From assembly GCA_026770025.1 (NCBI GenBank), contig JAMXDE010000005.1:1860001-1924000 (forward strand): 64,000 bases of DNA. The letters run 5' to 3'. The notes below the pieces were generated by a model. It saw nothing but the letters and a program-made list of their open reading frames with translations, had not been told where the DNA came from and did not search any database. Shown here one piece after another: positions 1 through 64,000 of the stretch. The DNA is from Craspedostauros australis. Lineage: Eukaryota; Bacillariophyta; Bacillariophyceae; Mastogloiales; Achnanthaceae. Every line of letters begins with the position of its first letter. The first letter of the stretch is position 1. The position numbers were made by a program, and so were the translations under genes.

Positions 1-429
1 GAAATGACATTTTGTGTCCGGGTTGCTGTTTGGGGCGATTTCAACGAAATTCCCTTCGTGCAACTCACAAATTGGACGCACAACGGCCTGTTCTTTCCTC
101 CTTTCTCTTCTTTCTTTTTGTTTCCTTTCATGATCGCGGCGACGCAACAACGGGAACGTCGCGATGGCAGTGTCCCAAACGCGTTTCCATGTGAACAGGA
201 AAAAACAACGACAACACGACGACAACACGACGACAACGACGATGATGACAAAACAAGGATGGCGACAAAATGATACACGCACTTGTCACACACGTGGTAC
301 ACATCAATCTCTTTCTAGATTCCAACGTGTAATGGATTAGAGCACTGTCCTCTGATCGATCTCCAAAATGTATTCCGAACGCGTAGGAATGCCAAAGAGC
401 ACAACAACTCCTTCGCTCTCTCATTCTCG

Positions 430-451
430 CTCTCTCTCTCTCTCTCTCTCT
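430..451. repeat. (CT)n microsatellite
   Basis: About eleven perfect CT units. Similar pyrimidine or purine tracts recur upstream of other genes in this window (24941-24967, 55430-55448). Confidence 0.9.
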
Positions 452-1435
452 TCTTTTGTCTAGTTTGGTGTTTGCTTTTGTTCTGATTTGGGAGGCGATT
501 AGTGGGGTGGAGGAGAGCAATCTACTCTGGAGTAGTCTCCAGTCTGCGTGCTATCTGTTGGCTGTCTTCGTCGTTGCTACACTCTGCTGTTGTGTTGCAC
601 GTTTCACTTTCTCGGCGCTTGTATTCGTGTAGGCCTGTGCCCATCGATTGGCCTTTCGCCACCGAGCGAAGCATTTGGTATATCGCATGAATCATCGCAT
701 GAACCACATTGGATGATGTGATGCCCTCCTGCATGCAGCGACAGAGCACTATCTGTCTCTTGAGTTGGCTGAGGAGTTCCATTCAACATCACGCTCACCC
801 CCCAAGGACGCTTGCGCCGCAACGTGCTGTCGACATAGCCAAACTCCTGACCTGATTCGACATACTCGTAATAAGTGCAGAGCATCGTGTTTCGCACCTA
901 CCACACAAGCACCAGTATGAAGTCGCAGAACGCCATGCGCGCCTGTTGGACAGTCTACTCGTAGACAGGTACAGAAGTACGACTGCTCGAAGACGCAGCT
1001 CAAAGAGACCGCCCGTCTGTTCCGACCCAGCTGAACCTCCACACGCATCAGTGGCCGGAAGCGTCTATGCGTGTTTATTCCTGTACGAATATGCACGGTA
1101 TGTAACAGAATACGCATCAATATTAGTATGAGAAGCAGAGGAGGTGGTGTGCGAGTTGAGGATCGATTAGGAGACAAGGAGAGCCGGTTCACCAATCCCA
1201 AATGGGACAGAATTCCTGTGTGCAGGAAATCGATTCATCAATTGCTCTATCTATCACCCATGTGCGGAAACGCAGATGCTTGCCTCATCCATCACAACTG
1301 TCAACTCGATCAACTCTACCTACCTTTAGTACATCCATGCGAGCACTCTGGAGAATTTTGTCTAGACAACTTGCTAGCATTCGTGACAAATGCGTGAAGG
1401 TGATCCTGGAATCAATCAAGATGCACATCTGGATT

Positions 1436-1447
1436 TTTGGCGCGAAA
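1436..1447. promoter_or_regulatory. Perfect palindromic E2F/DP-type site upstream of DNAJC9-like gene
   Basis: TTTGGCGCGAAA matches the full E2F consensus TTTSGCGCSAAA on both strands and is flanked by further T and A residues. It lies about 270 bp before the start codon of the DNAJC9-like gene. A full 12-bp match is expected far less than once in 64 kb by chance. E2F control of S-phase genes is conserved in plants, animals and algae; occupancy here is inferred. Confidence 0.55.
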
Positions 1448-1717
1448 ATTGGCAGCACGCCAAACATCCAACACAAAAACATGCTTGCGCCGCACTGCAC
1501 CCACATCACGCACGTCGCAAAGAACCACCCTCTCGGATTCCTTGTGATTGAGAGATCCGTAACTTGAGAAACGCAAAGCAAATCCGACAAATCAATCAAT
1601 CAATCAATTCAGGAGATACTTCAGAAAGTAACCGAGGACGCAAGCAGACAACCGCAGAAGGTACATCAAACACGACACCAGTGCAGCCGTCACAACAGCA
1701 GTCGGAACAGCACCAGG

Positions 1718-2830
1718 ATGAGCGGCATACTGGAACAGGCCTTCGGTTCACGGTCGGTGGATCTGTACAGCGACGTCCTGTGCGTGTCACGCGATGCCAA
1801 CAACGCCCAGCTGCGCAAGGCCTTCTACAAGCAAGCCCTGAAGTACCATCCCGACAAGAACTCATCCGAAGAAGCCAAGACCAAATTCCAGGCCATCTCC
1901 TGGTCATACGATCTCCTCAAGGATGCGGGCAAACGAGCCGAGTACGATCGGACGGGGCATCTGCCATCGGAGGATTGCGACTTCGGTGACGATGACGACA
2001 TGAATTCCAAGCCGAATGCATGGAAGGAGTACTTCGACACGATATTCGGCAAGCTGTCGACCGATGATATCGATAGTTTCGCCATGAAGTACAAGATGAG
2101 CGATGAAGAGGAGAAGGACGTGCTCGAGAATTACAACAAATTCAAGGGCAACTTCGTCATGATGCTGGGATTCGTCATGCTGAGTGAAGAAAGGGATGTC
2201 CAGCGATGGGTGGAGGATTACATCCAGCCAGCGATCGATGCCGGCACTATTCAGGACTTTCCTGATGCGATTGCCAAGAGCAGGAAGAAGATCCAAAAGA
2301 AGCTGGACGCGGCAAGGAAGAAGCAAGCCAAGGAAGAGGCAGAGGAACAAATGGATGACGAGGAGGAGGAGGGTTCTGCGGCAGCCGCTGTCGCCGCCGA
2401 GACCGCAGATGACACCATGACCGAGTCCGAAGACTCAGACAGCGGAATCAATCGACGGGACAGCAAGAGCAAGTCCAAATCAGCAAATGTCAAGGTCAAA
2501 CAGCCGAGTGCGAAAAACAAAAACAAAACCGTGAAGAAGGCCAAGCCCACCAAGTCAAAAGTCAAGCAATCCGCCGCCAGCAGCAGCAGCAGCAGCAGCA
2601 ATAGTATTGCCAAGAAGAAGTCGAAGACGACAACAACAAAGAGGAAGAAAGCAGCACCATCGAGCCAGGCAGACCTCATCGCCGCTATTCGAAATAAGAA
2701 TCGAGGTGGGACCAACCCATTGGCTTCTCTGGGAGCCCGGTACGGCGTCGCGATGGATGATGATGATCCGTTGGATGACGCTGCGTTTGCCAAGATACAG
2801 TCACGCCTCGGAAAGAAGAAGAGGAAATAA
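1718..2830 (+). CDS. DNAJC9-like J-domain histone co-chaperone
   Basis: A single-exon 370-residue protein. Residues about 15-75 form a J domain with the HPD motif at 44-46, which stimulates Hsp70 ATPase. A second helical segment (about 125-210, containing NYNKFKGNF and a long Lys/Glu-rich helix) matches the DNAJC9 family region that binds histone H3-H4. The C-terminal half is low complexity: acidic, then Lys/Ser-rich with a serine run encoded by AGC repeats, and a basic end GKKKRK that could act as a nuclear signal. The short conserved patch NPLASLGARYG near the end also resembles the DNAJC9 tail. Expected role: nuclear histone supply during replication, which fits the upstream E2F-type site. 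It could be another nuclear class C J protein, but the order of domains favours DNAJC9. Confidence 0.88.
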   Translation: MSGILEQAFGSRSVDLYSDVLCVSRDANNAQLRKAFYKQALKYHPDKNSSEEAKTKFQAISWSYDLLKDAGKRAEYDRTGHLPSEDCDFGDDDDMNSKPNAWKEYFDTIFGKLSTDDIDSFAMKYKMSDEEEKDVLENYNKFKGNFVMMLGFVMLSEERDVQRWVEDYIQPAIDAGTIQDFPDAIAKSRKKIQKKLDAARKKQAKEEAEEQMDDEEEEGSAAAAVAAETADDTMTESEDSDSGINRRDSKSKSKSANVKVKQPSAKNKNKTVKKAKPTKSKVKQSAASSSSSSSNSIAKKKSKTTTTKRKKAAPSSQADLIAAIRNKNRGGTNPLASLGARYGVAMDDDDPLDDAAFAKIQSRLGKKKRK

Positions 2831-3570
2831 AGAGGGAACAAGAGCTTACTGGTGGCGGGGAAAGAAGGGAAGATCATGTAGGGCGAGAAGAGTAGATTAT
2901 TGGAACCTCGAGTACGTACGGTGCTTACAAGGCACAAGACTTATTTTCTGGCCAACGTAGCTAAGATGCATACTCGTACCATACGACCAACCTACATATC
3001 TCGAGAGAAACAGTGAATTACATGAAGCTTCCTCCGTTGCTGACTCTTCCACTCTGCAAATAATAGATATTCTCAGCATGACGCTGCTCTATCGACGGAC
3101 ACGCAGGTCATTTACATACCTACTCCAGTACATACGTTCTCCCTTTGTAGACTACTTGTCTCGAGTTCGATCGGGCTGCAAATACTGAACACACAGTGGC
3201 GTTCTTCGTTGCAAATCAACGCATTACTCCAGCTCTGCCATCGTGCCCATGCACACGAACAGAAGCATCAGCAAAAGCAGAGAATGTTGGTAATCATCAA
3301 CTATTCCATGCTGCGCACGTGTGCTTACTTGTATGTCGCGTGTCCAGCCCCAGACGAAGCGAATCCGTACGAGAGTTGTTGGCATCCCCCTTCAATGAAC
3401 GCATGTACGCACGCTTGATCTTTTGAATTTGATTTCCCCTCATACTCCGCTACACGCACGAATAGAATAGAACATGAGTACAGGAGAGGAGTGTGTTGCA
3501 TGTGCAGCAGCACCACACGTATCATTTTCATGCCATACCCGAAGCTTTGGCTTCGTTTACTCCACCTAAC
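2831..3570. other. Convergent intergenic region
   Basis: Lies between the 3' ends of the DNAJC9-like gene and the minus-strand permease, so it should hold both 3' UTRs. One TACTCGTA octamer at 2971. No gene seen. Confidence 0.6.
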
Positions 3571-5978
3571 CTACATCAACATGTGCGGGAAGAAGGTGTT
3601 GAGAACGGACACAGAACCACCGGCGATGACCGCGAGAGCACCGAAACCCACGAGGAAGCGGCACAGCCACTTCTCAAGTCGTTGCGACCTCATCAGTTGC
3701 CCCTTCTTGGCCACGTCTCCCAGATGCGACAAGAAGAGCAAGGCCGGGAAGATGAAGACGATGGCCGAGCCCATCACGGCGCCGTTGAAGCCGATCACGA
3801 AACCGGCGTTCTTCAGCACCAGCGAGCACGAAACGAGGAGACCAAGTATTATCTTGGTGACCTTTCGCTCGTCGACCTTGCCAGGTCTGCCCTTGGCCGC
3901 CTGCCTCTTGTTGAGGAGCACCATGGCCTCGCTGCGGCAGCCCCGGAAGACGAATGGGAAACCGCCGATTACGTTGACGGCCATGATCATACGGCAGAAC
4001 GTGGCGAGCGTGTCCATGGAGGAGTAGTTGTTGAGCATGATGCCCATGGAGTTTCCACCGAAGGTGAGGAAACCTAGCGCCATGATCGATGCGTTGATGA
4101 CTGCGATGGCGGAGAAGGCGTTGGCGGTGACCTTGATATAGTCCGCCATTGCCTTGGTTCCTGCCTTCAAGTTCGCTGCTGCTTTTGCTGCTACTGCTGC
4201 TTCATCTGGCTGCTCGCCTTCAACAGCGGTCATTGCATTGCTCGCACTGTCGTCACCCTTCAGAGTGTGATAGAAGTCAGGTGCGGAAAAGTGTCCCAAG
4301 AAGGACGTTGCGGCCATACCACCGATGATGAGGTTAGCCGGATGCAAGGCTCCCTTGTTGAATGTGTTGAACTGCGGCAATTGACTGGATGCGAGCGACG
4401 CCAAGAATTTTCCACCGGCCATCATGGAGTACGGCGATGACGGGTTGATTGCTGGACACCGGAACCCGATGAACACGGCCGTGAAGACGATCGCGAAGAC
4501 ACCAACCAAGGACATTGGTGCAAGCGCCGCCAACGATTGTAGGTTGCACAACGGTAACAGAACCGTGGCAGCCAGCACCGGTACCCAGAGTGCGCGCGAG
4601 GCCAGAATTCCGCCGGAAGCACCAGCAACCTGCGCGAAGGACTCGGTGATGTCACCAAGCAAGATCGTGAAGGACAGCGTGGATCCGAAGCAGAACACCA
4701 TCGCCGCCACCGAGATGATCCATGACGAGGACTTGCTCTTTTGGCGTTCCCAGATCTCTCCCAACGACTTGGCCTGTGTGAGATGCACCAAACGTCCGTA
4801 CAATGCAAATGTGTAGGCAGAGAGCCCGCCCAGGAGGCAAATCACGCTGATTGAGGGAATGAGACTGTGATCGTCGTGATGAATGGCACGAATGTGTCAT
4901 TTGCAATGGTCGTAGAGATTTCCATTGTTGTCGTCATTGTGTCCGCGATCGTGGCGGTCGTTGTTGTCGTTGTCGTTATCGTCGTCACCAACGTCACAAT
5001 ATTGCAAAAGCATCGTGCACAGATGAACAGCCACGGAATCGCAGAATTCCGGAAAAGACGGGGGTTGTCAGAATTTGATTTATTTTCGTTGGGCATCAGG
5101 CATCAGCATGGACGACGAAACGAGAGGCAAAGCGCATGAGCATGGCATGTGCATGAGAAGGAGTGGAGCGTTGAATGAAGGAGGAAAGCGAGGGGATTTG
5201 AATTGAGGATGGGTGTGAGAAGGAGAAAAAGATGTGCGAGATGCAGGCCGAAGTTGTGCATACGTGTGTGAAGTTTTTGGAGGGCGCAAGCAGTGCAAGT
5301 GCAAGCAGTGCAAGCGCAAGTGCAAGCGCAAGTGCAAGTGCAAGTGCAGAGTCGCAGAAGAATCTGCTTAAGTCTTTGCACCATGGCGAACCGAATGTGC
5401 CATACTTACGCCATGGGAGAATCAGTGACAGCGGCGAGTCCAGATGGAAGGGCAAGCATTCCACATCCGATGACTGCCTTGATCAAGTTGAATGTGGACG
5501 ATGCGACGAGGTTCTTGGCCTCCGGTGCTTTTGTCTCCACCTCTGCCTGCGTCACAGTTGTTTGCGGCAAGGTGGCGATCTGCAGCTCCTGTGGCTGCTC
5601 CTGCTGTCGTCCCGGCTGTTGCTGTCCCTGCTGTTGGTACTGTGCAGCGATAGAAACGCTGACATCGGAGCCGGCAGTACTGCCGTCGCTGGCATCACCA
5701 TCCCACGAAGACTCAGAAGGCGCGACAAATGACGCGCCGAGACTGGTCGTCGTTGATGGCGGTCTTGGCCCACGCGAAGTGGTCGATGGTGGAGGCAGCC
5801 TACCGCTGATGGATGGCTTTTGCACCTTCGACGGCAGAACATTGGTTCTATCATGATGATGGTTGCGGATGCTAGAGTGCGCAAGTCCTTTGGCTGCGTT
5901 GTGCAGTTGGTTGCAATGCAAGACCAACAGGAATAGGATGATCTTGCATGTCGCAAGCGTGTGGAATTTGGTCATCAT
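3571..5978 (-). CDS. Amino acid/auxin permease (AAAP, SLC38-like) family transporter
   Basis: Two exons on the minus strand: 5978-5410 and 4846-3571, giving about 614 residues. The donor GTAAGT after codon SPMA and an acceptor in CAATCAG restore the frame as SPMAVICLLGG, exactly inside a membrane helix. The N-terminus (MMTKFHTLATCKIILFLLV) is a signal peptide; I chose this Met because the upstream Mets only add a Gln/Ser-rich leader. A long Ser/Gln/Pro-rich stretch precedes the transporter core, which begins NLIKAVIGCGMLALPSG, the typical first helix of AAAP permeases. About ten further hydrophobic segments follow. The signal peptide plus low-complexity spacer suggests a secretory, vacuolar or plastid-envelope location. 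The substrate is probably a neutral or aromatic amino acid, which cannot be decided from sequence. Confidence 0.85.
5286..5349. repeat. Hexanucleotide minisatellite in permease intron
   Basis: About ten units of a degenerate AAGTGC/AAGCGC hexamer inside the 563-nt intron of the permease. The tract stays open in several frames and so produces spurious Ala/Ser-alternating peptides. Confidence 0.85.
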
Positions 5979-8058
5979 CTTCGCTGATTCGTTTTGTTGT
6001 GGTGAGTACGAGTAGAGAGAACTGTATGTGTTCTGCTGTTCTGTTGTTCTGCTGTGCGATTGTATTGTTCTATGATATCGTCGAGTGTGTGATTCCAAGA
6101 GGAGAGGAGAGATGGATGAAGCGATCCGAGAATCTGTGGATCAGAGGGCCGTTGCTGGTTGGATTGGTGAGTCAATCCAGTGCTGCGCTGTCCTGTGGTG
6201 TCCTGTGGTGTCTTGTGATCCGATGTGGCTTGCAATCCGATGCGGTGTGAGATCCGGTGATGCAACGACGATGGCTGCAAACTGATTGATGTGTTGCTTG
6301 CCGCTGTTGATGCCAATGCCGACGCAGACGATTTTCTTCTTTCTCTTGACTATTTGTGCGATGTGATGCTGTCACCGCTGGTACTGTTGTTTTTGCTGTG
6401 GGATCGTCAATGCAACGACTCCTGATCGAGGCGCGGCTGGGAAGCAGGTAGAAAGAAGAAAAGTGGACGATGGATGAAGGTCAGGGGAGCCCAAGTTGAT
6501 GGAGACAGATTCGGCAGCATCGGCACACCAAGAGAGGAATCGCAGAATCGTGCGTTGACAGTCGGAATTTGTGGGAGTCAAAAGACCAGCCGCCAGATGC
6601 TGTTTCGTGTCAGCCACATCAAGCAGATGTGTGTCTCTGGTTTGTCCGTCGCAGACGATCACAGCAAACCGGAGGGCACAGCACGTCACACGGTGATGAT
6701 GTTGTGATGACGTGATCATGAACCGAGGATGGATTGAGTCTGCTTGATCAATTCATGTGAAGCAATCGAACGACTCAGTCGTTCCGGCTGGTATTAAATG
6801 GGACCTCTCATGGCGATGAAGACGTCGAATTGCCCAACGACGAGCTCCCACCATTGTTTGGTCTTGGTGTGGGAGGCTGTTCTTGTAAACTCTTTGAACC
6901 GTGTCGACGCGAGAAGTCCATTTTTGTCGCTGCGCTGGATTGGGGCACATCGGCAGAAGCGACGCGCCTCTTTTGGTTGGTTCGGATTCGGCCTTGTCAC
7001 AAGGCGGACATCTGCCAGACGGGTCTTTTCTTCGAAATGACAGATGACCTTCGAGTCTTCTTGAATTCTGCGTTTGTGTTCTGTAAGTCGCGGCGAATGG
7101 ATATACTTGTTAGCTTTGGCAGTGTTGTGCGGGCTTGAAAAAAGCAATCCAACAAACAGACATACATATAGACAAAGCAAGATGTTTGGTTGAAACTGAC
7201 AGACATAACATTGCGATACGGTCCAGTGGGTCAACTGTCTTGTCGCGATGTTGTGTTTTTGTGTCGATCCATCTCGTTCGACACTGTTCATTCGCATTCG
7301 AATTGGTTCCGAAATCGTCGCACTTTTTGCTCTCACAAATCTTCGCGAACTCCTCTTTCTTTGCTCACAAAATCGAAGTTCAACCAATCCAAATCAATTG
7401 GATAGATCTCCAACAAGCAAGTAAACATCACAAGTCATAGCACCGCAAGAGGTACCTCTCTCTGCCTTGGGTACATAAGCACCAACAGAGGTGTAAGCCG
7501 GAGCTCGAGGTCGAACAGCGCCACGCTCTTGCCAGCACTCCATCGCGGTGCCGTGTGAGCTGAAACCGCACATTGGCCCATAACCAGTTGACGTACGTCA
7601 ATCAAGATCAGCACGAGCGCCGAACGTTGAACAGTTGCCATCGCGAATCAACACGATTGATGCCAACGAAACAACGAAGGAACGAAACAACGAACGAGCC
7701 ATCAAACATCATGCACGCAATCAGCAACGAAGAAGATCCAAACTGCGTCCTGCGAGCCCGACAGGTGACGTTCTGTCCTCCTCCGCTGCACTTCACCTTG
7801 CGCTCTGTATTCGCAACCACCATCCCATCCGAACACTCCGCTGCTGAAGCTGCCATAAATCAACATCAACGCAGTACCAACGCAGTACCAACGCAGTGCC
7901 AACTCAGTGCCAACGCAGTATCAGTATCAACAGCAACAGCAGTTGAACGACAAGGCAGCATATCAGCGCACCTCGTCTGCACGCAGCCACTACCCCCACT
8001 TCCAGCACCTTCGCAAGCAACCTCGAAAGCAAGCAACCGTCCGTCTTCGTCACACGCG
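5979..8058. other. Long divergent promoter region
   Basis: About 2 kb between divergently transcribed permease and glutathione reductase genes. Both promoters and 5' leaders should be here. Short open frames exist on both strands but none has recognisable domains or sustained coding character. One TACGAGTA octamer lies at 6007. Confidence 0.55.
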
Positions 8059-9747
8059 ATGCGATTCACTATCATGTTCACTGCTGCGTGCCTCAGCCTC
8101 GGCCGCCGAGCGGCATCTGGCTTCACCGTTTCCGCGACTTCGACCGCCTCCGCATTCGTGCCTGCGTTAGCCCAGGCGCACAGGACCGGACTGCGCTCCT
8201 CCGTGGCCGCCTTCGTGGACAGCCGACAGCGCACCCGTGGCAGCGCCATGCAGATGTCTTCCGACGCAGGCGGCGAGTTTGACTATGACTACTTCGTGAT
8301 CGGCGCCGGATCCGGCGGCATCGCATCGGCCCGACGTGCCGCGACCTACGGCGCCAAGGTGGCCGTCGTCGAGAAGGCACGCCTCGGCGGAACCTGCGTC
8401 AATGTGGGCTGCGTGCCAAAGAAGGTCATGTGGAACGCCGCCTCCATCGCCGAGACCCTGCACGACATGCACCACTACGGCTTCCAGAGCAACGACGATT
8501 CCATCTCGTTCGACTGGTCCCTCATCAAAAAGTCGAGGGACAAGTACATTGAGCGTTTGAACGGAATCTACGACCGCAACCTGGGCAACTCCGACGTCAC
8601 CAAGATCCTCGGAGCCGCCGCTCTCGGCGATGATGCAAACACCGTCGTTGTCACCGATGCTGATGGCAAGACTCAGACCTTCACCGCGAAGAACATTCTC
8701 ATCGCCACCGGAGGCAAGCCGGTCTTCCCAGAGGGCGAGGGCATCAAGGAGCACTCCATCTCCTCCGATGGATTCTTCGAGCTCGAGGATCTGCCAACCA
8801 AGGCGGTCGTCGTCGGAGCAGGTTACATCGCCGTGGAGCTCGCAGGAGTCCTGCAGGCCTTGGGCACCGACACCCAGCTCGTCGTCAGGAAGGAGGGCGC
8901 CCTCCGAAGCTTCGATGAAATCCTCAAGTCCACCCTCGACGAGGAGATGCAGAGACAGGGGATCCAGGTTATCCGCCACACCGACGGAGTATCAAAGATC
9001 ACCGAGGAGGGTGGCTTGAAGACCGTCCACTTGAACAACGGAGAAAAGATCGAGGGCGCTGACGTCGTCCTCATGGCTCCAGGCCGCGTGCCGCTCGTCG
9101 ACACTCTCAACCTGCAGGGACGCGGCGTCGAGCAGAAGGCCGGCGGTTACATCTCCGTCAACGACTACTCCGAGACCACCGCCGATGGCGTCTTTGCCCT
9201 TGGTGATGTCATCGGAGAGGTCGAACTGACGCCAACAGCCATCGCAGCCGGACGACGCCTAGCCGACCGTCTCTTCGGACCGGAGCAGTACAAGGACGCG
9301 AAGGTTTCCTACGACCTCGTCCCAACAGTCGTCTTCTCCCACCCACCGATCGGAACCATCGGCCTCAGCGAGGAGGCCGCTGTCGAGAAGTACGGCGAGG
9401 ACAACATCAAGGTCTACCGATCCAAGTTCGCCAACCTGTACTACGGACCATGGCAGGTGGAGGCAGATGACAAGCCAAAGACTGCCATGAAGTTGATCTG
9501 CGCAGGCGAAGAGGAGCTCGTCGTCGGCCTTCACGTCATTGGCATGGGCGCCGATGAGATGCTGCAAGGATTCGGTATCGCCATGAAGATGGGTGCCACC
9601 AAGGCCGACTTTGATGCCACCGTCGCCATCCACCCAACCGCGTCAGAGGAATTCGTCACAATGTTCCCATGGGGACTCTCGAAGCAGGATAGCGGAGCCA
9701 TCCAGAGTCCGCTCAACGGCGCTGCAATTCCTGAACCCAAAAAGTAG
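8059..9747 (+). CDS. GR: Glutathione reductase, plastid-targeted
   Basis: NADPH-dependent flavoprotein that reduces glutathione disulfide. The frame is open further upstream, but the Met at 8059 begins a signal peptide followed by ASAFVP, the heterokont plastid cleavage motif, and a Ser/Arg-rich transit region, so it is taken as the start (562 residues). The core opens with the FAD-binding GxGxGG-like [14 protein letters not shown]. The redox disulfide motif CVNVGC has cysteines at 113 and 118. A second Rossmann motif, [13 protein letters not shown], binds NADPH, and the C-terminal dimer-interface motif HPTASEE carries the catalytic His. The ending PEPKK has no selenocysteine or GC(U)G tail, so this is glutathione reductase and not a large thioredoxin reductase. 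No introns. Confidence 0.93.
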
Positions 9748-10075
9748 AATTCGAGTTGATCAGCGCAGCGCATACCGTCTCCCACCGACTCACGCCACCA
9801 AACACTCCTGATGAAAACGAAAAAAGAACAACAACCCGAGACCAACCGTATGGTGCATCACGCCCTGCGCAGCTAAGTCGTATCACTTGCATACACGTAA
9901 ATAGGGGATTGGCGCATTAAATAGCAAAACAATACTCTAGCTCGCTTCCAACCGCAACAGACCAAATTTGATGATGCAGGATTGCGTTGCTGTAATTGTT
10001 GTTGCGGTAGCATTTCTAGATCTGTCGTATTTGCTGCGTGACCCAGCCACAGCATGTGTCAATAGAATGCTGACA
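9748..10075. other. 3' flank of glutathione reductase
   Basis: Presumed 3' UTR and spacer up to the left arm of the inverted repeat. No gene seen. Confidence 0.5.
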
Positions 10076-10487
10076 GTCAACAGGCATGAGCGTGTGGTAT
10101 GGTATAGTACTTGCGATACTCACATGGAGGGCAGAGAACAGAGCAGGAATGTAAAAGATGACACCATACCTTGTGCAGCAAAAGATAACTATGAAGAGAG
10201 GAAGGAGACGATTCGGCAACATACCACGAGTTCTCGAGTAACAATTGCGCGTTGATGCAAAAAGTGGAAGTGCCCCCAAACAGGATCGAACTGTTGACCT
10301 TCAGCTGACTCTTTGTTGTGATTATGAGACTGACGCTCTGCCTACTGAGCTATAGGGGCGCTTCTTGTCGTTCTTGTTGCCATAATAATGTATATATTAT
10401 TGCAAATATGCATGAATGCATGATGAGAGGACTCAAGACAGGTTGGTCGAATCTCGTGATGTCGCCAACACAAGTTGCCAGGCCTTT
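10076..10487. repeat. Left arm of inverted repeat carrying tRNA-Met
   Basis: Reverse complement of 10939-11349, about 95 percent identical by eye over about 410 bp including the tRNA and both flanks. Similarity decays at both ends. The arms are separated by a unique spacer of about 450 bp. Confidence 0.9.
10271..10359 (-). tRNA. trnM: tRNA-Met(CAT), elongator, with 16-nt intron
   Basis: Identical in sequence to the copy at 11066-11154 but on the opposite strand. Cloverleaf: 7-bp acceptor GCCCCTA/TGGGGGC with one G-T pair, D stem GCTC/GAGC, anticodon loop with CAT, T arm AACAG-TTCGATC-CTGTT and discriminator A. A 16-nt intron sits one base 3' of the anticodon, the canonical eukaryotic position. 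The T-loop is of the elongator type. The CCA end is not encoded. Confidence 0.93.
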
Positions 10488-10938
10488 CACTCAATCCATT
10501 GGGTGCTGTTGCACGTGCTTGGTGGACACTGATCCGAATAACTACTTGGATCGACACCGCACTCTGTCTAAAACCGGAGCAGCCTTCCGGCGGTTGTGTG
10601 CCGCCTCGGGGCCATTCACCGCCTGTTCATGCCCCAGAGGCATGAAATAAGTTCCTGCGCCAATTGTGGCGGGGATATCGCAAGGCGATTGAGGATAACT
10701 ATTGTACACACACCCATCTAGATCCCTTCGACGCGCCACTTGTGATGATCCATCCTTTCTCAGCTTCCCACCAGGATGACCTGCACACTGTATGTACACA
10801 GTTTCCAGTGCATCAAAACGACAGGAGTAACAGCACGAGCGCTGCTCCAAACGACAACTGAATGAGGGAGCAGCACTTCTCTCTTTCGAAAGACATGATA
10901 AGCTATTCCGGTGCAACCACATTCAATAGAGCGAGCGA
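10488..10938. other. Spacer of the inverted repeat
   Basis: Unique sequence between the two arms. Weak similarity to the arm flanks continues a short way into each side. Small open frames here have no recognisable product. Confidence 0.5.
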
Positions 10939-11349
10939 GAGGCCTGGCAACTTGTGTCGGCGACATCACGAGATTCGACCAACCTGTCTTAAGTCCTCTC
11001 ATCATGCATTCATGCATATTTGCAATAATATATACATTATTATGGCAACAAGAACGACAAGAAGCGCCCCTATAGCTCAGTAGGCAGAGCGTCAGTCTCA
11101 TAATCACAACAAAGAGTCAGCTGAAGGTCAACAGTTCGATCCTGTTTGGGGGCACTTCCACTTTTTGCATCAACGCGCAATTGTTACTCGAGAACTCGTG
11201 GTATGTTGCCGAATCGTCTCCTTCCTCTCCTCGTAGTTATCTTTTGCTGCACGATCTATGGTGTCATCTTTTGCATTCCTGCTCTGTTCTCTGCCCCACA
11301 TACGAGTATCGCAAGTACCATACCATACCACACGCTCATGCCTGTTGAC
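10939..11349. repeat. Right arm of inverted repeat carrying tRNA-Met
   Basis: Inverted copy of 10076-10487. The few differences (for example near 10957 and 11236-11251) lie outside the tRNA, which is fully conserved. Confidence 0.9.
11066..11154 (+). tRNA. trnM: tRNA-Met(CAT), elongator, with 16-nt intron
   Basis: 73-nt mature tRNA plus a 16-nt intron at 11103-11118. Without the intron the cloverleaf is complete: acceptor 7 bp, D stem 4 bp, anticodon stem TCAGT/GCTGA with one wobble pair, variable loop AGGTC and T stem 5 bp. Anticodon CAT at 11099-11101. Internal A and B box sequences (TAGCTCAGTAGG and GGTCAACAGTTCGATCC type) should drive RNA polymerase III. Confidence 0.94.
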
Positions 11350-11637
11350 ACTCAACATTGTAAAAATACCACATGCGAGGGTATCTGCATCCACTCGACG
11401 CAACAACGGCGCTCATTGGTGAACCTCCAAAACTCACGTTTGGAATCACCAGCAATGCATCTGGAACAAGAAGGAGCAGTTCGGATTCAGATCTGTTGGC
11501 GGGATGTTCTCGCGCACACTGTTCGCCCCAAACAGGAACCACAGGAAAAGCCGGAGAAGGGGAAGCCGTCACAACATCGCCGACCATTCCCCAATCAAGC
11601 CCATCCATCTTTCTCCAATCTACTGTATTACCTACCA

Positions 11638-11997
11638 ATGAAGATCATGCAACTTACCGCATCCCAACGATCCAAAGTGACGCCATTTCAGGCCAAGGTC
11701 CTCGACGCTCTCCTGCGCATCCCGGAAGGCAAGGTGACCACGTACAAGGAGCTGGCGTCGGCGATCCATTGCGGATCCAACCAGGCCGTGGGTCAGGCAT
11801 TGCGCAAGAATCCATTCTCTCCGGAAGTGCCGTGTCATCGCGTCGTCAAGACAGACCTGACGTTGGGTGGGTACGGCGGGTCATTCCTCAAGGCCGACAA
11901 GAAGCGGAAGAGGTTGGAACTAGAGGGGGTGGTGTTTGGAGAAAATAGCAAGGGCAAGACGATTGTCGATGACTCCTGCATATTCAGATTCGATTGA
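11638..11997 (+). CDS. Methylated-DNA-protein cysteine methyltransferase (MGMT/Ogt), short form
   Basis: A 119-residue protein consisting only of the DNA-binding/active-site domain of O6-alkylguanine-DNA alkyltransferases. The acceptor cysteine is in PCHRV (Cys66), so it is a potential true transferase and not an ATL protein, in which this Cys is replaced. The helix-turn-helix (EGKVTTYKELA), the arginine-finger segment (NQAVGQALRKNPF) and the GGYGG loop are present. The N-terminal pseudo-ribonuclease domain of bacterial Ada/Ogt is missing. The reading frame is open upstream into the tRNA; the Met at 11638 is chosen because homologous sequence begins just after it. A longer N-terminus from a Met at 11455 is possible. 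Confidence 0.88.
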   Translation: MKIMQLTASQRSKVTPFQAKVLDALLRIPEGKVTTYKELASAIHCGSNQAVGQALRKNPFSPEVPCHRVVKTDLTLGGYGGSFLKADKKRKRLELEGVVFGENSKGKTIVDDSCIFRFD

Positions 11998-12485
11998 CTC
12001 GGTCGATCAGCCCAGCTCGTCCATTCCCCCTCTGCCAGGTCAAGGCATCAACGAGATGATATTGGGCATGGCACCACGCAGACTGATGGGTGACTTGAAG
12101 ATCTGGCGTCGTATTGGTATGATACCGACGAGTATGCACCCCGTGCCACGTTAGCAGCGAGGGTCTCCGCCATACAAATTCAATTTCAGTGCCTTCCTCT
12201 GGAGACCAGCAAGCCACAGATCGTATGAGCAGCAACTGATAGTTACGCAGATGCATGGAGTAAATCGAAAACATGACTACGAGTACAGCATGTTTCTTCG
12301 TAGATTGCACAACAAGAGATAGCTCGCTTTCATCCTCGTCCTACCGAAGGACGGCGTGCGCTGTTGCATGGTTGGGGGCGATGATGTCCTCGGTCTTCAC
12401 TGAAGCTCTTTCGTTGTGACCAACCTGCTTAAAGTCCTCGTACTTGTGTTGGCCTCCAACTCGATTGAGAGATAGGGAGGATCAC
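11998..12485. other. Convergent intergenic region
   Basis: Between the 3' ends of the methyltransferase and the minus-strand heme oxygenase. One TACGAGTA octamer at 12278. No gene seen. Confidence 0.55.
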
Positions 12486-13298
12486 CTATCGACGTTGCAC
12501 GAAACCAGAAACGACATTCGCGATGCCGACAACAGACTCTGCCCACAGCGGTTCCTCGGAGTACACGTCGATGTTCATGGCAAACGCCAACCTGGCCTCG
12601 ACCAGACCTTCCTCCTTCTGCGCTTCCGTGATCGCATCGCCCGCTTGATTGAGACCTTCGTAGATGGATTCGACATAATCCCTTCTGGTTTCGAATCCTG
12701 CCTTCTCCCAGTCAAAGTTGTAGTGGGTCGGAGCCTGCGGCAGCGCCAATGCCATTCGTGTGGGCGCACCCAACATCTGGCCGCCCATCAGATCCGCCAG
12801 GTACCGGCAGTAGGCATGTCCCAGCAATCGCACGCCGCCCGTCTCTCGATCGGATCTGCCCGCATTCTCGATGGATTGCACGTATCGTCGTGTCGCATCC
12901 GAGTACGGCGGGATGGCAGCAACGTCCGATGTGGCAATGATCTTGGCATCCTGAAGATCTTTCACCAACGCCTGCGTGCGTCGCAGCACGTCTTGATGCT
13001 GCTCCCAGAACTTGCCGTTGGGGCTGTCCTTGGAGCATCGATCAAGCTCCAATTCCATTGTCGAGTAAACGCCGTGCATGCTGGTCGTGAAGCGTCCGTA
13101 TCGTTCAGTAGATGCCATAGAAGACAGCGTACCCATGCCGAAGATGCGCATATCGTGTGACTCCTTGAGAGTGGTGTCGAAGAGCTTTCCGAGGCTGCCC
13201 TCAACCTTGTTGGCTCTGGAGCGTTGGATGATCTGCGTGGATTCGCTCTCGAGCGATCGTGCAGCGATTCTGCCGAGCTGTTTCCCAAACGATCCCAT
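12486..13298 (-). CDS. Heme oxygenase family protein
   Basis: Predicted 270-residue all-helical protein that would cleave heme to biliverdin, CO and iron. The proximal-helix motif LKESHDMR supplies the candidate axial His (canonical KEVH), followed by a region matching the YxxFxxxLYxIYxxLE helix. The distal helix signature is HAYCRYLADLMGGQ (canonical HAYTRYLGDLSGGQ), keeping the Arg, Asp and the GG pair. The Gly that precedes the Asp (Gly139 in human HO-1) is Ala here. The Met at 13298 is the likely start; upstream in-frame sequence is Ser/His-rich with no conserved features. No obvious plastid signal, so a cytosolic or other non-plastid isoform is inferred. It lies 0.8 kb from a same-strand SDR of the biliverdin-reductase-B type. 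Confidence 0.82.
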   Translation of the reverse strand: MGSFGKQLGRIAARSLESESTQIIQRSRANKVEGSLGKLFDTTLKESHDMRIFGMGTLSSMASTERYGRFTTSMHGVYSTMELELDRCSKDSPNGKFWEQHQDVLRRTQALVKDLQDAKIIATSDVAAIPPYSDATRRYVQSIENAGRSDRETGGVRLLGHAYCRYLADLMGGQMLGAPTRMALALPQAPTHYNFDWEKAGFETRRDYVESIYEGLNQAGDAITEAQKEEGLVEARLAFAMNIDVYSEEPLWAESVVGIANVVSGFVQRR

Positions 13299-14072
13299 GA
13301 TGCAGTGTACGATCACTCGTATGGTGTGCGATATTGAAAGGTTTGTGAGTGTGTGAATGTGTGAGTGCGTGTTGATGGGATTCTCTCTGGGAAGGGAGAG
13401 AGAGAGAATTACGAGAGTGTTGGATTGGTGGGAAATGCAGTGGCCTTGATGTATTGGAAGTGTGCATCCGCATGTATTGTATGATATGTAGTGGACCCTT
13501 CCGCAATGATTGTTACCTCTCTGTGGCAGAGCGGTGTCGAGTTTGGTGTGGTGTGTGTACAATTGTGTCGAAGAATGAAGAAAACAGAAAATGAGCTGGT
13601 CGGCAGCCACAAGCGAACCAATCAGCAAGGCGCATTGGAGATGAGGGTCCAGAGATTCCCAACTCTTGCGGAGTGCACCCGTGGAGTTGTTCTACCCAGG
13701 GGTACCTGCGACTATTCCTCATCTTACTATTCATGTGAACAGCCGTTCCAGGCAACGAAAGGAATGCTTTTTTAACGTATGATATCTCATTATAGCTTGC
13801 CTTCTTTTGGCTTCACTATTATCCGGGCATAAAATGCAAGTATGGACAAGCACTAACGACGACAAAACCTAGACGAATCAACGCCTGGATTGCTCTTCCA
13901 ACAAGATGATGATAGCAGGAATCTCCGCCAGAGCGTGTCTTCTTCTCGTTCCATTGAAATTTACAATAGCTACCTGGGCGTGCAGATGTATCTGGGAGTC
14001 CAGAAACCTGCTCCATTCCGTCATGAATTCAGAGCGGGGGCTCCAAGCGCATTCAGATCCTCATGCTTCTGC
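13299..14072. other. Intergenic region with purine-rich tract
   Basis: Promoter side of heme oxygenase and 3' side of the SDR gene. A short GA-rich tract lies near 13391-13406. No gene seen. Confidence 0.5.
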
Positions 14073-14927
14073 TCAACGCTTCATCGCCTCAGCAGTCTCC
14101 TCTTCTTCGTCATCTGCTGCGACATTGTCATTCGTCTTTGTTTCGCCTTGAGCCGTGGTGGCGGCGGCAGCAGCAGCATCGGCTGAAGCGGTCGTGTTAT
14201 GCAGCACGGGCATCTTGTGCTTGTACTTCGCCCATGTGTCGGCATCGGTCGCCAGATCCGCCATGAAGGACGCCACGGATGCTCGCGTCGCTGTGCCGCC
14301 ACCGAACAAGGACCCCGGTGGGCTGTCGAAGACTTGGTAGTCCTTCTCCTCACCGTCCACCAGATCGGTCGGTCGAACGATGCACCACGAGATGCTGTCC
14401 TTGCGTTCGTACAGGTAGGCCGCGGCAGCTTCGTTGTCCGCATGCGGCGGGATCATGTACCGCAGCATGAAGAGGACGGTGCGTTCCGACAACGGCCTGA
14501 CCTGATCCGTGGTTCCGTCCGGATGCGCGACGCCGTCGGAATTCATGAGGATGAACTTGCAGCCCTGCGGCATTTTGTCGCTGATGCGCTCGACCGAATC
14601 CGTGACGAGACGGCGGGGGTGACCCCATATGCCTTCCACGGAGAGGTTGTGCCCGAGGCAGCACACGACGGCATGACAATCCTTGGTCTGCTCCTCCAGC
14701 TGCTCTGATGTCAGATCCAGCAGCGATGCCTCGGTGACGCTGAGGTTGCCTGCGTGCTTCTCTTTGTCGTCCTTGAGGAGTTGCATCAGCTTGTCCTTGG
14801 ATCGCACGATGGCCTTGACGTCGTGGCCCTTGTCCAGCAGTTTCTGCACGACGTGATGGCCTGTGGCACCCGTGGCCCCGAGAACCAGCACGCTCATGGT
14901 AGAGTCGTCGACAATGTTGTTCGTCAT
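14073..14927 (-). CDS. Atypical SDR, NAD(P)H-binding (BVR-B/NmrA-like)
   Basis: Single-exon protein of about 284 residues. It starts with a short leader and then MSVLVLGATGATGHHVV, a GxxGxxG Rossmann motif for NAD(P)H, followed by KAIVRSKDKL, where Arg would prefer NADPH. The layout (CCLGHNLS, ILMNSDG, WCIVRPTDL) fits the SDR a5 group that includes biliverdin reductase B/flavin reductase and NmrA-like sensors. The classical YxxxK catalytic pair is not evident, as is normal for this group. The C-terminus is an Ala-rich then acidic tail. Its position next to heme oxygenase makes tetrapyrrole reduction a reasonable but untested idea. Start could also be the Met at 14945, six residues earlier. 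Confidence 0.75.
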   Translation of the reverse strand: MTNNIVDDSTMSVLVLGATGATGHHVVQKLLDKGHDVKAIVRSKDKLMQLLKDDKEKHAGNLSVTEASLLDLTSEQLEEQTKDCHAVVCCLGHNLSVEGIWGHPRRLVTDSVERISDKMPQGCKFILMNSDGVAHPDGTTDQVRPLSERTVLFMLRYMIPPHADNEAAAAYLYERKDSISWCIVRPTDLVDGEEKDYQVFDSPPGSLFGGGTATRASVASFMADLATDADTWAKYKHKMPVLHNTTASADAAAAAATTAQGETKTNDNVAADDEEEETAEAMKR

Positions 14928-16317
14928 GATGATACAATCGTGCAAGGCGATCGATCAAAGTATGAGCCCTGATGCGGTTGGGCGAAGAGAGAGAGAGAGA
15001 GAGTGTGTGTATTGGTATGAGGCAGATAGAAAGAGACACCAGCAGAGGGGGCAGAGACCGATGTTGGTGTGGGTCACAGTTCTGGTCATGTGATGTCGCG
15101 GTTGTTGGTACCAACTGCCGTCGACCAGCGAGCGTTGTCTGCGATCCTGGGGAAGGCAGGCCTTCCTCCCAGCTGTTGGGGTATCTTTCGAATGTTTCTT
15201 GATTGTTCGTCATGAGTCTTGAATCGTGATTTGTTCGTGCCAGAAGGTTCTGATCGAAACATGTGACCTTATTCGGATTAGTCAAATGGGTCGAATCAAG
15301 GTTCCACAACGGCCCAGTCGTTTCCGCTCCACAGAAGAGAGTGAAGGAAGTGCGACATGAATTGAGACTTTACGTACTTAACTTCAGCATCCGCGTGCTA
15401 ACCCCTCTTTGTTGAAGTATACGATCGTCGATTTCTACGTACGCCGGTAGAACTTTTTGTTTCACCGATTGAGCAACACTACAGGACCAAACGAGAAAGA
15501 CCTTCTTGGATGAGCGTTCGCTGTCCTCGACGTGGTGCGGCGTGACAGAGATCACCAACAACACGAGGCGAGATTGACAGGTTAGCGGGTAGGAGGAATA
15601 CGGGGACGACTCGGTACCTGACTGCATGGAGGTTCCGAAGTTGCGAATAGAGCCCAGTAGAACACAGTACATATTTCTACGAGGTAGTATTGGTGTCATC
15701 ACGACCACACCGGTACTCGCCTTGGCCCAATCAGCAGGTCCATGACGCTGAAAGGCGACAACGACAGCAACAGCAGCAGAAGCAGCAGAAGTTGCAGCTG
15801 GGACGACAACAGAGGCAGAAACAGCGACAGTCACAGCGGAATCATGCGAAGAAGAAAAACACGAGCGCGCTTGTTCTGGGGGAATCGAGAGGGGCTTGCC
15901 ACATCAGTAGCACCGCTGACGCAACCGTCTCCGCAGCGATCGACGCCTCCTCCTTGCTCGCAAACGCCCATTGATACCGTCGCCATTCGCAATCATCATC
16001 ACCATTATCATCATCATCGAACCGCTGAAGCTGATCCAACCCCTCTAATACATACCAATACGAGAGCGCTCTGCATCCACACCAAGGTCTGTTCCAGATA
16101 GTATCCTCGTCGAACTGTTCACCAGACTGCCCCATTTCGCAACAACAGAAAGGAAGCACCACAGAAGCCTCACAGCGAGCATAAAGAGCAGGCGCCTCAA
16201 GCATCACCAGCACCAGCAACGAGTGGGAAACACAAGCACCAGTTGCGAGTACTCTATCAGAACCATCAGCGCAAGCGAGAAAACGAAAGAAACAAACGAA
16301 AACTCAACTAAGGCAAG
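14928..16317. other. Intergenic region, promoter and 5' leader of HSF
   Basis: A GA dinucleotide tract lies around 14987-15003. The right third is rich in CAG/CAA and CAT repeats and looks like a long 5' leader of the heat shock factor gene. Open frames here (for example minus strand 15370-15834) are compositionally biased and were not called. Confidence 0.5.
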
Positions 16318-18392
16318 ATGTGTAACCCTAACATTGCCATCAGCAACAAGAAGCCGCGGGTGTTGAGCTACGAGCTCTCCCAGTTCCACCAGAAGGCTGC
16401 CACTGCCACCGCTGCTGCCCAAGAGAGAGGCAGCAACAATGGTGGCTTCAATGGACGCGCGGGAGCGGCCACGACACCGTTCTTCAACCCATACCAAACC
16501 TCGTTCTTCTCCATGTCCCCGCCGTTGCAACAGCAGCAGCAGGCACAGACCATCAGCGACAGCTCCACCAACGCCTCCGTCTCCAGCGGCAGCAATGGCA
16601 ACCTCAGCGCCAACACCAGCCCGACCATGTCCAGCATGCCAAGGGCACAGTGCGCCCCCATGTCGGCACTCAACGTCGACCTCAACGTGGGTCCCAGCAT
16701 CCCACAGAACATCTACCCAGGCATGTGGCAATCATCGCCCATGGGGAGCTCCTTGCCCCCCACCGGCTCCCTCGCCTCACCGCTCGACGGAAGCAGCAGC
16801 TGCGGCGGAGCGACATCGCGCGCTCTCCCACAGCAGCACATGCTTGATCCGCAACTTTCCTCCAACTGCGGTCTGGAAAAGACCAAGCCCAAGAGGCGTC
16901 GCCGCAAGCCATCCAAGCCGGGCAAAACAGCCAAGAACCAGGAACGCCACTTCGTCGTCCACAACTACCATGACCACGCCGACGATCCGGACACACCAAC
17001 CGAGGAAAAGAAGACCGCTCGCAAGGGCGGTGCATCCGTCTCCTTCCCCATGAAGCTCCATGCCGTGCTCGGCCAAGTGGAGCGTGAAGGCTTGACACAT
17101 GTCGTGTCATGGCAACCGCACGGAAGGTGCTTCGTCATCCACAAGCCCAAGGAGTTTGTATCTTACATCATGCCCAAGTACTTCCGCCAGACCAAGCTCA
17201 CCAGCTTCCAACGTCAGCTCAACCTCTACGGGTTCAATCGCCTCACCAGGGGAGCCGACGAAGGTGGCTACTACAACGAGTACTTCCTCCGCGGAAGGCA
17301 GCATCTGTGCAAGCACCTTGTGCGCACCAAGGTCAAGGGAACCCGCTTCAAGGCAGCCAGCAATCCGGAAAACGAGCCCAACTTTTACTCGATGGTATGT
17401 GCTCTCATGGCACCAGCACCCTCACGAATGCCCCGTCCTGTTGCATGCTCTGCTTGGAAACTTGCTGCAGCTGATGTTGCCACCATTGTTGTGAACGCTG
17501 TTGTTGCTTGCCAGCTGGCAAGCTCGCCTGCTCTCCCACCACCACCACCGCTCCACCCCCAAGCTCCACTTGTCACCTCGACTTTGTCCGTACGAACAAG
17601 AGTCTAACCTCGCCCTTTCCGACATTCCGAACTCGCGCTGTCCCGCCCCCATCTACTCAACTCTATTCTACTCTTCAACTCCCTCTGAACGAACAGAAAC
17701 CTGTCCCACAGGCTTCTGTCGCCCCACATCTTGAGGTGAGCCCGCCAGTTCCCAAATCGAGCTGTCCCACGGACACCTTGCTACCACCAGATGTCGTGCA
17801 CCCAGTGTCCCCCAGCACTCTCGTGAGAGCCAGCAACGGCTTCGCAGATGTGTTGAGCGGAGCCAACAAGATGTCGTTCCTCAACTCGAACGCAGCCTTG
17901 GTCACATCTGCGCAAAACCAACTTCGTACGGACCAATTGACTTCAGCGCCATTTGGATGCGCTGCTCCAACTCAGCAGCAGCAGCTGCAGCTGAACCAAG
18001 CTGCCTCGATCAACTCTTGCGGACTTTCCAACTTGAACGCAAACAGCAACAACAACAACGCGCAGGTGACTGCAAACAACATGTACGGCCTGAACCTTGT
18101 TGGATCTCCGACCGCGCAAGCCTCTTTCCCAGACGCCTCCACCCCGGCCCAAGTCAGGAACGCTGGAGATGCCTTTGATCAGGCCATCGAGGACATCTTC
18201 GTGGGCGTTGGCAACAACATCGTCCAATTCCAGTCCCAGACTCCCACCAGCAACGCCGCTGCCGCCAACAACAGCAACGACGTGCTCGACTTCATGAGCA
18301 GCTTTGATCTTGGTGGACTCGGAAACACCGAAGATGACATCGATGACATCCAAATGGGTGACATGCTCGGTGCCATGTTGGAAGGTTTCTAA
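16318..18392 (+). CDS. HSF: Heat shock transcription factor
   Basis: Two exons, 16318-17394 and 17697-18392, give about 590 residues; the junction is in phase 0 (NFYSM|KPVPQ) with a GTATGT donor. The N-terminal 200 residues are Ser/Gln/Pro-rich. A basic patch (PKRRRRKPSKPGK) precedes the HSF DNA-binding domain at about 240-350, which opens FPMKLHAVLGQ and contains the recognition helix KLTSFQRQLNLYGFNR, typical of heterokont HSFs. The C-terminal region is Gln/Asn-rich and ends in an acidic-hydrophobic segment resembling an activation domain. I see no strong hydrophobic HR-A/B coiled coil, as is common in the expanded heterokont HSF family, so trimerisation and heat response cannot be assumed. 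Nuclear regulator. Confidence 0.92.
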
Positions 18393-19015
18393 GCAGGAAG
18401 ATGAAACTCGACCTCCGCAGCACCAGCTCAACGGTGATCAATGTAAAAGTATCATACACACCGGGGGACACAACCAGGAGCAGGAATTACGATCACCACG
18501 GGCTCGGAAGCATTGAGAGGAGAACTCGCGAAAGTGGGAAGAGATTGAAAGGACAGGAAACACATTACGTCTGCCACAGCCAGCCAACAGGAACCACATG
18601 AGCAAAGGCATTGTATCACAAATGCATGGAACTGCAATCCAAACGCCCCAGTCCGCGCAGAGGGAGGGAAAGGGGGTTCAATACATGAAGCAACTTTACA
18701 AACGAATAAAGAAACGAGAAAGCGAACGACCGAATGAACGAAGGAATCAAGCAAGTTAGCAAACATGGCAACATGGAAACAAATAGTACAGCTCGCCGGA
18801 AAGCCGCAGTATCTGATTGTAGAAGTACCACTTTGGAATCCACGGAAGCAGTTGCATAGTGTCCTGTGCTTGATGGTTCCGCTCTGCTCGTAGCATAGCA
18901 GTGCAAGATTGCGCGAGTGCCAAGAGCCACCAATACCCACAAGCTGAAGTGGATGGTGCTACTCTACGACTATGAGCCATAATATCACCTAATATTTTGC
19001 ATAAGTGCGCGTCTC
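18393..19015. other. Intergenic region
   Basis: HSF 3' UTR and promoter of the EXD2-like gene. No convincing coding sequence; open frames on the minus strand are Cys/Phe/Ser-rich noise. Confidence 0.5.
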
Positions 19016-20335
19016 TTGTTTGTCTTCGCTGCCAACGATGATCACAACAACAGCGGTGGTGGCAACTATCTCATCTCACACAACAGCGCCGGTGTGACTG
19101 CCACGAAGCGATCGGCGGTGGCGCGAAGGACGAGTTGCGGCAGATCAACGACACCAACAACCACGACAAGCACGACAACGCAACCACGCTGTACATACGA
19201 CTACGATAGTCGTACCCACCCAATCGCACCCACAGGCATGGCAGTCACAGCAAGCACACAACCAAGGAGCGCTGTCGTTCTGGGGGCGAGCATCGTTGCC
19301 GCAATCGCAGGGGCCGTTTTGGTTGCCAGAATCGTCACCACGACAAACGGATCCAAGCATGACGATGGCGGCAAGAACCGCAGTAAGCGCGGCAACACAG
19401 ACCACACCGACTCTGCGACCCGAGGCAAGTCAGGGAGCACAGCAGCGGCTGCTTCTGACTTTGAGGAGGAGTTGCCGCCGCATGTGAAGCGGGAGCTGCA
19501 CAAGGAACGGCGCAGGAAGGAGAGCGTGCGGTTCCTCGCCATGAAACGGCCCATGTACGACAACATCGAGATGTACTCGCAGGCGGGCGAGATCCTCTGC
19601 ACCATCTCCAAGAAGAAGGCCAACTGGTACATCAACAAGGAGATCGCGATCTGGAAGAACCCGCAGGACCAATCCGCCATCCAGCTCCTCTTCGACCCCA
19701 AGGGCCAATCGGAGAAGACCCTCTACACCGTCTCGCAAAAGAACAACATCTGCGTCTCGTGCGGCGACGACAGGCACTTCATGCGCCATTACGTCGTGCC
19801 GTACTGCTACCGCACGCTGCTGCCGCAGAAGTACAAGTCGCACACGCCGCACGACATCGTCCTCATGTGCCCCGACTGCCATCTCTCGTGCGAGCAGGCC
19901 ACGCAGGCACGTCAGAAGCGCATGGAGAACAGGCTGCGCAAGGACCCCGCGACGAAGCCGCCCCTCCTCAAGGATCGCCGGCTGCATCACATTCGCAGCA
20001 TCAGTCTGGCGGTGTGGAAGCATGCCGAGCAGATACCGGAGGCCGTGCTGCAGAGGCATCGCACGGAGATTCGGAAGCATTTCCGACTGCCCGATGATGC
20101 TGACATTCCTGCGGAGCTGTTGGAGGAGGGGAGTCGATTGGAGACCCACACGCCCAATCCCAAGTACGTGCCAGGTGCGGACCTGGTGGCGGCGGCGTTG
20201 CAAACGGAGGAGGACATCGAGGCATTCATCGTGGGATGGCGCAAGCACTTCTTGAGCGTCGTGAAACCTCGGTACATGCCGATTGGTTGGAGCGCCGAGA
20301 GTCCTGTGCATTCCGATGTGCGCGAGAAGGAGTGA
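19016..20335 (+). CDS. EXD2-like C-terminal Cys/His domain protein, membrane-anchored
   Basis: Up to 439 residues in one exon; the Met at 19238 (residue 75) directly precedes a hydrophobic anchor (SAVVLGASIVAAIAGAVLVA) and may be the true start. After a charged linker comes a domain matching the region C-terminal to the 3'-5' exonuclease of EXD2: MKRPMYDNIEM, KKKANWYINK, then CVSCG, HYVVPYCYR, SHTPHDIVLMCPDCH. The paired CxxC and CxxCH motifs suggest a zinc-binding treble-clef/HNH-like fold. The DEDDy exonuclease domain found in animal EXD2 is absent. Animal EXD2 is anchored by an N-terminal helix to the mitochondrial outer membrane, so a similar anchored position is possible here. Catalytic activity is unknown. 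Confidence 0.75.
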   Translation: MFVFAANDDHNNSGGGNYLISHNSAGVTATKRSAVARRTSCGRSTTPTTTTSTTTQPRCTYDYDSRTHPIAPTGMAVTASTQPRSAVVLGASIVAAIAGAVLVARIVTTTNGSKHDDGGKNRSKRGNTDHTDSATRGKSGSTAAAASDFEEELPPHVKRELHKERRRKESVRFLAMKRPMYDNIEMYSQAGEILCTISKKKANWYINKEIAIWKNPQDQSAIQLLFDPKGQSEKTLYTVSQKNNICVSCGDDRHFMRHYVVPYCYRTLLPQKYKSHTPHDIVLMCPDCHLSCEQATQARQKRMENRLRKDPATKPPLLKDRRLHHIRSISLAVWKHAEQIPEAVLQRHRTEIRKHFRLPDDADIPAELLEEGSRLETHTPNPKYVPGADLVAAALQTEEDIEAFIVGWRKHFLSVVKPRYMPIGWSAESPVHSDVREKE

Positions 20336-21044
20336 TGCTCGGTCGTCGCAACATCGTGTTCAATTGGGGCTGGGTGTAGTCGAGTGTAATAGTACTCTCG
20401 TGTAGTGAAGTACAATACTTCAGAACAGCAATGTTGGGTATCCTACAGAGCATGGCACGGTACTCTCGAGAGAATAATAATAGATCGTAACATGGCAGAT
20501 GTTGGGAATGGGATGAAACTACCTTGAACCTATACTATTTCTCTCTACGTGATGATAGGTACGCGTGCGTGTGCTTGCATGACCCTAGCTTGACTTTCCC
20601 ACAGATGGAGTGTGCGATATGCGTACTCCATGGAACAGGATGCCGATAGTCTGCGTGACTTCAATGAAGAAGCACCTACATCGCAGAAGACCATGGCGCC
20701 GTACGCAACTCACTTGCGCAACCTCCCTCCCTCTCGAACATATAATAGACCACAGAACATACGGATGCATGTACCTACCATACTCGTCGAACGCAATGAA
20801 ATGCGATACGATACAATACGAGGCAACAGGTTACACCAACGGACGAGGCGTGATGTGAAGGCGATGCGCTGCATCATTCCGATTCTCGATACATCGCTGC
20901 CAACCTTGATGCCGCGTTGAGCAGAATCAAAGGGGAAGACTCCTTCCGAGGGGATGAAAGAGATGGGGACGGGCATCGGTCTCACTTGCGTGTTCACGAA
21001 TGCCGTCCGGTTCTTGTCCCCCGAAGTCGTCGTGCCAAATCGAG
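20336..21044. other. Intergenic region
   Basis: 3' UTR of the EXD2-like gene and upstream sequence. No recognisable gene. Confidence 0.5.
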
Positions 21045-21690
21045 ATGTCGGAGCAGAATGCCGCCGCCGCAGTTGTCGCGCCATGGGAGAGTTTGGGACG
21101 TTTCATCTTCGTTCTCTTGCCTTCTTGTGCATGGTACGTACTGATACCAATGCCACACCACATCACCTCCCCAGACTCCCGCCAAGAGCGGGGCCTTGCT
21201 CACAGGATGTGTTGGTAGAAGGTGGTGTCAGTCCCCTTCCCATGTTGACGGCAACTTCCACGGCCACGACATGTCACACCATGTCACGTCTTGTCGCGTG
21301 TACTCTGCTGCGATACAGACTGCTGCAGCCCTGCTCAGTTTAGAGGCAGCAGCAGCAGGCACTCTTCATCTTTCGGCAGCACAGGACGGTCTTGAATTTG
21401 ATCCATCCAGGGTATCCGCCCTGCTCGTATGCCTGCTTGGCACCCTGTTCTTCTACTTGATCGGAAAGCCAGCCCATGATGATGACGCAAGTTTGACGTT
21501 GGTTGTTCGAGTGACCTTGGGGGCAATGTTATTGATGTCAATGTCGATGTCGATGTCACCGTTGGTGTCGATGTTGGCTGGGCAAGTTGGATGCGGAGTG
21601 CTTTTTGTGAGGCGATGGCCTTTTCGCTCTCCCTCTGCGAATGGATCAAATGATTTGCTTCTTTCGTGTGTGTTCGGAGCGGTGTGGTGA
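21045..21690 (+). CDS. Hypothetical small multi-pass membrane protein, two exons
   Basis: Proposed exons 21045-21133 and 21339-21690 (GTACGT donor, CTGCTCAG acceptor) join in frame to about 146 residues. The product has hydrophobic segments FIFVLLPSCA, SALLVCLLGTLFFYLIGKP and LVVRVTLGAMLLMSM, the last followed by a Met-Ser alternation encoded by ATGTCN repeats. The spacing of the second helix and its YLIGKP end faintly recalls PIG-F, but the rest of that family is not visible. I do not recognise a function. The model rests on open frame, matching intron phase and hydrophobic pattern only, so it could be spurious. Confidence 0.3.
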
Positions 21691-22515
21691 ACGCCAGCTT
21701 GTGGTGGGAGACCCAAGAGAAGGATCGAAGAAAGCGGCAAGAAGCGAGACCAACGCAACGCAAGGAGGAACGTAGCGAAGGAAGAACAGACCGATCAACC
21801 AAAACAAACAACCAAAACAACCAAGGAGTAGCCAGCCAACAAGCCAGCCAAGAAATGGTCGTGATTCGTTGGGCTTGTCTTGTGGATGCGGAAGCGAACA
21901 GCGAGAAAAACTACGGGACTATTTATTCTTGGTTCGTTGTTCGGCATCTCCGATTGTTTGTCCGTTTCAACTGGCATCCAAGAGGCATCAATTGTTCGTC
22001 ATGCGTTCTCGATCAAGGCTTCCCTCTCGTGTCCACAAGACAACCGCAGCGACAGGCCATTTGTTGAGTGTTCATCCATTCGTTGTTGGGATCTCACTTG
22101 TTTGCGGAGTTGGACCAAACATGACGCTAGGCATGGACATGGGCACAGGCCTAAAACAGACTACTCTACTCTATGCTTCTCGACGTCAACAAAGATGTGG
22201 GAAGCCGCGGCCATGATCTTCCAAACCGTCCGATATCTATACCTGTCTTGCGCAGAAATGGAGTCCTATGTAGTGCTTCCCTTCTTCTCTATGATATATC
22301 TCCCCTTTCCTTCTCGATCATCCAATTCTTGTATCATGTGATATCAAAGCACGGCATTCACGTTCATGCACATGCTCATGGTGATGATCCGCATCACCTT
22401 GTGTCGCTGGATGTTTGGGGCGACGCATTTACGCATCTACGCATTCATCCAGCGTCCAGCGTCCAACAACCGACGTGCAGCATCCACAACTAGATGCAAA
22501 TCGCATGCCATCCAT
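21691..22515. other. Intergenic region
   Basis: No supported gene on either strand; several short overlapping frames without domains. Confidence 0.5.
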
Positions 22516-23214
22516 TTACAGCGCACCAGCCTTACACTGTTGCAGCCTCGGCTCCTCGTTGGTGTTGAATTTGGGCTGCGGCGAGGCCATGCCGGATCTG
22601 TCCACGGATGACACAATTCCGTATGTTCCGTCAGACAATTGCATTTTGAATTCGCCCTCACGTTCCAAGCGTTCCATGATCTCCTGCTTCAGTTCGTCTT
22701 TGGTCTGCTGCGGCTTCGTGATGCCATTCTTGTTTCTTGCGGAGCATGTTCGTCTCATCCGTCTTCCCTTTTGGGGGACGTTCTTGTTGCCTCGGTTGCT
22801 GCTGTTGGTTGGTCGACTCAATTTGTTGTTGCTGTCTCTATTGTTCCGTCTTGCGCCTCTGGCATTGAGCGGATTCTGCGTCAGGAAGATGGACACCCAA
22901 CAGCCCAGGACAACAAACATGGCCATGCATGCGATGATCGTCACGAATCTCAATCTCCGGCTGGTGCTCGTCACTGACCGTTGATCATAGTGCTTCTGCT
23001 TTTGCTGCTGCTGCTGCTGCTGCTTTCGTTTTGACGACTTGCTCTTCTTCTTGTTCGAAGTGGCGCCGCCGCTTGAATGGGTAGTCGGCACGGCGTGGGC
23101 TTGGACGATGCCCGTCTGCCGTCTTCTTGTCCGGAATGCCGAAAGAGTTGATAACGATCCTGACGATGACTTCGTCGATGATGTCGAAACGACTTCTGCG
23201 TATACGATCTCCAT
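22516..23214 (-). CDS. Hypothetical single-pass membrane protein with polyglutamine tract
   Basis: A 232-residue single-exon frame. It has a Ser/Thr-rich N-terminus, a basic KKKSKSSKRK patch, a run of seven Gln, a basic RRLRF flank and one clear membrane segment (FVTIIACMAMFVVLGCWVSIFL). An Asn/Arg-rich segment follows and then a short charged C-terminal domain (DELKQEIMERLEREGEFKMQ, then SDGTYGIVSSVDRSG). The helical C-terminal part looks like real protein and not compositional noise. The family was not recognised. By the positive-inside rule the N-terminus would be cytoplasmic and the C-terminus lumenal. Confidence 0.5.
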   Translation of the reverse strand: MEIVYAEVVSTSSTKSSSGSLSTLSAFRTRRRQTGIVQAHAVPTTHSSGGATSNKKKSKSSKRKQQQQQQQKQKHYDQRSVTSTSRRLRFVTIIACMAMFVVLGCWVSIFLTQNPLNARGARRNNRDSNNKLSRPTNSSNRGNKNVPQKGRRMRRTCSARNKNGITKPQQTKDELKQEIMERLEREGEFKMQLSDGTYGIVSSVDRSGMASPQPKFNTNEEPRLQQCKAGAL

Positions 23215-24093
23215 GATGAATGATGTGCGGGAGTTGTGTCGTTCTCTTTCTCTCTCTTGTGGTCTTCTTCTGAGGGAACGGTGGCTCGAATGTCGCTGTT
23301 TCCGAAGTGACGGGTAACGGGTAACGGGTGATGGAAGAAGTCGATGTCGAGCAGCTTGTATGTGACCTGATTGGAATGGCTTGGCGACGAGTGGATGCGA
23401 ATGAAGCAGAGTTGAGTATGGTGGAGTCGAGTTGAGCGGAGATTATGACCACAGATGACTCTTGCGAGCAGAGCAGTGAGAACTCTCGTGGGCAGAGTTT
23501 GCGGTCGACTGTTGTTTTGCGTCGTGGCTTTTGTGATTGGATGTCGGTTGGCCATTCTTGCGATGCATTGTCCGCACGATGAAACGTACTGAACGACTCC
23601 ATCCCCCCGCTTTCTCATCATGTGAATCGATCACGTACGGTGCGCGATACTGGAACTACAACGAGTTGACCTCATTCCCTTGACGTTGATTTGTGTGGCG
23701 TGATCCGGTTCCAGCATGGGTTGCGTTTGGTTTTGGTTTTGGTGCACGGCGCATCATCACTGGTCGGACGTCCTGCGTGACACCCATCGCGCAGCTCAGG
23801 TGCGCGGAATCCTGATTCTGTGACCGGTAAGATCGTGACATTGCGCACCTCATTTTGAGTTCAAATGAGACATCTCCAAAAGCTGCTTCGACCCAACCTG
23901 ATCCAACCCTCGACTCGACTCGATTCGATTCACAGAAACGAACAGCTCAGCTCGGCCCAACCGAGACCAGTTGGATGCAAGACCAGGCGAAGGCGGTCGC
24001 ACAGCAGCATTAGCATGGAATGGCATGTGATGAGGCCAGACGAATGCTCGTATCCAACTCGCCCGCTTTAGTTGGCATCACATTCTTTGCAGG
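23215..24093. other. Divergent intergenic region
   Basis: Between the divergent hypothetical membrane protein and the ubiquitin-like gene; presumed promoters. No gene seen. Confidence 0.5.
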
Positions 24094-24620
24094 ATGAGGT
24101 TTGCGAAGATCTTGTCGTCAAGAGTGTCAAGGAAACGAACAACGCAGCTCCACAATGAGGAACGAAAGCAAAAGAAGGAAGACCGCAAGAAGAAGAAGGC
24201 TGAGAAGAAGAAGCGGAAACCCATCAAGGTTAGTCGCAGCATTGCAATGCCGCGGTTCCTTGCCTCTGTTGTTCTGGTACATTCATTCCGTCACTCACTC
24301 GCTCATTTACGCACTCATCTCGTTCTCCACCTCTCTCCTCCCATCCACTGAGAACATGCATACTCGTACTTTCATGCTCTCGTATGAGTACACAGGTGAA
24401 CGTCCAGATCCTGATGGGAAGGGCCGTGCCGATCTCCATCAGCCCCGATGACAGGATCGAAGCAGTGAGCGCGAAGATCGAATCTCGCGAAGGCATTTCG
24501 CCGGACCAGCAGATCCTCCTATTTCATGGACTGCAGCTCGACTTCTTCGACAAGGTCGACGATTGTCACATCCGGGAGGGCGACACCCTCTTCTTGACCC
24601 TCCGCAATCGAGGTGGTTGA
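24094..24620 (+). CDS. Ubiquitin-like protein ending in Gly-Gly, basic N-terminal extension
   Basis: Exons 24094-24228 and 24396-24620 (GTTAGT donor, CACAG acceptor, phase 0) encode 119 residues. The first 45 are strongly basic (KQKKEDRKKKKAEKKKRK). The remainder is a ubiquitin beta-grasp fold: VNVQILMGR, then IEAVSAKIESREGISPDQQ, LLFHGLQL and LFLTLRNRGG, with the stop directly after Gly-Gly as in mature ubiquitin. By alignment, ubiquitin Lys6, 11, 27, 33, 48 and 63 are replaced and only Lys29 is kept. Ile44 is Leu and Val70 is Thr. It is therefore not ubiquitin, but its tail could in principle be conjugated without processing. The N-terminus is not a signal peptide, so it is not the plastid SELMA ubiquitin type. 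It could instead be a non-conjugated ubiquitin-domain protein. Confidence 0.8.
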
Positions 24621-25386
24621 TGTTTGATTGCGATCCCCATTCAGAAAGATGCAACCTGGTCGCGGACGTTACTTTGTTACGCGTTGGGGTAACCAACAAA
24701 CCAAAGAGCCACGACTGGATGGCTTCTCATCGTCGTCATTCCGAGAATCTCCGATTCAATCGATTCCATGACAAACCACAACCACAACCACAAACAAGGG
24801 CTGCCAACAACACAAATGGAACAAAAATGAACCGACCATGATGTTGTGCCGTTCGTGGAACCCATCACCAAGGGTCCATCAGCACGAACATGCCAACAAG
24901 AGATCGCGCCAGCAAATTCGTGAGACCAACAAAAGCATCGTCTCTCTCTCTCTCTCTCTCTCTCTCTATTGGCACTCATACAGAGAGGAGTACGTACATA
25001 ATCGCAGATGCAAGCGCACGGGAAGCACTCGATCAACACCAATACAGACGCGCGCATACACACGCCCACAATTTAGAGCAAGACAGAATCAAAACGACAG
25101 ACGCTCTGTTCTTCTCTTCTCTTACGTACATCAACACAAGTTCTTGCGCCTCTCTTGCAATTCAATCCACCCATCCACGTTTGAGCGCTCCTTGATCTCT
25201 CAAGCACAGGCGCACCCAAGCGCACACACACCATTGCATGCCTATCTATCATATCACATCATATCACGCCACATATATATTGGCGTAAGCAGATAGAACA
25301 TTCCGCTCCAGCCCAGTTCATTCCAGCCCGCTCCACTCGATTCATTTCTACTGCCTCTATTCCGGCATACTCCAGAGAAATTCATC
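24621..25386. other. Intergenic region with (CT)n tract
   Basis: Promoter and 5' leader of EFL1, with a (TC)13 microsatellite at 24941-24967 and a short AT-rich palindromic stretch (ACATATATAT) near 25271. No gene seen. Confidence 0.6.
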
Positions 25387-28300
25387 ATGTCATCAGTCTT
25401 CCTGCCACCAGACCAAACAAGGTTGGTGACGATCTGTGCTCATGTCGATCATGGCAAGACGACGTTGGCGGACAACCTCATCGAAAGCAACGGGATCATC
25501 TCCGAACGACTGGCGGGCACCATCCGCTATCTGGATTCGTTGGAGGAAGAGCAACGCCGCGGCATCACCATGAAGGCATCCGCCATTGGTCTGAAGCACA
25601 TGTACATATCCAAGCAAACCAAGATCGAGACGATACATCACCTCCTCGATTCGCCGGGACACACCGACTTCTCCACTGAGGTCAGCTCCTCCTTGCAGTG
25701 CTGCGATGGAACGCTCTTGGTTGTCGATGCCGTGGAGGGCATGTGCGCGCGGACGCATCAGGTTCTGCGAGAGGCGCACTCGCATCAATTGGTCCCCATC
25801 CTCGTCATCAACAAAGTCGATCGATTGTGCACGGATCTGTGCTTGTCCCCGGCTGAGGCGCATCTGAGGTTGAGGCGCTTGATCGAGACTGTCAATGCGA
25901 CGACGGCCGGCATGCTGCTGTCGCGGAATGCAGAGCTGGAGGAAGATCAGCCAGCTCCAAACACTGCAACTGGCAACGGCGTCAAAAAGAACAACGCTGG
26001 CGGCAGCAAACAAATGAAGGGCAAAAAGAAGCGGCAGCAGCAACAGCAGCAGAACCAAGCGGAAGACGAAGAAACCGAAGAAGAATCGAGGTGGACGTTT
26101 GATCCCGCCAAGGGCAATGTCATCTTTGCAAGTGCGTTGTACGGATGGGGATTTACGGTACCAGCGCTATGTCGCTCGTTGTTTCGCAACAAGACCATCC
26201 CCATCAAGCCGATGGTCATGAAGCAGTACATGTTCGGCGACTTCAAATACAAGGACGGAAAGGTGCTCAAATGGAAGGTCGGGGCTGATGCTGACAGCAT
26301 GTTTGCGGATTTCGCGCTCCAGCCATTGTGGGACATTTACGAAGGCGTCAGCGTGGCTTCAGTTGCGACAAGCGGCAGCAGCCAGCTATTCGCAGATGGC
26401 AGAACGGCATATGCTGCTACCGGCGGCAAGAACAGCTCCAAAGAGGAGAAGATCAAAGCAACCAGCACTGGGATTGATCGGGTGCTGGCGGCAATGCAGG
26501 AAGGATTCACATCCACTCATCACAAACCGCCGTCGACGTTGCCAGAAATCCAACAGATCCTCACGCGCACCGGATCCTCCGTCGAAGACTCTGTGCTGAG
26601 ATCACTGATCCGTCGCTACCGACCGCTCAGCGATACAGTCCTGGACGTTGTGTACGAACTGTGCCCATCACCGATGGAAGCCTCCACGAATCTCCGAACC
26701 ACAGCGCTCGCATTGAAAAAGGACGAAGATGCTTTGGCGGACCCAGGCTTCAACTCGATTCGGAATGCTGTTAAGTCATGCGACGTTTCTGCCGGCGCGC
26801 CCACCGTAGCACATATATGCAAGTTCATGTCGGTGGACCGTGCTCACATCCGGGATCCAGAGCTCGATGATTCCAATTCGAACATCATCCTCGGCCTTGC
26901 TAGAGTCCTTTGCGGGATGCTGCGCAGCGGCGACGACTACTTCGTCATGGGGCCCAAACACAACTTCAAGGATCGGCAGAAGCTCAGCAGCAAATCCATT
27001 CGTCTCTACCTCCTGATGGGGTCTGCCTACGTTCGCGTCAACGAAGTCCCCGCTGGTCATCTGTGCGCGGTTCAGAATCTGGAAGATGTGCAGCTCAAAA
27101 CGGCCACCCTCTGTGACCAGATTCACGGCATGCCATTGCAAGGCTTCGAACAAGGCGTGAGGCCGCTGGTCAAGGTCAATGTCGAGGCCACCGATCCAGC
27201 CGATATCGAAACACTCGAGCACGGTTTGTTGAAGCTAAGCCAGGCAGATGGTGCCGTCGAGGTGACCGCCACCGCGAAGGGTGAACGCATCTTGGCCTGC
27301 CTCGGCGAATTGCACCTGGAGCAATCCATCCTGGACCTGCAAAAGATATACTGCGGCAACGACATCAAGCTCCGCATCTCCGAACCCATTGTCGAGTTCG
27401 GTGAAACTACGGACTGGTTCGAAGGCGAGACGGACTTTCAGCAATTCTTCGATTCGTCGCTTCCACCACCTCGGCAATCATCGATACCGCCGTACAATGA
27501 AGAGGAGGGCCTGGACAGCGCTGTCTTGGGAAGGGCGAGGGTGGTGTTGACTGGTCGACCAGCAGCCATCAGCCTACGTGCCGTCCCACTTTCGTTGAAG
27601 CTGCACTCGGCGTTGAAGGATCAAACGTTATCGGAGGAGGCCCATGACGATGTTCTTGTCCTTGGAAAGGCACTTGGGTGTGTAGAAGCTGATCCTGCCG
27701 TTGTCTTTGAACAGATAGTGAAGTGCATCTCGTCCATCGATGACAATGGCAATGCGATGATGGAGGCGCCATCCCTCCGAGCTGGCGCCACCGCATTTGC
27801 CGTGCAAGCGCAACCGGACGGAGTGCCCGTCATGAGGAAAGAAAAGGAAGACGAAGTGGACGAAGAGAATGACAACGAAGCAGCAACGCCTACGGAAAAT
27901 GTCATGAATATTATGCGTAAAAGAATACAGCAATCGCAGTTTTCGAATAGCCACGTGAATGGTGGTGGCGATGAGATCACCGCAGAAGCACGAGAGGGAC
28001 ATGCGGCAGCCAATGCTGCGGCGTTGAAACTTTGGAATGAAAAGATGAAAGGCTCGCTAGCTGCGGGCTTCAAGTTGGCCATGAGTGCTGGCCCCATCTG
28101 CGAGGAATCGGTGCGCAGCGTGTTGATCGTTTTGGAGGCTGTTGAAGTTGCCGTTGAGACAGATAAGGAAGGAGAGCACCGATGCTCTAAGCCTCTGAGC
28201 GGAGGCATGATGCTGGGAGCATTGAAGACAGGCATCCGGTGTGCTTTGCTGTAAGTCGTTTCTATTTGCGCAGAGGATGGGAGCGAGTCGATGGATCGGT

Positions 28301-29011
28301 CGATGGATCGACCGATGGATGGATGGATGGATGAATGGATCGACAGTGCATTGATTGACTGTGTCCAATGCAGAAGCCTGCTGCTGCTGCTGGTGCATTA
28401 CAGATTATGGAAATTCGGTTCCTCATTCTCACACTTTCATACTTGCTTGGTTGTTCTCGTCTGGATCTGTCTTTCATTCCATTTGTTTCCATTCCTGCTA
28501 CGTCACAACAACGATGATGATGATGATGATGCATATATCACGCAACAGTTCACGGCCAGCGCGATTGATGGAGAGCCATCTGAAGCTGACATTGCATTCA
28601 GCCATGTCTGGATTGGGCCCTCTGTACACGGTGCTGTCCAAGCGACGTGGGAAAGTCCTCGATGATTCCATGGTGGAAGGCACTGATCTCATCCTCCTCA
28701 CCGCAACTCTCCCGCACGCAGAATCGTTTGGTTTGGCGCCGGAGCTATTCCAAAAGAGCAGCGGCGAGGTCACGGCTCCCGAGCTCATCTTCTCCCACTG
28801 GGCACGCTTCGATGAAGATCCATTCTGGATCCCAACCTCATTGGAGGAGCGCGAAGATTTTGGCGAGATCTCGCAGACTGGCGATATCTCCACGGGTTTG
28901 GACAACACGGCGTTGGACTACATTCGCAAAGTACGACAGCGCAAGGGCCTCCTTGTGGATTCCAGCAGAACAGTCGCGGCGGCGGAGAAACAGCGGACGC
29001 TCAAGCGGTAG
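25387..29011 (+). CDS. EFL1: Elongation factor-like GTPase 1 (EFL1), 60S maturation
   Basis: Exons 25387-28250 and 28549-29011 give about 1108 residues, close to the usual 1100. The intron falls in phase 2 and restores CALL-SRPARLMES, the start of EF-2 domain V. GTPase motifs: G1 AHVDHGKTT (18-26), G2 region GITMKASAIGL, G3 DSPGHTDFS and G4 NKVDR. The insertion after the G domain is Lys/Gln/Glu-rich (KGKKKRQQQQQQNQ), typical of EFL1/Ria1 and not of EF-2, and the diphthamide loop of EF-2 is not conserved. The C-terminal segment GPLYTVLSKRRGKV plus AESFGLAPEL and IFSHW matches domain V. EFL1 works with SBDS to release eIF6 from cytoplasmic pre-60S ribosomes. Confidence 0.94.
28290..28342. repeat. 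GATG-rich tandem repeat in EFL1 intron
   Basis: Degenerate GATG/GATC tetranucleotide repeat inside the 298-nt intron of EFL1, followed near its 3' end by a (GAT)n run at about 28513-28531. Confidence 0.8.
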
Positions 29012-29618
29012 GTAGGCACGGTCGTATGCCCGTACGCTCGTCCACGAGCAACCGCGGTACCGGGCACTGTTACATTGGCGTCCGCACAACTCCTCTTCTT
29101 TCCTTCCGTGCCGTGGCGGTGCGATTGATGAGCCTGGACAATTGCACCGCAGAGCATGGTATGACAGGTAGGTGTCGCGTTGGACTCGTTCGATCCGTGG
29201 AATGCCGAAAAGAGTCCAAGTAACGCAACAATGAGAAAGTGGAGGTATTCAAGTGCAACGTCCATGGTCTACTGGTGCACTGCTCCGCCGACTCAAATAG
29301 CCCGTAGGTGTGTTGCTGCTGCTGACGTACGAGCATGCACAAGACGCACGGCATAGAAAAAACACTGCTTACAATCATGTTGAAGTCACTGGAGAGGGGA
29401 GACTCTCGCTCTCTCCAGATTTATTTGTGTGCTCATCTTCGTGGATTACTTGGGTTTTATTCTCGTATCAGTACATCAGCACATCTACGGGTGCCGAATA
29501 GAGAGGGGTCGCACCACAGGAAGTTTGTTGCAGTTCTTGATTTTTGTTTGTTTGGTCGGTACTGTAGGCGAACAGAATAGAGTAGAGAAAAGGGCCGTGC
29601 CTACTTGGTGCGCTGTCT
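29012..29618. other. Intergenic region including distal flank of duplicated segment
   Basis: EFL1 3' UTR, then from about 29290 sequence that matches, inverted, the region 3' of the second P-loop gene (about 52030-52165). No gene seen. Confidence 0.55.
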
Positions 29619-30773
29619 CTAGCAGTTCTTGTGCCGCTCCAAGCGCTCGCGGGTGTAATCTATAGCAATCTTTGCGCCTCTTGGGTTGCGCTTCATGCTT
29701 GGAATGATCTGGACGCAGTTCTCCGACAAGTCTCCATCCATCGTCCATGCGAGTTCGGTTCCTGCGAAGCCGAACAAAACCCCCAGCTCATACTTTTCCA
29801 TTGGTTGCAACTCTTCCTCATCATCGCAGTAGCGACGAAGGAAGTCAGACATCTCCTTTCCGAGGGCCGAGTTGTTGTGGATGATCGTCTTGATGAAGTT
29901 CGGGAGGTCGTTTGCGTCGTCGACCGCCAGGATGATCTTGATAGGCTCCTTCTTGGATGGATTTGCTTTCATTGACTCCGACCAAGCCACCGGGCTGATA
30001 TCCATGGAGTGGATGAAGTCGATGGTTTTCTCCAGGACAGGAAAGTGATCTGCTGCCAATGCCACAATCTGGCTCTTGAGAGCGGCCCGGGCCTCTTCCA
30101 TGCACTTGTCCATGTTGCTTTCATCGAAAGCGCAAATGTCATCCTTGATGTCCAACAGCAAGGTCACTGCACCTTTTCTGATGTACGCACTCGAGACCAA
30201 GTCGGTCGTTTTGCCAGATCCCTTTTCCCCGCAGTAGACGAAGACTTTGTCCGCATCGGATGGATCATGGGCTGGTGAGACGTCGACTTCGATGATCTTC
30301 GCTGGATCGTGCGCAAATGGACGGAAATCCTTGCCGGCGAGGAAGTAGCTATACAAGCTCGGTCCGCGGCATAGGAAGGTCGATGGTCGTGCGCTCCTAT
30401 TGCGGTATGCGAGGTCGTACAACAACGAGCCGAATACCAAAATGGTGTTGCCCAGAAGGTGGTAGATCTTTTCAAGTACACGAATGTCCTTGGCATGCTT
30501 CGGTTTGGGTTTTGGCTTTGGCTCGCCCTCGTTTGGGCTGCTGGTGGTATCCGTGCTCATGTTGAGGGTGCGGAATGCTGTTGGGAATGAATGCGCGCTG
30601 AGGCACGAGTATGCCGATGGTGACGGTGTTGTGAATGCTGCCACCTGGGTTGATGCTGAAGCAAGGAAGAGAAGAGAAGTTGAGTCAGTTGTTGCTTGCA
30701 CACAATGGATGAACGCACTATCTTGCCTTCTTGGTGTGGCCGTGATTGATTCTTCTTGATAGAGTACTCGCAC
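29619..30773 (-). CDS. P-loop NTPase family protein, copy 1
   Basis: About 384 residues as a single open frame and roughly 85 percent identical in its core to the inverted copy at 50843-51961. It contains a Walker A motif GEKGSGKT, a Walker B-like IILAVDDAN and a conserved FAGTELAW segment, with an acidic Lys/Pro linker (KPKPKPKH) before the core. The N-terminal part before STQVAAFTTP differs from copy 2 and lacks its signal-peptide character. A donor at 30777 and acceptor at 30656 would instead splice an upstream conserved segment onto STQVAAF in frame. The exact family is not recognised; the arrangement recalls the lineage-expanded P-loop proteins of the RHS/Crinkler type common in stramenopiles, which is an inference. 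Confidence 0.65.
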   Translation of the reverse strand: MRVLYQEESITATPRRQDSAFIHCVQATTDSTSLLFLASASTQVAAFTTPSPSAYSCLSAHSFPTAFRTLNMSTDTTSSPNEGEPKPKPKPKHAKDIRVLEKIYHLLGNTILVFGSLLYDLAYRNRSARPSTFLCRGPSLYSYFLAGKDFRPFAHDPAKIIEVDVSPAHDPSDADKVFVYCGEKGSGKTTDLVSSAYIRKGAVTLLLDIKDDICAFDESNMDKCMEEARAALKSQIVALAADHFPVLEKTIDFIHSMDISPVAWSESMKANPSKKEPIKIILAVDDANDLPNFIKTIIHNNSALGKEMSDFLRRYCDDEEELQPMEKYELGVLFGFAGTELAWTMDGDLSENCVQIIPSMKRNPRGAKIAIDYTRERLERHKNC

Positions 30774-31518
30774 TCACCTCCAAGCTTTCTGAATGGGTCG
30801 ATCACTCTGTGCGCAAGGTTGCGATTGATCTCTTTTTATGAGGAACCAACTTCCCTCCTCCTCATGATGTTGCTTTGTCCACATTCATTCCAGCTTCCAG
30901 TGTGACACCAGGCGAGATTGATGCTCTTGATTGACGCCCCAACAAAGCCCCAAACCCAACTCCATGTTCTTCAGGTTTATGTTGGACCAAGGAAGAGGAG
31001 ATCTTTCGATGACCCTATAGTTGATTGTTGCTCGTGCGTTGGACAACTCTTTGCACATCCTCGTCCACGCCCAGGATCTCAACGTTGTGGCGGCACAACA
31101 CCAACGTCGTCTGTGAGCACCACGCAATCCGTTGATTTCTGTCTTTTGTGGAAGATACGAACACGATGGATACTATCGGAGGATGACATATATTGAATCC
31201 AATAGAATAAATACCGCGACTTTTAAAAATGCTAACACCAAACAGACAATGAACAACTCTCTGAACAGACAGACAATCAACAAGGAAGTCGACATTGTGA
31301 CAGACAGTCTTGCTCCATCAACAAACAGACAAGGTATTGTTCAGCCACGAATTCAATCACGGACCTTCATCTCCCTCCACGAAATCTTGTTCGTCGTTTT
31401 GTTGCATTTCCACATCACATGGCAGAGACAAGTCACCAAAACCAACACATTTCATTCCAAACCCCATCTGTGTCCGTGCCCTCTTCTCGCTGTGCCTTCC
31501 TCTTCTTGTTCGTGCACG
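30774..31518. other. Duplicated 5' flank plus DUS2 promoter
   Basis: Sequence from the P-loop gene to about 31060 matches, inverted, 50500-50752 upstream of copy 2, including a shared splice-donor-like site. The remainder is upstream sequence of DUS2; the reading frame of DUS2 is open into it but carries no conserved residues. Confidence 0.6.
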
Positions 31519-32874
31519 ATGAGCGATCTTCAGGAGACAGCGAACAAGCTGTATGCCGGCAAGTCGCTGGCGCCGATGGTCCGTGCATCCACAACACCCC
31601 TTCGAGCGCTGGCCTTGCACTACGGTGCCGATTTCGTGTACAGCGAGGAATTGGTGGACAGGAGCATCTCGGAGACCACAAGGGTTGTGAATGAAGAGCT
31701 CGGCACCATCGACTACGTCAAGCACAACGCCCGCATGTCCAAGAAGGCCAAGAAGCGGCTGAAGAACAACGTCAAGCCAGCGTTGATCTTGCGGATCGAT
31801 CCAAAGCTCGAGACCGGCAAGTTCGTGTGCCAGCTGGGATCCGGCGAACCGGAGCTCGCTCTCGCGGCGGCCAAGCACGTGCACAAGGACGTCTCATCCA
31901 TCGATATCAACATGGGATGTCCCAAGAAGTTTTCCGTCAGCGGGGGCATGGGAAGTGCCTTGCTGTCGGACCCCGACCGCGGCTGCAGGATTCTCAAGAG
32001 CCTGAGAGCCGAGCTCCCTCTCCCCATCTCCTGCAAGATCCGTCTGCTCAAGGACACCAAATCCACGGTGGAGTACGTTGACGCCATGGTCAATGCCGGC
32101 GCCAACGCGGTCGCCATCCATTCTCGTCGCGTCGGTGATGAATCGACATCACCAGCTGATTGGAATGCCCTGGAGGAGGTGTTTAGCATCATCCGGCCGA
32201 AGCATCCGACCATCCCATTGCTGATCAACGGCGACTTCTACGACCGCAGCGAGACAGAAGACATGATATCCAAGACCGGCGCAAATGGGGTGCTGCTTGC
32301 GCGTCCCGCCCTGTACAACACGAGCATCTTCCGACCACTGACAGAGAGGCTCGAAGACAAGACTGTGGTCGTGCAGCGATATGTGGAGCAATCCGTGCGA
32401 TACGACATGAACCACAAGAATACGAAGTACGTCATCTGCGAGATGATGAGCAACCGGCGCAATCCGAATAATCGCACATCGCAGCTGCCTCAATCCTGGC
32501 CAGGTGGTCACACGGTCGCAAAAACGTGCGACTGCCATTCATTGCAGGCCATGTGCGAGTTGTGGAACGTCAATTGGATTGCTCCGACGACTACTGCGAC
32601 CATTGCGACTCCTGCAAACGGCGAAAGCACCAGCATCGGTATCAACGGCAACGACAATGACAATGACATGAGACATCACGGCAATAAAGCAGCAGCAGGA
32701 ACAACAGCAACGGAGAATATGGCTGCAGGCGAGCACAAATATGATGATTCTTATTTGATTGAAAGGTTGGGAGATACGAGTACTCCGACCAAATCGCAAT
32801 CGCAACCGAAGAAGAAGGCGAAAGTTCGCGAAAGTCTCAATGGTACAATGGAGTCGAACAACGAAACGACTTGA
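31519..32874 (+). CDS. DUS2: tRNA-dihydrouridine synthase (DUS2 type)
   Basis: A 451-residue flavoenzyme that reduces U20 in the tRNA D loop using NADPH. The Met at 31519 is chosen because the TIM-barrel opens right after it (SLAPMVRASTTPLRALAL, the FMN-binding start). The catalytic cysteine lies in NMGCPKKFSVSGGMG (Cys134). FMN contacts continue with ISCKIRLL, AIHSRR and LLINGDFYDR, and the helical C-terminal domain starts near the LARPALYNTSIF motif. The C-terminal about 130 residues are Thr/Asn/Lys-rich low complexity and lack a clear double-stranded RNA-binding domain, which animal DUS2 carries. The 3' end converges on the receptor-like gene with only about 130 bp between. Confidence 0.9.
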   Translation: MSDLQETANKLYAGKSLAPMVRASTTPLRALALHYGADFVYSEELVDRSISETTRVVNEELGTIDYVKHNARMSKKAKKRLKNNVKPALILRIDPKLETGKFVCQLGSGEPELALAAAKHVHKDVSSIDINMGCPKKFSVSGGMGSALLSDPDRGCRILKSLRAELPLPISCKIRLLKDTKSTVEYVDAMVNAGANAVAIHSRRVGDESTSPADWNALEEVFSIIRPKHPTIPLLINGDFYDRSETEDMISKTGANGVLLARPALYNTSIFRPLTERLEDKTVVVQRYVEQSVRYDMNHKNTKYVICEMMSNRRNPNNRTSQLPQSWPGGHTVAKTCDCHSLQAMCELWNVNWIAPTTTATIATPANGESTSIGINGNDNDNDMRHHGNKAAAGTTATENMAAGEHKYDDSYLIERLGDTSTPTKSQSQPKKKAKVRESLNGTMESNNETT

Positions 32875-33008
32875 CCGGATCCTTGAAAGCGAGAATGGCG
32901 ATGATGGGAACGGCCAAAAAGGCATCCGGAAGCATCTGGTGCCGATTGATGTTGCGCATCAGGCGATGGCACCTCATGTCTTGCTTTCTCATTGCAAGTC
33001 TCGCGGAA

Positions 33009-36000
33009 TTATCGAGAGTGTCGCTTCCCCCAGGTCGATGGTTCGATACGATCCTTTGGTTCCAGGATGGTGGCGTTGTTGCAATCGAAGAAGAAGCTTC
33101 CGGATTCCGCCATGGCCAGTTTCCAGTCATCGATGCTGCCAGTATCCCACATGTGGTCATCCTCACCATCGCCAAGGTCATCGCCGTCGTTATTATCGTT
33201 GGTGTTGGTGTTGGTGTTGGCCTCTTTCACGTTGTAGGTCGCCTCCGCAACATCGTCACGGTCGTCGCGAGCACTGGCTGCATGACCATCGACCTTGTCG
33301 CCTGCATCTTTGGCTGCGTGAATCCAGGCACTGTACGTGCCAGCTGGAAACGACTCGATAGTGGAACCCATGCTGTGGATCGACGGGATGCATGGGATGT
33401 CAAGAGTGGTGTTTCCATGGTTGGCAGTGGTCTGGGTTTCGAAGCTCACTTCTTCAGGAATGTCCAAGTCTTCCTCTGAGGAATATTCGTCGTAGTCTTC
33501 CGGCATCCAGTCTTCGGGATCGATCTCGTCTTCATCGTCAGCAACGGCGTCGTTGGCATCGTGAGTATGGTTAGCGAAGTCGGCATCATCGCGGTGGGCG
33601 CGATGATGCTTCACTTCTGGCTCAAAGTGTTGGACATCGCCAGCGGCATGGTTGCCGCCGTTGCTGTGGTTGTGGTCTTGGTGGTGGTTGCGTGCGCCAC
33701 CGTCAACACCAAAGGTTGGGGAGACGTCGGTTTGGTCTTCGGTACACACTAAGTTGGTAGACGGCGAATGGATTGCGCCATCACCGACGGTGTTGCCATC
33801 AGGATTCTCCTTGCCTTCGGGGGTCCACGGATGACCACCCATGTCTGGATGGATAGAGAGAATGACATCCTTGGTGGGTGCGATGCCATGGGTTTCTGCT
33901 GCCTTTCCGAAATCTTCATCGCCGATGCGCGCATGGTCGGCTTGGCCCATGAGGACATTCGGAGATCCGTAGTGATGTTGCTCGTACTGATGGTGCTCGT
34001 GGTTGGTTTCAATGTCGGGTTCACATGAGTGCACGTGCGACAGGTCGCTGCGATCACTGCTTCCTGGAATGCAGCCAAGGGAAGTGCTGTTGTCGATATC
34101 ACCACCGGAGCTGGTGTCGCCGACGGCACCGTCACCGCGCCCGTTCTTGTGAGCATGGCTCGCGACCTTTGCCTTGATGGAAAGAAGAAGCACGATGATG
34201 CAATAGAGGAAGCTCGGACCCAGGATGAGTAGCACCAAGGTGCTGAGGATCTCCATGGACGGGATGGTGGTGGTATCATCATCGTCATCATCATCTGCAT
34301 GTTCCTCGTTATCCCGGTTCATCAACTTGGCGAGGACCCCGATCGTGGAGGCGTAGATGAGACAGACTTTGAGCAAAACATCGACCGTGTGCACCTGGAA
34401 GATAGAGGATTCGCAGCGTCTTGCGTGGTCGTCACGCATGTGTTGCGTCTTCGATGGCCGTCGTCGGAAGGGATCACGAGATCGCTGGAAGAAGTCCGAC
34501 ATGATGGTTTGGACCATCAGGAAGAGGAACACCAGGAGAGGTCGTTGCTGCTGGACGAAGAACGCCACGGCGATGAGAAGCTTGCGGAGCAGGAGGTAGC
34601 CAATCCACCACCATCGCTGCTCTTGGAAAGGGCGGACGTACACCAACGCATGGAGCGAAGGAGGCGGGGGAGGATGGTAGGGGAAATCCGTGATGGAGCT
34701 GCGCGAGCCCATTGCCTCATCTTGTGCGTAGTCCTTGGACAGCCAGAGCCGGTAGGTGAAGGCGAATGGAAACACGACGCCGAAGAACAGGAAGCCGATG
34801 ACGCCAAGAACGGATGCGAGGCCGCCCAGGAAGTCGTCGGATCGACGGCAGAACCAATCGACGCCATCCCGGCTGTCGAAGATACTGGAATGCACCGACG
34901 AGCACCCGATGAGCTCCATGCTGGTCAGCACGATCTTCTCGAAGGCCAGGAACGTCACGAACCCAGCGACATGGCGGACCATGTTTCTGTGCTTGCGCCA
35001 CGTTCGATTATCCAGTCTACCGATGACGTACATAAACCGAAGAATGCACCATGGCAAAACGAAGAGCATCACGGGGAGCCCGAGAGCGATGGTCAGCTCG
35101 GTCCGTGGATCGATGTTTCCGAGACATTGGATTGGTGCGATGATGCCGATGTCGACGGCAAAGATGCTCAAAAACTCGAAAGCCCAGGCGAGCGGGGAGG
35201 ACCATTCCATGTGGACCATGCCCGCGAGGAACATGAGCCGCAGGTATTCCGTCGTGACGAAGAAGATGGCCGTGCTGGAGGGGTCGTTGGTCGCGAAGTA
35301 CCAAACCACGAAGAGGAGGTAGGCGAGCAAACCAACAGAGCGGATGGCGACGGTGGATGTGGCGGGGCACTCGCGGCAAGTTCCATGGATGTTGTAGAAG
35401 TCAACGCCGCATTGGAATACTTCGGAGCCGAGCGGGCTGGATCCGATTCCAGCGTCAAGTTCTGGCGTCGTCGTTGGGGCACTTGATTCGGTTGGTTGGG
35501 CGGTTGCTTGATTGGAGGCGGCAGGGCCGTCGGTTTCTTCTTGTCCATCATTCTCATCGTTATCACTCTTATCGCCATGACCTGCGAGATGGGCTTGAAC
35601 CACAATTTCAGTGAGTGTTGATGTTGGCGCAGGTGTTGGCATGGACGTCGGGATTTCACTTGGGGCGATTGTGTCAGGGTGCATCGATGGTGCTGGCTGT
35701 GAGACAGGGTGAGGCGTTTGGTCCTTACCTGATGCCGGCGTTGGCGACGGCGCCAACGTGGGAGGTGGAAGGCAGAAGACATCTCGTCCGCTGACGTAGA
35801 CAGAAGTGGCCCCTTCACCATCGTAGTGGCTTGAATCGCAGGTGTTGCAGTACGTGGCTCGAGGGATGTTGGAGTAGGTTCCTGGTGGGCAGACGCGGCA
35901 CTCGGTGCTTCCGATGTTGTCGCCGTAGCTTCCTGGCGGGCAGCTGTCGCAAATGGCAGCATCCTGAATGTTGGAGTACGTTCCGAAGTCACAACGGTAC

Positions 36001-36209
36001 CGAAGGTTGTCGAAGGGAGGGCTGAAGAAGCCGGCTCCCACGTCGATGCACTCACGCAGACCGGAGGAACTCACGAGACCGTTGCGGTTCCAGCACCCCG
36101 CAGGGCAAGGGTTGACGGATGGGCTGCACACGCCCAGCACCGGCGCGGCATTGCTGACGATGAACATCAAGCAAAGGATGACGGTGAGAAAGGGCGTGAC
36201 GATGATCAT
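33009..36209 (-). CDS. Multi-pass membrane protein with GCC2/GCC3-type Cys repeats (receptor-like)
   Basis: A single exon of about 1066 residues starting with a signal peptide (MIIVTPFLTVILCLMFIV); this Met is chosen over one 51 codons upstream. The ectodomain carries ephrin-receptor-like GCC2/GCC3 cysteine motifs (CDSCPPGSYGDNIGSTEC, CRVCPPGTYSN), then a Ser/Thr/Pro-rich stalk. A further Cys segment (CGVDFYNIHGTCRECP) leads into about eight to nine hydrophobic helices. The C-terminal 400 residues are cytoplasmic-looking, very acidic and His/Asp/Asn-rich, ending in Asp-rich repeats. This arrangement is typical of uncharacterised heterokont surface proteins with TNFR/GCC repeats plus a polytopic core. 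Function unknown; a cell-surface sensor or channel is inferred. Confidence 0.7.
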   Translation of the reverse strand: MIIVTPFLTVILCLMFIVSNAAPVLGVCSPSVNPCPAGCWNRNGLVSSSGLRECIDVGAGFFSPPFDNLRYRCDFGTYSNIQDAAICDSCPPGSYGDNIGSTECRVCPPGTYSNIPRATYCNTCDSSHYDGEGATSVYVSGRDVFCLPPPTLAPSPTPASGKDQTPHPVSQPAPSMHPDTIAPSEIPTSMPTPAPTSTLTEIVVQAHLAGHGDKSDNDENDGQEETDGPAASNQATAQPTESSAPTTTPELDAGIGSSPLGSEVFQCGVDFYNIHGTCRECPATSTVAIRSVGLLAYLLFVVWYFATNDPSSTAIFFVTTEYLRLMFLAGMVHMEWSSPLAWAFEFLSIFAVDIGIIAPIQCLGNIDPRTELTIALGLPVMLFVLPWCILRFMYVIGRLDNRTWRKHRNMVRHVAGFVTFLAFEKIVLTSMELIGCSSVHSSIFDSRDGVDWFCRRSDDFLGGLASVLGVIGFLFFGVVFPFAFTYRLWLSKDYAQDEAMGSRSSITDFPYHPPPPPSLHALVYVRPFQEQRWWWIGYLLLRKLLIAVAFFVQQQRPLLVFLFLMVQTIMSDFFQRSRDPFRRRPSKTQHMRDDHARRCESSIFQVHTVDVLLKVCLIYASTIGVLAKLMNRDNEEHADDDDDDDTTTIPSMEILSTLVLLILGPSFLYCIIVLLLSIKAKVASHAHKNGRGDGAVGDTSSGGDIDNSTSLGCIPGSSDRSDLSHVHSCEPDIETNHEHHQYEQHHYGSPNVLMGQADHARIGDEDFGKAAETHGIAPTKDVILSIHPDMGGHPWTPEGKENPDGNTVGDGAIHSPSTNLVCTEDQTDVSPTFGVDGGARNHHQDHNHSNGGNHAAGDVQHFEPEVKHHRAHRDDADFANHTHDANDAVADDEDEIDPEDWMPEDYDEYSSEEDLDIPEEVSFETQTTANHGNTTLDIPCIPSIHSMGSTIESFPAGTYSAWIHAAKDAGDKVDGHAASARDDRDDVAEATYNVKEANTNTNTNDNNDGDDLGDGEDDHMWDTGSIDDWKLAMAESGSFFFDCNNATILEPKDRIEPSTWGKRHSR

Positions 36210-37002
36210 CGCGCTAGTAGGCACAGATGTTGCTGTTGTCGTTCTTGTTGTTGTTGGTGACGATGGACACCAATTCGGCGATTGTTGCAGTCTTGTGTGG
36301 ATTGTGATGTGTGGCAATCTCGTTTTATGTGAACACAGTAAAGCATTTGTGAAATGAAACACTCATGACACGCATTTAGCAGGAGAGTCGTTGTAACTGC
36401 GTTGTTTTTGCGCGATGAACACAATCACAAGGCAGCATCAACAGGCACAGCAACAACAACAGTCGCTGAACATGAGGGAACCCATCAACGAGAAGAAACG
36501 GTCGTTTTGCGGTGCGGTTTGTGAACCTGTTGGTATCAATTTTTTGAACGGTGTAAGTCGTGAATGACACCCTCGACCAGTTCGCATAATCAGCCAGACG
36601 AACACTCGGGCAAAATGCTCACGAAGTAGTCGTAGAGTAGACTACAGTAGCACAGCCCGTTGTAGAGCAGAGCACTCATCCGCGTGCGGAGACCGTTCTC
36701 TCGTGAGACTGTGTCAGAGTGACATAGTAGTCTTCTATCCATTCTCTGTCTCAATAACATGTTCATTTATTCGTACATATTGGTACCCAAGACCTCGCAC
36801 ATCCACAAAACTCATCACACTTCCATCAAAGCGGCACGCGATCATGTGATCGTCAGCGCTGCAGCTGTACCCGCACGTGTGCGGGACAGTCGCAGGCGTC
36901 ATTCTCACCGTGATGTCGCCTCCACCTCGTGGATTCTGTTGATTCAATTGCGATGGTGCGAGGGCCTTGCTTGGCTGTCTTCGTCCATCCGCAGCGTCGC
37001 AA
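36210..37002. other. Intergenic region, includes 3' UTR of the selenoprotein candidate
   Basis: The left part is upstream of the receptor-like gene. The right part is the 3' UTR of the minus-strand peroxiredoxin-like gene and contains the SECIS-like hairpin; a minus-strand AATAAA near 36767 could serve as polyadenylation signal. Confidence 0.6.
36846..36908 (-). promoter_or_regulatory. SECIS-like hairpin in 3' UTR
   Basis: In the minus-strand RNA, GUGA pairs with UCAC as lower stem. A symmetric internal loop with AUGAC on the 5' side and UGAC on the 3' side follows, which provides the tandem G.A pairs of a SECIS core. Above it is an approximately 12-bp helix (GCCUGC..CUGU with ACAG..GCAGCGC) and then CCC before the terminal hairpin GCACACGUGC. 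The quartet-to-apex distance is right for a SECIS. The apical AA is replaced by CCC, which can also pair with GGG, so the apex is non-canonical. It lies about 95 nt after the stop codon of the UGA-containing gene. Confidence 0.5.
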
Positions 37003-37887
37003 TCAGTTTGCACCAAAAAAGTTGGGCAAGGAGAACTGCGGGAAGGCGGGCTTCTTCTCGGCCTGTTCGTTGGCGATGTTCCACACCTGCTCAATGTCAG
37101 GATGATCGCCAGGAAGCTGATCGCTCCACCGGTAGACGATGTCGTTGCCGTTGACGACGAAGGTGCCTCCGAGACGCAGGACGCCGACGGGAACATCTCC
37201 AAACTTCATGTCCTTGGGGATGGGCGAGACTTTGGAAACGGAGGTGAGGTAGTTCCACCAACCCTTGGCACCGAGATCCGGTGCCGTCATGCGCTTCGTT
37301 GCCGCTTTCATTACCTCCGAGTCCTGCTCGTCGATGCGCGAGAATCCGGCGGCCTCGTAGGCGTCAAAGTCATAGCCGTCGACAAAGACGGAATCCCTTG
37401 GGATATCCGGGTTTTTCTCCAGGAAGACCGAGAGCTTGTCGGCGTCTCCGATGGAAATGAAGATGGGCCCCGCGACAGAATCCTGCGGGTTGGCGCGCTG
37501 GAGCTCACACCAAGAGTTGGCGTAAGTCCAGCAGTAGGGTCATCCGAGATGCCTCAGGAGGACGACGACGGAAGCGCCCTTGCCCATGAGGTCACCGAGG
37601 GACACCTTGTTGCCATCTACGCCCGTGAGTTGGACGGAGCGAAGGCCAGCCGCCGTCACGCCCTCTGGAATCACATCCGTCGGCATATCGCATGGTGTGC
37701 TGGTTGCGGTGGAAGGAAGAGCCGAAACGGACATGGATGTGGCAATGAATGCAATCGAAGTTGGTGTTGCCATCTGAGAATTTCTCGAGGTGGTCAGCGA
37801 TGCTGGCTGGAAGGCCGATACGCCAGCGACACCAGCGGCGACTGTCGCCAGACCCAGTAGGGCGACGCTCTTATTGTTGAACATCAT
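37003..37887 (-). CDS. Plastid AhpC/TSA-type peroxiredoxin-like (PRXL2-like) selenoprotein candidate, in-frame UGA
   Basis: One frame of 295 codons interrupted only by a TGA at 37540-37542; read as selenocysteine it gives 294 residues. The context is VVVLLRHLG-U-PYCWTYANS, where relatives of the AhpC/TSA antioxidant family have RHFGCPxC, so the UGA replaces the first redox cysteine of a CxxC (UxxC). Downstream, 178 codons continue without a stop and keep the thioredoxin-fold pattern (PIFISIGDADKLSVFLE, DSVFVDGYDFDAYEAAGF, GVLRLGGTFVVNGNDIVYRW). The N-terminus is a signal peptide ending VSA-FQP, the heterokont plastid cleavage motif. UGA is a normal stop elsewhere here, so recoding would need a SECIS; a candidate lies just downstream. 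Expected role: thiol/selenol redox protein in the plastid. It is transcribed divergently from TOP1. Confidence 0.85.
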
Positions 37888-38510
37888 TGTCGATGTTATC
37901 TGTGAGTTGTGATCCTTATCAATGTTGTGGGTTGCACCAATTGCGTTGGTTGCAACGACAACAACAGCAACAGCAACAACGACATCATCATCATCATGTT
38001 GCGCTGTTTCTCGTATTGTTCTCGTGTTCCGTCACGTTTCGCGATTTCGCGTCGGAATTGTGTGAGTCAGTATTCGTGTTTTGTCATTCCCACAAACGTC
38101 AGTCACGAAACAAACGAATCGTGAACACAGAACCAATTGATTACTACGAGTCCAGTACACTATCGACTCATGCGAATGATTTGGCCCGCAATCAATGTTC
38201 TTGTTTGGCGCGCTGATTTGTGCTGATGGGCATTGATGCGATGACCAACCACGAAATCGAAGGAGACAAAGGAGAAACAAAACAAACGACCGAACCGGCC
38301 AACACAGATCAACAGAACAAACCAAGGACACAATCAAATCCGTCGATCTTGTCGCCTCGCCCGTGCGGGTCCTCTCGTCGTCTCATCGTCTCATCGTCTG
38401 ATCAGCTGCCAACACAGACACCATCGCAATCACGGCGTGCACAATATTCGTATCAACACTGTGGCATCAAGCAAAGGGCGACAGGGAAAGCGAGAGAGTG
38501 ATCGTCGAAG
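37888..38510. other. Divergent promoter region (selenoprotein candidate / TOP1)
   Basis: Short 5' regions of two divergent genes. Contains CAA/CAT repeats near 37960-38000 and a TTTGGCGCG sequence at 38206, a partial E2F-like match that may be chance. No gene seen. Confidence 0.5.
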
Positions 38511-41462
38511 ATGCTGTCAGATTCCGAAGACGATGTGCCGCTGGAGGCTTTATCATCAAGGAAGAAGAGACGTTCCTCCTCATCAAAGGCGACCAAGATC
38601 AGGGCTCCCAAGCTGCCGGAAGAGGTGGTTTCCGCAGTCTCGCCGGGCACGAAACGCAAGCGCGATCGCGATGTCGACACTGGCTCTGCGAAGAAGTCAA
38701 AGGTCAAGGTGGAGGAGAGCGCCACGAATGGCAATGGCAGGAAGAAGGGCCTCAAGGAGCTGGACAAGGCGGAGCGGCTGCAATTCGCCATGCAGGCCTT
38801 CTTGTGGTGGAACGCGCAGAATCCCCCGGAGGGTCATCAATGGGTCACGATGGAACACAGCGGCGTCGCCTTTCCGGAACCCTACCAACCGCATGGTGTC
38901 AAGATGATCTACGATGGCGACGAAGTGGAGCTCACGCCTGTGCAAGAGGAAGCGTAAGTCCGGCCATCTCATCCGTTCTTTTCTGCATCATGCAGATCAG
39001 ACAGAATGCAATGTGAAGGAGGCTTTGGTCGCAGAACACAGCCGCGTTTGGTAGAAGACATGGAACTCACGGTGTTTCACCATTTCCGTGTCTCATTCAT
39101 ACGAATATGTCTCGTGCAAGACCTTGTGCCTGACTTCCACCATCAATCTAAATGCCCTTTCTTCTCTTCGTTTCATTGTTTGGGTTTCGTTCCACCTTCT
39201 TCCCTCGTCACTCCTGCGACCACAGCGCCACATTCTTCGCCGCGACCGATCCGGACGGAATGCATCTAGGCAACCCCAAGACGGCCAAGATCTTCATCAA
39301 GAACTTCTTCGCCGACTTCAAGACGGTGCTGGGTCGCAAACACAATATCAAGGATTTCAAAAAGTGCGACTTCGAACCAATCCGCAACCACCTCAAGGAA
39401 CAGAAGATCATCAAGAAGGCGATCAGCGACAAGGAACGCAAGGCGAACAAGGAAGATCGCAACCAGGCCGTCATGAAGTTTGGATTTGCGATCGTCGATG
39501 GTCATTTGGAGAAGGTTGGCAACTACAACATGGTACGTGCATGCAGACACACTTGCTAATTTGGTTGCTGTGTCCGTGCATGGCAGAAACACAAAATGAT
39601 TGAGTGACATGTTGTTGCTCTTATCCGCGGGTGTACGAGTACTCATCTATGCCATCAACGTCATTGCACCGCCGCATCAACACGTGCGATTATCAATTGC
39701 GCATGCACCGCCATGTTGTACAGGAACCGCCTGGTACTTTCCGTGGACGTGGAGCGCATCCAAAGATGGGAAAGCTCAAAGCGCGGGTGTTGCCGGAGCA
39801 AGTGTCCTTGAACTTGTCCGAGAACGCGGCGGTTCCAATCTGTCACGTGCCTGGTCACTGCTGGAGCGACGTGCGTCACGACCCTCGCAGCCAGTGGCTG
39901 GCAACATGGAAGGAGAACATCAACAACCAGTCCAAGTACATGCAGCTCGCTGCGCAGTCATCGTTCAAGGGCAAGTCCGACAGATCCAAGTACAACAAGG
40001 CGGCGCGTCTGTGCGAAAAGATCGTGGCAATCCGCAAGGCCTACAAGCGGGCCCTCAAATCCAAAGACGACGAGACCAAGCAGCTTGCAACCGCAACCTG
40101 GGTCATCGATCGCCTCGCTCTGCGTGTGGGTGGAGAGAAGGATACGGACGAGGAGGCCGACACGGTTGGCTGCTGTTCGCTGCGTGTGGAGCATTTTCAC
40201 TTCGACCCCAACAGCGAGGGCGGCGACAACAAGGAGATCGAACTGGAGTTCCTTGGTAAGGATTCCATGCTCTTCAAGCAGACCATCAACTTTGGCTCTG
40301 ACCTGTACAACGAGAACAATGGAATGGGCATCCAGGTGTTCAAGAACTTGCAGAAACTTTGCTCCAAGAAGTCCAAGTCAGAACAAGTCTTCGACGCCAT
40401 CAACCCCTCCATGCTGAATAATCATTTGAAGCAGTTCATGGAGGGATTGTCGGCCAAGGTCTTTCGTACGTACAACGCATCGAAGACACTGCAGGACGAG
40501 CTGCGGAAGAAGGAGGAAACAGGCAGCTGGAACAACCTCACAGCGGCTCAGAAGGTGGTCGAATACAACAACGCAAATCGCGAAGTCGCCATCCTGTGTA
40601 ACCATCAGCGTACGGTGAGCAAGGCGCAGGAGACCCAGCTGGAATCGCTGGGGACGAAGCTCACCACCTTGTCGAACCAACGCAAGGAGCTGAAGCGATT
40701 CCTGAAGCTTCTGAATGCCGGCAAGTCCGAGAAGATCCGATTGAAGAAGGACGAGAAAAAGCTGGCCGAAGCCGTCGCCAAGGCGCTGGAGAAAGCGAAG
40801 AAGATGAAGGACAAGGCCAAGACCAACGAGGAGAAGATCAAGGCGACCGAATTCGACGAGAAGGCGAAACTCAAACGCAAGGAGCTGACGGAGCTCAAGT
40901 TCAGCCAGGCGCATCTCTGGGAGAAGACACCCACATCAGACCAGGTGATTCGCAAGCTCGAGAATTGGAAGAAGAAGATAACGAAGTCGGAGCTTGACCT
41001 CAAGCACAAGGATGACAACAAGGAGGTGGCGTTGGGAACCTCGAAGGTGAGTTGAGCGTGAAATGGCATGACTTGATTTGATTTGATAACTTCGATGTTT
41101 GTGTGATGTTTGCAACTTGGTGTGGCCGTGGTGGATTGGACATGTCTTCTTGTGGCGGAGTGCAATGCAACGCAGCATGATCTGTCTTGCTTTACTCGGC
41201 AGTCCAACTGTACTTGAATGGCCGTCCGCAATCATTACATCTCACACAACCAGCTTCACTCAACACTTCCACAATTGTGACCTGTCATCGACAATCCGGA
41301 CGACAGATCAATTACATGGACCCTCGGATATCTGTCGCTTGGTGTAAGCGCAACGAAGTGCCAATCGAGAAAGTGTTTTCGAAGACCTTACGGGATAAGT
41401 TCAATTGGGCCATGGCCGTCGAGCCAGACTGGGAATTCAATGCCAAGATCGCCAACGAATAG
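38511..41462 (+). CDS. TOP1: DNA topoisomerase I, eukaryotic type IB
   Basis: Four exons (38511-38953, 39226-39532, 39724-41046, 41307-41462) join in frame to 742 residues. The N-terminus is acidic then basic and Ser-rich, as expected for nuclear targeting. The core opens [22 protein letters not shown], continues [34 protein letters not shown], and includes the catalytic-pocket segments [26 protein letters not shown] and [10 protein letters not shown] Lys/Glu coiled-coil linker (about 560-660) precedes the C-terminal domain with the nucleophile Tyr694 in INYMDPR. The final intron lies directly before that motif (SK|INYMDPR). The enzyme relaxes supercoils ahead of replication and transcription forks. 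Confidence 0.96.
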
Positions 41463-41781
41463 AGCGGTGATCATGATCGGCTTTGCACGAACGTACACAC
41501 TTGTAGAATACGAGGAAGTTATAGAGTCGAATGAAAGTTGAGTTGTGTAGAGTAGAGTAGGGTGGAAGAAGACTGAAGGTCGTGTACCAGCAGCGGTACG
41601 AGCCATTCATTGCAGAGTGCTCGTGGTGCCGTCGTGCTGTCGTCGCTCATGCCGAGTGATTTTCTTCATGTCGATCTTTCCCCATTTCAAGTCCAACCCA
41701 ACCAACCAACAAAGAGATTCATCCAACGAAGATCACAGAAATGATGTGTGTTGGAACTCGCACCCCATCATTAAATCACGA
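41463..41781. other. Intergenic region
   Basis: TOP1 3' UTR and bestrophin promoter. The bestrophin frame is open into it, without conserved features. No other gene seen. Confidence 0.5.
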
Positions 41782-43555
41782 ATGCCAATGCCACCGACGA
41801 CGACGACGACGACGATGAAGGCAGCACGAAGACGCAAGCAACAGCACATCAAGAGGATGCTGCGAATTGCCACGATCACAACCGTCTGCACATTGGTGAC
41901 CTCATCAACAGCATTGTTGTCGTCATCGTCGTTATCAACTCGCATTCGCGCTCACATTCACGTTCACACTGGCAACAGTGGCGACAATGATTCGTTGTCA
42001 TGCCATCGCGCACAGCACAAGAACATTCGAAACGTTGCATTGGGCTACTTACGAAGATCAGCATCAGTATCGTTTTCGTTTTCGTCGTCATTACCATTAT
42101 CATCATTCAAGTCAAGGACATCATCGTCCGCGGCATCACAGCAACGAATGACATCAACTCGTCTCAATCACTCGCCTGAACACGAAGTCGATACCATCGC
42201 GCGCTACGAGCATGATGTCACCACAGTCCTCAGAGACCTGCGCCCATGGCGGTACGATCCCACCATCCCGTCCTGGTTCCGCATGAGCCAACTGAGCTTC
42301 ACGAATTATTGGGGATTGAAGGATTGGGATGCCTACACCAGCCGACGTCGATTCCTGCGCTTCTCCTTTGGCATTCCGCGATCGCGTCTGCTGCGACGCA
42401 TCTTGCCTCAGCTTTCGGTGCTGGTGCTGTGGTCCGCGCTCTGCATCGCGCTCGACGCTCGGGCCAAGGTGTTTCGAATTCAATTTCCATTGACGTCGCT
42501 GTCGTTGGTGAGCACATTCGTTGCGGGCCTGCAAACGTTGCGAACAAATCAGGGGCTGGATCGGCTGTCGAATGCAAGGACCTCCATGGGATGCATGGTG
42601 CACACGACGAGGGACACAGGTAAGCTGCGGCGGAGTTGCGCTCTTCTAGAATAGTTCATCTGCTATGTGGTGCAACCTGAACAGCGTTGCTACTCGATCG
42701 TTCTCATCTCACTTGATTCTCAATCTACTGCGCTACACGGTTTCGACAACAGCGTCCTTGGTTTCGGCATACATCTCTCCATGGAACGAGGTGCTGGGTT
42801 TGCGGATCGCGCGGCATTTGGCGCTGTTTGGATGGGTCTTCAAATCTCACATCCGTGACACGCAAAGCAAGGATATAGTGCGCACTTTGTTGAATGAAGC
42901 CGATGCCGAATACATCCTGAGCGAACGCAAGACGCCCGTGGCGGTCCTCGGCAGGCTGCGACAGTTCGTCGCGTATGCACAGAAACAGCTTCCCATCGGC
43001 ACCACGGAGCATCGACTGCTTGAGAACAACCTGCAGAAACTGGATCAGATCGTCACGACGGCCGAGCGTATACGGGCGACACCCATCCCTCCAGTGTACG
43101 CAGGGCACGCCACGCGTCTCATGATGATCTACCTGATCTTGCTGCCACCGGCGTTGCTGGGATCCAACCTGGATGCGCCATCGACATTCGTTACCGTGCT
43201 GATGATCGGCGTGGCGTTGCTAGGCCTCGACGAGATGTCGCACATGTTCGAGCAACCGTATCGGTTCATGCCGCTCTACCAGCTTTCCAAGGTGAGCATG
43301 CTGGATGTCGCCGATCGATTCTGCCGTCCTTTGCCGAAGTTGCCAGAAACGATCAACGAAACGCTGCACCCAATGGATTCTGGCAGTGATGATGCAAAGG
43401 GCGCCGGTGAACCGACTCGCAAGCCAACGTACTGGCTCGTCTCAGAGCAAGACCCATCGTTGCCGTACAGTGGCAAATACTTGTGGGCCTCGGATAAACA
43501 CAATGCCAGCGATGGGCCTCCTAAATCGGTCGATGAAGGGAATGGGATGCAGTGA
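41782..43555 (+). CDS. Bestrophin-family anion channel
   Basis: Exons 41782-42619 and 42753-43555 give about 546 residues; the phase 1 junction reads TTRDT-A-SLVSAY. A signal-peptide-like segment (MLRIATITTVCTLVTSSTALL) and a Ser/His-rich stretch precede the core, consistent with targeting to a secondary plastid. The bestrophin/UPF0187 domain starts near WFRMSQLSFTNYWG, has LSVLVLWSALCIALDA and FPLTSLSLVSTFVAGLQTLRTNQGLDRL (the family FRTNxxYxRWxE region), then IARHLALFGWVFKSHI and PVYAGHATRLMMIYLILLPPAL. LLGLDEMSHMFEQPY contains the acidic cluster shared with animal bestrophins. Green-algal and diatom bestrophins at the thylakoid are implicated in bicarbonate or chloride movement, so a role in carbon concentration or thylakoid ion balance is likely but inferred. 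Confidence 0.85.
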
Positions 43556-44015
43556 TTTGATCAGCGACTCTACCGAGTATTGTTGGAAGCATGGAGACAA
43601 CCATGACTCTGGGGTTGGCTTTGATTGTGCTACACTCTATGCAGGAGTAGGTAGGCGTTCAAGATTCAAGCTCTCTGTAAATTGCGAAGAGCGAAAGTGT
43701 GCCTAAACTGTCTCGATCGTGTTGGCTTGAGTCCAATTTTGGGGCACGAATTGACAGACTGTGTTTAGAAGAGAGGTACCATTCGAACAACCAAACAACA
43801 AACACAATTCAACACAAAGCAAGACGACACACAAGAGCCACAGAGAGCACCATCGGTCGTACCAGTAGTCGTACCCACCCATTGTTGCACATCAGATCCA
43901 AACCAGAGCAAAGCAACACAGCCACGCCCGTCAACGCCAAAGTTGAGACAAGAACAACAGCAACGGTAGAGAAGAGACATTATAGATTGAGAAGAAGCAA
44001 CGATCAAACGCAACC
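43556..44015. other. Intergenic region
   Basis: Bestrophin 3' UTR and an A/C-rich 5' leader of the RPB4 gene. No gene seen. Confidence 0.5.
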
Positions 44016-44867
44016 ATGGTCGAGGGAATTGGAGCATCCGCAGTGGCATCCGTGGAGAATGCCGCAGAGCGTCAATTCGGCGCTGAATTCGAGGACATCC
44101 ACATCTTATCCAACGCTCAAGTGGCCTTGATTCTGCAGGTCAGCGCACGCTCTGCGGTGGACCGCGATGAAGAGCTCAACGAGGTGTACCGCAAGACGCA
44201 GAAATACGTGGAACGATTCAACACCATGACGAATCCGGAGAAGGATCATCAGGAGCTCGTCGATGAGTTGGATAACTTGCAAGAGTGAGTTCGACTGGAC
44301 GCCCCTACAGCTGAGCACGATAGAGTAGTTGGATTGGCGCCAGAGTGCACATATGGACAGACCGGTGCATACTTGTACATTGACGAAGGCATTGATGAAG
44401 GCCCTTGAGTCAATCCATGGACGCGGAAGCGGAAACACAAGCGAAAGCATCAAGACGAAACACGGCAGAGGGAGAGTATCTATTCTTCCTTCTATTTGCA
44501 TCCCGGTGCAGTGTTGGATCCAATCGTCCCAGATCTATCTGGATTGCTCCGCTATCGTGCTAGTCCTTGCCCTCACACTATGACTTTCTCTCTCACTGCT
44601 GCCATTCCACCCTGCCATACTAAAACACCCGCTTTTTGAATCACCGAAACCATCAGCGCCTTGACCACATTCCGAAAAGAGACAGACGAGGGAGAAGACC
44701 TGGAGCTGCATGGATTCGAGGTTGCCGCACTCATGAATTTGGTCATCACAGATACATCCGTGGAAGAGGCAGTGACGTTGATACCGTCGCTATCGAGATT
44801 ACCAGAGGCAGCAATCGATGAGATTCTGGATCTGATCAAGAGCACCATGATCCGCATCGTATCGTAA
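44016..44867 (+). CDS. RPB4: RNA polymerase II subunit RPB4
   Basis: Exons 44016-44284 and 44657-44867 join in phase 2 (NLQ-D-ALTTF) to 159 residues, close to the human length of 142. Conserved parts are FEDIHILSNAQVALIL at the N-terminus, the RFNTMTNPEKDHQELVDELDNLQ region, and the HRDC-like C-terminal domain LHGFEVAALMNLVITDTSVEEAVTLIPSL followed by EAAIDEILDLI. RPB4 pairs with RPB7 to form the stalk of polymerase II, with roles in initiation and mRNA export. The gene converges on the PsbQ-like gene with about 270 bp between. Confidence 0.9.
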
Positions 44868-45137
44868 ACAAGGAGCTGGGCGGGAATTCAATGTCGGCAT
44901 GAGATAACGCACGGTCTGATGTGACACAGCATGGTGCAGTAGGTCTGAGCATGGGGCTACCCGTACAATGGAGATTGCCCGATGCGCTGCATTGCCTTCA
45001 CTCGACTCTGCTTCAGTTCGTTTTACCACACCCTTTCTGATCATATCATCCCGGCAGCATGCATAGTAGAGTAGTCTAGAGAGCACACTACTATTCCTAC
45101 ACCTGTGTCCAGCCGAGTAGAGGCAGAGGGATCCGGT
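44868..45137. other. Short convergent intergenic region
   Basis: Shared 3' UTR space of RPB4 and the PsbQ-like gene. Nothing else seen. Confidence 0.5.
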
Positions 45138-46214
45138 TTACTGTTGCATGATCTTATCCATCAGAGCCTTGGCCTGTTCCAATTCACCCGGCGGCACGAT
45201 CGCAAGGTACTTCTTCATAGCGTTGGTGGCGATGTCGGCGAACTTGTACAGATCCTCCGTCTCCTTCTCGCCGCTCTTCATCAGGTACTCCAACTCGGCG
45301 CGCAGATTTTCAACATTCGTCAGGACATCGTTGCGCAGAAGGTATGCCAGGCTCTGCTCCGTCTTGGGGGTCGCGCCACCACCCAGGTACACGTTGGCCC
45401 GATCGGGATCGCTGTAGTAGATGTTGTCGCCGTACGCATTGAAGGCTTTCTTGAATGGGATCTTCTCGTACTTCTTCTGCTGCATGATGGTGAGGGCGTC
45501 TGGCCATCTGCTCTCATCGCGGACAAGCTTCTTGACCTGCGTCAACTCGTAATCGATCTCCAGGATGGGCATCAGCAGCTTCGGGTACGCATCCACTTTG
45601 CCTTTGTTGCCAGCGTCTCCTGCCTCCAATTCGCCGCTGTACTTGATGTTGTCGGCCTCGGCTTGTTCCCATATCCGGATCTGGCGATTTAAGTCAAGAG
45701 GAAGGCGGTATTAGGATGCCATGTGGTTATTGAGAGTTGAGTATATTGGAGGCGAGTAGCGCAGTTGTTGTTGCTGCTGCTGCAGCGATGGTCAAGAGGG
45801 GGCCATGACCCTTCATCACATCGCATCTCATCTCGTGCATTCACTCATGCGTCCACCCATTCACTCATTGTGAAAACCCATCATGGACAAAAGCCTCCCA
45901 TTCCAAACAATAAAAGACGCAAATAGACACGTATCGCAACGCACCTGCTCGAGCATGGGATTCGTCAACGGATTCTTCTTGAACAGATCATCGCGTGCTT
46001 GCGCTGGTGTTGGATTCATTGCGATCAAACCCAAACCAACCGCCGCTTGCACGAAGGATCTGCGATCGGTGGATTCCTTCTGCATGTTCAGTGCGGATGC
46101 CGACGATGACGTGGAGATGTCCTGGTGCGCAGGCACAAAGGCATGGCATGGTACCATGCCAATCAAGGCCAAGATGACCAACGACGTGAGCGCGATGGGA
46201 GTTTTGTTCGGCAT
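45138..46214 (-). CDS. PsbQ/Psb31-like extrinsic photosystem II protein, thylakoid lumen
   Basis: Exons 46214-45945 and 45680-45138 on the minus strand join in phase 0 (PMLEQ|IRIWEQ) to 270 residues. The N-terminus is tripartite: a signal peptide ending CHA-FVP (plastid cleavage motif), a Ser-rich transit part, then a twin-arginine thylakoid signal (DRRSFVQAAVGLGLIAMNPTPAQA). The mature part of about 200 residues is mostly helical (YPKLLMPILEIDYELTQVKKLV, NLRAELEYLMKSGEKETEDLY), consistent with the four-helix bundle of PsbQ-type subunits, and contains the conserved-looking IYYSDPDRANVYLGGGATPKTEQS. Diatom photosystem II has lumenal PsbQ' and Psb31 subunits of this kind that support oxygen evolution. 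Which of the two this is cannot be settled without alignment. Confidence 0.68.
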
Positions 46215-46760
46215 TGTTGGTGATGGTATGTGTAGTGGTGCTGGTAAGGGATGAGATGAGTATGTGTTATTAGGGTTGCTGTCAAGGATTGACCTGCTGT
46301 GCGAGTGCTGGATGGACTCCGTTATGGTTGGAGTTGTGTCTTGTTCCAGTTGAAGGGTGTGAGTTGTGTTGTCAACTGGCTGCGAAGCCATGTGCAGTTG
46401 AGTGGAGTGAATGTTCTCTTCATCGTTGCCGTCGTCAGTCAAGTTGATGGGCCTCACTGGTGTTGAATACGAGGACACGTACGAGGACGAGCATGAATGT
46501 GCGTATCTTTTGACGTTTTGCTGGATGAGGTGGTGCGGATTATCTCTTGTCATGAATGAGTCACCATCGGATGCTGTTTTCCGCTCCGGATGCGAGGCCC
46601 ACAGTGATGGCACGTACTCGGCTCCACCTCTCTCGTCGAATTCATCATCCGAAGAGACCTGCACGCCTTCGCAATACGAGTACGGTAAGACATGACAAGC
46701 AAAGAAGCATGGCCGATGTGTTTGTGTCGAGTAATTTGTTTTCTAAGCCAAAGCAGACGT
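46215..46760. other. Intergenic region
   Basis: Promoter/5' leader of the PsbQ-like gene and 3' UTR of RPL3 (both minus strand). One TACGAGTA octamer at 46675. No gene seen. Confidence 0.5.
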
Positions 46761-48243
46761 TTAGTTTTGCTTGGAGGCCAAAGGTCCAAGGAACTTTGCC
46801 TTCTCCTCTGCTGTCTGGAAGCGTCCGTGTCCGAACTTGGAGCTGGTGTCGATGAACTTGATGTCGATCTTCTCCAGCTGCTTTCGCGTGGTGTGCTTCA
46901 TCATGGACTTTCGCAGGACGAGTGGGCGCTTCTTGACTCCGACGACGGCACCCTTGAGCATGAGCCAGTCGTTGGTGACCTCTCCGTAGTGCACGAATCC
47001 TCCCATTGGGGTGATGCTCTTCTCGGTCAGGTCGGCCTCGGTCTGGCAACTGGCCTTGTCGTCCTTCTTTCCGATGCGGTACACCTTCTTGTTGAGCTCG
47101 GTACGGTGGAAGTAACCGTTCTGACCGGCACGTGCCACGGTGGTAGACACACGGGCTGGATGCCACGATCCGATACAGGCGACCTTACGCAGACCACGGT
47201 GGGTCTTGCGTGGGAGACGAGTGACACCCCAACGGGTGGTCACGCCCTCGTATCCGTGTCCCTTTGTGACTCCGAGAACATCGATGTTCTCGTCCTTGGC
47301 AAACACACTGTCGACGGTGACCTCCTTCTCGAAGAGGGACTTGGCGAAGTCGACCTTGGCGGCGGCATCTCCTCCGTTGACCTGGATCTCCATGATGTGG
47401 GCCTTCTTGATGCGGAGATTGAGCTTCTTCACCTGGGTGTGGGCGATGACACGGACGATGGTGCAGAACTTCTTAATGCGCTCCAGCTCGGCCTCGATGT
47501 CCTTGGCGCCATCCTCGTACTTCTTGGCGTACTTGGTGTACGCCTTTTTCTTGCTGTGGTACCAGTTCTTGTAGCATCTGCGCTTGAACTCCTCGCTCAA
47601 ATGCTCCGCGAAGACGGTGGTGAGCGTGCGGAGACCAGTTGGTGTCTCGACGTATCCGACAACTCCGACAACGACCATCGGTGGCGTCTCAATGATGGAG
47701 ACAGCATCGACGACCTCGCGCTTGTGCATGAGGGCACCTGGACGGTCGACGCCACGGACGATGTGGGTCATACCGGCCTTGTATCCGCGGAAGGCGGTCA
47801 GGTGTGGAGCGGCGGTGGCATCATCCTTGGGGAAGGAGCGGATGCGACCGGTGTGGCTCTTGGTACGCTTCTTTGGGAGGAATCCAAGGGATCCCTTGCG
47901 TGGTGCCTCGAACTTTCTGTGCGACCTGTGATTTCACAAGAGATGTACCAAAGCAGAGCAGAGTACGGTGTGAGATTTCATGTCTTGGCACTGTTGTTGT
48001 TACTGCTGTTGTTACTGCTGTTGTTACTGCTGTTGTTACTGCTGTTCTTGCTCATGAAAGGACACACGCAGCGTATTTTTCACAGGTATCGGCTTCACAT
48101 CTGACCTCAGCCACAACAACGATTGCTGTCATCATCATGTTGGTGTTGGGTCGACATCTCCATTGGCTGGAGAGGTAACGCAACGACTACTACGCCACGT
48201 GCGTGCGGCACACAACCGCACTTCCGCCATGGTCGACTCACAT
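46761..48243 (-). CDS. RPL3: Ribosomal protein L3 (uL3), cytosolic
   Basis: The coding sequence is split so that exon 1 holds only AT of the start codon (48243-48242) and exon 2 (47925-46761) supplies the G and the rest, with a GTGAGT donor and a CACAG acceptor. The product is 388 residues, the standard eukaryotic length. It begins [20 protein letters not shown], then [13 protein letters not shown], the W-finger/central extension region [37 protein letters not shown], and ends [19 protein letters not shown]. The conserved His in this region, target of methylation in yeast L3, is at IGSWHP. Core 60S subunit protein near the peptidyl transferase centre. Expression should be high. Confidence 0.97.
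47991..48047. repeat. 12-bp tandem repeat in RPL3 intron
   Basis: Four to five copies of TGTTGTTACTGC within the 316-nt RPL3 intron. In the open strand it simulates a poly-Leu peptide. Confidence 0.9.
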
Positions 48244-48753
48244 CTTGAACTTGCTGTTGTCCTGGTGCGGATTTTGGCTATTTGGCGCGGGTTGGCTTGC
48301 CTGTCGATTGCTTTGTTGCTTGGACGGCGTTCGTGCTGGTCAGACGGGTGCAGACTCTCGTTGGCTGGAGGGACTTCGAGATGTCTTCGTTTTCATCACC
48401 TTCATCGTCTTCGTGCTTTTGTTGGTTGCCGCAGATTTCTTAGTATGTGAGGTACGGATGGTAATCGATTCAACGGACTAAACGTGTGACTCATGTGACT
48501 GCATGTCACGTTTTCGAATTTCGTCTGATTTTCTGATTTCGACAGAATCTCCGCAAAATCGGAACCGTTGTTTGATGGCTGACTTCGGCGCCTCATTTTC
48601 ATCTCTCTGTTCGACGTGCACACTCCACGAGCTTCGTACTCGAACAGACACAAGTAGCCTCCCTCCACCAGTCTCACACAACAGAGAGAGGCAACCGATC
48701 AGCGAAGCAATACGACTACTCACAAGAGAGTACCTCATCGAAGCAGTATCACG
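48244..48753. other. Divergent promoter region (RPL3 / HAD hydrolase)
   Basis: 5' leaders and promoters of two divergent genes. Contains a TTTGGCGCG string at 48289, a partial E2F-like match. No gene seen. Confidence 0.5.
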
Positions 48754-50081
48754 ATGCATCCAACTCGATTCCTCACGGCGTTCGCCTCGACGTCTTCGTC
48801 ATCGTCTTCCGCGGCCGCAGCGGCGACTGCCGCCACCTCCGTCCCGCAGATTCACAACTCCATCAGCGAGATTGCCGACCTCTACGATGGGTTCATCTTG
48901 GATCAGTTCGGCGTGTTGCACAATGGCAAGGTACCTCTGGAGGGGGCACCGGAATGCATTCGATCGCTCAAGAAGATGGGGAAGAAACTGATCATCCTTT
49001 CCAACACCTCTGGCACGGCCGTCTCCGCATTGTCCAAGCTACCGAGATACGATATGGACCCCTCCGACTTTGTGGGTGCCGTCACGAGCGGCGAAGAATC
49101 CAGCAGATATATTCGAGAAACCTACGGTAATGCAGATGGTGCAGCCGACGGTGCGCAGCGACCGACGCGACGTGCCGTCTTCTTCACTTGGGATTACCAC
49201 GACGATCCGAATCGCCAGAAGTCGTATCTGGACAAATGTGGCGGCAACATCGTGCCGGCCAATTCAGTGGAAGAGGCGGACTTCGTGCTGGCGCATGGCG
49301 CGAATGTGTGGCAACGAGAGCGTATCGAGGATTTCACGCAGCTCGAAGGCTTCCTGCAGCAAGGTGATCTCAGCAGCATCGAGCCGATATTGGAGCAATG
49401 CAAGGCAAGGAACTTGCCGATGGTGTGCGCCAATTCGGACTTCATCGTGCGCATGCCTGACGGTTCCACTGGGTACATGCCAGGTACGTGACCATACTCC
49501 AGGGGTACCATCCAATTGATTGGTTTGATGCTTGCCAATGCATCCACCTGGTTCTTGCCAATGGCCAGATCTCGAGTTTCCGCTCCATTGACGTACCTTG
49601 TCCACGTGTAGATGAATGTATCCAATCTCATGCCAATACTGACACCATCGTAACTCTTCTTCCAATGACCGTACTCGTTCAAAATGCTTCGTGAACACAA
49701 TCATTGTCATCGTCAACAACAACAACTACATATTGCTACAACAACATGGCCACCATGACAACAGGGAACATCGCAAAGCGATACGAAGAGATGGGAGGGG
49801 AGTGCAAGTACTTTGGAAAGCCTGACCCGAAGCCCTTTCGAGCATGTGTGGAGATGCTGGGACTTGATGCATCACGAGTTGTGCATGTAGGAGATTCGCT
49901 GCATCATGATATCGCAGGAGCGAACGCTGCTGAGATAGCGAGCGTCCTCGTCACCAGTGGCATTCATTGTGAGGAGTTGGGGACCAACTTTGGTAAATTG
50001 CCAACAGATGATGCCTTGGTAGACCTGCTGCACAAGTCAGGCCACACGCCGACGCACATCGTGTCAACATTTCAGTTGTAA
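48754..50081 (+). CDS. HAD-superfamily class IIA hydrolase
   Basis: Exons 48754-49483 and 49765-50081 join in phase 1 (TGYMPG-GNIAKRY) to 348 residues. Motif I is DGFILDQFGVLHNG (nucleophile Asp followed by Gln in place of the usual second Asp), motif II is ILSNTSG, and motif III/IV lie in YFGKPDPKPF and VVHVGDSLHHDIAGANAAEI. The layout matches the TIGR01459-like group of small-molecule phosphatases related to NagD and 4-nitrophenylphosphatase. The N-terminus (MHPTRFLTAFASTSSSSSS plus an Ala run) could be an organelle presequence. Substituting Gln for the second motif I Asp, the general acid in phosphatases, is a family feature and leaves the reaction uncertain. Substrate unknown. Confidence 0.82.
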
Positions 50082-50842
50082 ATATCGAACGACGCACGCG
50101 ACACTACTCCAGGGCTGCTCGTCCATCAACAGTCTGCTTGCAGCGGTGAACTCTTGCGACACAGTACTCTCCCTGTAACGAAAAAAAACGAGGCCATACC
50201 AGGATCATGCATCTTGGTGGTCACGCGATGCCAACCTGGCTACGTCACTCATACTCGTATGCACGAGTAGTGAGAGGAAGCATGCATCCGCATTCTTGAC
50301 CTCTTCATGTCTGCATGGGCGGTGGAATCAGCGGTATTGCTGTTTTTAGAAGTACTACTCGTGCTTCTTTCGTATCGACCACGATCGTATCTTTCGAACA
50401 GAAGACATGCCACCAGATGAGTCGACAATTATGTACGTTGAGTTCCTGAACACGAAAGGAGGTATGGAAAGAGGCCTTTCTGTTTGGTGTTGAACACTTG
50501 GAAGCGACGATCTTTGGGGTCATCAAAAGATCTCCTCTTCATTGGTCCAACATAAACCTGAAGAACATGGAGTTGGATTTGGGGTTTTGTTGGGACGTCA
50601 ATCAAGAGCACCAATCTCGTCTGGTGTCACACTGGAAGCTGGAATGAACGTGGACAAAGCACCATCATGTGGAGGAGAGAAGTTGGTTCCTCATAAAAAA
50701 GAGATTAATCGCAACCTTGCACACCGAGTGATCGACCCATTCAGCAAGCTTGGTGAGTGCAAGTACTCTATCAAGAAGGATCAACACGGCCATATCCCGA
50801 CCAAGATAGAAGGAGGACCCGACCCACCATCCAACGGAAAGC
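50082..50842. other. Intergenic region with duplicated 5' flank of the P-loop gene
   Basis: From about 50500 the sequence matches, inverted, the flank of copy 1 (to 31060). A conserved open segment ends at a donor (50753) that would splice in frame to 50937 inside the P-loop gene. One TACTCGTA octamer at 50252. Confidence 0.55.
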
Positions 50843-51961
50843 ATGATGATCCGTCTTCTTCCAACCAAGATGATGCGTTCACCATCTGTCGGTAGAAGAC
50901 CAGTGAAGTTCGTAGCTCTCCTCCTCCTTGCCTCAGCATCGACCCAGGTGGCAGCATTCACAACACCGTCACCATCGGCACACTCGTGCCTCAGCGTGCA
51001 TTCATCCCCACCGGCATTCCGCACCCTCAACATGAGCACGGACAGCACCAGCAGCCCAGACGAGGGCGAGCCAAACCCCAAACCGAAGCATGACAAGAAC
51101 ATCCGTGTACTTGAAAAGGGTTGCTACCACTTTCTGGGCGACACCATCAAGATATTCTACCCGTTGTTGTCAGACCTCGCATACCGCAATAAGAGCGCAC
51201 GAGTATCGACCTTCCTGTGCGACCGACAGGGCAAGCCTGGGTTCTTCTTTGCTGGTGAGGATTTCCGTCCAATTGCGCACGATCCAAAGAAGATCATCGA
51301 AGTCGAAGTCTCACCAGCCCATGATCCATCTGATGCGGACAAAGTCTTCGTCTACTGCACGGAAGAGGGATCTGGCAAAACAACCGACCTGGTCTCGAGT
51401 GCGTACATCAGAAAAGGTGCATTGACCTTGCTGTTGGACATCAAGGATGACATTTGCGCTTTCCATGAAAGCAACATGGACAAGTGCATGGAAGAGGCCC
51501 GGGCCGCTCTCAAGAGTCAGATTGTGGCATTGGTAGTAGATCACTTTCCTGTCCTGGAGAAAACCATCGACTTCATCCACTCCATGGATATCAGCCCGGT
51601 GGCTTGGTCGGAGTCAATGAAAGCAAATCCATCCAAGAAGGAGCCCATCAAGATCATCCTGGCGGTCGACGACGCAAACGACCTCCCGAACTTCATCAAG
51701 ACGACCATCCACAACAATTCGGCTCTGGGAAAGGAGATGTCTGACTTCCTTCGTGGCTACTGCGATGGTGAGGAAGAGTTGCAACCAATGGAAAAGTATG
51801 AGCTGAAGGTTTTGTTCGGCTTCGCAGGAACCGAACTCGCATGGACGATGGATGGAGACTTGTCGGAGAACTGCGTCCAGATCATTCCAAGCATGAAGCG
51901 CAACCCAGGAGACGCACAGCGTGCTCAAGCTTTCACCCGCGAGCGCTTGGAGGGGTACTAG
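50843..51961 (+). CDS. P-loop NTPase family protein, copy 2, with signal peptide
   Basis: A single open frame of 372 residues. A Met at 50843 or 50870 begins a basic N-region and hydrophobic stretch (KFVALLLLASASTQVAAF) ending in an ASAFAP-like site, suggesting plastid or secretory targeting. The core has Walker A TEEGSGKT (the first Gly of GxxGxGKT is Thr here, Gly in copy 1), Walker B-like IILAVDDAN and FAGTELAW. It is about 85 percent identical to copy 1 in the core. An alternative start uses an exon ending at 50752 (ATG at 50644) spliced to 50937; both copies keep this donor and acceptor in the same phase. Function unrecognised; see copy 1 for possible relatives. Confidence 0.7.
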   Translation: MMIRLLPTKMMRSPSVGRRPVKFVALLLLASASTQVAAFTTPSPSAHSCLSVHSSPPAFRTLNMSTDSTSSPDEGEPNPKPKHDKNIRVLEKGCYHFLGDTIKIFYPLLSDLAYRNKSARVSTFLCDRQGKPGFFFAGEDFRPIAHDPKKIIEVEVSPAHDPSDADKVFVYCTEEGSGKTTDLVSSAYIRKGALTLLLDIKDDICAFHESNMDKCMEEARAALKSQIVALVVDHFPVLEKTIDFIHSMDISPVAWSESMKANPSKKEPIKIILAVDDANDLPNFIKTTIHNNSALGKEMSDFLRGYCDGEEELQPMEKYELKVLFGFAGTELAWTMDGDLSENCVQIIPSMKRNPGDAQRAQAFTRERLEGY

Positions 51962-52811
51962 GAGCAACGGAGACGGCTCAATGAGCATGGTAGCTCATTG
52001 GTGGTGTGGTGGCGGGCAAGTGGCAACCCACAAATTCAATATCATCTATCATATTATCATAATAGTCTCCCCTTGCCAGTGACTTCAACATGATTGAAAG
52101 GAACGCTTTTCCTATTTTGTCCATGCGTCGGCAACAGCACATCCATTTGAGCCGATGGGGCAGGTTGTACACACCAATGGGAAAGCAGAAGCTCAGGCGC
52201 AACAGGCATCCACCGCAGAGCTCTACACTTGGCGGCATTCTACACGAGTACGAATGCACGTATCATAGTCAGATGAGTCGATTGTGTTGCGCGACAAATC
52301 CAACGCGTCACACGAATGCCAACGCATTCCACCAAACGAGTGGATGAATGAGAGTGACAGAAAGAAGCGACTGCCACCACATCACAGCTCCTGACATCTG
52401 CTGTGTGTGGTGCCACCCACCAAATCAGTGGCCGACCTCACCAAAACCGATCCAACGTCTGCGCATGTGCATGTACCCACAACCATACTTCGATTCGATC
52501 ATTATTTGGTGCTGTTGCGAGAGATTCCTTTCTTGACAACGCATCGTTTTGGACACATTGGCACAAGAGGCCAACCCAGGTGTTCGCCAAAGAGAAGGAG
52601 AGAGTGCTGCCGCAGTATCAATAGAGTAACAGGAGACGTCAGAAGAAGGGCCATCAAGGGCGATTTATTGGCATCACCAATTCACATCCCATCTCATCAC
52701 AGCAGAGCAAAGCAACGCTTCCGCAGAAAAAACGCGCCGAACCGAACTGCACCCAACCAAACAGGGTTGATAGACCGATCACTCGTTCCACAAAGCACAC
52801 CGTTTACAAAG
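51962..52811. other. Intergenic region
   Basis: The first about 200 bp match the 3' flank of P-loop copy 1. The rest is upstream of the MATE gene, whose frame is open into it without conserved residues. No gene seen. Confidence 0.5.
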
Positions 52812-55135
52812 ATGTCTCCCATTCCACCCAGACGATGCCTGCTCAATCTGTGGATCCTGCTGCTGACCACAGTCGACGTCAAATGCTTTGCCGGGCATCA
52901 CAATCGCAAAAAGTCCGGCACTCGAGCGGTGCTCTTCTCGACCACGAGCAACAGCAACGGCATTTACGTCAACGATTATGCCAGTGCCAACATTGACGTC
53001 AACAGCTACCGACAGAGGTGGAGAAGAAAACAACATCTTGCAGCATTGCGTGCACAGGACGGCGAAGGCGACACTGCCGATGAAGTGAGCAGCGACGGTG
53101 GAGTCTCCAACAATCAAACAGACGCCTCCCTGTCAACCAAGGGTGGATCATCATCGGCGTCGCCGTTCCTGCTATCGACTAACCCGCAGCCATCCACCTG
53201 GCCTTGTTTCGATGAGATGGACAAGGCGTTGATCAAGATCTCGTTGCCCGTCATTGCCAACTTCGCCATCAACCCTTTGATCGGCGCCGTGGATTTGTTC
53301 TGGGTCAATCGGATGGGCAATGCACTGGCAATTGCTGGACAGTCGGCCGCCAATCAGGTCTTCAGTTCGGCCTTTTGGTGCATCTCCTTTCTTCCCAGCG
53401 GTGAGTGTTGCGACTGGTATTTTGATTGGACGATTCATCGAAGGATACAATTGGAGCAAATGGGATGAAATGGGAGACAGTGCCATGCAGAGCAGTGAAA
53501 ATGAGGGGAGCGTACACCACCTCACGGAATGCAAGGTCTGGTATTGCAACATGTGGCATGACGAGACATCACAAGTTCAATGCGCCAAACCTCGATACCA
53601 ATCGATGCTTGCCTGCTGATCTGTCTTCAATGAACCTCAGCACTCAACCATTGCTCTTTTCGACACTCTACTCTCGAGCATTCCTTCTACAACTCGTTTC
53701 CCAACGCTCACGAATGCACTGCAAACCGCAGTCACCGCAACACTGGTTTCAAAGAAGAATGCTGCAGGTGACGTTGAGGGAACGCAGGATGCAGTCTGCC
53801 AAGCCATCTTCCTGGGCCTCATCATTTCCGTTATCGGAACAGTATTGATGCTCCTCTATCCGGAAAAGGCGCTCAGTGCTGTACTATCTGAATCAGCGCC
53901 CGCGTTGGCATATGCCAAGCCGTACCTGTTGATCCGCGCCTTCGCTTTCCTTCCTTCTTTGATGTCTTTGGTCGGCTTTTCTGCATTCCGAGGTACGTTT
54001 TTCTCCGTCATCTTCTTTTGGTGCTCGGTTGCTGACTCGATTCACCATTTCTTGGCAAATCTGGTCCAGTCATGTACGGTACAATTGAGCACCCGTGGTC
54101 GTCTTCCATGCCTTCCTCTCTGATCTCATCCACCGTTCTTTTCCTTTCCTTGCTCGCCACTTGTTCAACATGTGATACGTGAATGCTCGATGCTGCGTAC
54201 CCCGTCATGGCCTCACAGGTATCCTGGACACGGCAACTCCCGTCAAGATCAGTGCATTCGCAAATGTTTTCAACGCAGTCCTCGATCCCATCCTCATCTT
54301 CTCCTTCGCCATGGGAGTTCCAGGTGCCGCGATGGCCACGCTCGCGGCAGAAGTCATCTCGGCCGTCGTTTTTCTCACCCTGCTACGCAAACGCAATTTG
54401 ATTCGCTGGAGGAAGATCGCTAAGCTGCCGAGATGGTCGTCGCTATCACCCTTGCTCAAGGGCGGAGCCGCATTGCAGCTGCGAAACCTGGCGCTCAACC
54501 TCACTTTCCTCATGGTGGCGCGCGTCACGCAATCCATCGATCAGACAGGTGTGGCGGCGGCCGCGCATGCCATGGCAGTGCAGACATTCCAAATCGGCGG
54601 CATCGTGCTGCTCGCGCTATCCACCGTCGCCCAGATCGTCGTCCCGAACGCCATGGTTGAGAAGGTCGACGAAAAGTCTGGCAAGAAGGTCGGAGGCTTG
54701 AAGTACGCCAAGGCCACAGTGAACCGCATGATGAGCTGGGGATTCTTGCTGGGCATCATCCTCGGATCCTTCCAGCTACTGTTGCTGCCGGCGATACAAA
54801 AATCCACGCCAATCTTGGAGGTCCGCGACGCGGCCAAGGCACCGGCCATCATCGCCAGCGTGCTGCAAATCATCAACGGTCTTGTGTTCATCGGCGAAGG
54901 TGTCATGGTGGGAACCGGGTCCTTCCTGCAGCTGTCCATCAGCACGGTGATTGCCACGGCTGGTTGCTTGGCCGCGCTGCACATCTTCCCGCCAAAGATC
55001 GGGCTCAGCGGTGTCTGGCTCGGTTTTGGAGTGTTCAACATCCTGAGACTCGCAGGAGTGTGGGTTCATCAAACGAGAATTGGGCCGCTATCGAGAAAGG
55101 CACTGGAACAGCCGAACCCTGTGCCAGCAACATGA
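52812..55135 (+). CDS. MATE/DinF-family efflux transporter
   Basis: Exons 52812-53400, 53732-53992 and 54219-55135 join in phase 1 at both junctions (FLPS-V-TATLV and SAFR-G-ILDTATP) to 588 residues. A signal-peptide-like N-terminus (LLNLWILLLTTVDVKCFAG) and Ser/Asp-rich spacer suggest plastid-envelope targeting. The transporter core starts at DKALIKISLPVIANFAINPLIGAVDLFWVNRMG, the MATE helix 1-2 region, and includes SAFRGILDTATPVKISAFANVFNAVLDP, the family RGxxDTxxP motif and NxxLDP. About twelve membrane segments are expected. This subgroup (DinF-like) includes plant plastid MATEs such as EDS5 and citrate exporters; the substrate is not deducible. Confidence 0.9.
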
Positions 55136-55912
55136 GGGACTGCACAGACCAGAGTTGATGCCAGCAAGTTGACAGTCGGGCAGGAACGTAGTCATACGTA
55201 GTGTATGGGCGGTTGACGCAAGACTTGAAGATGTCTCCTTCCTCAGTTCACTGGTACACTTTGGACAGTAAATTGCAATAGTAACTAACAGTCCAACAGC
55301 TACTTTCTATTGTACGATCTTCCTGTTTCGGTGGGGGTGTTGCGTATCACAAATGCAACGCCAGTTTTTCAAGCTTGATGCTGTTGGCTGTCCGAATGGT
55401 TGCAACATAGTGGCTCCCTGGACTCTCTGGAGAGAGAGAGAGAGAGAGCATGTGCACGCAAAGTGCGATTGTGTATGTATATGCCGTACTCGCACGACTC
55501 TTCATCGACCACAGACATGCCCCATCCTACTGTTGCGTCTATCCTGGCAAGTCTATGATTCCCGCCAACCCAACGACACGATTCGTGTTCCAATTTTGTT
55601 GATGATGTGTTGGTGGTGGTGTTGTAGCGACCGCCCACGATCGTGGATTCTTGATGTCCGCATCTTTCTTCAGTGGTCTTCTGTGTGCAACCAAAATCAA
55701 CAGGAGTCAACAAAAAGGCAACGACCATCGAATCAAGCAATCAACCAGCTGTCCTGGACGAGGCAAAGAGCACGTGCAGCATCATCTCCAGAACTGTGAA
55801 CCATCACCACACAGCGCAAGTGTCGGTTCTGTGGTCACCTATTGCATCCATCAATCCAAGCAATTGTTCGAATCCAAGCAATTGATCGAATCCAAGCAGT
55901 TAATCCACCATC
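55136..55912. other. Intergenic region with (AG)n tract
   Basis: MATE 3' UTR, an (AG)n microsatellite at 55430-55448, and the upstream region and leader of the gamma-carbonic-anhydrase-like gene with repeats of CAAGCAATTG type near 55855-55885. No gene seen. Confidence 0.55.
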
Positions 55913-57109
55913 ATGAGCCGCAAACCAACCATCGTGATGAGGCTCCGCGAATCGCTGGGCAGGGCGTTCCGAGAGACGGGCCAATTCCTGGACCGCGTGG
56001 GCATCCAGGGAGAAATGCTGGCGACAACGAAGCGTGAGATCGGTGACGATCCCATCATCTTCCAGGACCATCTGTCACGGCACCGTCAGAAGATGCCCTT
56101 GCTGTGGAGAGGCAAGCCCATCGTGTCGCCCGATGCCGCCTTCATCGCCCCATGCGCCACGATGATCGGGTCCGTCTGCATCGAACCCGGCGCGTCCATC
56201 TTCTACAAGGCCATTTTGCGGGCTGACAATTGCGAGAATGCCAGGAGCTTCATCCTCCCGGACGAAGAGGCCAAGAAGGTGTGGGAGCTGGATGACAAGC
56301 GGCTGGACAAGGGCAGGACGACAAGCATCGGCGGTGGCATCTTCGTGGGAGAAAACTCCAACATACAGGACGGCTGCCTCATCAGCGCGACGGTGAATCA
56401 CACGCAGATTGGCAATGGAGTGACGGTGGGACACTTGGCGAGGATAGATTCGGCAACCATCGGCGACAATTGCTTGATCGGCATGGGTTCGGTCCTGCTG
56501 CCAGGCGTGCAGATCGGTGACGAATCTTTCATCGCTGCGGGTGCTGTGGTCTCCAAGGACACGGAGATCTCCAGCGGCGAACTGTGGGTAGGCAACCCTG
56601 CACGCAAATTGAGAGACTTGACTCCAAAAGAACGGCAACGATTACATTACCAATCAAGCGAGGTGAGGATGGCGTTGTGTTATGCCAGTTGGGGTTGTTC
56701 TGTCATCCTGCGATCTGCTGCATTTTGAACTTCTTTCATACCCCTACTGCTGCTACACTGAGCGGTTTGGCTCGTATGGTGCGCACTTGTACAATTTCAT
56801 TCCTCGATGCAAGTCTGAATGTATGCAGGGGTTACCATCATGCAATGCTCTCTCACGATTAATGAATGACGTTGGCGGAACCTCCCATTCATCCTCTTTT
56901 CGATCCCATGCGCAATCGATCAATCAATCAATCGGCGATAGTACGTGAAAGTTGCGAGCAGTCATGCAGATGTGATGAAGCTCGATGGCGGTCTCCCAGA
57001 ATCACTTCGCGAATACGCCACACCTCCCAGTACGGAGTCAACACCAGGAGAGCCAGCATCAGTGTCATCATCAGAAGAGGACAATGCAGAGCATGAGAAG
57101 AAACCATGA
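55913..57109 (+). CDS. Gamma-carbonic-anhydrase-like protein (left-handed beta-helix)
   Basis: Exons 55913-56662 and 56942-57109 join in phase 0 (HYQSSE|YVKVASS) to 305 residues. The N-terminal helix RLRESLGRAFRETGQFLDRVG matches plant mitochondrial gamma-CA subunits of respiratory complex I. Hexapeptide repeats form the beta-helix (NIQDGCLIS, IGNGVTVGHLARID, IGDNCLIGMGSVLLPGVQIGD). Of the three zinc-binding His of active gamma-CAs only the one in TVGH is present; the positions in DGCLIS and RID are Ser and Asp. An insertion (about 110-130) widens one turn. The C-terminus is acidic. It is probably a structural complex I subunit like plant gamma-CAL proteins and not an enzyme. Confidence 0.87.
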
Positions 57110-57719
57110 TGATCGTGCATCTCTCTTTTCGTGGTATGGAATCGAAAGATACGTTGATGGCGATGCAAGTAGAGCAGGTCTTATCCTTGGGCATGCCGGG
57201 AGACTTGAGCGATGGCGTCAACAGTATCGATTCGTTTGATCATTGGGTGGGCTGTCGTTTCAAACAATAAACGCCTCAATATTCGTAACTTGCCGTGAAC
57301 TGATCATAAAATTGAGGACAATAGAGCATAGTAGTAGCACGCGTAGCCTACTGATCGACGAGCTCGTATGGCAGGAGCACTTGCGGATGCAGTGCGGCAC
57401 GCTGCGATGTCTCCCTTTGCGACGGGCTGCGTATTGGTACCACAGATCTCGTACTGGAGAAAGAGGGAGAACCAGTTCACACGAGGTCACAACTTCAACA
57501 CGGTGGGATCGGAACGTGAACAATTTCGCCGAGAGCCGTCCAAATGAAACAACAACGATCCTCCTTGCCACACAAAACCACCCAACAGTTTCCACCAACC
57601 ACTCTGCTCGTGTTATGATTGTCAGACCAGAGCACAAAGACAACACAACACAGCACAACAACACAGCACAACAACACACAACACACAACATCGCAACATC
57701 TCCCTTCCCGCTTTCGTGG
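57110..57719. other. Intergenic region with ACA-rich repeat
   Basis: Upstream of the beta-glucosidase; its frame is open here. An (ACACA/CAGCACAA)-type repeat lies at about 57642-57692, next to the chosen start. No gene seen. Confidence 0.5.
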
Positions 57720-59456
57720 ATGATGGTTACTCTGGACATGAGAGATGAACGTGAGCGGCAGCAGCAACCCGGCGAAACGACGGAGTTGTTGACACCTGCC
57801 ACCGCGCACGGTGAATACGTCAGCGATCCACGACAGCTGTCAGTCATCAACACCAAAAACGCAAGCGAGCACCCTCCATTAGAACTGTCGTTGCCATCGT
57901 CGTCAGGAATAGGAGATGCTACGGGTACAAGGAGAAGACCCAACCGACATTGCACGAGGTATGCGGTGGCAATAATCGTGATCGTCATTGCAGCCATCGC
58001 TATAGCGTCATACTTCTCCTCGTCATTGTCATCACCGTTGACTATCTTCGGCGACCTGAGCAATGCCGAACCACCAGAATTCGGTGAGGACTTCGTATGG
58101 GGCGTTGGCACATCCAGCTACCAAATCGAGGGCGGCGTCAACGAGGGTGGTCGCGGCACGACGATTTGGGACACCTTCACGCATGACAATGCCAATCATA
58201 TTCTCGATCACAGCTCGGGCGATGTTGCATGCGATCACTACCATCTGCACGAGCAGGACATCCGATTGATGGCCGAGATGGGCGTCAAGGCTTACCGCTT
58301 CTCCATCGCCTGGTCGAGGATCCTTCCCACGGGCAAGGGCGCCGTAAACCAGGATGGGATCGCCTTTTACAACAGCATCATCAACCTGCTGCTGCAGCAC
58401 GGCATCGAGCCATGGATCACGCTGTACCATTGGGACCTTCCGCAGGGCCTGCAAGATGAGTACGGCGGTTGGCTCGACGAACGCATCGTTGCCGATTTCG
58501 TAAACTACGCACAGGTTTGCTTTGACGCATTTGGCGACCGCGTGAAGCATTGGGTCACCATCAACGAGGCATGGACGGTGGCCGTGCCCGGCTACACGGG
58601 TGGCACGAAGGCGCCAGGCGAAAGCGACACCGTGCCATTCGCAACCTACGTTGCTGGTCATCACTTGATCCTGGCGCATGCCAGGGCAGCCATTCTCTAC
58701 AAGACCCAGTTCCAATCGGAGCAAGGCGGGATCATCGGGATATCCAACAGTGGCGACTTCCGATACCCCGCAAGCGATAGCCAAGGCGACATCGACGCCG
58801 CGGAGCGCGCAATACTCTTCCAGTTGGGCTGGTTCACGGACCCATTCTACTTTGGCGATTATCCACAAGCAATGAAGGACATACTCGCGGGGCAGTTACC
58901 TGTATTCTCCGACGCGGACAAAGCTGTGCTCCTGCAGGGAAAGCCAGACTTCATCGGCCTCAACCACTACTCGTCGTTGGTGGTTGCATTGCCGAAGCAA
59001 AAACCAACGTACGGCGGCTACTGGGGAGACATGAACGTGGAGTTCTCAGACAGGCCCGAATGGAGACAGAACTACATGGGATGGAACGTCGTCCCCGATG
59101 GTTGTCGCGACCTCTTGCTGTGGATATCGCAACGATACGGCGACCCTGCCATATTCATTACGGAGAATGGCACGTCGGAGAACGAGGAGGACCTGCAAAG
59201 CGCATTGCACGATGTCCTTCGCAAGGAGTACTTCGAAGACTACCTCCGCGCAGCGCGCGAAGCGAAGCAGATGGGTGTCCGACTGATGGGCTACTTCGCA
59301 TGGAGCTTGATGGATAACTTCGAGTGGGAGTTCGGCTATCAACGCCGGTTCGGCATGGTGTACGTCGATTTCGACACGCTCCAAAGAACGACCAAGCACT
59401 CGGGCGATTGGTACGCGGAAGTAATCAAATCAAATGGCCGGAACATCGTCGAGTAG
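57720..59456 (+). CDS. GH1 beta-glucosidase, membrane-anchored (type II)
   Basis: A single exon of 578 residues from the Met-Met at 57720. A cytoplasmic tail of about 80 residues is followed by one membrane helix (YAVAIIVIVIAAIAIASYF), so the catalytic domain is lumenal or extracellular. The GH1 domain begins FGEDFVWGVGTSSYQIEGGV, has AYRFSIAWSRILPTG, LYHWDLPQGL, the acid/base Glu283 in TINEAW (family NEP with Pro replaced by Ala), NHYSS, the nucleophile Glu482 in ITENG and FAWSLMDNFEWEFGY for sugar binding. Full length and apparently intact. It is likely to hydrolyse beta-glucosides such as laminarin or chrysolaminarin fragments; specificity is inferred. Confidence 0.93.
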   Translation: MMVTLDMRDERERQQQPGETTELLTPATAHGEYVSDPRQLSVINTKNASEHPPLELSLPSSSGIGDATGTRRRPNRHCTRYAVAIIVIVIAAIAIASYFSSSLSSPLTIFGDLSNAEPPEFGEDFVWGVGTSSYQIEGGVNEGGRGTTIWDTFTHDNANHILDHSSGDVACDHYHLHEQDIRLMAEMGVKAYRFSIAWSRILPTGKGAVNQDGIAFYNSIINLLLQHGIEPWITLYHWDLPQGLQDEYGGWLDERIVADFVNYAQVCFDAFGDRVKHWVTINEAWTVAVPGYTGGTKAPGESDTVPFATYVAGHHLILAHARAAILYKTQFQSEQGGIIGISNSGDFRYPASDSQGDIDAAERAILFQLGWFTDPFYFGDYPQAMKDILAGQLPVFSDADKAVLLQGKPDFIGLNHYSSLVVALPKQKPTYGGYWGDMNVEFSDRPEWRQNYMGWNVVPDGCRDLLLWISQRYGDPAIFITENGTSENEEDLQSALHDVLRKEYFEDYLRAAREAKQMGVRLMGYFAWSLMDNFEWEFGYQRRFGMVYVDFDTLQRTTKHSGDWYAEVIKSNGRNIVE

Positions 59457-60374
59457 CGTGAGCGGGAATGCTTCACCGCGTGTACTCAAACGTGCGTACT
59501 GGAACCATACACACACAGATATAGATAGAAGCAAACTCCAGTAGAATGATACCGCTCCTCGACTCCAAAATTCATGCTGCTAACGTGTACTCTAAACGTA
59601 TGATGCGGTGTCGGCACTACTTGATGGGCCCTTCGCGACTGTTTGGGCACACGAGCGCTGTAGATCAACACATACATCTACCCTATGTTAATTTGAAGTC
59701 TACGCCATCACACAACTCGTGAACCACATGATACATCTAGTCACGAATATGGTGTCAACAACTTTTTGAGGGCGGATTGTAGAACACCAAACTGATCCAA
59801 GAACCGCCACCATTTTTCCGCCTTCATGATCACATCCTCATTCGTCGGAACATCTCCGCACATCATCGATCCGATCCGCCTTCATGTCGTGGCGAAACTG
59901 ACGAACATGACACCACATGATGTGCCATCAGCCTCCGCTTCGAAGATGCGATCCGCCTCTAACTTTCCCAATTGTTCCCGCCTGCCCGAAGTGTTTGCTT
60001 TGGACTCCGCCTCTGACTCCAATTCCGAGAACATGAGGCAACCGCCTCCATATTTTCTCCCACGATCGTTGCAGGATACCTTCACGCATGTCACCACCAT
60101 CATGAACGATACCACCACCACCAACAAAAATGTGGCGACCATCACGCAAGGAAGCATCATACGATGCAAACAACAACACACACGACAGCACGTAAGGTGC
60201 AAGGTGCAAACACACGCCGAGAGATCTCCACTCCACCATCAGCTCATAATTTGAAACATCCAGCAATCAAGCAACCAAGCAACAAGCATCCACCAACACA
60301 TCGACTCGCACCGACCAAAGCAATCGAAAGTATTCGAAACCAACACGAGCAAAACACGCAAAACAACGGCCAAC
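59457..60374. other. Intergenic region
   Basis: Beta-glucosidase 3' UTR, a possible small minus-strand frame (listed separately) and the A/C-rich 5' leader of the ABCG gene. Confidence 0.5.
59882..60160 (-). CDS. Possible small secreted or membrane protein
   Basis: An open frame of about 92 residues whose N-terminus (MMLPCVMVATFLLVVVVSFMMVV) looks like a signal peptide or membrane anchor. A Glu/Ser-rich, possibly helical segment (SELESEAESKANT, LEADRIFEAEADG) follows. No family recognised. It lies between two confident genes on the opposite strand and overlaps other frames, so it may be chance. Confidence 0.25.
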   Translation of the reverse strand: MMLPCVMVATFLLVVVVSFMMVVTCVKVSCNDRGRKYGGGCLMFSELESEAESKANTSGRREQLGKLEADRIFEAEADGTSCGVMFVSFATT

Positions 60375-62580
60375 ATGACTTCCACAGCAAACAACGACGA
60401 CGTCGAAGTGGGCGTGCCCACCGAGGTCGATGCCGACAACGAGACCAAGGCATCCGACATGGGGCGATCCAAGGGGAACGCCACCACCCTCATGGAGTCC
60501 TCCGTCTTCAAGTTCCGCGATGTCAACTTCGTCGTCGGGAGCGGCGACAAGAAGAAGCACATCCTCGAGAATGTCAGCGGCAAGGTCAAGCACGGGCGGG
60601 TGCTGGCCATCATGGGACCTTCCGGAGCAGGAAAGACCACGTTGATCAACGCATTGACATTGGATGCCTTCTACGGCGAGCCATCTGGATCTGTTACCCT
60701 CAACGGTCTGCCATTGTCTGGCAAGATCTTCAAGAAGCATTGCTTCGGTAAGTGCATGAATGATTTGCAGCGACACAGTACCATGCCTTCCTGCAACTCG
60801 ATATCTTGTCCTCTCACCCTGCTTCTACTTCTGCACTTTTCAATTCCGTCGACCGTGTTTGCCACGCCCCACCCAATCGACCAACCGATGAATGAATTGC
60901 CTACAGTTGTCAAGCAGCACGACAAGCATTGGCCTTACCTCACAACGCGTGAGAGCTTGATCTACGCCGCCGGGCTGTACGATGTTGGAACCCCGCAGAC
61001 GATCCCCGAGATCGCCGATCGCATCATCGAGAAGATGGGTCTCAACGTCTGCGCCGACACGCGTTGCGCACGCCTCAGCGGTGGACAGAAGAGACGTCTG
61101 AGCATCGCCGTCGCTCTCCTCAAGCAACCAACCCTCCTCTTCCTTGACGAACCCACCAGTGGATTGGATGCAGCTGCGGCATCCAACATCATGCAGGAGA
61201 TCTCTCGTGTTGCCAAGGCTGAGAACATAATCATCGTGTGTACCATCCATCAGCCATCCACCAAGGTGTACAATGGATTCGATCAAGTCATGATCATGAG
61301 CCGCGGTCGTCAGGCCTTTTCTGGCGATGCCGACAAAGCCGCACCATACTTCGACCGCATCGGATACCCTCTTCCAGATGCAACCAACCCGGCCGAGCAC
61401 TTCCTTGACCTGGTCAACTCTGATTTCTCCGGTGAGGAAGAAGTCGAGAACATCCTCAATCTGTGGGATCAGCACAAGGCCAAGAACGCTTCGTCGCACG
61501 GAGGATCTACCCACGGAACGGAATTCGCCGATGACGATGACGACGAAGCCGTGGGCGTCGAGAAGATCAAGGGCGCATCCTTCTCGGTCGAGGTGGGCAT
61601 CATGTTCAAGCGTCACTTCTGGCTCATCACCCGCGACCCCATACTCTACCTTGGTCGTTGCTTGATCTTCCTCGTCATGTGCATGGTCTTCGCATTCGTG
61701 TACTGGAACGCCCGCGACAACGACTTTGACCAGCTGTACAGCAAGATGTGGATCCAGCTTTGGATCGCCTCCGTTCCAACCAACAGTAAGTACAGCAATA
61801 CGTTGAACAGATAGATGGGACGATGACTGCCTGCTGATTGATCAACTCCATTGAAACCAACGTTTCGCTCACCAAGCATTCCTCTTGTCGTCTCTTCATC
61901 ACCGTTGCCACAACAATTGGCATACGCCTTCAACAACAACAGTGGGAGTCGTGGCCGTTTACGCACTCAACGACGAGTTCAAGTCCATCCAACGTGAATC
62001 GCAGAACGGAATGGTCTCCGCCGGTACCTACGTCTTCGCCAAGTCCATGCTTGTGCTACCAATCTTCATCATCTTTGCGTTCTTCTCCCTTCTGATTCCA
62101 GGATACCTCATTCAGGATATGCCATGGGAGGCATTCGGCATCCACGTCATCCTCTATGCCTCACTCATGTTCGTCTTCGAGAGCGTTGCCGAAGCGCTGT
62201 CCGTGCTGTTCGATGATCCAATCATCGGCATGCTCCAGTTCATGAACTTCTGGTTCGGCAGTTTCCTGTTCGGTGGATTCCTCATCCCAGAGTCCGACCT
62301 CTACTGGCCATTGAAGCTCTTCTACTACATCATGCCATACGCGTACTACATCCGCAGCACTATGTACACCGTCTTCCAAGACACCACCTTCAGCGACGGC
62401 TTGACGAGCGATGAGGCATTGGAGGAGATCGGCAAGGTCTTCCCTGTCATTGAGACCGAGGACAATGTGGCACAAGACATCGCCACCCTGCTGGCCATCG
62501 GTGCAGTGTACAAGATCATGTACATCGTCGCCGTCATGGTGAAGACCCGCAAGGTTGCCAAGATTCAGACGCCAAATTGA
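60375..62580 (+). CDS. ABCG-type half-transporter
   Basis: Exons 60375-60747, 60907-61785 and 61943-62580, phase 1 at both junctions, give 629 residues in the NBD-then-TMD order of ABCG proteins. Walker A GPSGAGKTT at 81-89, a shortened Q-loop region FVVKQHDKHWPYLTTRES, signature LSGGQKRR, Walker B LLFLDEPTSGLD and H-loop IHQPS are present. The membrane domain has about six helices, with FGSFLFGGFLIP-type motifs (WFGSFLFGGFLIPESDLYW) before the last segments. Half-transporters dimerise, typically moving lipids, sterols or xenobiotics across the plasma membrane. The first intron (159 nt) is a multiple of three with no stop, so its retention would add 53 residues between Walker A and the Q-loop. 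Confidence 0.93.
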
Positions 62581-63230
62581 AGTTAGCGTAGAGAATCCGC
62601 AGGAGCAGGAACAGCGCAGTAGAGCAGCGTACTCTGCACAGGCATGTTCGCTCGCCCCGTGTTTGTGAAAGAAGAATGCCGCCATCCTGGGACCTCGGGC
62701 TGTATCTACAAGTACTCGTAAATGTGAAGAGAATAGTAATATCATCATCCGTCGACATCATTTGATCTCGATTGTGCGATCTACAGCAAGACGACTTGGT
62801 CGTATCATGCCTCCGGTGTTATGTATGAGCTGTCAAGTACGAGGCTTTGCCCTCCGTCTCCACGTATCATACTCTGTACTTCTGCAGAGAGATCGTCGAT
62901 ATGTCTTTGTTGATCTACGACTACATGGACTTAGAAATTCAATCGTGTGTTCCTGGAGTCCACGTTTGGAGCATCTATCGACTCAACAGACTAAAATCAC
63001 GAAACACAAAACCGCGAAACCCGAAACACAGCGCAACACACCCACGAGAACGCTTCTCAAACAAGGCACCAGCAATCACCAAACAATCACCATTCAATCC
63101 ACAACACCAAACGGGTGTGGCGCGCGGCAGTTTGGTTCGATTTGGTTGCTTGTGCGAGCGCAAAGTCGTACCGTACGATTGCTTCCGCCCATAACTCGCC
63201 ACTCAATTCACAATTTACAATCAAAGGAGG
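62581..63230. other. Intergenic region
   Basis: ABCG 3' UTR with a TACTCGTA octamer at 62713, and upstream region of the last gene. No gene seen. Confidence 0.5.
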
Positions 63231-64000
63231 ATGACAGAGCAGAAGGAACAACATCATCATCAACAAGAACAGCAGAAAGTGGCGATGGAGAGCCCCTCTG
63301 AGAGGCCATCGAGCCATGTGCGTCCAAGGGTGCGGAGTCGGGGCAAAGCGCAGAAGACGACAGCGACTGCAAGTCCTCCGCCTACTCCCACTCGCACCGC
63401 TGTTGGCACCAAAGCAGATGCGGCTCTCGCCGCTGCGAATGTGAAAGATGGAGGAAGCGTGAATTCGACCAACTCGCGGATGAAGGCATGGATGGGAGTG
63501 GGTGGTGGTGGTACAGCTGCACCTGCGGCTACAGGTACAGCCGCACAGAGTGTGGTCGTTGTCTCATCTCCACCAAACATTATGGAGACGGCCAAGGATC
63601 CCACCACGAAGAAGCACGAGCACGAGACTGTTGTGAGTAGCGAGACGCCCAAGAGCATTCTGAAAGCGCCCAAGTACACCTCAGCCAACAAACAGCACCA
63701 GCTCCAGCAACCGGTAATGCACGAGTCGTCCATGATCATGCAGTCATCAGGATCCCGATTTCTACCAACCATGGTATCGGAGACGCAAGATCTGAAACCT
63801 GCGCCAGAAGCGGCAGCGAGATCCGGACCAGTTGTCTGCAAGAAATTCGTGGTGGAGCGAGATCCAAGCGTCCGTCCCAGAAGACGCAAGGTCTCGTCTC
63901 GACAAAAGAAGAAGACAGGTTCCGCAGCAACCTCATCGCTACAAGCCTCTGCGGTGGAGGGTTATGTGCCACAATCATCACACATTGCGTCCGTCAAGTT
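63231..64000 (+). CDS. Hypothetical low-complexity protein, partial (runs off window)
   Basis: The frame opens at an ATG after AAAGGAGG and continues for 256 codons to the window edge without a stop. The N-terminus is Gln/His/Glu-rich, followed by basic (RPRVRSRGKAQK), Ala/Thr-rich and Gly-rich stretches and a polybasic KVSSRQKKKTG segment. The short motif TPKSILKAPKY contains SILK, a docking sequence found in protein phosphatase 1 partners, but no clear RVxF motif follows in the visible part. No domain is recognised; a nuclear or cytoskeletal regulatory protein is possible. The opposite strand is also open over much of this stretch, but the plus frame has the better start and continuity. Confidence 0.6.
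   Translation, partial: MTEQKEQHHHQQEQQKVAMESPSERPSSHVRPRVRSRGKAQKTTATASPPPTPTRTAVGTKADAALAAANVKDGGSVNSTNSRMKAWMGVGGGGTAAPAATGTAAQSVVVVSSPPNIMETAKDPTTKKHEHETVVSSETPKSILKAPKYTSANKQHQLQQPVMHESSMIMQSSGSRFLPTMVSETQDLKPAPEAAARSGPVVCKKFVVERDPSVRPRRRKVSSRQKKKTGSAATSSLQASAVEGYVPQSSHIASVK

Follow-up and report, generated by a model that had tools for sequence, protein, structure and literature searches.

A predicted UxxC selenoprotein, probably plastid-targeted, in the genome of the diatom Craspedostauros australis

The window analysed here, a stretch of 64,000 nucleotides from an assembly that totals 74.8 Mb and comprises 90 contigs, carries on its minus strand an open reading frame interrupted by one in-frame UGA and followed by a SECIS-like element, in a genome that also holds the selenocysteine (Sec) machinery. 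The best reading is a UxxC plastid selenoprotein of a diatom subfamily close to SelU and SelL. Judged from the sequence, the selenoprotein gene is real with high probability, and we consider it likely that the whole reading is right, namely that a nuclear gene encodes a thioredoxin-fold protein made by UGA/SECIS decoding and imported into the plastid, where it would act through a UxxC redox site.

The reading frame and its UGA codon

The whole ORF (37003..37887, minus strand) runs from an ATG at 37887-37885 to a TGA stop at 37003..37005, at about the place where close homologs also end, and encodes 294 residues plus the stop if TGA116 is read as Sec. Translation of the minus strand gives 115 residues, a TGA, 178 residues and the TGA stop, with a single internal TGA; two open stretches, 178 and 163 codons long when counted from stop to stop, adjoin in this frame. 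The internal TGA (37540..37542, minus strand) is codon 116, predicted from the homolog alignment to be Sec at the first position of U-P-Y-C, while codon 119 (37531..37533, minus strand) is a conserved Cys, likely the resolving partner of Sec116, and is invariant in 24 out of 24 rows of our alignment A1, whose rows were picked for a readable site. The sequence-only reading had described, with no mention of the strand, a TGA interrupting an otherwise open frame within an RHLG-UGA-PYC motif and followed by 178 further codons. Translation bears this out on each point, the motif being part of RHLG-U-PYC-W and the 178 codons being both open and conserved.

The interruption is more than chance, since protein homology spans it: a search with the read-through protein returned 63 proteins (best E 2e-97), several of them aligned over 80-99% of the query. 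The species-named relatives among these 63 are diatoms (Cylindrotheca, Fistulifera, Attheya, Cyclotella, Pseudo-nitzschia and Nitzschia). Homologs thus run across the TGA, the alignments covering as much as 99% of the query, and the case in which they would end at this codon, raised earlier as an objection, did not arise. A profile search matched 228 proteins, 120 of which were listed, and the total of distinct homologs analysed among the matches listed was 142. The motif RH-[LM]-[GA]-x-xx-CW is intact in 41 of these 142, of which 31 place Cys and 10 place Trp opposite the UGA, which answers the earlier question of whether Cys or Sec aligns to this codon. The Trp is most likely a TGA mistranslated by gene callers; these homologs, those with Cys included, are known from protein sequences, and DNA of the relatives was sought in viral_contigs and genome_contigs, where none was found.

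An annotation fault is apparent in the other homologs, 101/142 among the matches listed having no intact active-site motif. Within the same 142, the GPxFxSIG motif is preceded by at most 45 residues in 87. Of these short models, 86 begin downstream of the UGA position, 48 sharing one start place; in the remaining 14 the site is altered, missing or unparsed. The automatic models P0016, P0039, P0054 and P0058 (from Fistulifera, Attheya, Cyclotella and Pseudo-nitzschia) have no active site. Four of the 14, P0049, P0050, P0055 and P0056, carry Q, Q, K and P in the UGA column and look like badly built starts, because none has the RHLG that should precede the site. The transcriptome-derived model P0011 starts one residue after the UGA site, suggesting that the mRNA keeps the codons that follow it.

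These data bear on the possibility of a pseudogene, in which a Cys codon would recently have mutated to the TGA, leaving the 115-residue peptide as the only product. A frame broken by one stop and the existence of Cys homologs would fit such a history, but the codons past the TGA are open and conserved, many homolog models start downstream of the site, and a paralog in the same genome (L007), only 36% identical, has a TGA at the same site (HLG-TGA-AYC). We regard a pseudogene as highly improbable. In a tree of 43 rows, built with the site masked and with Trp treated as Sec, 4 changes are required to explain the Sec/Cys states, and well-supported branches force at least 3 of them; the position of L007 is unsure because of its long branch.

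Equally hard to sustain is the idea that the TGA is spliced out, or is read as Trp or by ordinary read-through. Public gene models of four diatoms do lack the site and metagenome callers do report Trp, but none of 94 in-frame GT-AG excisions (at least 45 nt long, with donor and acceptor at most 250 nt from the TGA) keeps C119, so that the absence of codon-removing splice sites noted earlier holds for GT-AG introns within these limits. Against another residue, TGA also terminates the gene itself and Sec machinery is present (see below), and Trp would make little chemical sense at a CxxC-type site. The preferred reading of the UGA as Sec is supported by the Cys of homologs, by the Sec machinery and the other Sec genes of the genome, and by the SECIS-like element of the 3' UTR.

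Selenocysteine machinery and a candidate SECIS element

The genome was searched for the Sec machinery that the sequence-only reading had asked to be confirmed. It encodes a tRNA-Sec with anticodon TCA (UCA; 76.6 bits), SepSecS in two pieces (239.6 and 105.7 bits), eEFSec (C2:164009-165433), whose domain III scores 73.9 bits and was found in 0/14 prokaryote controls, and SPS2, itself with an in-frame TGA at its Sec site; the match to PSTK is weak (24.9 bits for a cut-off of 382). EF-Tu-like matches such as L010 and L011 were not accepted as eEFSec. Apart from the window gene, eight genes carry a TGA at a Sec site, including the paralog L007. Internal TGAs occur in 2/3 GPx matches, 1/2 Rdx matches (SelT type) and 1/12 MsrA matches, each at what we take, as for SPS2, to be the known Sec position of the family; one additional MsrA match has an internal TAA. 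Two genes with the SelU signature, L034 and L035, read RRPG-TGA-SLCREH and RRPG-TGA-FLCREH, and the other stops in the frame of L035, at least 32 codons farther upstream, probably mark an intron.

Downstream of the gene, a hairpin scan revealed a candidate SECIS (36846..36908, minus strand) with helix I (GTGA/TCAC), the quartets ATGA (36902-36899) and GA (36854-36853), a helix II and an apical CCC. Its spacings of 13 and 29 nt fit the pattern NTGA-(10-13)-CC-(15-39)-GA given in PMC2375036. The score of -13.9, obtained after several tries in which a loose scan showed the hairpin first and the rules were relaxed afterwards, was reached by 0/300 shuffles and a score of -13 by 1/300; over 128 kb of strand, the hairpins that score at least as well as -13 number three, the candidate among them. 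Stricter-geometry scans (unpaired AA or CC) found nothing in the window; of these scans, one was window-only, one missed the SPS2 element and one found it. The element is not perfect, because its apical CC is base-paired when the RNA folds freely (-40.1 vs -31.6 kcal/mol when held open), and an Rfam search of the 3' region gave nothing up to an E value of 10. With both quartets, both helices, the published spacing and a core heptamer common to Sec genes, we consider it a plausible SECIS.

This heptamer, GAATGAC (36898..36904, minus strand), lies 98 nt past the stop of the window gene and follows all nine Sec genes examined in the genome. It was first seen in the window gene, SPS2, SelT and MsrA, and then after both GPx, L007 and both SelU genes, giving 9/9 Sec genes, at 71 to 474 nt past their stops, vs 1/26 controls, where the stop is the first in-frame one past the match and may fall in an intron for multi-exon genes. 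The background is 10 copies in 128 kb of strand, the window copy included. Among genes with no TGA, the heptamer was found after 0/18 in a first set and 1/8 in a second (L039-L043 and L045-L047); L012 and L013, which score the same, may be near-identical copies. Left out of the count were L008, L014 and L016 (same genes as L009 and L032), L036 and L037 (no stop within 100 codons) and L038, whose Sec/Cys exon was unseen. The single control with the heptamer, L041, is AhpC-like with Cys at the site and carries the heptamer twice, 197 and 210 nt past its stop, which may reflect a relic SECIS or chance. The last exon of PRXL2 type in L038 has the heptamer 172 nt past its stop, and L034 and L035 have it about 200 nt past each stop. 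GPx L020 carries the heptamer but lacks helix II, and the helix II of L007, L035 and the GPx L021 is weak. For L007, the GAATGAC site at 71 nt, with a weak helix II of -4.8, was preferred to an earlier SECIS candidate 176 nt past the stop.

Two tRNA genes of equal length and equal score lie on opposite strands of the window, at 10271-10359 (minus) and 11066-11154 (plus). At 25426-25827 (plus strand), a translation-factor-type GTPase stretch within a 985-codon open frame scores 57 bits to a selB model, below the cut-off.

Protein fold and family

The AlphaFold2 model of the protein, built from a 35-row alignment, has a mean pLDDT of 80.4, with 176 of the 294 residues at 90 or more and 61 below 50, nearly all of the latter among the first 63. 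The order of its strands and helices, from which the fold was judged, is that of a thioredoxin-like protein, as had been proposed from the sequence. A strand (105-113) is followed by a helix (117-132), which places residue 116 just before the first long helix; in the model, Sec116 is thus predicted where thioredoxin-fold proteins classically have their redox site. The profile of relatives finds prostamide/PGF synthase as nearest solved structure, with its CVVC aligned to U-P-Y-C, at weak significance (E 0.028 over the whole chain, 2.3 for the best single stretch); a PDB search with the single protein sequence gave no match at E up to 1.

The assignment to an AhpC/TSA (PRXL2-like) family made by the sequence-only reading holds for the fold only. 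The AhpC-TSA profile PF00578 scores 16.5 bits, short of its cut-off of 26, and the active-site signature is unlike that of the two Sec-SelU/PRXL2 genes of the genome. The best family profile is NF040769 (SelL_rel_redox), at 44.1 bits (E 1.7e-11), below its 120-bit cut-off, and it matches all 24 rows of A1 at E 0.01. The two Sec of SelL are not seen here: the gene has a single internal TGA, and position 119 is Cys in the 24 A1 rows.

It could be argued that the protein is simply the known algal SELENOU. It shares with SELENOU the UxxC motif and the thioredoxin-like fold, and PF13911 matches 15/24 A1 rows at E 0.01. The window protein itself has no match to PF13911 at E up to 1, and is absent from the seven matches of a six-frame search of the genome with this profile. 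Moreover, RRPG-[UC]-xxC, which we take to be the SelU signature, is missing from the window protein (RHLG-U-PYC-W) and is found in L034, L035, L039 and L040, the first two of which carry RRPG-U-xLCREH. Two SelU genes are reported in Thalassiosira pseudonana (PMC2375036), and they may or may not be of the RHLG type. On balance identity with SELENOU seems unlikely. Since two SelU-type genes exist elsewhere in the same genome, the window protein is, as judged by signature and profile scores, best classified as a sister type and not a canonical SelU; it may already figure in earlier catalogues under a name such as SELENOL, SELENOU or AhpC_b.

Probable plastid targeting

The known rule for plastid import in diatoms is that the preprotein has a signal peptide and, after it, a cleavage motif in which Phe occupies position +1. 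By eye and hydropathy, the window protein has this organization: a predicted signal peptide (residues 1-25; 37813..37887, minus strand) has a hydrophobic core and ends in VSA, and is followed by F26-Q27-P28 (37804..37812, minus strand), the predicted start of an ASAFAP-like transit peptide with F at +1. The VSA-FQP motif reported previously is therefore present, and lies after a hydrophobic stretch. The paralog L007 has a comparable N-terminus, STTA-FTP. Among the matches listed, 45 proteins have at least 225 residues, and 36 of these, the window protein included, start with Met and a hydrophobic segment. In a loose test (a small residue and then Phe, within the stretch that comes next, which was permuted), the motif was found in 32 of the 36, as compared with a mean of 24.0 and a maximum of 31 in 2000 permutations.

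From these features the protein is probably targeted to the plastid. A genuine selenoprotein that is instead secreted, or resides in the ER or the periplastidal space, could be proposed, as targeting rests on a motif, the permuted control already reaches 24.0/36 and in one homolog (P0004) the likely cleavage site reads VVALQP and so carries Leu; but the observed count exceeds the best of the permutations, L007 has STTAFTP and the rule of Phe at +1 speaks for import. We judge a location outside the plastid to be rather improbable.

Elsewhere in the genome, a Sec-MsrA (L029; G000:C8:2268150-2268554) has the N-terminus LLLALCSAAAFSPS, with AAA-FSP, and looks plastid-targeted, making it a candidate for a second plastid selenoprotein; in the SelU-type L034, the N-terminus contains a hydrophobic stretch and, beyond it, an EAF motif. 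The plastid had been called an unusual place for a selenoenzyme. This stands insofar as plastid selenoproteins are uncommon in print, and not insofar as they would be unheard of, since two chloroplast-targeted Sec-GPx are described in Chlamydomonas (PMC3095285), whereas PMC8834552 finds no chloroplast transit peptide among the selenoproteins of Ostreococcus tauri; the Sec-MsrA of this genome is a further possible case.

From the above we infer a course of Sec incorporation, plastid import and redox cycling. Cytosolic ribosomes would decode UGA116 as Sec by means of tRNA-Sec, eEFSec and the SECIS hairpin about 100 nt past the stop, and the precursor, with its signal peptide and Phe-led transit peptide, would enter the complex plastid. 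Inside it, the two active-site residues of UPYC, Sec116 and Cys119, located where the first long helix starts, would form a selenol/selenylsulfide pair, which would most likely reduce a substrate of the peroxide, quinone or lipid-peroxide type and be re-reduced by thioredoxin.

Comparison with known systems

A selenol enzyme inside the plastid, if true, would link selenium supply to photosynthetic redox balance. A wider reading, which we offer tentatively and with some doubt, is that diatoms may have a plastid selenoproteome, in which a diatom-centred RHLG-[U/C]-xx-CW subfamily, with Sec and Cys swapped several times, would act in the complex plastid alongside a Sec-MsrA and perhaps a SelU of the same compartment; photosynthetic redox control would then depend directly on selenium, the family having been hidden by annotation pipelines that cut away the active site or start past it. 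Diatoms are credited with 20 to 44 selenoprotein genes in PMC7539508, and the words plastid, chloroplast and signal peptide occur nowhere in its main text (term search). Our literature search, with most subscription journals outside its coverage and its sources seen in part, found no plastid selenoprotein stated for diatoms.

SELENOU/PRXL2 (FAM213), including the prostamide/PGF synthase PRXL2B, resembles the window protein in its thioredoxin-like fold, in the UxxC or CxxC that follows a strand and, in a weak profile alignment, in GG and P-G-D motifs near the end; it differs in having RRPG-U-xLCREH instead of RHLG-U-xx-CW, and the window protein has a long plastid-type N-terminus. The motif of selenoprotein L is named UxxU. 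The SelL-related NCBIfam profile NF040769 is the best family match (44.1 bits vs the cut-off of 120), but SelL has two Sec two residues apart (PMC3316567), vs one Sec in the window protein. The Chlamydomonas chloroplast Sec-GPx are likewise nuclear-encoded, predicted plastid selenoproteins (PMC3095285), but belong to another family and to a primary green plastid. AhpC_b of Thalassiosira oceanica, with which the window protein may or may not be identical, is also a diatom UxxC selenoprotein, with an AhpC-TSA domain; it is reported in one diatom and with only prokaryotic Cys homologs (PMC7539508). The window gene is a fresh example of the known use of UGA for Sec.
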